DNA of 36,243 nucleotides from Ignavibacteriales bacterium. Lineage in GTDB: Bacteria > Bacteroidota > Ignavibacteria > Ignavibacteriales > Melioribacteraceae. The notes beneath the pieces are model-generated. The model did no database searches and was not told the DNA's origin. It saw only the letters and a program-made list of their open reading frames with translations. The position numbers were made by a program, and so were the translations under genes. Positions 1-36,243 of the stretch are shown here, in pieces. The DNA lies in the NCBI GenBank assembly GCA_016234355.1, contig JACRFC010000051.1:1-36243 (forward strand). The letters are read 5' to 3'. Position 1 is the stretch's first letter, and every line of letters starts with the position of its first letter.

Positions 1-117
1 AGCGGTTTGGCTCAACTTTCTCAACAAGCTGTAGAATCATCTGGGAGAAATATTCGGATTAACGCCTCTATAATAAGTATTCAGGGAGAAGTTCTTCAAA
101 CGATGCGGATTAATTAA
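1..117 (+). CDS. C-terminal end of a 4Fe-4S ferredoxin-like protein (partial)
   Basis: Only the last 38 codons are present; the gene enters from the left edge in frame 1 and stops with TAA at 115-117. The visible peptide starts SGLAQLSQQAV and ends with GEVLQTMRIN. It matches the C-terminus of the pseudogene at 17956-18380, where the same SGLAQL segment follows VPCC. In that family (ferredoxin-like proteins with two 4Fe-4S motifs at the N-terminus and a C-terminal VPCC[SGF]GL motif, known from anaerobes and often near hybrid cluster protein or RIC genes) this is the conserved tail. Function is not established; a redox or Fe-S stress role is inferred from the family and from the RIC gene nearby. 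The family call rests on the paralogue comparison, since the diagnostic cysteines lie outside the window. Confidence 0.6.
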   Translation, partial: SGLAQLSQQAVESSGRNIRINASIISIQGEVLQTMRIN

Positions 118-616
118 AAAATAATTATTTGATGCTCACCTTACGCAGAGGAGTGAAAAAAGGAAAGGATAAACATAAGTTTGTAATGGAGAAATAAGAG
201 AGCAAGATGAATAAGCAACTCTTAGAGACATATTCAGATTATCTGATGAGTTCATTTTCATATACAACGGCAACAGGGTTATCCATATTAGTAAAAGGAG
301 AAATAAGTCACGATAAAGTGACACGATTTTTAAGTTCAGAAGATTTCACATCATCAGAACTATGGGAAATAATAAAACCAAAAGTGAGAGAAATCGAGAG
401 CGAAGAAGGAGTAATAATAGTTGACGATACAATTGAAGAAAAACCAAGCACAGATGAAAATGAAATAGTCTGTTGGCATTATGATCACAGCAAGGGAAAG
501 AGTGTAAAAGGGAATCAATATCATCACGGCGCTTTATTATAGCCAAGGAGTTCGAGTACCGATTGTATTCGACTTAGTGAGAAAAACAAAAACAGTAATT
601 GATGAAAAAACGAACA

Positions 617-633
617 TGCCTGCCGGACAGGCA
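617..633. repeat. Short GC-rich palindromic element, copy 1 (inside transposase)
   Basis: TGCCTG-CCGGA-CAGGCA forms a 6-bp stem. It sits in frame in the transposase and encodes the foreign-looking residues MPAGQA between DEKTN and SKEKR. It is GC-rich in an AT-rich gene and shares the TGCCTGCCGG core with the copy at 1190-1205. Confidence 0.6.
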
Positions 634-713
634 AGTAAAGAAAAAAGAGTAAGTGAGAAGACAAAGAACGAGCAGTATCGGGAGATGTTAAAAGTATGTG
701 TGAAAAATAATAT

Positions 714-735
714 CAATCCGGCAGCTGCCGGACAA
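714..735. repeat. Short palindromic element, copy 2, with 3-bp duplication CAA
   Basis: A perfect 16-bp palindrome TCCGGCAGCTGCCGGA (717-732) is flanked by CAA on both sides (714-716 and 733-735). Removing the palindrome and one CAA (19 bp) restores the transposase reading through N-N-I-K-Y-V-L, so it looks like a clean insertion with target duplication. Confidence 0.7.
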
Positions 736-1186
736 ATACGTATTAAACGATGTTTGGTACGCATCAAGTGAGAATATGATGTATGTAAAAACAGGACTCG
801 GAAAAGATTTTATTATGCCAATTAAAACAAATCGAAAAATAGCGTTGAACAAAAAAGATAAACTCAATGGTAAGTATGTTACAGTAAGTACGCTCGAACT
901 CAAAGAGAACGACAAACAAGAAATATATTTAGAAGGAGTAAGTTTCCCGCTGATTCTTATAAGGCAAATCTTCAAAAACGAAGACGGGAGCCAAGGAGTT
1001 CTTTATTTGGTTAGCAGCGATCTAACATTAACATACGATAAGATAATGGCAATCTATCATAAACGATGGAAAGTAGAAGAGTACCATAAATCATTAAAGC
1101 AGCATGTTGCATTATGCAAATCTCCAACAAAAAGAGTCAGAACTCAGAGCAATCATATTTTTGCATCGATATATTCTTTTTCAAGC

Positions 1187-1208
1187 TTGCCTGCCGGCAG
1201 GCAGGTTG
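1187..1208. repeat. Short palindromic element, copy 3, with 3-bp duplication TTG
   Basis: CCTGCCGGCAGGCAGG (1190-1205) is flanked by TTG at 1187-1189 and 1206-1208. Removing 19 bp restores the transposase frame through F-S-S-L-E-Y-L-G-I. Insert length (16 bp plus 3 bp) equals that of copy 2, and 15 of 16 bases match the copy at 35051-35066. Confidence 0.7.
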
Positions 1209-1406
1209 GAGTATTTAGGTATAAGAGCGAAGCTTAATCAGACTGCTCTTAGGTCAAAACTTTATATCTCTGCTAACAGTACTGCTCTTAATGAACTAGA
1301 AAATATGAAAGCTTGCTTTGCTATGAAGTTCTAAACTTAAGTATCTGTAAAATTATTTTTGCGTAAGGTGAGCAAAAGATAATATAAAATATTAAAAATG
1401 ATATAA

Positions 1407-1423
1407 ATGAACAGTAGGTTCAT
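1407..1423. promoter_or_regulatory. 17-bp dyad upstream of the DoxX gene, possible operator
   Basis: ATGAAC-agtag-GTTCAT is a perfect 6-bp inverted repeat with a 5-bp spacer, about 70 bp upstream of the DoxX start. Its size fits a dimeric repressor or activator site. No regulator can be assigned and it may be chance in AT-rich DNA. Confidence 0.25.
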
Positions 1424-1495
1424 TAGCAGTTATTAAATAATCAATTTTCAGACATGCAAAAAATTAAACTTTTAAAAAATTAATCCGGAGATAAG

Positions 1496-1927
1496 ATGCA
1501 ACTAATTAATTCTATTAAGGGATGGGTGGAAACTAATAGCAATCTTGCATATTCATTTATCCGTATCTTTTTAGGTTGTGCTCTTTTTGTAAGAGGATGG
1601 ATGATTAATTCCGATCCAAGTATAATTACACAGCTAACAGGAGCCAACCAATGGTACTGGTGGTATTCTTATGTAATAATAATCCATATAGTAGGCGGGT
1701 TATTATTAGGTATTGGGCTATTTACCCGTTTAGGCGCATTGCTTCAGATACCTGTTCTTTTGGGTGCGATTCTAATTTTTCACCTTAAGGAAGGGTTAGC
1801 AAGAGTGGAGCAATCATTGGAGCTTTCAACATTGGTCCTCGTTCTATTAGTCATATATTTTGTTTTCGGATCGGGCTCATTATCGGTTGATAATTATATT
1901 AAAAAGAAAAAAAGCAGTGGGCTGTAG
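1496..1927 (+). CDS. DoxX-family integral membrane protein
   Basis: A 143-residue protein with four predicted membrane segments (roughly residues 17-37, 58-80, 83-103 and 112-133) and a basic KKKK tail near residue 136-139. The pattern of an N-terminal helix with SFIRIFLG, a GGLLLGIG turn and a short basic C-terminus is typical of DoxX/DoxD-like proteins, small membrane proteins linked in other bacteria to thiosulfate:quinone oxidoreductase or to oxidative-stress complexes. The exact reaction here is unknown. The start is supported by CCGGAGATAAG directly before ATG. It is followed 78 bp later by two hemerythrin-type genes on the same strand, which suggests a stress or respiratory role rather than sulfur oxidation. 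Confidence 0.75.
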   Translation: MQLINSIKGWVETNSNLAYSFIRIFLGCALFVRGWMINSDPSIITQLTGANQWYWWYSYVIIIHIVGGLLLGIGLFTRLGALLQIPVLLGAILIFHLKEGLARVEQSLELSTLVLVLLVIYFVFGSGSLSVDNYIKKKKSSGL

Positions 1928-2005
1928 ATGTATAATTTTATTTACTATTGATTATTTACAATATGGTATAATTTTTTTTCTAACAACTAGAACAAAGAAA
2001 GTATT

Positions 2006-2743
2006 ATGAACAATATATTAGATCCCAACACAACTATTGGAGAAATAGTTAAGAACAACTATCAGACTGCTGAAGTTTTTAAGAAATATAGAATAGATTT
2101 CTGCTGCGGTGGAAAAAAGACAATTGAAGAAGCATGTTCGACTAATAATATTTCTGTAGCGGAACTTACAAACGCACTGAGTGAAACTTTAATTAAAACC
2201 GGTTCAAATAAAGAACATAATTTTAAGGATTGGGAGCCGGATTATTTAGCAAACTATATCGTTAACATTCACCATAAATATGTTGCCGAAAATATTCCGC
2301 TTCTATCGGAGTTCACGCAGAAAATTGTACGGGTACACGGAGAACGTCATCCTGAACTTCGACAGATATCCGATCTATTTGCCGATGTTGCTGCAGAATT
2401 ACAGCAACATATGATGAAAGAAGAGAGAATTTTATTTCCTTACATTGCAAAACTTCAAGCCGCTTTTAAAAGTAAATCAACAATTGGTCCTTCTCCATTC
2501 GGAACTGTCCGCAATCCAATTGCAATGATGGAAATGGAACATGATAACGCCGGCTCCCTTCTGAAACAAATGCGTGAGATTAGCAGCAATTACAAATTGC
2601 CGGATGATGCGTGTGAAACTTATCTTGTGACTTATCAAAAATTAGACGAGTTCGAAAATGATTTGCATCAGCACATCCATTTGGAAAATAATATACTGTT
2701 TCCAAGAGCGATAGAACTTGAAGAACTGTTGAGTGGACAATAA
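2006..2743 (+). CDS. ric: RIC / ScdA / YtfE-type iron-sulfur cluster repair di-iron protein
   Basis: A 245-residue cytoplasmic protein with the two-domain layout of the family. An N-terminal DUF542 (ScdA_N) domain covers about residues 4-60 and carries the DFCCGG motif (Cys33-Cys34). A hemerythrin-like four-helix domain covers about 80-240, with candidate di-iron ligands His89/His90, His135, Glu139/Glu140, His179, His221/223/225 and Glu227 (HHKYVAEN, QQHMMKEERILFP, MEHDNAG, LHQHIHLENNILFP). Family members repair [4Fe-4S] or [2Fe-2S] clusters damaged by nitric oxide or peroxide. Length is close to that of E. coli YtfE and S. aureus ScdA, with nothing missing. The next hemerythrin gene starts 2 bp after its stop, so the two are probably co-transcribed. 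Confidence 0.92.
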   Translation: MNNILDPNTTIGEIVKNNYQTAEVFKKYRIDFCCGGKKTIEEACSTNNISVAELTNALSETLIKTGSNKEHNFKDWEPDYLANYIVNIHHKYVAENIPLLSEFTQKIVRVHGERHPELRQISDLFADVAAELQQHMMKEERILFPYIAKLQAAFKSKSTIGPSPFGTVRNPIAMMEMEHDNAGSLLKQMREISSNYKLPDDACETYLVTYQKLDEFENDLHQHIHLENNILFPRAIELEELLSGQ

Positions 2744-2745
2744 AG

Positions 2746-3399
2746 ATGACAAATAAAACTGGAAATTTGCCAAACGAAGATTCTATAATCAGATTTGCTG
2801 AAAAAGAAAATTCAGATGAACTTTCCCCAATGAATCCGCCAGATGCTTATTCTCCACAAAACATTGAACTAATTCCCTATGAAAAACTACACCCGTTCTT
2901 ACAAGAATTAGTTGATGAGCATAAAGCATTCACGAAAGTATTAAACACATTTGAAGAAGCATTGATAAACTGGCGAAATAACGAATGGGTTTTTACCGAT
3001 GCCATTAATGCTAGATTAAAACAGCTTTTTAGTTTCTTTGATGAAAAAGTTCCACTACATAATCAAAAAGAAGAGAAGAATTTATTTCCTCTCTTGCATA
3101 AAAAACTTATCGAGACAGATGAACATAATTCAAAGGATCCTTCTTATACCGGAATTAATGTAATAGAAGACGAACACATGAAAGTTGCACAAGCTGCGGC
3201 AGTAGTATTTAATTTTTTAGGATTAGGTTCCAGACTGCCTGATACACGTTCACAAGTTATTACTTTTGAAGCTGCTTTCGAACAAGGGATTACAATTGTT
3301 GAAACGATGAAACTGCACATTTTCAGAGAGGAGAATATACTTTTTCCGCGGACAATGAAATTATTCACTACTTTTGAATTAGAAAAATTTACTCAATAG
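2746..3399 (+). CDS. Hemerythrin-domain protein paired with RIC
   Basis: A 217-residue protein with one hemerythrin-like domain over residues 46-210. Candidate iron ligands are His59 (DEHKAF), His105 and Glu109 (LHNQKEEKNLFP), His144 (EDEHMK), His191 and Glu195/Glu196 (LHIFREENILFP). Unlike RIC it has no DUF542 domain; its first 45 residues are acidic and low in complexity. It starts 2 bp after the RIC stop. The HxxxE-LFP signature appears twice, as in bacterial single-domain hemerythrins that bind O2 or NO. I infer an accessory role in NO or oxygen handling; the ligand is not proven. The following 215 bp (3400-3614) hold no gene. Confidence 0.8.
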   Translation: MTNKTGNLPNEDSIIRFAEKENSDELSPMNPPDAYSPQNIELIPYEKLHPFLQELVDEHKAFTKVLNTFEEALINWRNNEWVFTDAINARLKQLFSFFDEKVPLHNQKEEKNLFPLLHKKLIETDEHNSKDPSYTGINVIEDEHMKVAQAAAVVFNFLGLGSRLPDTRSQVITFEAAFEQGITIVETMKLHIFREENILFPRTMKLFTTFELEKFTQ

Positions 3400-3614
3400 A
3401 ATAATCTCCGTCGTTCTCCATGCATTCTCTGTTTAACTCCGTGTAATATTTTCATTCAATAGTAACTGCGGTTATTTAGTTATTTTCTTTTATTTTCCGA
3501 GTAGTTTTTAGGGAAGAAAGCAAATGATTTTTACTATCAATAAAAGAGATCATTTTTATTCTGATAGACCGGACACCAACTAATCAAAGAATTAATTAAA
3601 AATAAGAGATTAAT

Positions 3615-4544
3615 TTGAGAGGAAATATTTTAAAAGCTGTTTTGTTCTTAACTCTTTTTTTTGTTGGATGTCAAAAAGAAAAAGAACAAGAGATTAAAAC
3701 TATTGATATTAATTTAGCGAAACCTAACTCTGCCGAAGAAACTGTTAATAGCAATCCAGACAGTTTGAAAAAAATGAAAATAGCTATTGGCGCAATGACA
3801 TCACCTAAAGAAACCTTTACTTATTACAAGGATTTGATCAAATACATTTCAGAAAAAATAGGCACACGGATAGAGTTCACTCAAAGAAAGACATATAACG
3901 AAGTAAACTTGTTGTTAGAAAATGGACAAGTTGATTTCGCTTTTATATGTTCAGGTGCCTATGTTGAACCCGCGGTAAGAAATAAGGTCGACATACTGGC
4001 TGTGCCTGTAATTAATGGTAAGTCATTATATCAGGCGTACATAATAACCCACAAAGGAACAGGAATAACAAAAATTGAAGATCTTAAAGGGAAATCATTT
4101 GCTTTTACCGATCCTCTCTCTCATACGGGTCATTTATACGTCTTAAAAAGGTTGAATGATTTGGGAGAAACAGGGAATCATTTTTTTTCAAAATCGATCT
4201 TTACATATGCTCATGATAATTCAATTCAACTGGTAGAAAAAGGGACTGTTGATGGCGCCACTATTGACGGACTAATTTACGATTATCTATATAAAGTCAA
4301 ACCGGAAAGAGTTAAGAATATTAGGATAATAGAAAAATCTGAATATTTTGGAATCCCTCCAATTGTTATTCAGAGAAATTATGATCATGTTTTGAAGGAA
4401 AAAATTCGAAAAGTTTTTTTAGATATGCATAATGATTCTATAGGCAAGAGGATATTAAGTAAATTATTTATGGAGAAGTTCATTATTGGAGATAAAAAAG
4501 ATTATTTAACTGTTCGTAAGTATAGAGATTTAATTCAAAAATGA
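3615..4544 (+). CDS. PhnD-like periplasmic substrate-binding lipoprotein (sensor partner)
   Basis: A 309-residue protein with a lipoprotein signal peptide (hydrophobic residues 5-18, lipobox ending V-G-C at Cys19) followed by a charged linker and a PhnD/phosphonate-type binding fold. Typical segments are the start M-K-I-A-I-G-A-M-T-S-P-K-E-T-F, then VDFAFICSGAY, KGKSFAFTDPLSHTGH and VDGATIDG. No ABC transporter permease or ATPase follows. Instead the stop codon overlaps the start of a histidine kinase gene (ATGA), which marks it as a ligand-sensing partner like AioX or ArxX (arsenite) or the PhnD-like domain of TtrS (tetrathionate). The ligand is unknown; an oxyanion is inferred from these relatives. 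The start used is TTG at 3615, chosen because it gives a complete signal peptide. Confidence 0.8.
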   Translation: MRGNILKAVLFLTLFFVGCQKEKEQEIKTIDINLAKPNSAEETVNSNPDSLKKMKIAIGAMTSPKETFTYYKDLIKYISEKIGTRIEFTQRKTYNEVNLLLENGQVDFAFICSGAYVEPAVRNKVDILAVPVINGKSLYQAYIITHKGTGITKIEDLKGKSFAFTDPLSHTGHLYVLKRLNDLGETGNHFFSKSIFTYAHDNSIQLVEKGTVDGATIDGLIYDYLYKVKPERVKNIRIIEKSEYFGIPPIVIQRNYDHVLKEKIRKVFLDMHNDSIGKRILSKLFMEKFIIGDKKDYLTVRKYRDLIQK

Positions 4545-6049
4545 AAAATATTACACTGCCTCTCTTCTGGAAATTCTCTTTCTCAATAATTGGTATCGTA
4601 CTTATTTTCGGTTCAATTAATGCTTTTCTCATCTGGAAAAATTTTTCCTCTTCTATGGAAGAAGAACTTGGTAGGCGCGAAAAATTTATAGCACAAAGTA
4701 TAGCTACACAAGCGGTCGATCCGCTGCTTTATGATGATTTGATAGCATTACAAAAGCTTGTTAATGAGACTAATAGTATAGATCTCGCAATCAGTTATAT
4801 ATTTATTTTAGACGGCAAACAAAATGTATTGGCTCACTCCTTCCCACAAAGTGTGCCTCTTCAATTAATAAAAGCAAATTCGATAGAAAGTAGTGCCGAT
4901 TTTAGTCTTTGCACAATTGAATTAAAAGATTCTACGAAAGTAATAATTAGAGATATTGCTATACCAATAATGGATAAATCATTGGGGGTTGTGCGTATTG
5001 GGATAGAAGAAAGCGAAATCAACGTAGTTATTAATAAAACTATATCTAATTTCATTTTTATGGTGCTTGTTTTTTTGATTGCAGGAATATTTGGAGCTTT
5101 TATTTTTTCTTATATAATTACGAACCCGATAAAAATTATTTCCAACACTGCAGATAAAATCGATCTGACTACATTTCAAAGCCACAAGAGATTAAGAATT
5201 AATATCAGGAACAAAATGTTAGGTAAGTGGAAACATTTATTTAGAGCGGAAGACGAAATTGACTTGTTAGCAAGAAAATTTAACGATATGATCGAACGAT
5301 TAGAAAATACTTATGAAGAGTTACGAACCACACAATTGCATTTGCTTCAATCGGAAAAATTGGCATCTATCGGCACATTGGTAGCCGGGTTTGCTCACGA
5401 AGTCAATAATCCCATCGCGGGATTACAGAACTGCATTCGGAGAATTTCCGAAGACTCGGAGAATATTCAACAAACTAAAAAATATGTTAAGCTTATGAAT
5501 GATGCGGCTAACAGGGTGGAAAATATTATTACTAATCTTCTGAACTTTACCCGTAAAGAAGAGATTAATTTAGAAACGGTTGATCTTTCATCGGTCATTG
5601 AAAATGCTCTTCTATTAGCCGGATATCAATTAGAGCAATCGAGAATAGTTATTGAAAATAATGTTAACCGAAAATATTTGGTTAGAGGAAGTCAAAATCA
5701 TTTGGGCCAAGTTCTATTGAATATTATGCTTAACAGCATAGATGCAATTAATCAAAAAGTTTCTCTAAACCCGGATTCTCCAAGAAGAATTTCGTTCAAT
5801 TGTTCTGCAAATAAAAGCCATGTTATTTTAAACATTGAAGATTCTGGTATAGGAATAGAAACCGATAAGATTGATAAAATTTTTGATCCGTTCTTCACTA
5901 CAAAAAAAACAGGTAAAGGAACGGGATTGGGACTTTCAATCAGTTTTAATATTATCCAACAACACAATGGCGAACTGAAAGTTCATAGTGAATACAATAA
6001 AGGTACTGTCTTTACAATAATTTTACCAAAGGATGAAACGAAAAAATGA
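4541..6049 (+). CDS. Membrane sensor histidine kinase of the three-component system
   Basis: A 502-residue kinase. Transmembrane segments lie at about residues 12-33 and 169-192, enclosing a periplasmic sensor region of about 135 residues. A HAMP linker follows, then a HisKA domain with the phospho-acceptor His286 in GFAHEVNNPIAG and a HATPase_c domain (N box LGQVLLNIMLNSIDAIN, G1 DSGIGIE, F box DPFFTTKK, G2 GTGLGLS). The HE-x-NNP form of the H box is typical of NtrB/DctB-like kinases that pair with sigma54 activators. It overlaps the binding-protein gene and the response-regulator gene by 4 bp (ATGA) on each side, so the three are translationally coupled. The kinase probably detects the ligand through the lipoprotein, as AioS or ArxS does. 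Confidence 0.93.
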   Translation: MKNITLPLFWKFSFSIIGIVLIFGSINAFLIWKNFSSSMEEELGRREKFIAQSIATQAVDPLLYDDLIALQKLVNETNSIDLAISYIFILDGKQNVLAHSFPQSVPLQLIKANSIESSADFSLCTIELKDSTKVIIRDIAIPIMDKSLGVVRIGIEESEINVVINKTISNFIFMVLVFLIAGIFGAFIFSYIITNPIKIISNTADKIDLTTFQSHKRLRINIRNKMLGKWKHLFRAEDEIDLLARKFNDMIERLENTYEELRTTQLHLLQSEKLASIGTLVAGFAHEVNNPIAGLQNCIRRISEDSENIQQTKKYVKLMNDAANRVENIITNLLNFTRKEEINLETVDLSSVIENALLLAGYQLEQSRIVIENNVNRKYLVRGSQNHLGQVLLNIMLNSIDAINQKVSLNPDSPRRISFNCSANKSHVILNIEDSGIGIETDKIDKIFDPFFTTKKTGKGTGLGLSISFNIIQQHNGELKVHSEYNKGTVFTIILPKDETKK

Positions 6050-7398
6050 AAGCATTAAGAATTTTTGTAATAGACGATGAAGAAATTCTTCGGGTTTCTT
6101 TAACCGATGATTTGAAAGATGCAGGCTATTTTGTGTACGATTTCCCCGATGCGATAAGCGCTCTTGCTGATATTAACAAAGTTGATGTGAATGTAGTGAT
6201 CACCGATATCAGAATGCCGGATATGGACGGTATAGAACTGTTAAAAGAAATAAAGCAAACAAATTCTGATATTATTGTGATCGTTATGACAGCTTATGGT
6301 TCCATTTCATCTGCCGTTGATGCTGTCAAATTAGGAGCTTATGATTATCTTACAAAGCCGTTCCAAAAGGAAGAAATATTACTCAAACTTGCCAGAATCG
6401 AAGAGATAAAAACAGTAAAAGAGAATTATCAAGAAATAACTTCTCAACTTCAATCTAAATTCGATTTCTCTTCGGCAATAGGAAACAGTGCCGGGCTTAG
6501 AGATGTCTTTGAACAAGTTAAAACTGTGGCTCCAACTTCTACTACTGTTTTAGTAACCGGTGAGACCGGGACGGGGAAAGAACTGTTAACAAACATTATC
6601 CACTATAACAGCCAAAGAAAGGATAAGCCGATAATAAAAGTTAGCTGTGCAATCTTAAGCAGAGAAATTTTTGAAAGCGAATTATTTGGTCATGAAAAAG
6701 GCGCTTTCACTGGCGCAGATAAATTGAAGAAGGGAAGATTTGAACTTTCGGATAATGCAACTATTTATTTGGACGATATTGATGATATACCGTTTGAACT
6801 ACAAGTAAAACTCCTTCGCGTTTTAGAAGAACATGAATTTGAGAGGGTCGGCGGCGTAGAGACAATTAAAATTGATTGTCGTGTAATTGCTTCTACAAAA
6901 AAAAATTTAAGAAAATTAGTAAACGAAGGTAAATTTAGAGAAGACCTGTTCTACAGATTAAATGTTTTTCCTATTCATATAAAACCGTTAAGAGAAAGAA
7001 AAGAAGACATTCCGCTTTTGGCAAAATATTTCATGGAAGAATTTTCACCCAATAAAAAAATTGAAATTAAAAAAGACGCTTTGGAATTGCTGGTTAATTA
7101 TTCCTGGCCGGGAAATGTTCGAGAACTTAAAAATTTGATGGAGAGATTATCACTCGTTACAGACGATGGTATTATAGATTTAAGAAATATCCCGTATGAA
7201 TTTTGTACTTCGTTAGATTCAATTCCGGAATTTGCCTTAGGGAGAATAACCCTCGATAAATTTCTTGAGGAGATTGAAATAAAGACAATTAGAAGCGCTG
7301 TTCAAAAGGCAAATGGGAATAAAGCAAAAGCAGCAGAGATTTTAGGCATTCCCGCATCTACTCTACGCTCCAAAATCGATAAGCATAAGATCGAATAA
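6046..7398 (+). CDS. Sigma54-dependent response regulator (NtrC family)
   Basis: A 450-residue regulator in three parts. The receiver domain is at about 1-120, with phospho-acceptor Asp54 in VVITDIRMPDMDG. The AAA+ sigma54-interaction domain is at about 143-370: Walker A GETGTGKE at 172-179, and the sigma54-contacting GAFTGA loop at 219-224. A Fis-type helix-turn-helix lies at the C-terminus (NKAKAAEILGIPASTL). The Walker B reads IYLDDIDD, with Asp where relatives usually have Glu (LDEIGE). It is coupled to the kinase by an ATGA overlap. The next genes (tatA onward) are preceded by a sigma54-like promoter and a large dyad, the natural targets of this protein. I infer that it turns on the molybdenum enzyme operon. 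Confidence 0.93.
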   Translation: MKALRIFVIDDEEILRVSLTDDLKDAGYFVYDFPDAISALADINKVDVNVVITDIRMPDMDGIELLKEIKQTNSDIIVIVMTAYGSISSAVDAVKLGAYDYLTKPFQKEEILLKLARIEEIKTVKENYQEITSQLQSKFDFSSAIGNSAGLRDVFEQVKTVAPTSTTVLVTGETGTGKELLTNIIHYNSQRKDKPIIKVSCAILSREIFESELFGHEKGAFTGADKLKKGRFELSDNATIYLDDIDDIPFELQVKLLRVLEEHEFERVGGVETIKIDCRVIASTKKNLRKLVNEGKFREDLFYRLNVFPIHIKPLRERKEDIPLLAKYFMEEFSPNKKIEIKKDALELLVNYSWPGNVRELKNLMERLSLVTDDGIIDLRNIPYEFCTSLDSIPEFALGRITLDKFLEEIEIKTIRSAVQKANGNKAKAAEILGIPASTLRSKIDKHKIE

Positions 7399-7423
7399 GC
7401 AATTAATAATAACCATTTCTAAA

Positions 7424-7459
7424 AAACGAAAAATCGCTTTTATGAGCGAACTTTCGTTT
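7424..7459. promoter_or_regulatory. 36-bp interrupted palindrome, candidate activator site or terminator
   Basis: The two arms AAACGAAA (7424-7431) and TTTCGTTT (7452-7459) enclose a second perfect pair TCGCT (7434-7438) and AGCGA (7445-7449), with centre TTTATG. The centre is about 70 bp upstream of the sigma54-like promoter, suitable for an enhancer site bound by the regulator encoded just upstream. As RNA it would also form a hairpin and could terminate the regulator transcript, though no uniform U tract follows. Confidence 0.5.
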
Positions 7460-7508
7460 CAATTCATTTTCCGAACTTCCTTTTTCTCTCAAAAGCCTCA
7501 AAATATAC

Positions 7509-7524
7509 TGGCATCTGATTTGAG
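7509..7524 (+). promoter_or_regulatory. Sigma54-type (-24/-12) promoter before tatA
   Basis: TGGCATC-TGAT-TTGAG matches the sigma54 pattern TGGCACG-N4-TTGCW at the TGGCA and TTG positions, with the right spacing between GG and the -12 G. The -12 C is replaced by A. It lies 28 bp before the tatA start, right after a gene for a sigma54 activator, which greatly strengthens the call. Confidence 0.6.
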
Positions 7525-7551
7525 AATATAGTTCAAACAAATGAGGATTTT

Positions 7552-7740
7552 ATGTTTGGAAACTTAGGTGGTACCGAAATTATATTAATTGCTTTAGTCG
7601 TTCTTCTCTTATTCGGTGCAAAGAGATTGCCCGATATCGCAAAGGGAATCGGTAAAGGTATTAAAGATTTTAAGAAAGAAATCAGTTCGGTTACAGATAA
7701 CATTACAACAGATAATTCTAACAAATACAACAATCCATAA
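7552..7740 (+). CDS. tatA: Sec-independent protein translocase subunit TatA/E
   Basis: A 62-residue protein with the complete TatA architecture: a short N-terminal F-G-N-L-G-G-T-E segment, a single membrane helix (about residues 9-21), the hinge FGAKRLPDIAKGIGKGIKDFKKE with an amphipathic helix, and a short acidic/polar tail. Length is at the short end for TatA. TatA oligomers form the passage for folded proteins carrying twin-arginine signals. Here it leads an operon whose two catalytic products (8887-9783 and 9795-13010) both carry Tat signals, so it is likely a dedicated or booster copy. No tatC is seen in the window. ATGAGGA precedes the ATG. Confidence 0.92.
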   Translation: MFGNLGGTEIILIALVVLLLFGAKRLPDIAKGIGKGIKDFKKEISSVTDNITTDNSNKYNNP

Positions 7741-7756
7741 CTTAAGGAACGTCAAA

Positions 7757-8800
7757 ATGAAAAAATTCTTCACCTTAGTATTTTTAGCATTAACAGCATC
7801 TTCTATTTTTGCCCAAGACAAACCCGCCGGCAAAGTTCACGGTTATCTATTTGGCGATTACTTTTACAAACTTGGCGGGAACGCAACAGAAGTTTCATCA
7901 TCACAATATTCAAAAGTGGAAAAAGACTACCAGGCGTTTCAGTTCCGCCGTCTGTACTTGTATTATGATCACACATTTAGTGAGAAGTTTGCAGCACAGT
8001 TTTTATTAGAAGGAAATGACGGATCTCTTGATGGCAAAGATCGATATGGTGTATTCGTAAAGACAGCATACCTTGAGTGGAAAGATGTTATTCCTTACGC
8101 GAGCATTGGCATTGGTTTATATCCAACGCCAACATGGTCGTGGGGAGTATCGGAGAAGATTTGGAACTACCGCTCTGTTGAAAAAACCGTAGCAGATTTT
8201 AGAAAATTGGGAAGTGCAGTTGACTTAGGAATAGCATTGCGCGGGAAATTTGATGCAGAGGGGAATTACGGCTACGGCTTGATGATTGGAAACGGAAGTG
8301 GGGTAGCAGCTGAAAAAAATAAACATAAAAAGTATTATGGCGTGTTAAATGCTAAACCGGCAAAGGGATTCATTGTTGAAGCTTATGCCGATTATGAACC
8401 TGCCGATTTCGATAAAGACAGAACAACACTAAAGGGCTTTGCCGGATATCAAACTGCAGATATTACCTTTGGCGTAGAAGCGTTGCAGCAAGTTCAAAAA
8501 AAATCGAGCAAGACCGGTGCAGATCAAACTGTGTTTGCTATTGCGCTTTTTGCATGGGCGCCGTTGACAAATGGTTTGAACGGCTTTGTGCGCTATGATT
8601 TCTACAACCCGGATACTAAAGTAAGCAATGAGGGTTTTAACGAAAACTTTTTTACTGTTGGTCTTGATTACATGCCGATCAAAGATGTGCATATAATGCC
8701 AAATCTTTGGATCAACAGCTTTTCAGACAAAAGCCCTGCCAGTATAAATAAAGATGCTGATGTCGTTGCGCGAGTAACGTTCTATTTCGTTTATAAATAA
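7757..8800 (+). CDS. Outer-membrane porin-like beta-barrel protein
   Basis: A 347-residue protein with a signal peptide (MKKFFTLVFLALTASSIFAQ, cleavage after A-Q) and a long alternation of aromatic and small residues that suits a 14-16-stranded barrel: GYLFGDYFYKLGG at the start, FQFRRLYLYYDHTFSEKF, repeated short GYG/GNGSG turns, and a C-terminal ARVTFYFVYK strand ending in an aromatic-K pair. It resembles phosphate-selective or general porins of Bacteroidota. ATG at 7757 was chosen over earlier in-frame codons because AAGGAAC lies 6 bp upstream and the signal peptide begins there. In this operon it probably lets the oxyanion substrate of the molybdenum enzyme into the periplasm; this is inferred from position only. 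Confidence 0.75.
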   Translation: MKKFFTLVFLALTASSIFAQDKPAGKVHGYLFGDYFYKLGGNATEVSSSQYSKVEKDYQAFQFRRLYLYYDHTFSEKFAAQFLLEGNDGSLDGKDRYGVFVKTAYLEWKDVIPYASIGIGLYPTPTWSWGVSEKIWNYRSVEKTVADFRKLGSAVDLGIALRGKFDAEGNYGYGLMIGNGSGVAAEKNKHKKYYGVLNAKPAKGFIVEAYADYEPADFDKDRTTLKGFAGYQTADITFGVEALQQVQKKSSKTGADQTVFAIALFAWAPLTNGLNGFVRYDFYNPDTKVSNEGFNENFFTVGLDYMPIKDVHIMPNLWINSFSDKSPASINKDADVVARVTFYFVYK

Positions 8801-8830
8801 AAGTATAAACCGCCGAATCGGTTTTAGCAT

Positions 8831-8863
8831 TCCGCTTCTCTAAACGGGAAGCGGATATTTTTT
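8831..8863 (+). terminator. Hairpin with T tract between porin and Fe-S subunit genes
   Basis: TCCGCTTC (8831-8838) pairs with GAAGCGGA (8848-8855), followed by TATTTTTTTC. It has the form of an intrinsic terminator in the middle of the operon, so it may reduce expression of the enzyme relative to tatA and the porin, or stabilise the upstream mRNA end. Confidence 0.6.
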
Positions 8864-8886
8864 CTTAAAGTTTAGGAGTAAATAAC

Positions 8887-9783
8887 ATGACCAAAGTCTT
8901 AGATGAAAAAATTTCACGCCGCTCTTTCTTTACAAAGACTGGCGGCGCAGTTGCCGGTACAGCGGCAGCTTCAATGGTTATCTCTACGGTTCTCAATTAT
9001 AAGGGAACTCTTGCTAAGCCGGCTGTTGTAGCAGAAACAAACGAGACGCTCACAATGCTTTCCGAATTAAAAGAAGCATTGAAGAAATCAATCGAAAAAA
9101 GAAAATGGGCAATGGTTATTGATACGCGCAAATGTATTGGCTGCAGCGGATGCACAGTTGCATGTATTGCACAAAACAATTTGCCTCCCGGTGTTACATA
9201 TCGGGTCGTTCACGAAGTTGAAGATGGCGAATACCCGGATCTGAAACGTTTCTTTATGCCCACGAACTGTATGCAGTGCGAAAAACCAACTTGCGTTGAT
9301 GCTGCAAATAAAATTATTCCCGGTTCTATGAGCATTCGTCCCGATGGAATTGTTACAATTGATTATAAAAAGATGAAAGGCAAAAAAGTATTTCAAGCAG
9401 CTAAGAAAGCCTGTCCTTACTCAAATGCTCTTTATTATGATGAGGGGAAAAACTACACGGATAATACGCCGGCAATCCAACCGTATGAAAAAATGAAATC
9501 CAAAGAATACAAAAAAGAGTTCAGCAGAAAAGAAACAAAAGACGCTACAAGAAAATGCCATTTCTGTCTTGATAGAATTGAAAACGGTATGCTTCCGGCA
9601 TGTGTTTCTACTTGCACCGGACAAGCAATGTATTTTGGAGACGCTAACAATCCGGCGAGCATCGTATCAAAATACATTAAATCGAAGCAGAGTTTTGTAT
9701 TAAATGCAGGTGCCAAAACTTCGCCGGCTGTCAGGTTTGTTCATGACAACCTGGATGAAACATGTCTCAAATGCCACGAATAG
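8887..9783 (+). CDS. Tat-exported 4x[4Fe-4S] electron-transfer subunit (PsrB/TtrB/ArrB type)
   Basis: A 298-residue periplasmic electron carrier. The N-terminus has a twin-arginine signal (SRRSFFTK followed by a hydrophobic alanine-rich stretch to about residue 35). The mature part holds the four cysteine groups of DMSO-reductase-family B subunits: CIGCSGCTVAC, then CMQCEKPTC, the single-cluster region around KKACPYSN, and KCHFCLDRIENGMLPACVSTC. An extra CLKC pair occurs four residues from the end. The family passes electrons between a quinol-oxidising membrane subunit and the molybdopterin subunit. The catalytic gene starts 11 bp downstream, so the two form one complex. No NrfD-like or cytochrome membrane partner is encoded next to it. 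GTTTAGGAG precedes the ATG. Confidence 0.9.
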   Translation: MTKVLDEKISRRSFFTKTGGAVAGTAAASMVISTVLNYKGTLAKPAVVAETNETLTMLSELKEALKKSIEKRKWAMVIDTRKCIGCSGCTVACIAQNNLPPGVTYRVVHEVEDGEYPDLKRFFMPTNCMQCEKPTCVDAANKIIPGSMSIRPDGIVTIDYKKMKGKKVFQAAKKACPYSNALYYDEGKNYTDNTPAIQPYEKMKSKEYKKEFSRKETKDATRKCHFCLDRIENGMLPACVSTCTGQAMYFGDANNPASIVSKYIKSKQSFVLNAGAKTSPAVRFVHDNLDETCLKCHE

Positions 9784-9794
9784 GAGTAAAGAAA

Positions 9795-12700
9795 ATGAAA
9801 AATGAAAACGAAAAAATAGAAACTGGAAATAATCGCAGAGAATTTTTGAAGACCACTGCACTCCTTGGCGGCGGCGCAGTTGTGTTAAGCCAATTTAGCT
9901 GGGCGCAAAATTTAATTGCAAAGGCAAATACAGGATCACTGACACCGGCAGAAGCTTCTCAGCTTTCATTAGCCGAAAATATCGTTCACTCCGTTTGTCT
10001 TCAATGCAATACAGGCTGCGGAATAAAAGTAAAATTGCTTGACGGCGTTGCTGTTAAGATTGAAGGTAATCCATACAGCCCGTGGACAATGGTACCAAGC
10101 ATACCATTTAAAACTCCCCTTAGCGAATCTGCTAACATTGACGGCTCTTTGTGCCCTAAAGGTCAAGCTGGTTTACAGACAACTTATGACCCATACAGAA
10201 TTGTAAAAGTTCTTAAGCGCGATGGAAAAAGAGGCGAGAAGAAATGGAAAGCGATTTCTTTTGAACAGGCAGTAACAGAAATTGTTAATGGTGGAAAACT
10301 TTTTAGTAATGTAAAAGGCGAAGAAAACAGAACTGTTGAAGGATTGAAAAGTCTCTTTGCTTTGAAAGACCTTAAAGTTGCTAAAGAAATGTCTGCCGCC
10401 GTTGATGAAATCCGAAAGAAAAAAACAGTTGAAGAAAAGAAAACCGCTGTAGAAGAATTCAAAAAGAAATTTGCACAGCATTTAGACACTATGATTGACG
10501 CCGAGCATCCGGATTTTGGACCAAAGAATAATCAGGTAAGTTTTGTATGGGGACGGCTCAAAGCAGGAAGAGCGGAATTTATTAAACGCTTCATCAGCGA
10601 ATCGTTCGGCTCTACTAACGCTCATGGTCATACAACCGTCTGCCAGGGTTCTCTTTACTTCACCGGCAAAGCGATGAGCGATCAGTTTGTTGAAGGTAAA
10701 CTTACCGGCGGTCAAAAATTCTACTGGCAGACAGATACGGGTAATGTAGAATTCTTGCTTGCAATCGGCTCTGCTTATATTGAAGGCGGATACGGACCAA
10801 CACATCATGCAAAAAAATTAATGAAGAATCTTGTTGACGGCAAATTAAAGATCGCAGTAGTTGATCCAAGATTTTCAAAGATTGCTTCCAAAGCATACAA
10901 GTGGATTCCGATAAAACCGGGAACAGACGCCGCTTTTGCTCTTGCAATGATCCGTTGGATTATCGAGAACAAAAAATTTGACGTGAAGTTCTTAGAGAGC
11001 GCAAACAAAGCCGCTGCTACAAAAGCGGGCGAACTATCATGGACAAATTCTTCATGGCTTGTAAAAGAAGACGGAAGTTTCTTACGCGCGTCCGAAATTA
11101 AATTAGCCGAAAAAGAAAAACGTCAGAACAAAGATGGCAAGGAATGGGAATTCGATCCTTTCGTTGTTCTCAGAAACGGGCAGCCGATTGCGTTCGATCC
11201 GAATGACGATAAGAATGCCGTTACCGGCGATCTTTTGGTTGATACAAAAATCGGAGAGTTCAAAGTTAAAACCGGTTTGCAATTAGTTTATGAATCAGCC
11301 GCAGTCAAAACTATTGAACAATGGGCTGATATATGCGGCATTGAAGCAAAGGATATTATTGAATTGGCAGTTGAGTTTACTTCGCACGGTAAGAAAGCAG
11401 TTGCAGATCCTCACCGCGGTGTTGCTCAACATACTAATGGTTTCTATAATGTTCTTGCTGTTTATACACTCAACGCTTTGATAGGAAACTGGGACTGGAA
11501 AGGCGGTTTGATCAAAGCAACTACATATTCTATTGACGGTTCCAAAGAAGGAAATCCATTTGTTTTTGGAAAGATGCATCCAAATAAAATTACTCCTTTA
11601 GGCATCAGCATAATTCGTCACGATGTTAAGTATGAAGAATCAACTATCTTTTCCGGTTATCCGGCAAAGAGACAGTGGTACCCATTTGCAAGCGATATTT
11701 ATGAAGAGATAATTCCTTCGATGGCAGATGCATATCCTTATCCATCAAAAGTTCTCTTCACATATATGGCAGCAGCGCCTTATTCATTACCGGGAGGACA
11801 AACGAACATCGAAATATTGACTAACCTGGATAAGGTTTCTCTTTACATTGCTAACGATATTACAATCGGTGAAATGTCTATGTATGCAGATTACATTTTC
11901 CCGGATGTCACTTATTTAGAAAGATGGGAATTCCACGGAAGTCATCCGAGCATTCCGCAAAAAGTTCAGCCCGTTAGAAATCCTGTTATTGCACCATTAA
12001 CAACAACGGCAAAAGTATTTGGTGAAGAACAGCCGCTTACACTTGAAACAATGATTTTAGGTATTGCTGAAAAACTAAACTTGCCCGGTTTTGGAAAAGA
12101 TGGATTAGGCAAAGACCGTAATTTCTACCGTGCAGAAGATTTCTACCTGCCAATGGTTGCTAATATTGCTGCCGGCGATAAACCCGGCGATGAAGTTCCG
12201 GATGCAACCGACGAAGAGTTGAAAATATTTGAAGCGGCAAGAAAACATTTACCTAAAACTGTCTTTGATGTTCAACGATGGAAAGCTATTGTAGGCGAAC
12301 AGTGGTGGAAGAAAGTTGTATTTGTAATGAATCGCGGCGGACGTTTCCAGGATTACGAGAAAGCTTTTGAAGGCGAAAAATTCAAAAATAAATATGGTCA
12401 ATTGATCAACGTTTATTTAGAGAAGTATGTTAAATCAAAATCCGCAATTACTGGTAAAAAATTAGCCGGTATTGCTTCCTACTTTCCAATTGCAGATGTA
12501 ACCGGAAAAGAAGTGAATGACGAACCGGATGGTTTTAAACTCCATATGATTACATTCAGAGATATCACACAAACAAAGAGCCGTACAATAGTTGATTATT
12601 GGTTGAGCGCTATCCGTCCGGAAAATTTTGTGATGATAAATTCAGCCGATGCTAAGCAGTATGGATTCAAAGAAGGCGATAAGGTGAAGTTTACTTCTAA

Positions 12701-13010
12701 GTCTAATCCCGAAGGTGTTTGGGATTTGAAGAATGGAATAAAGAAACCGATGATTGGTAAAGTAAAAGTGGTTGAAGGAATTCGTCCCGGCATAATCGGA
12801 TTTTCGCTCGGACACGGTCACTGGGCTAATGGTTCTTCTGATGTTATTATAGACGGAAAGAAGATTAAAGGCGATCCGCGCCGTGCAACAGGTGTTCATG
12901 CAAATGCCGCAATGCGGCTTGATGATTATCTCAAAAATACTTGTCTGCTGGATCCAGTTGGCGGAAGCGTTTCATTCTATGATACAAAAGTAAAATTGAC
13001 TAAAGTATAA
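9795..13010 (+). CDS. Tat-exported molybdopterin oxidoreductase catalytic subunit (DMSO reductase family), substrate unknown
   Basis: A 1071-residue periplasmic enzyme. Start ATG 9795 follows TAGGAG and yields the Tat signal RREFLKTTALLGGGAVV (residues 14-30, then S-W-A-Q). The [4Fe-4S] site is Cys68-x2-Cys71-x3-Cys75 and Cys120 (LCPKG). The likely Mo/W ligand is Cys283 in FGSTNAHGHTTVCQGS, so this belongs with the Cys-ligated, periplasmic arsenate/tetrathionate/polysulfide/selenate-type branch, not with Ser-ligated DMSO reductases. It is longer than ArrA or PsrA and closer in size to TtrA or selenate reductase SrrA. A Lys/Glu-rich helical insert lies at about 172-235. The C-terminal bis-MGD cap contains PENFVMINSADA and GHGHWANGSSDV. 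Neighbours (PhnD-like sensor, porin, Moco genes) suggest oxyanion respiration; tetrathionate, arsenate, selenate or another compound cannot be separated from sequence alone. Confidence 0.88.
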   Translation: MKNENEKIETGNNRREFLKTTALLGGGAVVLSQFSWAQNLIAKANTGSLTPAEASQLSLAENIVHSVCLQCNTGCGIKVKLLDGVAVKIEGNPYSPWTMVPSIPFKTPLSESANIDGSLCPKGQAGLQTTYDPYRIVKVLKRDGKRGEKKWKAISFEQAVTEIVNGGKLFSNVKGEENRTVEGLKSLFALKDLKVAKEMSAAVDEIRKKKTVEEKKTAVEEFKKKFAQHLDTMIDAEHPDFGPKNNQVSFVWGRLKAGRAEFIKRFISESFGSTNAHGHTTVCQGSLYFTGKAMSDQFVEGKLTGGQKFYWQTDTGNVEFLLAIGSAYIEGGYGPTHHAKKLMKNLVDGKLKIAVVDPRFSKIASKAYKWIPIKPGTDAAFALAMIRWIIENKKFDVKFLESANKAAATKAGELSWTNSSWLVKEDGSFLRASEIKLAEKEKRQNKDGKEWEFDPFVVLRNGQPIAFDPNDDKNAVTGDLLVDTKIGEFKVKTGLQLVYESAAVKTIEQWADICGIEAKDIIELAVEFTSHGKKAVADPHRGVAQHTNGFYNVLAVYTLNALIGNWDWKGGLIKATTYSIDGSKEGNPFVFGKMHPNKITPLGISIIRHDVKYEESTIFSGYPAKRQWYPFASDIYEEIIPSMADAYPYPSKVLFTYMAAAPYSLPGGQTNIEILTNLDKVSLYIANDITIGEMSMYADYIFPDVTYLERWEFHGSHPSIPQKVQPVRNPVIAPLTTTAKVFGEEQPLTLETMILGIAEKLNLPGFGKDGLGKDRNFYRAEDFYLPMVANIAAGDKPGDEVPDATDEELKIFEAARKHLPKTVFDVQRWKAIVGEQWWKKVVFVMNRGGRFQDYEKAFEGEKFKNKYGQLINVYLEKYVKSKSAITGKKLAGIASYFPIADVTGKEVNDEPDGFKLHMITFRDITQTKSRTIVDYWLSAIRPENFVMINSADAKQYGFKEGDKVKFTSKSNPEGVWDLKNGIKKPMIGKVKVVEGIRPGIIGFSLGHGHWANGSSDVIIDGKKIKGDPRRATGVHANAAMRLDDYLKNTCLLDPVGGSVSFYDTKVKLTKV

Positions 13011-13025
13011 TTATATTTGTAATAG
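12996..13025 (+). promoter_or_regulatory. Possible sigma70-type promoter for the Moco operon leader
   Basis: TTGACT (12996-13001), an 18-bp spacer and TAATAG (13020-13025) lie at the very end of the oxidoreductase gene and would start a transcript just before the riboswitch fold at 13040. A Bacteroidota-like TATATTTG (13012-13019) overlaps it. Read-through from the oxidoreductase operon is the alternative. Confidence 0.3.
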
Positions 13026-13039
13026 TTCTTTAAAATATT

Positions 13040-13138
13040 TTCTCCGAGTTGTTGAGTCTAAGTTCGTAAAGAATACGACTCTTCAACCGATAGGGTAAGT
13101 TTGGAAACGAATTTACCTGCCAACTTTGCAAAGGAGAG
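13040..13138 (+). ncRNA. Moco/Tuco riboswitch aptamer
   Basis: The leader folds as follows. P1: TTCTCC (13040-13045) with GGAGAG (13133-13138). P2: AGTTG (13047-13051) with CAACT (13121-13125). A further stem: GAGTC (13054-13058) with GACTC (13077-13081). It encloses TCGTAAAGA (13064-13072). A 10-bp hairpin follows at 13094-13117, capped by a GAAA tetraloop, and then GCAAAGGAG (13128-13136). The E. coli moaA leader, as I recall it, has the same order: CACC...GGTG closing stem, TCGTAAAGA, a GNRA-capped hairpin, and GGAAAGGTG at the 3' end, with the same number of bases between the hairpin and that end. The short region around TCGTAAAGA, without a long extra stem, resembles variants proposed to sense the tungsten cofactor. 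The genes downstream are moaA, moaC, moeA and mobA, which is exactly the expected regulon. Confidence 0.78.
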
Positions 13139-13150
13139 TTTTTAAGATAT

Positions 13151-13210
13151 GAGATGATTGGAAAGAATCATCTCTATAATAAACCCCGCAATGCAAAGCG
13201 GGGTTTTTTT
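13151..13210 (+). terminator. Expression platform: 9-bp hairpin and intrinsic terminator after the riboswitch
   Basis: A perfect 9-bp hairpin GAGATGATT (13151-13159) / AATCATCTC (13166-13174) is followed by AAACCCCGC (13181-13189) / GCGGGGTTT (13198-13206) and a seven-T run (13204-13210). This is a strong rho-independent terminator between the aptamer and the first gene of the operon. It fits control by transcription termination; it would also end read-through from the oxidoreductase operon. Confidence 0.85.
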
Positions 13211-13214
13211 GTTT

Positions 13215-13257
13215 AATCTGTGATGATCCGCTAAATCAGCGTCATCTGCGTTCTATT
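13215..13257 (+). repeat. 43-bp dispersed repeat, copy A
   Basis: From AATCTGTGATGATC to GCGTTCTATT. About 33 of 43 bases match copy B at 15603-15645 without gaps; the outer blocks are best conserved. It lies in the leader, between the terminator and the AhpD-like gene. Confidence 0.7.
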
Positions 13258-13278
13258 AAAAATTATAGGAGTAAAACG

Positions 13279-13593
13279 ATGTCACAAATACCAAAACGAT
13301 TTCAAAAGTTTACTGAAGACTATCCGCAAGTTGCAAAAGCATACGAAGAACTTGGCGATGCTGTTCACTCTGCAGGACCGCTTGATGATAAAACAAGAGC
13401 GTTGATAAAACTTGCAATTTCAACCGGCGCGAGATTGGAAGGCGCTGTTCACTCTCATGCCCGCAAAGCATTGAAAGCAGGAGTAACAAAAGAAGAGATG
13501 CGCCATGCCGTTTTGTTAGCGCTGCCAACAATCGGATTGCCTTCTATGATGGCAGCAATGACCTGGATTGATGATATAATTGGAGAGGAGTAA
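13279..13593 (+). CDS. AhpD-fold / carboxymuconolactone decarboxylase family protein without redox cysteines
   Basis: A 104-residue all-helical protein of the CMD/AhpD family. The family core is visible as KTRALIKLAISTGARLEGAVHSHARKAL and then GVTKEEMRHAVLLALPTIG. In redox-active AhpD members the centre carries E-x-C-x2-C or C-x2-H; here the region reads EGAVHSHARK with no cysteine anywhere in the protein, so a peroxidase-type thiol role is unlikely. ATAGGAG precedes ATG 13279. It is the first gene after the Moco riboswitch terminator and its stop overlaps the next start (TAATG). A structural, binding or small-molecule hydrolase/decarboxylase role linked to molybdenum enzymes is possible; the function is unknown. 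Confidence 0.8.
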   Translation: MSQIPKRFQKFTEDYPQVAKAYEELGDAVHSAGPLDDKTRALIKLAISTGARLEGAVHSHARKALKAGVTKEEMRHAVLLALPTIGLPSMMAAMTWIDDIIGEE

Positions 13594-14117
13594 TGTTTGG
13601 AATCCTGCTTAAACTTTTTTTATCGTTTCTAAAAGTAGGTTCTTTTTCTTTCGGCGGAGCTTATTCTTTAATTCCTTTGATTGAAAAGGAAGTGGTTGCA
13701 AACCACAGTTGGCTTACACATGATGAATTCCTAAAAGTTCTTGGAATGGTTGAAGTTTTTCCAGGTGCAATTTCAATAAAATTTGCTACGTATACCGGAT
13801 TCAAAATTGGCGGTGTGTTTGGCGCCATTGCCGCAAATATTGGGAATATGATAATGCCGGTGAGCATTATTATGCTTGCGACTTACTTCAGCGTTCACCT
13901 TGAAAAGAACATCCAATTCCAAAAAGCAGTTACCGGAATAAAATTTGCAATAGTAGGAATGATTGCGGCTATAATGTATCAATATGCAGTTAAAAATTAT
14001 CTAGAGTGGAAGAGCGTGATTTTTTTGCTGCTCGGCGCTACTCTCATTATTGCATTTAAATTACACCCGGCGTATGTAGTAATCATAGCCGGGATCATTG
14101 CTGTATTCATTTTATAA
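13593..14117 (+). CDS. Single-domain CHR-family (chromate-type) anion transporter
   Basis: A 174-residue inner-membrane protein that corresponds to one half of the classic ChrA transporter. The CHR signature is present at the N-terminus (FLKVGSFSFGGAYSLIPLIEKEV, then EVFPGAISIKFATYTG), followed by hydrophobic helices at about 80-100, 110-130, 135-150 and 155-173. CHR proteins move chromate and are thought to carry related oxyanions such as sulfate. Short CHR proteins usually occur as adjacent N/C pairs, but only one copy is present here. It sits between the AhpD-like gene (1-bp overlap) and moaA (11-bp gap), inside a Moco biosynthesis operon behind a Moco riboswitch. I infer that its cargo is molybdate or tungstate; no ModABC or TupABC genes are seen in the window. 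Confidence 0.82.
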   Translation: MFGILLKLFLSFLKVGSFSFGGAYSLIPLIEKEVVANHSWLTHDEFLKVLGMVEVFPGAISIKFATYTGFKIGGVFGAIAANIGNMIMPVSIIMLATYFSVHLEKNIQFQKAVTGIKFAIVGMIAAIMYQYAVKNYLEWKSVIFLLLGATLIIAFKLHPAYVVIIAGIIAVFIL

Positions 14118-14128
14118 TTCTTACAATT

Positions 14129-15127
14129 ATGCAAACAAAAGATAAATTTGGAAGAACTCACGATTATTTAAGAATTTCCCTAACGGATAAGTGTAATCTC
14201 AACTGTAGTTATTGTAATCCGGTAATTTCGGAAAGGGAATTAAACAAAGAAGAAATTCTAAGTTACGAGGAGCTGTTAAGATTAATTAAGATTTTTGTTG
14301 TTAACCTAAGTTATAAGAAAATTCGTTTAACTGGCGGCGAACCGTTGGTAAGAAAAAACATTCTAACATTTTTCGAGTCTCTTCATAAAATTAAAAACGA
14401 GTACCCATTTGAACTTTGTTTGACAACAAACGGTACTTTACTCGAAGACAAAATTGAAAAGCTTAAGGAATTCGGACTCGATAAAATTAACATCAGCTTA
14501 GATTCTCTCCGTCCCGAATGGTTTTTTTCTATTACCGGCAAAGATAATTTCCATTCAGTGTTACGCTCGATTGATAAAGCTGAGTCTCTCGGTTTTTCTC
14601 CGGTTAAAATAAATACTGTAGTTATGAGAGGTATCAATGATGACGAAGTTATTGATTTTGTGGAATTTGCTAAGGGTAGAAATCTCAACGTGCGCTTTAT
14701 AGAATTTATGCCCTTCAGCAATAATAGCTGGAATGAAAACATTTTCATCAGCAATAGTGAAATCTTAAAAGCAATCCAGACGAAATATAGACTAGAAGAA
14801 ATAGATAAGAGCGTGGAAAAAGTCGCTAAAGATTTTAGAATTATCGGTCATAAAGGGAAAGTCAGTTTCATCAGCTCAATATCGGATCATTTTTGTCAGT
14901 CTTGTAATAGGTTGAGAATTACAGCAAAAGGGAATTTAAAGCTTTGCCTCTTTTCTCAGATTGACAGCGAGCTTTCTTTAATATCGTTATTGCGTAATTC
15001 ATTGTTTTCGGATGATGCAATTGCATCCCGGATTGCCGTCCACTTGCATATGAAAAAATATAATCATCCGGATATTGACGAGTTAATTACTTTGCAAAAC
15101 AATAATATGCTAAGCATTGGCGGATGA
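14129..15127 (+). CDS. moaA: GTP 3',8-cyclase MoaA (first step of Moco synthesis)
   Basis: A 332-residue radical SAM enzyme that rearranges GTP to 3',8-cyclo-7,8-dihydro-GTP. The N-terminal [4Fe-4S] motif is CNLNCSYC (about residues 22-29); the SAM-binding TGGEPL follows at about 68-73. The C-terminal second cluster is formed by C-x2-C-x13-C in CQSCNRLRITAKGNLKLC. The protein ends in the conserved Gly-Gly (LSIGG), required for MoaA activity. Length is normal. The gene lies 11 bp after the CHR transporter and is followed directly by moaC. No clear Shine-Dalgarno precedes ATG 14129, which suggests coupling to the upstream gene. Confidence 0.95.
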   Translation: MQTKDKFGRTHDYLRISLTDKCNLNCSYCNPVISERELNKEEILSYEELLRLIKIFVVNLSYKKIRLTGGEPLVRKNILTFFESLHKIKNEYPFELCLTTNGTLLEDKIEKLKEFGLDKINISLDSLRPEWFFSITGKDNFHSVLRSIDKAESLGFSPVKINTVVMRGINDDEVIDFVEFAKGRNLNVRFIEFMPFSNNSWNENIFISNSEILKAIQTKYRLEEIDKSVEKVAKDFRIIGHKGKVSFISSISDHFCQSCNRLRITAKGNLKLCLFSQIDSELSLISLLRNSLFSDDAIASRIAVHLHMKKYNHPDIDELITLQNNNMLSIGG

Positions 15128-15128
15128 T

Positions 15129-15602
15129 ATGAAAACTCTATCGCACGTAGATAAAAATGGTAAAGCAAATATGGTTGATGTGTCGGGTAAGGAGGTTACT
15201 GAACGAACTGCCTCGGCGTATTGCGAAGTTTTAGTTTCAGATGAAGTTTTCCGGAAAATAGAGCAGAATCAAATTGCCAAAGGAGATGTATTAACCGTTG
15301 CAAAGATTGCCGGAATACAAGCCGCGAAAAAAACTTCGGCTTTAATTCCTCTTTGTCATAATATCTTTATTTCAAAAATAGATGTAGAATTAAAATTGAA
15401 TAAGAAGAATAGTACTGTTGAGATAAAATCGTTCGCAAAAACTAATTCTGTTACCGGAATTGAGATGGAAGCATTAACAGCAGTTTCCGTTGCTGCGCTT
15501 ACTGTGTATGATATGTGCAAAGCGATTGACAAAGGAATTATCATTAATGAAATCAAGCTCTTAAGCAAAACCGGAGGAAAGAGTGGAAACTATAGAATAT
15601 AA
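15129..15602 (+). CDS. moaC: Cyclic pyranopterin monophosphate synthase MoaC
   Basis: A 157-residue cytoplasmic enzyme that converts the MoaA product to cPMP. Family signatures are MVDVSGKEVTERTA near the N-terminus, SALIPLCHNI at about 76-85, GIEMEALTAVSVAALTVYDM and the C-terminal LLSKTGGKSGNY. All expected active-site segments (the LCH and the K-A-I-D-K-G region) are present. I place the start at ATG 15129, one base after the moaA stop, with GGCGGA upstream; a TTG at 15117 in the same frame would add four residues. Its end overlaps the MOSC gene by 20 bp, so the genes are translationally coupled. Confidence 0.95.
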   Translation: MKTLSHVDKNGKANMVDVSGKEVTERTASAYCEVLVSDEVFRKIEQNQIAKGDVLTVAKIAGIQAAKKTSALIPLCHNIFISKIDVELKLNKKNSTVEIKSFAKTNSVTGIEMEALTAVSVAALTVYDMCKAIDKGIIINEIKLLSKTGGKSGNYRI

Positions 15603-16083
15603 AATCTGTGAGGATCAGTTTAATCCGTTAAATCCGCGTTCTATTGGAATTGGGAAAATTGTAGCAATCTCAATCAGCAAAAAGAAAGGCATTCCAAAAA
15701 CGAATGTTCAATTCGCACGATTGATTGAGAATCACGGAATTGAAGGTGATGTGCACGCCGGCAATTGGCATAGGCAAGTAAGTTTACTTGCGTTAGAGAG
15801 CATAGATAATATGCGCAAGAAAGGATTGTCACATCTTCGTCCCGGCGCTTTTGCGGAAAACATCACTACTGAGTTTATCAATCTGCCTCAATTAGAAATT
15901 GGTACAAAAATAAAAATCGGTAAAGAAGCCGAGCTTGAAGTAACACAAATCGGGAAGGAATGTCATTCCAAATGCGCAATATTTTTTAAGATCGGTGATT
16001 GCGTTATGCCGCGCGAAGGAATCTTTACCAAAGTAATTAAAAGCGGAGAATTTTTTGTCGGCGATGAATTTATTATAATGTAG
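15583..16083 (+). CDS. MOSC-domain protein with a repeat-derived N-terminus
   Basis: A 166-residue single-domain MOSC protein (sulfur-carrier domain found in Moco sulfurases and YiiM). The core starts at GIGKIVAISIS (about residue 21), followed by ENHGIEGDVHAGNWHRQVSLLA, RPGAFAENITTEF and the Cys-containing TQIGKECHSKC (Cys about 126 and 130), the likely sulfur-carrying region. The start is GTG 15583, fixed by GGAGG at 15573-15577. Residues 7-21 (ICEDQFNPLNPRSI) are encoded by a 43-bp repeat that also occurs in an intergenic region at 13215, so this N-terminal stretch is probably acquired, not ancestral. Role in Moco maturation or insertion is inferred from the operon. Confidence 0.88.
   Translation: METIEYKICEDQFNPLNPRSIGIGKIVAISISKKKGIPKTNVQFARLIENHGIEGDVHAGNWHRQVSLLALESIDNMRKKGLSHLRPGAFAENITTEFINLPQLEIGTKIKIGKEAELEVTQIGKECHSKCAIFFKIGDCVMPREGIFTKVIKSGEFFVGDEFIIM
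15603..15645 (+). repeat. 43-bp dispersed repeat, copy B, inside the MOSC reading frame
   Basis: From AATCTGTGAGGATC to GCGTTCTATT; gap-free match to copy A at 13215-13257, about 33 of 43 bases. It lies between the ribosome-proximal codons of the MOSC gene and its conserved domain, and adds about 14 residues in frame. Confidence 0.7.
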
Positions 16084-16124
16084 AATAAATTATTTAGCTA
16101 CGTAAAGTTTGTTTGGGAACGATT

Positions 16125-17327
16125 ATGATAGCATACAACGAAGCACTCGAACTAATTAAAAATGAAATTGAGAAATTAACTCTTTACAAAGAAGAAGTTG
16201 ACTTACTTGATTCTGTAAATCGCATATTGGCAGAAGATGTAATTGCTGATGTTGATATGCCGCCGTTTGATAATTCCGCAATGGATGGATACGCAATAAA
16301 ATTCAGTAAAAGAAAAAGCTGGAATATTATTGGAGAAGTATCTGCGGGTAACTTTTCTTCATTCTCAATTAAAGAAGAAGATGCTGTTCTGATAACCACC
16401 GGAAGCAAGATCCCACAAAGTGCTGACACAGTTGTTCCGGTGGAAGATGTTGTTGTAGAAGGTAAAAATCTTCTCTTGAAAGGGAAAACATTTCTGAAGA
16501 AAGGAATAAATATTCGGTTAAAAGGTAATGATATATCCAAAGGAAGAATTGCACTTAATAAATACACCAAGATAGATTCAAAAACAATTGCAGTGTTGGC
16601 AAGCTGTGGAAAAGAAAAAGTTAAAGTTTTCCCAAAACTTAAAGCAGCAATTCTTGCTACTGGCGATGAATTAGTTCCTATAACAAAAATACCATCTGGC
16701 GATAAAATTCGCACTTCTAATACTTATGCAATTTATGCTGCCGTAAAAGAAATGAATTATTCTCCGCTAATGCTTGGTTTCGTTAAAGACAATGAAGAAA
16801 TAATTCAGCAAAAAATTAAAGCTGCGTTCGGTATGAATATCAATACACTCATTACTACCGGCGGAGTGTCTGTTGGTAAATATGATTTTCTAAAAGAAAT
16901 ATTTGAAAAAGAAGGTGTGAAAGAAATATTCTGGAAGGTAAACATCAAACCCGGCAAACCATTTTACTTTGGTGTGTATGAAAAAAAAGCAAAAAAAATT
17001 CTCGTTTTTGGTTTGCCGGGCAACCCGGTTTCAGCGTTAGTGAATTTTTATGTCTTCATCAAACCAGCTATTAATAATATGTTTCATCAAAAACATATAA
17101 GCAGCATAACGGCTGTTCTTCAATGTGATTTGAAAAAGAAAGATAGCAAACGTCATTTCTTGCGCGGAATTCTTTACGAAGAAAATAGCGAGTGGAAAGT
17201 AACTTCAGGGTTTTCACAATCATCCGGCAACCTTGTTGAGATGAGCCGCGCTAATTGTTTAATCGAAATAGAAGAAGAAAGGAGAAATCCTCTCAAAGGA
17301 GAAAAGGTAAAATGTATTCTGATGTAA
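16125..17327 (+). CDS. moeA: Molybdopterin molybdenumtransferase MoeA
   Basis: A 400-residue enzyme that inserts molybdate into adenylylated molybdopterin. Domain order: N-terminal linker region with DVDMPPFDNSAMDGYA (about 43-58), SAG-type barrel with ITTGSKIPQSADTVVPVED, MogA-like domain with ILATGDELV and TTGGVSVGKYDF, the FGLPGNPVSALVNF segment, and a C-terminal beta domain. All hallmark loops are present. ATG 16125 is preferred to TTG 16113 because TTGGGAACG lies directly upstream and the family usually starts near ISYEEAL-like sequence (here IAYNEALELI). It overlaps mobA by 16 bp. No separate MogA/MoaB is seen in the window; the adenylylation step must be done elsewhere in the genome. 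Confidence 0.95.
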   Translation: MIAYNEALELIKNEIEKLTLYKEEVDLLDSVNRILAEDVIADVDMPPFDNSAMDGYAIKFSKRKSWNIIGEVSAGNFSSFSIKEEDAVLITTGSKIPQSADTVVPVEDVVVEGKNLLLKGKTFLKKGINIRLKGNDISKGRIALNKYTKIDSKTIAVLASCGKEKVKVFPKLKAAILATGDELVPITKIPSGDKIRTSNTYAIYAAVKEMNYSPLMLGFVKDNEEIIQQKIKAAFGMNINTLITTGGVSVGKYDFLKEIFEKEGVKEIFWKVNIKPGKPFYFGVYEKKAKKILVFGLPGNPVSALVNFYVFIKPAINNMFHQKHISSITAVLQCDLKKKDSKRHFLRGILYEENSEWKVTSGFSQSSGNLVEMSRANCLIEIEEERRNPLKGEKVKCILM

Positions 17328-17932
17328 CTGGAATTATATTGGCCGGCGGAAAAAGTTCCCGTATGGATGTGAACAAATCTTTTTTGAAATTAGGAAATCA
17401 AACCATTATTGAACGCATAACTGTTTTAATGAAATCCATTTTCAAAGAAGTAATTATAATAACCAACACACCGGCTGAATATGCGTTTCTTCAACTTCCT
17501 TTGTATGAAGATATCTTTAAAGGAAAAGGACCATTGGGAGGAATCCATTCGGGGTTAACATATTCAAAAACTGAAACGAATTTTGTTAGCTCATGTGATA
17601 TTCCGTTGATGACAAAAGAAATGATTGAGTATATCATTGAATATAAAAGTGACAAACCAATTAAGTTTTGTGAAGCCGCAGGTTATCATCAACCGTTAGC
17701 GGGCGTTTATGAAAAAAAAGTTATTGCTGAAATTGAAAAAGTAATAATTAACAATGATGAAACAATTGATAAATCTTTCCATCATTTTTTGAAAAGAGTG
17801 AATGCAGAGATCATTCATCCCGAAGAGTTACCTTTTTATAATGATGAGGTTTTTTTTAATATCAACACACCGGATGATTATAAACAAATATCTCAAAAAC
17901 GAAATTCATTTATGATAGACAAAACAAACTAA
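17312..17932 (+). CDS. mobA: Molybdenum cofactor guanylyltransferase MobA
   Basis: A 206-residue nucleotidyltransferase that adds GMP to Mo-molybdopterin, giving MGD, the cofactor form needed by the DMSO-reductase-family enzyme at 9795. The GTP-binding loop is ILAGGKSSRMDVNKS (about residues 9-23), with GPLGGIHSGL at about 71-80, the catalytic-metal segment SSCDIPLM at about 91-98, and the C-terminal FFNINTPDDY. ATG 17312, inside the end of moeA and preceded by AAAGGAGAAAAGG, gives the standard N-terminus; earlier in-frame codons would add an arginine-rich leader with no homology. It is the last intact gene of the Moco operon. Confidence 0.94.
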   Translation: MYSDVTGIILAGGKSSRMDVNKSFLKLGNQTIIERITVLMKSIFKEVIIITNTPAEYAFLQLPLYEDIFKGKGPLGGIHSGLTYSKTETNFVSSCDIPLMTKEMIEYIIEYKSDKPIKFCEAAGYHQPLAGVYEKKVIAEIEKVIINNDETIDKSFHHFLKRVNAEIIHPEELPFYNDEVFFNINTPDDYKQISQKRNSFMIDKTN

Positions 17933-17955
17933 AAAAATATAAAGAGGAAAAAACC

Positions 17956-18380
17956 ATGAACACAACACAAGCAGAAAATATTGAACAAAAAACTTTATCC
18001 GAAATTGTTACCAATGATTTCAGAGCTGTTGCGGTTTTTGAAAAATACGGATTAGATTTTTGTTGCACGGTAACAAACCGCTCATAGATGCGGTTTTACG
18101 TATCCGGATTTTCATAAAGATTTTTTAAAAGGGGAAATCACTTGCAATAGCATGCCCCAAGCTTGATGCTAATAAACAAGTTTACTTTGAAAAATTAATT
18201 ACGATGATAAACGAATCAAATTTAAAATCTATTACTGTTTTGATTATGCAAGTTCCATGCTGCAGCGGTTTGGCCCAGCTTGCTTTAGATGCCGTTAATT
18301 CTGCAGAAACAAAGATTCCAATAAATTATATCGTTCTGGGAATTAACGGAGAAATATTAAAAGAGGAACAAATTGCATAA
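17956..18380 (+). pseudogene. Fused remnant of a DUF542 protein and a 4Fe-4S ferredoxin-like protein
   Basis: The first 37 codons encode a DUF542/ScdA_N segment ending DFCC (compare DFCCGG in RIC). A base missing near 18067 shifts the frame, which stops at TAG 18085-18087; the shifted frame reads GNKPLIDA. From about 18089 the sequence belongs to another gene: YPDFHKDFLKG, then after an extra G in GGGG (18131-18134) it continues KSLAIACPKLDANK and ends with the VPCCSGLAQL tail (stop 18378-18380). This second part is the C-terminal third of the ferredoxin family seen at 1-117; the N-terminal 4Fe-4S motifs are gone. It starts 23 bp after mobA with AAAGAGG upstream. I read it as two adjacent genes joined by a deletion, followed by small indels. 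Confidence 0.8.
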
Positions 18381-19131
18381 GCACAAAATCATTTCTGCAA
18401 CTAAGTTTTACGATTCCATTTCAGACGTTTATGATAAAATGATTGACTTCGAGAAAAATCTTGACCTCAGATTCAATGCTTACAAAGAATTATTCCCTTT
18501 ACCTGGTACCGTTGCAGATATTGGCTGCGGGATCGGACTTGATTCGATTGCTCTGGCAATGAATGGGCACAAAGTTACTGCTTTTGATATCTCGCCGAAC
18601 ATGATTGAAGAGTTAAAACGTAATGCTGATAAATATCAAGTTACTATTGAAACACATATCGGTTCATTCACATCAATTTCTCCAAAGTTCAACACAAAAT
18701 TTAACAATGTGGTTTCGGTTGGAAATACAATTGCACATCTCGATCAAAAAGAATTGAAGAGCGCTATAAGAAAAATTTACAAATTGCTACAACCCGGCGG
18801 AAAAATATTTCTGCACATTTTAAATTATAAACTGATCAAAAAGCAGAATAAAAGAATTAACAACATCGCAAATCGGGATGGAAAAATTATTATCCGCTTT
18901 TATGATTTTTTAGATGACAGATTGAATTTCAACATATTATCATTTGCAACCGAGGCGCCAAAAGATTTTAAGCTTATCACAACCTGTCATTATCCTCATA
19001 GTAAGAATGAGATAAACTCATATCTAAAATCCGCCGGTTTTCAAAAGGTAAAGTTTATGGGAAATTTTTTTCAAGAAAAATTTAACGCTAACGAATCGAA
19101 AGATATTTTTATTGAAGCCGTTAAATCATAA
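18373..19131 (+). CDS. Class I SAM-dependent methyltransferase
   Basis: A 252-residue cytoplasmic protein with the Rossmann methyltransferase motifs: motif I VADIGCGIGLDSIALA (about residues 47-62), motif II VTAFDISPNMIEEL, motif III NNVVSVGNTIAHL, and post-motif LLQPGGKIFLHIL. The C-terminal part (FDDR-like FLDDRLNFNIL and a beta strand region) resembles small-molecule methyltransferases of the Methyltransf_25/11 type. No substrate can be given. Start is TTG 18373, which overlaps the stop of the upstream remnant and is preceded by AGAGGA at the right distance. It converges on the Rrf2 regulator gene with a 6-bp overlap of the 3' ends. Confidence 0.8.
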   Translation: MHKHKIISATKFYDSISDVYDKMIDFEKNLDLRFNAYKELFPLPGTVADIGCGIGLDSIALAMNGHKVTAFDISPNMIEELKRNADKYQVTIETHIGSFTSISPKFNTKFNNVVSVGNTIAHLDQKELKSAIRKIYKLLQPGGKIFLHILNYKLIKKQNKRINNIANRDGKIIIRFYDFLDDRLNFNILSFATEAPKDFKLITTCHYPHSKNEINSYLKSAGFQKVKFMGNFFQEKFNANESKDIFIEAVKS

Positions 19132-19554
19132 AGTTGAGATTTTGCTGGCTGTTTTTTCTTTCAGATGTTCTAAAGTTTCTTCACTTAACATTTTATATGC
19201 TTCTTCCCGTAGCTTTCCCCACTGATCATGCACGGGGCATGGTGTCTCCTTTGAACAGCCTGGAAAACCCAAAACACAAGATTTGAAAACATCCAATCCA
19301 TCTATTGCTTCAACGATATCAATTAATTTAATATTGCGTGGTTCTTTTCCTAAATAGAATCCCCCATTCTTTCCTTTTTTAGAACGTGTGATTCCGCTCT
19401 CTGTTAGTATTTGCAAGACCTTAGAGACAAACTCCTTGGGCACTTTCAATTCTTTGGAAACTTGTTCCGCATTATAAATTCCGCTTTCTTTAATTGATAA
19501 GAAAAGAACGGCTTGAATGCCCAATTCACACGCTTTTGAAAAGAATACTGTCAT
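19126..19554 (-). CDS. Rrf2-family transcriptional regulator with Fe-S cysteines (NsrR/IscR type)
   Basis: A 142-residue regulator. The winged helix-turn-helix fills residues 1-80 (VSKELKVPKEFVSKVLQILTESGI and RSKKGKNGGFYLGK, the wing). Three cysteines follow in CVLGFPGC and SKETPCPV, spaced C-x6-C-x5-C, close to the C-x5-C-x5-C of IscR and to the cluster-binding region of NsrR. Such proteins bind a [2Fe-2S] or [4Fe-4S] cluster and respond to Fe-S status, NO or redox state. RIC, hemerythrin and ferredoxin-like genes occur in the window, so NO or Fe-S stress sensing is the best guess. It lies alone on the minus strand and its promoter region faces the Lys-rich gene across a 200-bp AT-rich gap. 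Confidence 0.85.
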   Translation of the reverse strand: MTVFFSKACELGIQAVLFLSIKESGIYNAEQVSKELKVPKEFVSKVLQILTESGITRSKKGKNGGFYLGKEPRNIKLIDIVEAIDGLDVFKSCVLGFPGCSKETPCPVHDQWGKLREEAYKMLSEETLEHLKEKTASKISTL

Positions 19555-19755
19555 GATTTCCTTAAAAGATTTGCTAAATAAAAATAAATATTCTGATTAT
19601 CTAAATCTTAAAATAATTTCTTTTATGTTTTATAGCGAACTAAGATTAAGAAATTTTAATGTTTCTTTAAGAGTTTTTTAATTCTGCATCTATAAGTTCA
19701 CTCCGTACAAAATCATTTATGTATAATAACAATTAATAATCAAAAGGAGTATTAC

Positions 19756-20019
19756 ATGAAGAAGTTAGTTGCATTATTAGTGCTCGTTGCTTTCTCTGCA
19801 AGCATTTATGCTCAAGCTCAACCACAAAAGAAAGCTGAAGCACCAAAAGCAAAGACAGAAACAGTTAAACCGGCAGAAAAGAAAGTTGAACCCAAAGCTG
19901 CTGAACCAAAAGTTGCAAAAAAACCCGTGAAGAAAGCTGCTGAACCAAAAGCAGAAAAGAAAGTTGCTGCACCAAAAGTTGAGAAAAAAACTGAACCAAA
20001 GAAAGAAGTTAAAAAATAA
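19756..20019 (+). CDS. Small exported Lys/Ala/Pro/Glu-rich protein
   Basis: An 87-residue protein with a clear signal peptide (hydrophobic core VALLVLVAFSASIYA, cleavage after A-Q-A). The mature 65 residues consist almost only of K, A, P, E and V in irregular repeats such as AEPKAEKKVAAPK and KKAAEPK. No fold is expected; the mature peptide should be extended and strongly basic. Similar low-complexity sequences are found in histone H1-like and cell-envelope linker proteins, so it may bind an anionic envelope polymer; this is a guess. TCAAAAGGAG precedes the ATG. It is followed by a terminator and then by a two-component system. Confidence 0.7.
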   Translation: MKKLVALLVLVAFSASIYAQAQPQKKAEAPKAKTETVKPAEKKVEPKAAEPKVAKKPVKKAAEPKAEKKVAAPKVEKKTEPKKEVKK

Positions 20020-20066
20020 GCTGAAAGGTCTTTATAATCCCCCTGCTAATTAATTGCATTAAATAT

Positions 20067-20097
20067 AAAAGGGAGAGTTTTTACGGCTCTCCTTTTT
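20067..20097 (+). terminator. Intrinsic terminator after the Lys-rich protein gene
   Basis: AAAAGGGAGAG (20067-20077) pairs with CTCTCCTTTTT (20087-20097) over 11 positions with one G-U pair, loop of 9 bases, T-rich tail. It makes the Lys-rich gene a single-gene transcript. Confidence 0.75.
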
Positions 20098-20112
20098 GTT
20101 TATTTTATTACT

Positions 20113-20781
20113 ATGAGAATATTAGTTGTTGAAGACGAAAAGAAAGTCGCTTCATTTATTAAGAAAGGATTAGAAGAAGAACTTTATCAAGTTGATCTTG
20201 CTGGAAACGGCAAAGACGGATTTGAAATGACTCTTAATAATGAATACGATCTAATTATTTCCGATGTAATGATGCCTGTAATGAACGGGATTCAATTTGT
20301 AAAAGAACTTCGAAAAAACAAAATTATCACTCCGGTTTTACTTCTTACTATCAAAGACAGCACTAAAGATAAAGTAGAGGGATTAGACAGCGGTGCGGAT
20401 GATTACCTAACTAAACCTTTTTCATTTGAGGAATTAACAGCACGTGTTCGCGCTCTATTAAGAAGAAAAGAAACTCAAAAAGATAATACCTTAACGATTG
20501 ATGATCTTAAAATGGATCTTGTTGCACACAAGATTACAAGGACCGATGAAGAAATAATATTAACCCCGAGAGAATATTCAATTCTGGAATATCTTTTAAG
20601 AAACAAGAATAAGATTGTTTCCCGCACAAAATTGATTGAACATGTTTATGATTTTCATTTTGACAGCGGCACAAATGTAATTGACGTTTACATTAACAAA
20701 CTCCGCTCGAAGATTAATTTGCCTAATAAGAAACAATTAATTCATACGGTTCGCGGCGTTGGTTACATAATTAAGGAATAA
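20113..20781 (+). CDS. OmpR/PhoB-family response regulator
   Basis: A 222-residue DNA-binding response regulator. The receiver domain (1-118) has the acidic pocket VVEDEK, phospho-acceptor Asp51 in LIISDVMMPVMNG, the switch threonine in LLLTIKD and Lys102 region YLTKPFSFEEL. The C-terminal winged helix (about 125-222) contains LTPREYSILEYLLRNKNKIVSR and the closing TVRGVGYIIKE. The subtype resembles CusR/CopR/MprA regulators. Its stop is 20 bp before the histidine kinase gene, forming a standard two-component operon; likely targets are envelope genes, perhaps the outer-membrane proteins downstream. Confidence 0.93.
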   Translation: MRILVVEDEKKVASFIKKGLEEELYQVDLAGNGKDGFEMTLNNEYDLIISDVMMPVMNGIQFVKELRKNKIITPVLLLTIKDSTKDKVEGLDSGADDYLTKPFSFEELTARVRALLRRKETQKDNTLTIDDLKMDLVAHKITRTDEEIILTPREYSILEYLLRNKNKIVSRTKLIEHVYDFHFDSGTNVIDVYINKLRSKINLPNKKQLIHTVRGVGYIIKE

Positions 20782-20801
20782 ATTAAAAAGAAATATCTTT
20801 T

Positions 20802-22223
20802 ATGTTCAAAAATATCAAATTGTTTTTTACTTCAACACGCTTCAAGATTACGATTTGGTATTCTTCGCTTTTCCTTTTGCTTGAAGTATTACTTGGCGTA
20901 AGTATCTACATTTATCTTTATCACATTTCTCATGTTAACTTAGACTTAAATTTAAAAACACAGGCATACGCTATTCTACGAGTTGTAGAAGAAAAGCATC
21001 TTGATCTTGAAACATTCGAGCCGAGCCCCGTTTATAAAAGCGAAGATGAACTAATCTGGGATATTATTTATGATGCGGTCGTATTCAACAGAAGAAATAC
21101 TTTTATTGAAATCTCTGCATCTCAAAAGTTAATTTATAAGTCTGCAAATCTGGGGCAAAATCATTTGGCTTTTCCTGAAAAAAAAAGCTCGGAGTTAATC
21201 TTCGATTATAAAAATGAATTATTATCCAACGATGTAATTAGAGTCTGTCAATTAAAAGGAAAGCGCTTCATTGTAATTGTGGCATATCCGATAGAACATA
21301 TTGCACAAACTCTTAATAGTCTGACAGATATATACATTGTGATGGCGCCAATATTTTTAATTATTTCAATTATCGGCGGTGCGCTTATTTCAACAAAATC
21401 GTTATCGCGCATAGACGCTATAATTAAAAAAACGGAAGAAATAACGGCGCAGAACTTATCCGAGAAAATTCCCGGTGGAGGATATTTCGATGAATACGGT
21501 AGATTGGTAAACAAAATGAATGAAATGATTCAGAGAATAAAAACTTCATTAGATTTTATGAACCAGTTTTCAATTTCAGCTGCACATGAATTAAAGACTC
21601 CGCTTACTATACTGCGGGGTGAGATTGAGATTGCGCTGAAGTCAGAAAAGACTCCCGTGCATTACATTGAAGTATTAAAAAGTAATTACGAAGAGACCAT
21701 CCGCTTAATAAAAATTATTGATAACCTCTTCTTTATTTCTAAGAGCGATAACGCACTTATAACTATAGACAAACAGAAAGTTGAATTAAATTCATTTTTA
21801 AATTCTATAATTCAAAGTATGGGGTTCCTGGGACGTGAAAAAAATATGGATCTAATTCTTGATTCGATGCCTAAAATTTGTATCAAATTTGATCAAGATT
21901 TAATAAAACAGGCGTTATCAAATATTATTGATAATGCATTAAAATTCGGCGATGAGAATTCAACTGTTCTGGTGAGTGCTGAAGAAATTAATGACATAAT
22001 TAAGATTAGCGTCATAAATACTGGCCCGGGAATTCCGGATGAATCCCTTGACAAAATCTTCAACAGATTTTATCGTGTGGATGTTTCAAGAACCAGAAAA
22101 ACAGGCGGTGTGGGTTTAGGCCTATCGGTTGTTAAATCCATAGTTAACTTGCATAATGGTAACGTAAATGTTGAATCATCAATTGGAACTACAATAGTAT
22201 CTGTCATTCTTCCAAATCAATAA
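20802..22223 (+). CDS. Two-component sensor histidine kinase (CusS-like)
   Basis: A 473-residue membrane kinase. Transmembrane segments at about 17-40 and 176-198 flank a periplasmic domain of about 135 residues with no recognised fold. HAMP follows (about 198-250), then HisKA with His262 in SISAAHELKTPLTIL and HATPase_c with NIIDNALKFGDENS, NTGPGIPDE, FNRFYRVD and GVGLGLSVV. The HELKTPL box and the short N-terminal region are typical of kinases paired with OmpR-type regulators such as CusS. Signal unknown; metal or envelope stress is the usual job of this type. Confidence 0.92.
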   Translation: MFKNIKLFFTSTRFKITIWYSSLFLLLEVLLGVSIYIYLYHISHVNLDLNLKTQAYAILRVVEEKHLDLETFEPSPVYKSEDELIWDIIYDAVVFNRRNTFIEISASQKLIYKSANLGQNHLAFPEKKSSELIFDYKNELLSNDVIRVCQLKGKRFIVIVAYPIEHIAQTLNSLTDIYIVMAPIFLIISIIGGALISTKSLSRIDAIIKKTEEITAQNLSEKIPGGGYFDEYGRLVNKMNEMIQRIKTSLDFMNQFSISAAHELKTPLTILRGEIEIALKSEKTPVHYIEVLKSNYEETIRLIKIIDNLFFISKSDNALITIDKQKVELNSFLNSIIQSMGFLGREKNMDLILDSMPKICIKFDQDLIKQALSNIIDNALKFGDENSTVLVSAEEINDIIKISVINTGPGIPDESLDKIFNRFYRVDVSRTRKTGGVGLGLSVVKSIVNLHNGNVNVESSIGTTIVSVILPNQ

Positions 22224-22407
22224 AAGAAATAAATACTTGTAGTTTAGTGGAATCCTTGTATGTATGGCTCTGTTGCCTTTGTCATAACAAAATGATCAAT
22301 GATTGACAATCGAAAATCTAAATGGTATTTTCTCTGAGAAAAGAAACGCAAATAACAACATTCTAATTCTTTATAAATTTTTTAACTACACAAGAAAAGG
22401 AGTGAAA

Positions 22408-22998
22408 ATGAAAACAGTATCATACTTTTCTGCTCTCCGAAATTCATTCTTAGTTATTTTTCTTCTGTCTGGAATTCTAATTAACGCACAAACACTTTCA
22501 AATTTTTCTTCGCCTTCAAGTTCCCCTTCAAGCTCTGGTGTAGAATGGCTAATTGGAGGCAGACTAGGGATGTCTCTTGGCAGCAGTGGCGGTTCATCTT
22601 CGGCAGGATTACAAATAGGTCCTATGGCTGAAGTTATTTTCAGCAAAAACATGGCTGTAGGAACTGAATTAAACATTAATACTCAATCCGGAACACCTAT
22701 TGAGTGGGCAGATTATTTCAAGATGTATTTTGAAATTCCCGGTTCTTCTATAAAACCATATGCTAATTTAGGAATTAGTTTATGGTTTGTTACTGACGGT
22801 CCGTATTTTGGAATCCGGTTAGGTGGAGGAGCTAATTTTAAGGTTGCACAAAACCTTTACATTCCTGCCGATTTGCAATTAGGTCCTGTATTTCTAAGCG
22901 AAAAAGTTTATGATTTTTACTCCGGTAAAACCACATCAAAGACTAATACTGTCTTTTACCTTGCTATTACTACTGGAATTAGATACGCGCTACCATAA
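22408..22998 (+). CDS. Outer-membrane beta-barrel protein with Ser/Pro-rich N-terminus
   Basis: A 196-residue exported protein. ATG 22408 follows AAAAGGAGTGAAA; an in-frame earlier ATG at 22303 gives an unrelated leader and is rejected. The signal peptide spans residues 1-27 (LVIFLLSGILINAQ). A Ser/Pro stretch (SSPSSSPSSSG) precedes barrel strands with repeated G-x-G turns: GGRLGMSLGSSGG, GPMAEVIFSKNMAVGTEL, PYANLGISLWFV, FGIRLGGGANFKV. Size fits an 8-stranded barrel of the OmpA/PorT-like type (outer membrane protein beta-barrel domain). Partner genes: a second barrel gene follows 30 bp later. Role unknown. Confidence 0.72.
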   Translation: MKTVSYFSALRNSFLVIFLLSGILINAQTLSNFSSPSSSPSSSGVEWLIGGRLGMSLGSSGGSSSAGLQIGPMAEVIFSKNMAVGTELNINTQSGTPIEWADYFKMYFEIPGSSIKPYANLGISLWFVTDGPYFGIRLGGGANFKVAQNLYIPADLQLGPVFLSEKVYDFYSGKTTSKTNTVFYLAITTGIRYALP

Positions 22999-23027
22999 TT
23001 ACAAAACAAAAAATGAAAGGTAAGCAT

Positions 23028-23686
23028 ATGAAAAAAATACTTTCCTTATTATTAGTAGTGTTACTTTTAACAACATATTCAAATATTCAAGCACAAACTA
23101 AAATTAGCTTTGGTGCAAGAGCGGGTTTAAGTTTTAATAATTTATCATTTGACCCTGATTTACAGGCCGGTGTAACTAAATCATCGAGAACTGGTTTTAA
23201 ATTTGGTGCTTTAGCTGAAATCGGTTTTGTTCCTATGCTGGCGATTCAAATTGAGCCCATGTTTGTTACTGGTGCCGGGGCCCAAGCGCCAGTTCGGCGG
23301 TGGGTCAGGAAACAATAAAACTATCTTTTATTGAAATTCCAATTCTCTTAAAATTTAAGATTCCCATCTCCGGACCAGTTTCTCCATATGTTTTTGCTGG
23401 TCCTAACTTTGTTATTATTTCATCAGCAAATGATCTAACAGAACCAAAAGGTCAGACTTCTATTGAAACTGATCTAAAAGATTATACCTCTTCATTTAAC
23501 TTTGCACTTGATTTTGGCGCTGGAGCTGGTTTTAAGGTTGCACCACTTACCGTAATAATGTTAGATATTCGTTATTCATTTGGTTTATCAAATGCATTTA
23601 ACGATAAAGGGAAGCAGTCGTTCGGTTTTACATCCGTTAAAACCACAGCATTTCAAATTGTAGCTGGAGTTTTATTCGGTCTATAA
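23028..23686 (+). pseudogene. PorT-like outer-membrane beta-barrel gene with one frameshift
   Basis: The N-terminal part (signal peptide KILSLLLVVLLLTTYSNIQAQ, then ISFGARAGLSFNNLSFDPD and EIGFVPMLAIQIEPMFVTG) runs in one frame to about 23278. The C-terminal part (ETIKLSFIEIPILLKFKIP, VSPYVFAGPNF, DFGAGAGFKVAPLTVIMLDIRYSFGLSN) is in another frame to 23686. Both halves together make one typical outer-membrane beta-barrel protein of about 220 residues. The shift lies in GGGGCCC (23277-23283); restoring one base joins the frames. It is either a true loss-of-function change or a homopolymer sequencing error. ATG 23028 is preferred to 23013 because AAAGG lies just upstream and the signal peptide starts there. 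Confidence 0.82.
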
Positions 23687-23707
23687 ATTATTATTTTATT
23701 AAAAAAC

Positions 23708-23742
23708 AAAGCCGTCACAAAACTTCTTCGTGACGGCTTTTT
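23708..23742. terminator. Bidirectional intrinsic terminator between convergent genes
   Basis: AAAGCCGTCAC (23708-23718) pairs perfectly with GTGACGGCTTT (23730-23740), with A-rich and T-rich sides, so it can work in both directions. It sits between the outer-membrane gene and the convergent RlpA-like gene. Confidence 0.9.
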
Positions 23743-23748
23743 CATTTA

Positions 23749-24228
23749 TCAATTAAGTGTATTAATCGGGTTAGTATCAGAATTTAATAGTACTTCAGAA
23801 ACTTTCACTTTTATAACACCCCGGCCAATCATACCGAGATTAAGTGCTGTTCCTTTAGATAAATCTAAATCACGTCCTTCAATGAATGGGCCCCTATCAT
23901 TTATTCTTACAATAACTGACTTACCATTTTTCAGATTTGTTACTTGAAGGACAGTACCAAATGGTAATGACTTATGTGCCGCTGTAAATGCCATTTGATT
24001 GTACTGTTCGCCGTTTGCCGTTAACTTTCCGTGAAAGCGCGGACCGTACCAAGATGCGGTCATTACACCCAAATCGTTAAAGTTAACAGATGTCATGTTG
24101 GGTTCTGCATCTTTGCTTACAGTTATTTTAGCCACACCATTTATCTCGCCTGCAGAAGTATCGCTTAGATTGAACCCGACACTTACGGCAACCAGACTGA
24201 TGATGAAAACTATTTTTAATGTACGCAA
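23749..24228 (-). CDS. rlpA: RlpA-like double-psi beta-barrel protein (septal ring lytic transglycosylase family)
   Basis: A 159-residue exported protein. A signal peptide occupies the first 25-28 residues (IVFIISLVAVSVGFNLS). The double-psi barrel covers about 52-150 with all family marks: MTASWYGPRFHGKLTANGE, the catalytic-site-like Glu of NGE, MAFTAAHKSLPFGTVLQVTNLKNGKS, VRINDRGPF and GRDLDLSKGTA. RlpA proteins cleave denuded peptidoglycan glycans or bind them at the septum. There is no SPOR domain, and no lipobox is evident, so it is a minimal version. A small exported protein of unknown function is encoded 77 bp upstream on the same strand. Confidence 0.88.
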   Translation of the reverse strand: MRTLKIVFIISLVAVSVGFNLSDTSAGEINGVAKITVSKDAEPNMTSVNFNDLGVMTASWYGPRFHGKLTANGEQYNQMAFTAAHKSLPFGTVLQVTNLKNGKSVIVRINDRGPFIEGRDLDLSKGTALNLGMIGRGVIKVKVSEVLLNSDTNPINTLN

Positions 24229-24305
24229 ATTTTACCTCTTTTTTTGTTTAACATACCTTTTAAAGTTGGAGCAATGGAAAACTTTAGGCGGAAAGACAGG
24301 TGGAG

Positions 24306-24647
24306 TTAATTTTTTAGATAAGCAAAGAACCTGAGACCGGTTCTTCTTTGATTTTCCATAGTAAAAAGATTTTGCTGAAGGAGAAATTCTTTAGCTGGAT
24401 TCTGATGTTGAGTTAAGTCCGCTGAAGATATAAATTCATCATAAAACAAAGATTTTCCAGATTGGTCGTTCAGATCTGATGTATTGATAGAAAAGCCATC
24501 AATATTATGACTTAGATCTAGGGTTAAAACAGACTGACTCTCTTTTACGGTCAACTCCCCCTTAGCAATATTGGTTTTGGAGTGTAAAGTGAAAGCCGAG
24601 ACGAGCATTAACCAAATCACAAAATATGTCAGATTTCTATACTTCAA
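24306..24647 (-). CDS. Small exported protein of unknown function
   Basis: A 113-residue protein. The N-terminus is a plausible signal peptide (YFVIWLMLVSAFTLHSK). The mature part is polar, with a predicted beta-rich middle (GELTVKESQSVLTLDLSHNIDGFSI is its best-defined stretch, read in two pieces) and ends in the basic RRTGLRFFAYLKN. No cysteines and no family that I recognise. It lies upstream of the RlpA-like gene on the same strand, so the pair may act together at the cell wall. Reality of the gene is supported by the signal peptide and the empty opposite strand; start choice is uncertain. Confidence 0.55.
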   Translation of the reverse strand: MKYRNLTYFVIWLMLVSAFTLHSKTNIAKGELTVKESQSVLTLDLSHNIDGFSINTSDLNDQSGKSLFYDEFISSADLTQHQNPAKEFLLQQNLFTMENQRRTGLRFFAYLKN

Positions 24648-25109
24648 TTGATAATCTATTAGTTGTTGAAAACTTACATTCTAAATTTAATCATTTAGGA
24701 AATATCAGCCAATCTTTGGATAGGACTGAAATCACAATTCAAAAAATAAATTAGATAAAAAACCTCGTTTTTAAGCGATTTTTGAGATCGGAGATTTTTA
24801 TTATACTATTTAATTATTTGAGTCCGGCTACCAGGTCTAAAAGAAGTTATTAAATCTTAAGCTTACTGTTTTCTCTTTAGCGGAGGTTTGCGATCTTTCT
24901 AAAGGCACAGTTAATAGACAAAAGCAACCAGTAAATTTGATGATAATTTATCATTCAATAGATTTACAAAAAAAGTAATCTTGTAACTTCCAATTTACAG
25001 TCATTACCATTTTTCATAATTTACTTTTAACAAACTAAGTCTCTAATGGCAAAAAAGATCGTCTTCGTACATTCGAAATATTAACGCTACAAAAAATGAA
25101 TACATCTAA
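24648..25109. other. 462-bp AT-rich intergenic region, no gene seen
   Basis: It separates divergent genes and should hold both promoters. I see no convincing ORF, RNA gene or strong hairpin. A short repeated pattern (TTTTTAAGCGATTTTTGAG near 24768-24786) is present but weak. Confidence 0.5.
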
Positions 25110-26105
25110 ATGATCATAAACGACAAACCAGAAAGAAATTCCAGCGCTGATTGGTGGGCAGAACAGTCTAGAAAACTGCTCGAAGATCAAAAACAATCGT
25201 GGCAATTGCTAAATGAGAATTATCAAAATCTTTCTGCAACTAAAATTCGAACATTTGAATTTGACGGTTTTGAAATAAAAGTTCAGTTTAACCCAGCAAG
25301 AATAAAATCATCTTCAGCGGATGTAAGTGAAGATGCTATTAAATCGCGCAAATGTTTTTTGTGTCTAGATAATCTTCCAAAAGAACAAACGGTTTTAGGT
25401 TACAATAAGAATTTTGTTCTTCTTGCTAATCCATACCCGATTTTTCCGGAACATTTTACGATTTCAAAAAAAAATCATACGCCGCAAACTTTGATCGGAA
25501 ATTTTGCAGAGATGCTGGTTCTTTCCCGTGATCTTGGCAAGTACTATTCGGTTTTTTATAATGGACAAAAGTGCGGCTCTTCTGCACCGGATCATATGCA
25601 TTTTCATGCAATAACAAAAAACGCGATGCCTGTAGAAATTGAATTCGATAAAATGATAAATAAATTTCCCAAAGAAGTTTTGAGAAACGAAAAAATTGAA
25701 GTCCGTTTTTTTGAAGAGCATTTGCGTTACTTTATTTCCTTCGAATCGAGAGACAAAGGTGAATTACTTTATGTTTTCAAAACTTTAATCAATGCACTTA
25801 GAAAAATATCTCCTCCGCATGAGGAACCTCTAATAAACATGCTGGCTAATTATCAGGAAAATATTTGGCGTTTGATTTTCTTTCCCAGAAGCAAACACAG
25901 ACCAAAACAATTTTCTGCCGATGACGGTAATCAGTTGCTAATTAGTCCTGCCGTAGTTGATATGAGCGGTTTATTTATAGCCCCGCGCGAAGAAGATTTC
26001 TTGAAAATTACGAAGGACGATGTGATTGACATTTACAAACAAGTAACCATAACAAAAGAGTATTTTGAGTTTCTAAGAAAGAAAATAGGTGAGATATTTA
26101 TTTAG
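25110..26105 (+). CDS. DUF4922 / HIT-superfamily nucleotide phosphorylase-like protein
   Basis: A 331-residue cytoplasmic protein. A Cys-x2-Cys pair (Cys82, Cys85 in CFLCLDNLP) precedes ANPYPIFPEHFTI and the histidine triad-like APDHMHFHA (His162, His164, His166), the catalytic signature of HIT nucleotidyltransferases. The C-terminal half repeats the fold in degenerate form and ends with VDMSGLFIAPREEDFLK. The closest functional relatives by motif are GDP-sugar phosphorylases and Ap4A phosphorylases, so it probably acts on a nucleotide-diphosphate compound; the substrate is open. It stands alone, with divergent and convergent neighbours. Confidence 0.78.
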   Translation: MIINDKPERNSSADWWAEQSRKLLEDQKQSWQLLNENYQNLSATKIRTFEFDGFEIKVQFNPARIKSSSADVSEDAIKSRKCFLCLDNLPKEQTVLGYNKNFVLLANPYPIFPEHFTISKKNHTPQTLIGNFAEMLVLSRDLGKYYSVFYNGQKCGSSAPDHMHFHAITKNAMPVEIEFDKMINKFPKEVLRNEKIEVRFFEEHLRYFISFESRDKGELLYVFKTLINALRKISPPHEEPLINMLANYQENIWRLIFFPRSKHRPKQFSADDGNQLLISPAVVDMSGLFIAPREEDFLKITKDDVIDIYKQVTITKEYFEFLRKKIGEIFI

Positions 26106-26141
26106 ATATGGAAACAGTTAATAGCAAGGAATAAGAAAACA

Positions 26142-27284
26142 TTACAATACCTTAACTGCAATTACGCTTATGTCGTCATCCATCTCTCCGCCGGTATAAT
26201 TAAATATTTCTTTTTGTATTTGAGCAAGTGAGTCTTCGTTCGGATTTAATTCTTCTAAAAACTTCATCAAGTGATCTTCCGAATAAAGCTCCCCTGCTTC
26301 GTTTCGCGCTTCAGTAATCCCATCTGTAACTAAAAATAGCTCGTCCCCGTTATTTAGTTTCAATTCAACGTCCTCATATTCTCCCGATTTACTAAACCCA
26401 AGAAGAACACCTTTAGAAATTATTCTCTTAATGGTTTTTGATTTATAGACCAGTGGTAGATCTCCTGCTCCGGAGTAGCGTGCAATTTTATTTTTTTTAT
26501 CTAGTATAATTACGGAAAGTGTGATGAACACTTCGGAAATTCTTTCATCTTTAAATACAGACTCGTTTACTTTGCACAATATTTGGCTTGGTTGAAAATC
26601 TTTTGATGATTCAAGCACAAACCGTGCGGCGCTGCGTACATAGCCTGCGTAAGCAACCGCAAAATACCAAGCGCCCCATCGCTTCCCCATTACATCGCCC
26701 AAAATTATTGCTATATGATCATCATCCATTTTGAAGTAATCAATAAAATCTCCGCCCGGAACATTCTTAAACGGCAAGTGCCAATGCTTGATTTGAAATC
26801 CCTCGAACTGAGGAAATTCTTCCGGAACAACTTTAGCACCCATCGTGTCGGCGGCTTTTTGAACTTCATCAACAACTTTTACGCGTTCTTTCTCAAGACT
26901 TTTCAAAATTGCGGATACTTTTGCAATTACAACTTTGGGGCTGGATGTTTTAATAATATAGTCTTCTATTTCAAGATCATATCCCTGTAGAATATCTTCT
27001 TCTGCCCCTTTTGCCGTAAGAAAAACAAATGGAATTTGTTTTAGTTCGGGATTTGCCAGTAAGCGTTTACGAAATTCGTATCCGTCAACTTCGGGCATCA
27101 TTACGTCGCTTATTATCAGATCCGGTTTTATTTTTTCTGCAAGTTCAAAACCTTCTCTGCCGTTACCGGCTACCTCACAACGAAACCCCGCCTTTGTTAA
27201 ATTGAAAGTAAAAAGCTTAGCAATGTTAAATTCATCTTCAACTAATAATATTGTGTTTGCGGATTTATTATTTTCTTGTGTCAC
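26142..27284 (-). CDS. Receiver domain fused to PP2C/SpoIIE-type phosphatase (RsbU-like)
   Basis: A 380-residue signalling protein. Residues 10-130 are a receiver domain (LLVEDEFN, phospho-acceptor Asp60 in LIISDVMMPEVDG, and LTAKG). After a coiled linker, residues 165-380 form a SpoIIE/RsbU phosphatase: GGDFIDYFKMDDDHIAIILGD, YSGAGDLP, LFLVTDGITEARN and the closing DDDISVIAVKV carry the metal-binding acidic residues. Such proteins dephosphorylate STAS anti-anti-sigma factors when activated. A STAS gene lies 77 bp upstream on the same strand, preceded by a kinase and a regulator, so this is a partner-switching module. No RsbW-type kinase is found in the window. Confidence 0.93.
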   Translation of the reverse strand: MTQENNKSANTILLVEDEFNIAKLFTFNLTKAGFRCEVAGNGREGFELAEKIKPDLIISDVMMPEVDGYEFRKRLLANPELKQIPFVFLTAKGAEEDILQGYDLEIEDYIIKTSSPKVVIAKVSAILKSLEKERVKVVDEVQKAADTMGAKVVPEEFPQFEGFQIKHWHLPFKNVPGGDFIDYFKMDDDHIAIILGDVMGKRWGAWYFAVAYAGYVRSAARFVLESSKDFQPSQILCKVNESVFKDERISEVFITLSVIILDKKNKIARYSGAGDLPLVYKSKTIKRIISKGVLLGFSKSGEYEDVELKLNNGDELFLVTDGITEARNEAGELYSEDHLMKFLEELNPNEDSLAQIQKEIFNYTGGEMDDDISVIAVKVL

Positions 27285-27361
27285 TGGTTTTCCAAAAAAA
27301 TTATTTATAATTATTAAAAGTTCTTCTCCAGCTAATGCGGGTCAGAATGACAGTGACGCTA

Positions 27362-27700
27362 TCATTGAAAACTTTTTATTGCGTCTTGCAATTCACTATA
27401 CGATTCAAATACTCTGAACAATCTTGTCAATTCGAACATAGAGCGAACATTAGGTTTGAACCCGACTAATTTTAGATCTCCCCCAAGCTTTGCTACTTTT
27501 TTTAATGTGTTGACAATGATCCCGAGAAATGTTGAATCAAGAAATTCTACTGAGGTAAGATCGATTATTACCTTTCTGTAACCACTGTCAATCTTATCGT
27601 TAACTTGTCTTTTCAATTCTTCGGCTTCAAGAAGAGTGGCTCTATCAAGATTTACAATCTCAATTATAATATCATCAATTATTTCCTCAATTATTCTCAT
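27362..27700 (-). CDS. STAS-domain anti-sigma factor antagonist
   Basis: A 112-residue single STAS domain. The phosphorylation loop reads VEFLDSTFLGIIV with Ser56 (and Thr57) at the position modified in SpoIIAA and RsbV. The N-terminal LDRATLLEAEELK strand-helix and the C-terminal LVGFKPNVRSMFELTRLFRVFESY are standard. It would bind an anti-sigma kinase when unphosphorylated and be reset by the phosphatase encoded downstream. A second, similar STAS protein is encoded at 33193-33558, with the same N-R-A-T-L beginning and the same D-S-T-F-L-G loop. Confidence 0.9.
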   Translation of the reverse strand: MRIIEEIIDDIIIEIVNLDRATLLEAEELKRQVNDKIDSGYRKVIIDLTSVEFLDSTFLGIIVNTLKKVAKLGGDLKLVGFKPNVRSMFELTRLFRVFESYSELQDAIKSFQ

Positions 27701-27717
27701 GGTTCACCTTTAATTTT

Positions 27718-29100
27718 TCAATCCTTTGGTGATTCGATTTTATATTTATCCATAAGACGGTAAAGTGTTGCCCTGCCAATTTTAAGTTTACGTGCGGCTT
27801 CAACAATGTTACCTTGTGTTGCTTTTAATGCGTGTCTTATAGCTTCTTCCTTTAATTTTTCAAAAGGAACTACGTGTGAATCCTCGCCGAAGAGAACGCT
27901 GTTAGTGTTTGAACCCAGCGTTCCTAAAATTCCGGAAATATTTGCCGGCAGGATATCAGCTTCAATATAATCTCCATCGCTTAAAATCATACATCGCTCT
28001 ATAGTGTTCTCAAGTTCCCGCACATTGCCGGGCCAATCATAATCGTACATAATTTTTAGAGCTGCCTTGCTTACATTTTTTATTTCCTTACCGATCTTCT
28101 TATTAAATATTTTTATGAAGTGATCAATTAAAATTACGATGTCGCCTTTTCTTTCTCTTAAAGGGAGAATATGTATTGGGAATGAGCTAAGTCGGTAATA
28201 TAGATCTTCTCTAAACTGTTTATTATCAACAGCCGATTTAAGATCACGATTGGTTGCGGAAATAATTCTTACGTCTGTTTTAATTACTTCGTTTCCGCCA
28301 ACGCGTTCAAATTCTTTTTGCTGAATTACTCTTAGAATTTTTGCTTGAAGCGACATTTCCATTTCGCCTATTTCGTCAAGAAAAATCGTTCCTCCTTTAG
28401 CAAGTTCAAACTTTCCAATTTTTCTAATATGCGCTCCTGTAAAAGCGCCTTTTTCATGGCCGAATAATTCGCTTTCCAAAAGCTCGCGCGGAATTGAAGC
28501 ACAATTTACAACAACAAAGGGCGCTGCTTTTCTTTTACCGTTATAATGTATTGCGCGTGCAACCAGCTCTTTGCCTGTTCCGCTTTCTCCGGTAATTAAT
28601 ACTGTGATTTCGTTATCAAGTACTTTTGATACCATCTTAAAAGCTTCCTGCATTTTTTTATCTGCAGAGACGATGTTATCAAAACTGTATTCACGTTTAA
28701 TCGCATCTTTTAAATTCTCAATCTCGCGTTCTAAGTCGTAATTCTTTATAGCATTTTTTATAGCAGGTTCAAGACGATCTTTATCAATTGGTTTCGGAAA
28801 GTAATCGAACGCTCCAAGACGAATAGATTCGAGTGCTACTTCTACACTTCCCTGAGCAGATAACATTATTATTGGCAGTTGCGGACTTTTTTGCTTCATT
28901 CTGTTAAGAACTTCATTTCCGTTAATATCTGGAAGCATTATATCAAGAAGAACTAAATCGGGATCGTCGGAAAAAGAATTTAGCGCATCTGTTCCAGTTG
29001 TAAAAGTTTTTATTCTGTAATTCCATTGATTTTTAACCCAATGTGTAAGCATTTTCACAATTGAGTCTTCGTCATCAATAATAAAGATTAATTTTTCCAA
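27718..29100 (-). CDS. NtrC-family sigma54-dependent response regulator
   Basis: A 460-residue regulator. Receiver 1-120 with Asp53 in VLLDIMLPDINGNE; AAA+ domain about 145-380 with Walker A GESGTGKE, GAFTGA loop in FGHEKGAFTGAHIRK, Walker B TIFLDEIGEM and the arginine-containing sensor region FREDLYYRL; C-terminal Fis-type helix-turn-helix EAARKLKIGRATLYRLMDKY. In contrast to the regulator at 6046 it has the canonical DE Walker B. It follows the PAS kinase gene (20-bp gap) and precedes the STAS gene (17-bp gap), so sigma54 control and STAS/PP2C switching are encoded in one operon. Confidence 0.95.
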   Translation of the reverse strand: MEKLIFIIDDEDSIVKMLTHWVKNQWNYRIKTFTTGTDALNSFSDDPDLVLLDIMLPDINGNEVLNRMKQKSPQLPIIMLSAQGSVEVALESIRLGAFDYFPKPIDKDRLEPAIKNAIKNYDLEREIENLKDAIKREYSFDNIVSADKKMQEAFKMVSKVLDNEITVLITGESGTGKELVARAIHYNGKRKAAPFVVVNCASIPRELLESELFGHEKGAFTGAHIRKIGKFELAKGGTIFLDEIGEMEMSLQAKILRVIQQKEFERVGGNEVIKTDVRIISATNRDLKSAVDNKQFREDLYYRLSSFPIHILPLRERKGDIVILIDHFIKIFNKKIGKEIKNVSKAALKIMYDYDWPGNVRELENTIERCMILSDGDYIEADILPANISGILGTLGSNTNSVLFGEDSHVVPFEKLKEEAIRHALKATQGNIVEAARKLKIGRATLYRLMDKYKIESPKD

Positions 29101-29120
29101 TTTTATCCTCGGCTATATTT

Positions 29121-30701
29121 CTACTTTGGTAAACGAATAATAAATGTTGTTCCTTTATCAACCTGGCTTCTAACTTTAATAAAACCTTTGTGCAAATCTA
29201 CAATTTGTTTTACGCTTACAAGACCAAATCCGGCGCCGCCCAACGGTGTTCCAAATTGTTGAATTTTACTGAATTTTTGAAAAAGATTAGGCAAATCTTT
29301 TTCCGGAATTCCAACACCAGTATCGCTAATAACTATTTCAATTTCCTTACCGTAATCCTGAAGTATTACTTTAATTCTTCCGCCTGCGTTTGTGAATTTA
29401 ACTGCATTAGAGATTAAATTTCCAAAAACTTTTTTTAGACGGTCTTTATCAACGTTAATTTGTAATTCATGTTTAGGATATTCTTTTGAAAGCGTAATAT
29501 TTTTTTCTTTTATCTGGTCTGAAAAATTTATTAATGATTCTTCCAGAATATCAATAATGCTTGTTAAAGATCTTTGCAGCTCTTCTTCGCCGCTTTCTAA
29601 TTTAGAAAAGTCAAGCACATCGTTAATTAGTTTGCCTAAACGTTTGCCTTCCATTAAAATAATATTACTGAATTCACGAACGGTTTCTTTGGGAAGATCC
29701 GGATCTGATAAAATTGTTTCTGCAAAACCAACAATTGATGCAAGCGGTGTTCTAAGTTCGTGCGATACATTTGATATGAATTCACTTTTTAATTTATTTA
29801 CTTCTTCAAGAACAGTAATCTTGTGCCGGGCTCTTTCCCGTTCAATAGAAATTATCCGATTAGCTTCAACTAATTTTGCATTGAGATCTTTTATTTTTTG
29901 TTCATCAAGTTTACGGTTTGTAATATTGCGCCCGATGCTTAACATACCGGAAACTACTCCGTCGCTTAACATCGGCTTTGCGTTAAATTCAAATGTAATC
30001 CCTTTATCAAATCTGTCAAGAAACATTGCCTCGAAAGTTGTAATTCCATTTGAGTTTAATAATTCAGTAAATGCGGCGGTTATTTTAGATTCATCTTCTT
30101 TATCAATGAATTCGAGAAAATGTCTGCCGATCATTTCATCCGAAGTATAACCAAGTGCAGTCGCACCGTTTTTATTAACCATACTGAAATAGCCAAAACC
30201 GTTAAGTATAAAAATCAAATCATCGGCAGTGTCAAACAGCAATCTAAATCTTTCTTCAGAACCTTCTAATTTCAGCTGTATTTGTTTCTCTTCGGTAATA
30301 TCTTGAATTGCACCAACTACACGTACGGTTTTATTGTTTTTAATAATCGGAAATCCGGAGTGCCTAACCCAGTGCTCTTTGCCGAATCTATCTTTCATTC
30401 GGTATTCGATAGTTGACTCAGCTCCATTTTTAAGATTATTAATAAAGTTTTTAAAACTGCCAAAGTGTGCAGGATATATTGACCGCAAAATTTGTGTTTT
30501 GTTCTTATAAATTTCTTTAGGAGAGAACCCGAATAAAGTCCTTACGGCATCTGTAATAAAATTATATTCTGTTCCTTCGGCATTAGTTGAATAAAGGACT
30601 ATATTAATAGAACTAACCGTCTCGCTAAAAAGCTGTTCGGTTTTATCTTTTAAGGGTTCTTCTTTTTCAGATGATTTTGTTAAACCGCTTCCGCGTTTCA
30701 T
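29121..30701 (-). CDS. Soluble PAS-PAS sensor histidine kinase
   Basis: A 526-residue kinase without membrane segments. Two PAS domains with PAC ends cover about 28-140 (FGKEHWVRHSGFPI, VVGAIQDITEEK) and 148-264 (GYFSMVNKNGATALGYTSDEMIG, ISIGRN-like LSIGRNITNRK). A coiled coil follows at 265-305. HisKA has His314 in NVSHELRTPLAS; HATPase_c shows NLISNAVKFTNAGG, DTGVGIPEKD, FQKFSK and GGAGFGLVSVK, where the G2 box is GAGFGL. It heads the minus-strand operon and should phosphorylate the NtrC-type regulator and possibly the receiver-phosphatase. The signal is cytoplasmic, perhaps redox or a small ligand. Confidence 0.93.
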   Translation of the reverse strand: MKRGSGLTKSSEKEEPLKDKTEQLFSETVSSINIVLYSTNAEGTEYNFITDAVRTLFGFSPKEIYKNKTQILRSIYPAHFGSFKNFINNLKNGAESTIEYRMKDRFGKEHWVRHSGFPIIKNNKTVRVVGAIQDITEEKQIQLKLEGSEERFRLLFDTADDLIFILNGFGYFSMVNKNGATALGYTSDEMIGRHFLEFIDKEDESKITAAFTELLNSNGITTFEAMFLDRFDKGITFEFNAKPMLSDGVVSGMLSIGRNITNRKLDEQKIKDLNAKLVEANRIISIERERARHKITVLEEVNKLKSEFISNVSHELRTPLASIVGFAETILSDPDLPKETVREFSNIILMEGKRLGKLINDVLDFSKLESGEEELQRSLTSIIDILEESLINFSDQIKEKNITLSKEYPKHELQINVDKDRLKKVFGNLISNAVKFTNAGGRIKVILQDYGKEIEIVISDTGVGIPEKDLPNLFQKFSKIQQFGTPLGGAGFGLVSVKQIVDLHKGFIKVRSQVDKGTTFIIRLPK

Positions 30702-30766
30702 TAAACTATTCTTAAAAAATTTTGTTGTAAGATAATAAATTCATGTGAGGAAATATAGAGAATGCT

Positions 30767-31893
30767 CTAATAGGATATCTTCTTTTTATAGTATTTGAAC
30801 AAAAAGAAAAAGCAGAAACAAAGCCCCGCAGCAAATATCCAGTATCCGTTTTCTTTGTTCAAATCCATTAATGTTGTCCCTAATATAGGGCCGGCTATCG
30901 TGCCCGCACCGTACATCATGGTAAAGTAGCCGTTTGCTTGTGCCATGAATTTCTTTTCAACCTCTTCTACTGTATAATTTAGACCAACAGTATAAAACGA
31001 CGGGACAATCCCGCCGATAAAAAAGAAAATAATTACAAGAAAGAAAAAATTCATTGCCGCAATTGGTAGGATAAAAAGTAATCCGAGTAGAAACGAAATT
31101 ATTAATAATAATTTGTACTTCATCACCTTATCGGCAAGATGTCCGATAAAATAGAGAAGTATAATTCCCCCAAGAACAAATGATGTGAGAAAGTATAAAA
31201 CCTCCATTTCAGAAAAATTATTACGCAATCCGTACAAAGGCAGCGCCACCATAATAGATGATTCAAATAATCCATATACAAAAGCTGAAAACAAACTTAG
31301 CGTTGGCATTTTATTAAGAGGCATTTTTTCAATTTTCTTATTGCCGGCGCTAAGATCAATATCCATCATTAAAATAATTTGCAGAACAAATAAAAAAAAA
31401 CAATTGATGAACCGATTACAAACGGAACCCAATTACCAAGCTTGATCGTCCAGATTAGAAGTGTGCCGACTGCAATTCCCACTGAAAGAATAACAACATA
31501 AAGACTAATATTTTTTCCCCGGTTCGTTTCATCGCTGTAAGCATTAATCATTACTTCGGTCGAAACAAAAATAAATGTTCCGCCAATGCCCATAATTATT
31601 TTTACAAAATATAGAAGCGGATAGATATACCAGAACATATGTCCGAGTGCGCTTAACATCCAGATAAAAAGTCCCGCTTCTAAAACCGTTTTCACCCCGA
31701 ATGAGTCAATTAATCTTCCGGCATATCTTGAAAAAATTACAATGCTTATATATCCGACCATTGCCGATGAGCCAATTATTATACTCGGCGCATGATTTTG
31801 CTCAAGCAGTATAATTGTAACCGGAGTAACTAAACCAAACCCAATTCCTCCAATTCCGATACCGATCAAGGCTAGAATAAAATTTTTTCGCAT
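30767..31893 (-). pseudogene. Major facilitator superfamily transporter with one frameshift
   Basis: The upstream part (from ATG at 31893, KNFILALIGIGIGGIGFGLVTP, six helices, SRYAGRLIDSFGVKTVLE as the loop 2-3 motif) runs into a stop at 31369. The downstream part, readable from about 31400 to 30767 (LFSAFVYGLFESSIMVALPLYGL, GHLADKVMKYKLLL, GAGTIAGPILGTTLMDL) gives the other six helices. Together they form one 12-helix MFS drug/metabolite exporter of about 375 residues. The break lies at a run of nine A at 31392-31400; one base more or less restores the frame. Substrate unknown. It is transcribed divergently from the U32 gene. Confidence 0.82.
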
Positions 31894-31966
31894 ATCTTTT
31901 AAAAAGTAATATTGTAAAATAACTTGGCTAAAATTAATTACACAACTTTTATTATTATTGTGATAT

Positions 31967-33190
31967 ATGGAAAAAGAAAAAATCAAAAAGCCTGAACTCC
32001 TGGCTCCTGCCGGTGATTGGAGTATGTTAAATGTCGCAATAAACAGCGGAGCTGACTCAATTTATTTTGGATTGAAAAACCTAAGCATGCGCGCCGCCGC
32101 AAATAATTTTGATATTTCTGAGCTTCCCAAGATTGTTAAGTTTTGCAATAGCAAAAATGTAAAAGCTCATCTAACACTTAACACAATTGTTTTTGAAAAT
32201 GAATTAGAAGAACTTGATAGAATTATTCCCGCAGCGAAGAAAGCCGGTGTGGAAATGATTATCTGTTGGGATATGTCCGTAATACAAAAGTGTATTGATT
32301 ATGAAATGCCCTTCTGCGTTAGCACACAAGCTTCGGTTTCCAATTCAACAACGGTAGCTTTTTATGAGCGGCTTGGTGCAAAACGGATCGTTCTTGCTCG
32401 CGAATGTACGCTAGATAAAATCAAAGAGATAAAAAGCAAAACCAATATTGAAATTGAAGCATTTGTCCATGGAGCAATGTGCATTGCTATCAGCGGAAGA
32501 TGCTTTATGAGTCATGAGGTTTTTGGTAAAAGCGCTAACCGGGGCGAGTGCCTTCAACCATGCAGACGAGAATATGAAATAAAAGATATGGATGAAAAAT
32601 TTTCATTAACGCTTGGAGAAGATTATGTGCTATCGCCAAAAGATTTATGCACAATTGATTTTATTGATAAACTCATAGAAGCGGGTATTGATGTATTTAA
32701 GATCGAGGGAAGAAAAAGAGCGCCTGAATATATAGCAAAAGCCGTTTCAACATACCGAAAAGCAATAAATCGTTACTTTGATGGGACTCTTACTCAAGAA
32801 CTTAAACTAGAATACCGGGAAGAATTAAAAAAAGTTTATAACCGCGGCTTTTCTTCCGGCTTTTATTTCGGTCAACCCGGTTCGGAAAGTTATACTAAGA
32901 CCTTTGGAAGTATTGCTACCACAAAAAAAGTTTATATCGGAAGAGTTTTAAATTATTATAAGAAAAGTAAGATTGCATTTGTAAGAACAGAGGCGGATTC
33001 GTTAGCCGCCGGAGATTTAATTTATATAATCGGAAGCACGACCGGGGTTGTAGAACTAAAACTTAACAAAATTATTCAAAATGATATTGAGTTAAATTCT
33101 GTTAATAAGGGAAGTGATTTTACTTTTGAGTGTGAAGAATTGGTTCGTGCAAATGATAGAGTTTATAAAATAGTTTCAGTTGTTGAGTAA
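31967..33190 (+). CDS. Peptidase U32 family protein (TrhP/YegQ-like)
   Basis: A 407-residue protein with the U32 signature EAFVHGAMCIAISGRCFMS (about 167-185). The N-terminal TIM-barrel begins PELLAPAGDWSMLNVAINSGADSIYFG. Conserved cysteines in MCIAISGRC and ECLQPCR could bind an Fe-S cluster as in tRNA hydroxylation proteins of this family. A C-terminal beta domain (about 325-407, IGRVLNYYKKSKIAFVR) follows, as in TrhP/YegQ. Relatives act with prephenate-dependent tRNA uridine-34 hydroxylation; other U32 branches are UbiU/UbiV and RlhA, which cannot be fully excluded. ATG 31967 lies in the divergent promoter region shared with the MFS gene. Confidence 0.85.
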   Translation: MEKEKIKKPELLAPAGDWSMLNVAINSGADSIYFGLKNLSMRAAANNFDISELPKIVKFCNSKNVKAHLTLNTIVFENELEELDRIIPAAKKAGVEMIICWDMSVIQKCIDYEMPFCVSTQASVSNSTTVAFYERLGAKRIVLARECTLDKIKEIKSKTNIEIEAFVHGAMCIAISGRCFMSHEVFGKSANRGECLQPCRREYEIKDMDEKFSLTLGEDYVLSPKDLCTIDFIDKLIEAGIDVFKIEGRKRAPEYIAKAVSTYRKAINRYFDGTLTQELKLEYREELKKVYNRGFSSGFYFGQPGSESYTKTFGSIATTKKVYIGRVLNYYKKSKIAFVRTEADSLAAGDLIYIIGSTTGVVELKLNKIIQNDIELNSVNKGSDFTFECEELVRANDRVYKIVSVVE

Positions 33191-33192
33191 AA

Positions 33193-33558
33193 TTATTTCC
33201 AGGTTAATTTGGGCCTTCCGTCTTCAAAACTATCTATAGCTTCGTCCAGTATCGGAAAAACTTTGAATACTTTATCCATTCGAGTTAAAACAAAAACTAA
33301 TGAGGGCATTTCTTTATTATAAACTAACCGTAAGTCGCCATTAATAGAATTAACTTTCTTGAGCAATGCAACCATCGCGCCCAAAAAAGTTGAGTCAACG
33401 TATTCGCTTACGCTTAGATCAACGATAATTTTGGTTGCGCCCTTGTTAATAATTTCGCTAACAAATTCTTTAAACTTTACAGCTTTTACAAGAGTGGCTC
33501 TATTCAAATAAACATGAACAACCGCAATTTCGCCGATTTTATCAGATTTAAAATCCAT
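33193..33558 (-). CDS. Second STAS-domain anti-sigma factor antagonist
   Basis: A 121-residue STAS domain with the phosphorylation loop SEYVDSTFLGAMVALL (Ser56/Thr57). It is clearly paralogous to the STAS protein at 27362-27700 (shared NRATL start, DSTFLG loop and LRLV strand) and may bind the same or a related anti-sigma kinase, adding a second input. The 3' end is 2 bp from the end of the convergent U32 gene. It is a single-gene unit; upstream lies a 584-bp gene-free stretch. Confidence 0.88.
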   Translation of the reverse strand: MDFKSDKIGEIAVVHVYLNRATLVKAVKFKEFVSEIINKGATKIIVDLSVSEYVDSTFLGAMVALLKKVNSINGDLRLVYNKEMPSLVFVLTRMDKVFKVFPILDEAIDSFEDGRPKLTWK

Positions 33559-34142
33559 AGACTTTTTTTGTTATAAAAACTCATTTCGGGTAGTTAATAT
33601 ATGAATTCTAGCTTTAATAGAAAACTAATTTACTCTGATGAGAGTATTGAGTTTTTTAATTAGTATTAATTATTAAAAATCTAATATATGCTTTCGACAA
33701 TACAGATTGCTAGAACCATTTATTAATACTTATGATAAAATAATCTGCTCGATTGCTATAGAGATAATCTTTTCAAAATGATTCGATAGTAATATATAGA
33801 AATAGGATAATCAGAAAATGGAATCAACTGAATCCTATTATCTCCAGATTAATATTAAGTAGTGGTTTAAAAAAGGAAAGGCGAAGGACATCTTTTAAAC
33901 TTTTACCCTTCGCCAACCTTAAGGACGGAGCCTTATTGTGTGTGTGCATAAATAAAGTCAAGATGAGTGCCAAGAAAATAATAACAGAATTTGAATAATC
34001 TGATAACCAAATAGCCGAATTTCACTGTTTTTAATCATTTTTTACAACTTAATTATTATTTTTTATTATAGGGTATTGTTAAAAAATGTGTTGGTGCGAA
34101 TAATATTCGCCATAGGTGAATATTATGCTTAATAAAATAGTG
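33559..34142. other. 584-bp AT-rich region without genes
   Basis: It contains the promoter region of the STAS gene, a strong inverted repeat at 33880-33914 (listed separately) and a dyad GCGAATA-A-TATTCGC at 34096-34110 followed by a related GGTGAATATTAT at 34115-34126. No ORF or known RNA gene was seen. Confidence 0.55.
33880..33934. other. GC-rich hairpin element of unknown type
   Basis: GGCGAAGG (33880-33887) pairs with CCTTCGCC (33907-33914), followed by AACC and a second small hairpin AAGG-acggag-CCTT (33921-33934). On the minus strand the first hairpin is followed by TTTCCTTTTTT, so it can serve as a terminator for the DUF5683 gene 230 bp upstream. It also resembles a structured RNA or a dispersed repeat. 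Confidence 0.5.
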
Positions 34143-34964
34143 CTATAGGGGAACTCTAAAATTTATTTGTAGTGCACTTAATTGGGAAGACGTGATGTTA
34201 AAATAATTTGAGTTGGAAAGTTTGTCTTGGTAATTCCGTTCACCATTAGAAAAAAACAGTAAATCGATCTGGCTGTAAAGCCAAACAGCAGCATAAGAAA
34301 TAATTAGTACATTTCTGATTTTATAAGACTTATTATAGTCATCATACTTTTGTTGAATTAATAATTTATCCGGTTCATTCAAATAGGCATCTTCTTTCTT
34401 TTTTGTATTCAGTACCAAATAAATCATAGCGCCTAAGCTTAAAGTTGAAACCGATGTTGTTAACCATCCTTTTGTATTGTTACCAATATATAATTGCCCA
34501 AGTCCCGGAAGTAATATGTTCTGCACAATAGCACTTTTCATAGTACTTGGATCTATAACTTTTATTTCCGGTTTTGTGTGTGTTGAATCTTGCGTTTGTA
34601 CTACATCCGGATGCTGCCGCAAATATTCGGTTTTAACTTCGTTAAAGATCGATATTAATTTTGGAGATATATTTGACGGATCGGGGGTGTATTTTTTTTT
34701 GATCGTTAGAATATTTTCAAAACTTTTTCTTGTTGCTATATCATCTTCTCTTAAAAAAAATGTATTTGCCCGCATTATATAAATATCAATCATTAAAGAA
34801 TCACTAACTCCTCCCTGCTCTATTAATTGGTCTGATAATTTAATTACATTTTCGTACTCGAATCTTTCATACATCCGTTTAACTTTTTGATACGATACTT
34901 CCTGTGCGAAAGTATATGATGCCCCGATTAACAGAATTATAATAAATAATTTTCTTTTCATCAT
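34143..34964 (-). CDS. DUF5683-domain envelope protein with TPR-like N-terminus
   Basis: A 273-residue exported protein. Signal peptide residues 1-21 (FIIILLIGASYTFAQ). Residues 22-115 are helical and repeat-like (YEKVKRMYERFEYENVIKLSDQ-type pairs, then IMRANTFFLREDDIATRKSF), as in tetratricopeptide segments. The C-terminal half has the DUF5683 core AIVQNILLPGLGQLYIGNNTKG followed by hydrophobic helices (about 170-192 and 220-240), placing it in the inner membrane. Its start overlaps the stop of the kelch-T9SS gene (ATGA), so the two are translated together. A role in type IX secretion or surface assembly is possible but not shown. Confidence 0.7.
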   Translation of the reverse strand: MMKRKLFIIILLIGASYTFAQEVSYQKVKRMYERFEYENVIKLSDQLIEQGGVSDSLMIDIYIMRANTFFLREDDIATRKSFENILTIKKKYTPDPSNISPKLISIFNEVKTEYLRQHPDVVQTQDSTHTKPEIKVIDPSTMKSAIVQNILLPGLGQLYIGNNTKGWLTTSVSTLSLGAMIYLVLNTKKKEDAYLNEPDKLLIQQKYDDYNKSYKIRNVLIISYAAVWLYSQIDLLFFSNGERNYQDKLSNSNYFNITSSQLSALQINFRVPL

Positions 34965-36243
34965 TTAATAAGAAGCATTTTTTTAGTTGAGGAATAGCTA
35001 CCTGCTGTTAAACGGTAAAAATAAATTCCAGAAGGTAATTGAGAACCATGCCTACCGGCAGGCAGGTTTAGAATTGAGAATTGAGAATTATATACTCCTG
35101 GCTGCTGATATTCATTTACAAGAGTTTCTATTTCTCTGCCGATTGTATCATAAATTTTTAATGTAACAAAACTGCCCGTTGCTAACTGATAACTAATAAC
35201 AGTCTCGGGATTAAATGGATTCGGATAATTCTGGCTGAGGTAAAATTCATTTGGCATTAATGTTTCAGACACAGCGTCGGTAATGTTTTCGGAGATTTCT
35301 ACATACGGAACAACTTTTCCGCTCGCATCTTTTCCGCCAAACACCGCTACAGTTCCTTTATAATTAACAGCCATTAAATTTGTTCTTGAATAATTTAAGG
35401 GAGTAGAAGATATAATTTTAAGCTCTCCTCCTGGTAAAATAGTAACTTCTTCAACTGAATTAAGCGCTTTATCTGTTTCATTATATCCGCCAATGATAAA
35501 CCCTTTCTGGCTGATCGTATTATATACCGCGGCACCGCCTGCTCTTGCAGCAATCAGTTTTTGTGTCGGATCAGAAAAAGTTCGTAACGGTATATTAAAT
35601 TTTCTAATCGATCTATTCACTCCATTAAAAACACCGCCGAAAATATAAATGTTATCACCTACAATGAACGACATGTGTTGTCGTGGTTTATCTCTTGTAG
35701 AATTAATTTTTGCAATTACCGACATTTGCTTTGTAAGCAAATTATATTCTGCTATATAAGGAAACTCAGGAGATCCGCCTGCATTTAATGAATCCCCGCC
35801 GACAATATAAAACTTATCTCCTATTATGTGGCCGGTTGATAACGATCGCCCAAAATTAGGTTCGCGATCAAAAACTACGGCTGGTGATGTTGTAAGTTTA
35901 AAATCCCATGATTCGATTGTGTATTTATCAGTAGATGCTTCTACAACGCCCCCATAATACATAATATTATTATTCCAAATATCGGCAACAAAATCTTTTC
36001 TAATTTGCTTCATGTTGCCAACTATTCGCCATGAATTTTGAACAACATCATATTCCTGAATCCAATCAACTTCACGTTGAAGTGATTCCGAATATCCACC
36101 TAGTATATAAATCTTGTTGCTAAGGGAAGCAATATCATAAACCACCTGTCCACCGTAAACAGGGTATGGCATTGTTCCAACTACTATTCTCCATTTTAAC
36201 TGAGCATGAATTGGAGAGAATAATAAAAGTAATAATGATATGA
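34961..36243 (-). CDS. Kelch-repeat protein with type IX secretion C-terminal sorting domain (5' end cut by window edge)
   Basis: Reading on the minus strand from the right edge gives a signal peptide remnant (LLLLLFSPIHAQ) directly before LKWRIVVGTMPYPVYGG, so the true start lies just outside the window; the ATG at 36172 is internal. Kelch-like blades follow: IYILGGYSE, IMYYGGVVE, FYIVGGDS, IYIFGGVFN, GFIIGGYNE and VAVFGGKD, six units as in a beta-propeller. The C-terminal 85 residues are a T9SS type A sorting domain (FYLSQNYPNPFNPETVISY to SSTKKMLLIK). A palindromic insert adds LPAGRHGSQ before LPSGIYFYRL. The protein is expected at the cell surface or secreted; ligand unknown. Confidence 0.88.
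   Translation of the reverse strand, partial: ISLLLLLFSPIHAQLKWRIVVGTMPYPVYGGQVVYDIASLSNKIYILGGYSESLQREVDWIQEYDVVQNSWRIVGNMKQIRKDFVADIWNNNIMYYGGVVEASTDKYTIESWDFKLTTSPAVVFDREPNFGRSLSTGHIIGDKFYIVGGDSLNAGGSPEFPYIAEYNLLTKQMSVIAKINSTRDKPRQHMSFIVGDNIYIFGGVFNGVNRSIRKFNIPLRTFSDPTQKLIAARAGGAAVYNTISQKGFIIGGYNETDKALNSVEEVTILPGGELKIISSTPLNYSRTNLMAVNYKGTVAVFGGKDASGKVVPYVEISENITDAVSETLMPNEFYLSQNYPNPFNPETVISYQLATGSFVTLKIYDTIGREIETLVNEYQQPGVYNSQFSILNLPAGRHGSQLPSGIYFYRLTAGSYSSTKKMLLIK
35049..35066. repeat. Short palindromic element, copy 4 (inside T9SS sorting domain)
   Basis: CCTACCGGCAGGCAGG at 35051-35066 differs at one base from the copy at 1190-1205. On the coding strand it encodes LPAGRHG in frame, next to LPSGIYFYRL. 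The 9-bp AATTGAGAA occurs at 35037-35045 and 35072-35080 on either side, and again overlapping at 35079-35087. Confidence 0.65.

Follow-up and report, generated by a model that had tools for sequence, protein, structure and literature searches.

Why should a gene of the CHR superfamily be embedded in a Moco operon, and what might its product carry there? The question is raised by a stretch of 36,243 nucleotides (the window, meaning the whole of the DNA analysed) from an Ignavibacteriales bacterium whose genome is a 2.2 Mb MAG of 72.6% completeness. On the forward strand, a Moco riboswitch aptamer (13030-13152; RF01055, 84.8 bits by cmscan), with the P3 stem columns deleted in the alignment, is followed by an intrinsic terminator (13181-13210) consisting of AAACCCCGC..GCGGGGTTT with T7 (hairpin 13181-13206, T-run to 13210). 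The operon itself, on the same strand, begins with a gene for a CMD-domain protein of 104 aa that is kept in relatives (13279-13593; PF02627, E 2e-18), and continues with a single-domain CHR half-transporter of 174 aa, here called MoCHR, for which comparative evidence leads us to propose import of molybdate or tungstate (13593-14117; PF02417, E 3e-40). Next come moaA (14129-15127; PF04055 and PF06463, with 345 bits to TIGR02666), moaC (15129-15602; PF01967), a MOSC-domain protein gene (15583-16083; PF03473), moeA (16113-17327; PF03453, PF00994 and PF03454) and a mobA-like nucleotidyltransferase gene (17312-17932; PF12804, with NCBIfam MobA models matching below cut-off). A molybdopterin oxidoreductase gene (9762-13010, forward strand) lies 5' of the riboswitch and outside the operon; its nearest NCBIfam model is TtrA, with 491.6 bits, far below the cut-off of 1750.

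The initial annotation had set the CHR gene between the riboswitch terminator and moaA with junctions of 1 bp and 11 bp. The spacings and the order up to moaA stand, since the CHR start codon takes its A from the final base of the CMD gene and 11 bp separate CHR from moaA; as a minor correction, the direct 5' neighbour is the CMD gene and not the terminator. Co-regulation by a cofactor-sensing RNA, suggested in the same place, is supported by the aptamer and terminator 5' of CMD-CHR and by their recurrence in relatives described below.

MoCHR matches the Pfam domain Chromate_transp over positions 1-165 of 166 with 138.4 bits (cut-off 28.6), and this whole-domain match above the curated cut-off meets the criterion that we used for membership of the CHR superfamily. 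The likeness to that superfamily (ChrA, and paired SCHR proteins such as B. subtilis YwrA/YwrB) lies in the common domain family and in the short single-domain form of about 175 aa. Known CHR transporters have two halves, either fused as in ChrA or encoded as an adjacent SCHR pair, whereas no partner half for MoCHR was found in the window's MAG, in which 13593-14117 is the sole CHR gene detected. The absence of a partner, already proposed from the window alone, holds in the single-contig relatives G018, G045 and G047 (99% completeness), which carry exactly one CHR gene each. The protein does not reach the NCBIfam cut-offs for chromate efflux (93 versus 171.7 for TIGR00937, 80.4 versus 250 for NF053759 and 68.8 versus 250 for NF053760), and no homology to ModABC, WtpABC, TupABC or MOT1 was found, as Pfam gives PF02417 only and NCBIfam chromate models only. 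Judged by the models tested, MoCHR is a member of the CHR superfamily that falls outside the chromate efflux families.

The suggested phylogeny against ChrA agrees with this placement: proteins from the order and from Omnitrophota form a single clade (support 100/99), apart from ChrA N halves, ChrA C halves and paired halves. Every one of the 44 rows of the clade alignment has the lysines K63 and K71. The other CHR groups essentially lack K63 and have K71 only in part, and on this pattern of conservation we regard both as candidate anion ligands. The AlphaFold2 model, built from nine rows, is weak (pLDDT 76, pTM 0.56), and neither Foldseek with that model nor phmmer gave a meaningful PDB match.

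A search of 57 relatives separated close MoCHR homologues, at 58-68% identity, from distant CHR matches at 23-32% that are nearly all two-domain ChrA. With an alignment of 20 close homologues as query and a threshold of more than 200 bits, the MoCHR clade was found in 30 of 164 genomes of the order. MoaA, at 170 bits or more, is present in 57 of the 164, including all 30 with MoCHR (Fisher p = 2e-17, genomes treated as independent; the MoaA of G120 is counted from a contig-edge fragment). In 29 of these 30 genomes MoCHR directly precedes moaA and shares its strand, the G120 copy stopping at a contig edge, and such recurrence is far beyond chance. The usual gene order is riboswitch-CMD-CHR-moaA-moaC-MOSC-moeA-mobA, and a Moco riboswitch lies 5' of MoCHR in 24 of the 30, in one case under the gathering score. 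In G082 other genes, for DoxX and two hemerythrin-domain proteins (L152:5917-8090), intervene between the riboswitch and CMD-CHR-moaA. Elsewhere in the same phylum, outside the order, the search yielded paired CHR genes only.

Members of the clade recur in Omnitrophota, where 12 of 193 genomes have CHR genes above 180 bits. There CHR occupies the opposite (3') end of the operon, following mogA, so that the gene order differs from that in Ignavibacteriales. L053 reads moeA-mobA-moaA-moaC-MOSC-mogA-CHR; in L239 and L243 a Moco riboswitch precedes moaA..moaC-MOSC-mogA-CHR; L245 and L054 retain MOSC-mogA-CHR, L247 mogA-CHR, and in L248 CHR adjoins a weak MobB match. Recognised Moco neighbours were not found beside CHR in L240-L242, L244 and L246. 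Linkage to Moco genes across lineages is thus met by 29 of 30 genomes of the order and part of the Omnitrophota members, and the survey of neighbours called for at the outset gave Moco genes essentially always in the order and in part of the Omnitrophota. In L240 (7934-10025) and L241 (7059-9130) the clade genes adjoin weak PilX-like proteins.

Could this linkage be mere hitch-hiking, with MoCHR serving the upstream molybdopterin oxidoreductase, by carrying a substrate or product oxyanion, or serving the CMD partner? An oxidoreductase gene is often directly upstream, and CMD adjoins CHR in 29 of 30 genomes. The oxidoreductase is missing at several loci, however (for example L048, L066 and L067), the Omnitrophota CHR gene is at the other operon end beside mogA, and CMD and CHR come apart both ways: CMD stays beside moaA at loci without CHR or with a replacement for it (L158, L176-L180 and L184), and CHR occurs without CMD in L051/L065 and L053. 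We therefore consider hitch-hiking very improbable. The retention of CMD-moaA in the CHR-less operons of genus g40 also shows that CMD belongs with moaA and not with CHR. The cysteine-free CMD protein (13279-13593 in the window) is the first gene product of the order's Moco operons, and CMD is also found in one Omnitrophota Moco operon (L243).

The distribution of known Mo/W transporters is close to the complement of that of MoCHR. Among the 57 MoaA genomes, ModABC, WtpABC or MOT1 was found in one of 30 with MoCHR versus 22 of 27 without it (Fisher p = 8e-10, shared ancestry ignored). The complementary distribution expected of a class of Mo/W transporter is met, albeit with few independent contrasts: the MoaA tree provides only about three that are well supported, most in the predicted direction and none in reverse, too few for significance in a sign test that is underpowered. 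ModA and ModB exceed their cut-offs in 12 of 164 genomes, 11 of which carry MoaA, and WtpAB is present in 11 MoaA genomes of the order, its identity confirmed by NCBIfam in two and assigned in the other nine from the same ModA/ModB score pattern. True MOT1 occurs in only two genomes of the order, G151 and G036; SulP-length PF16983 matches (about 570 aa, close to the cut-off) were excluded. TupB gave no match in the 164 genomes other than cross-matches to ModB genes. The lack of a known Mo/W transporter, first remarked on for the window, extends to its MAG (72.6% complete), where no ModA, no ModB over cut-off, no TupB and no MOT1 were found, and to G018, G045 and G047, in whose single contigs (99% completeness) no known Mo/W system was detected. 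Neither of the two conditions set at the outset as refuting a Mo/W carrier, a canonical ModABC elsewhere in the genome or CHR neighbours in relatives unconnected with Moco, was borne out.

Genus g40 offers a close comparison. Five of its genomes (G052, G054, G056, G068 and G069) carry ModABC and have CMD and moaA adjacent without CHR; G073 has MoCHR and no ModABC was found in it; G074 has CMD-moaA without CHR, and no known transporter was found there either. G074 is one of five MoaA genomes out of 57 with neither MoCHR nor a known transporter; like G107 and G155 it is a MAG with completeness in the range 75-89%, and in G024 and G144 MoaA is under its cut-off. The sole genome with both MoCHR and ModABC is G080, a MAG in 390 contigs whose ModABC genes are on a contig of 3.8 kb. 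An ABC system of G110, initially Wtp-like in appearance, proved to be a sulfate system and was not counted. No linked receptor was found when L166 and L167, which encode ModA-like binding proteins without a permease, and the ModABC neighbours were scanned. Between WtpC and moeA in L163 (7423-8430) lies a gene for a 335-aa protein with no Pfam match, a homologue of which is found at L164:3049-4062 beside the Wtp/Moco cluster of G019.

A more direct indication of function comes from G151, whose operon reads riboswitch-CMD-MOT1-moaA-moaC-MOSC-moeA-mobA, with MOT1 (Pfam MFS_MOT1, PF16983) in the exact position of CHR. The MoaA of G151 nests among those of CHR operons, next to G016, and the DNA of the two loci is 82% identical over 6.8 kb to the end of CMD and 80% identical for another 3.8 kb beginning at moaA. 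The breakpoints are the end of CMD and the start of moaA, and the transporter gene alone differs. MOT1, at about 400 aa with two repeats, has no sequence relation to MoCHR; its occupation of the same place under the same control suggests that the two probably do the same job as single-gene transporters. In G036 another MOT1 gene is 3' of moaA behind a Moco riboswitch, in an operon without CHR. These genes (L184:4007-5197 and L072:8081-9181) are bacterial members of the MOT1 family inside riboswitch-controlled Moco operons; a 2018 survey lists MOT1 for eukaryotes only (PMC6147048).

Our preferred reading, to which we give a probability of roughly 0.8, is that MoCHR is a stand-alone and probably homo-oligomeric protein of the inner membrane that imports group-6 oxyanions (molybdate and/or tungstate); transport, its direction, the substrate, the oligomeric state and the coupling ion are all inferred. 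It would feed the Moco/Tuco pathway encoded in the same operon. The evidence fits a protein doing the job of ModABC, WtpABC or MOT1, and the suggestion that this CHR gene is a molybdate or tungstate carrier is well supported by MOT1 in the CHR position of G151 and by the CHR-less ModABC genomes of g40, with transport and metal remaining inferences. ModABC, WtpABC and TupABC, whose role MoCHR is proposed to share, are encoded by three genes and rely, as ABC transporters, on a binding protein and an ATPase, whereas MoCHR is one small membrane protein; Mod and Wtp are nearly mutually exclusive with it among the order's MoaA genomes. Counting against the importer reading are the several Omnitrophota clade members away from Moco genes, the presence of both systems in G080 and of neither in G074, and the chromate efflux for which the rest of the CHR family is known. 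Some MoCHR genomes could also take up molybdate via sulfate transporters, G110 having a sulfate ABC system.

Molybdopterin requires sulfur, and MoCHR might instead import sulfate or thiosulfate as its source, with Mo entering by leakage only. The sulfur of molybdopterin, however, derives from cysteine. The systems that replace MoCHR are those for Mo/W, not for sulfate, and G110 retains MoCHR despite its sulfate transporter. We attach very little credence to sulfate import, even though CHR proteins are believed to act on anions resembling sulfate, a view taken from the title of a 1998 paper by Nies et al. (cited in PMC8940164).

The direction of transport is best approached through the riboswitch. 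The window's RNA is a full match to the RF01055 aptamer with a terminator platform, placed ahead of Moco genes and transporters in the manner reported in 2008, and differs from the typical form in lacking P3. A GC-rich hairpin and T-run precede CMD after nearly every riboswitch examined, with a strong terminator at 20 or more loci. In the window CTTTGCA of the aptamer is complementary to the terminator segment TGCAAAG, and their pairing would form a candidate antiterminator (13060-13206). The terminator often carries a complement of the conserved aptamer segment CTTTGCAAAG, as for CGCTTTGCA with TGCAAAGCG, at some loci no better than chance, and in G122 and G123 both sides of the pairing have changed together (GCGAAG with CTTCGC). 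This complementarity and the paired changes suggest an antiterminator, in the absence of a formal test. When the cofactor is scarce, transcription would pass the terminator, so that the CHR protein, MoaA, MoaC, MOSC, MoeA and MobA would be made together; when it is plentiful the aptamer would close and transcription would end before CMD-CHR.

The contrary possibility is that MoCHR exports a toxic oxyanion, be it surplus molybdate or tungstate or a different one such as chromate, in a protective role like that of ChrA; characterised CHR proteins are indeed chromate efflux pumps, paired half-transporters included (PMC8940164). The studied E. coli Moco riboswitch represses when Moco is present (PMC2408646), and an exporter under such control would be silenced when Mo is high. 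Nor would export account for the replacement by MOT1 or for the loss of CHR where ModABC is present, and the scores of MoCHR are under the NCBIfam chromate efflux cut-offs. Repression of the E. coli member by Moco, together with the fact that MoCHR is replaced by uptake systems, leads us to favour uptake and to regard export as unlikely. As to the metal, P3 is missing from the window's aptamer and from most of those of its relatives, and P3-less Moco aptamers correlate with tungsten use (PMC2408646), which makes tungstate as good a candidate as molybdate.

In the 2018 survey no known Mo transporter was counted for 278 Mo-using bacteria and 13 archaea, and the existence of further uptake systems was suggested (PMC6147048); the MoCHR clade is a concrete and testable candidate for such organisms. 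Should it be an importer, the direction and substrate assumed for part of a family automatically annotated as chromate efflux would be reversed, and MoCHR would be among the smallest oxyanion importers. We advance only tentatively, at a little under even odds, the broader idea that single-gene, homo-oligomeric, non-ABC importers of group-6 oxyanions have arisen as a widespread class within the CHR superfamily, with tungstate as a main substrate in lineages with P3-less riboswitches; if true, this class would explain how some Mo/W-using bacteria manage without any known transporter. Neither a CHR gene under a Moco riboswitch nor a link between CHR proteins and molybdate uptake was found in the literature searched, subscription journals being mostly outside its scope.

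In five genomes a Moco riboswitch directly precedes a pair of small unknown genes and one for a TonB-dependent receptor (L068:3438-6671 in G044, L069:6342-9770 in G012, L070 in G021, L071 in G030 and L074 in G038). Neither MoaA over cut-off nor a known Mo transporter over cut-off was found in G044, G012, G021 and G030. Upstream in L069 and L071 are molybdopterin oxidoreductase genes, of NapA-like and DMSO-reductase-II type, and it is possible that these riboswitch-receptor loci serve outer-membrane uptake of the cofactor, of molybdopterin or of a Mo/W chelate.
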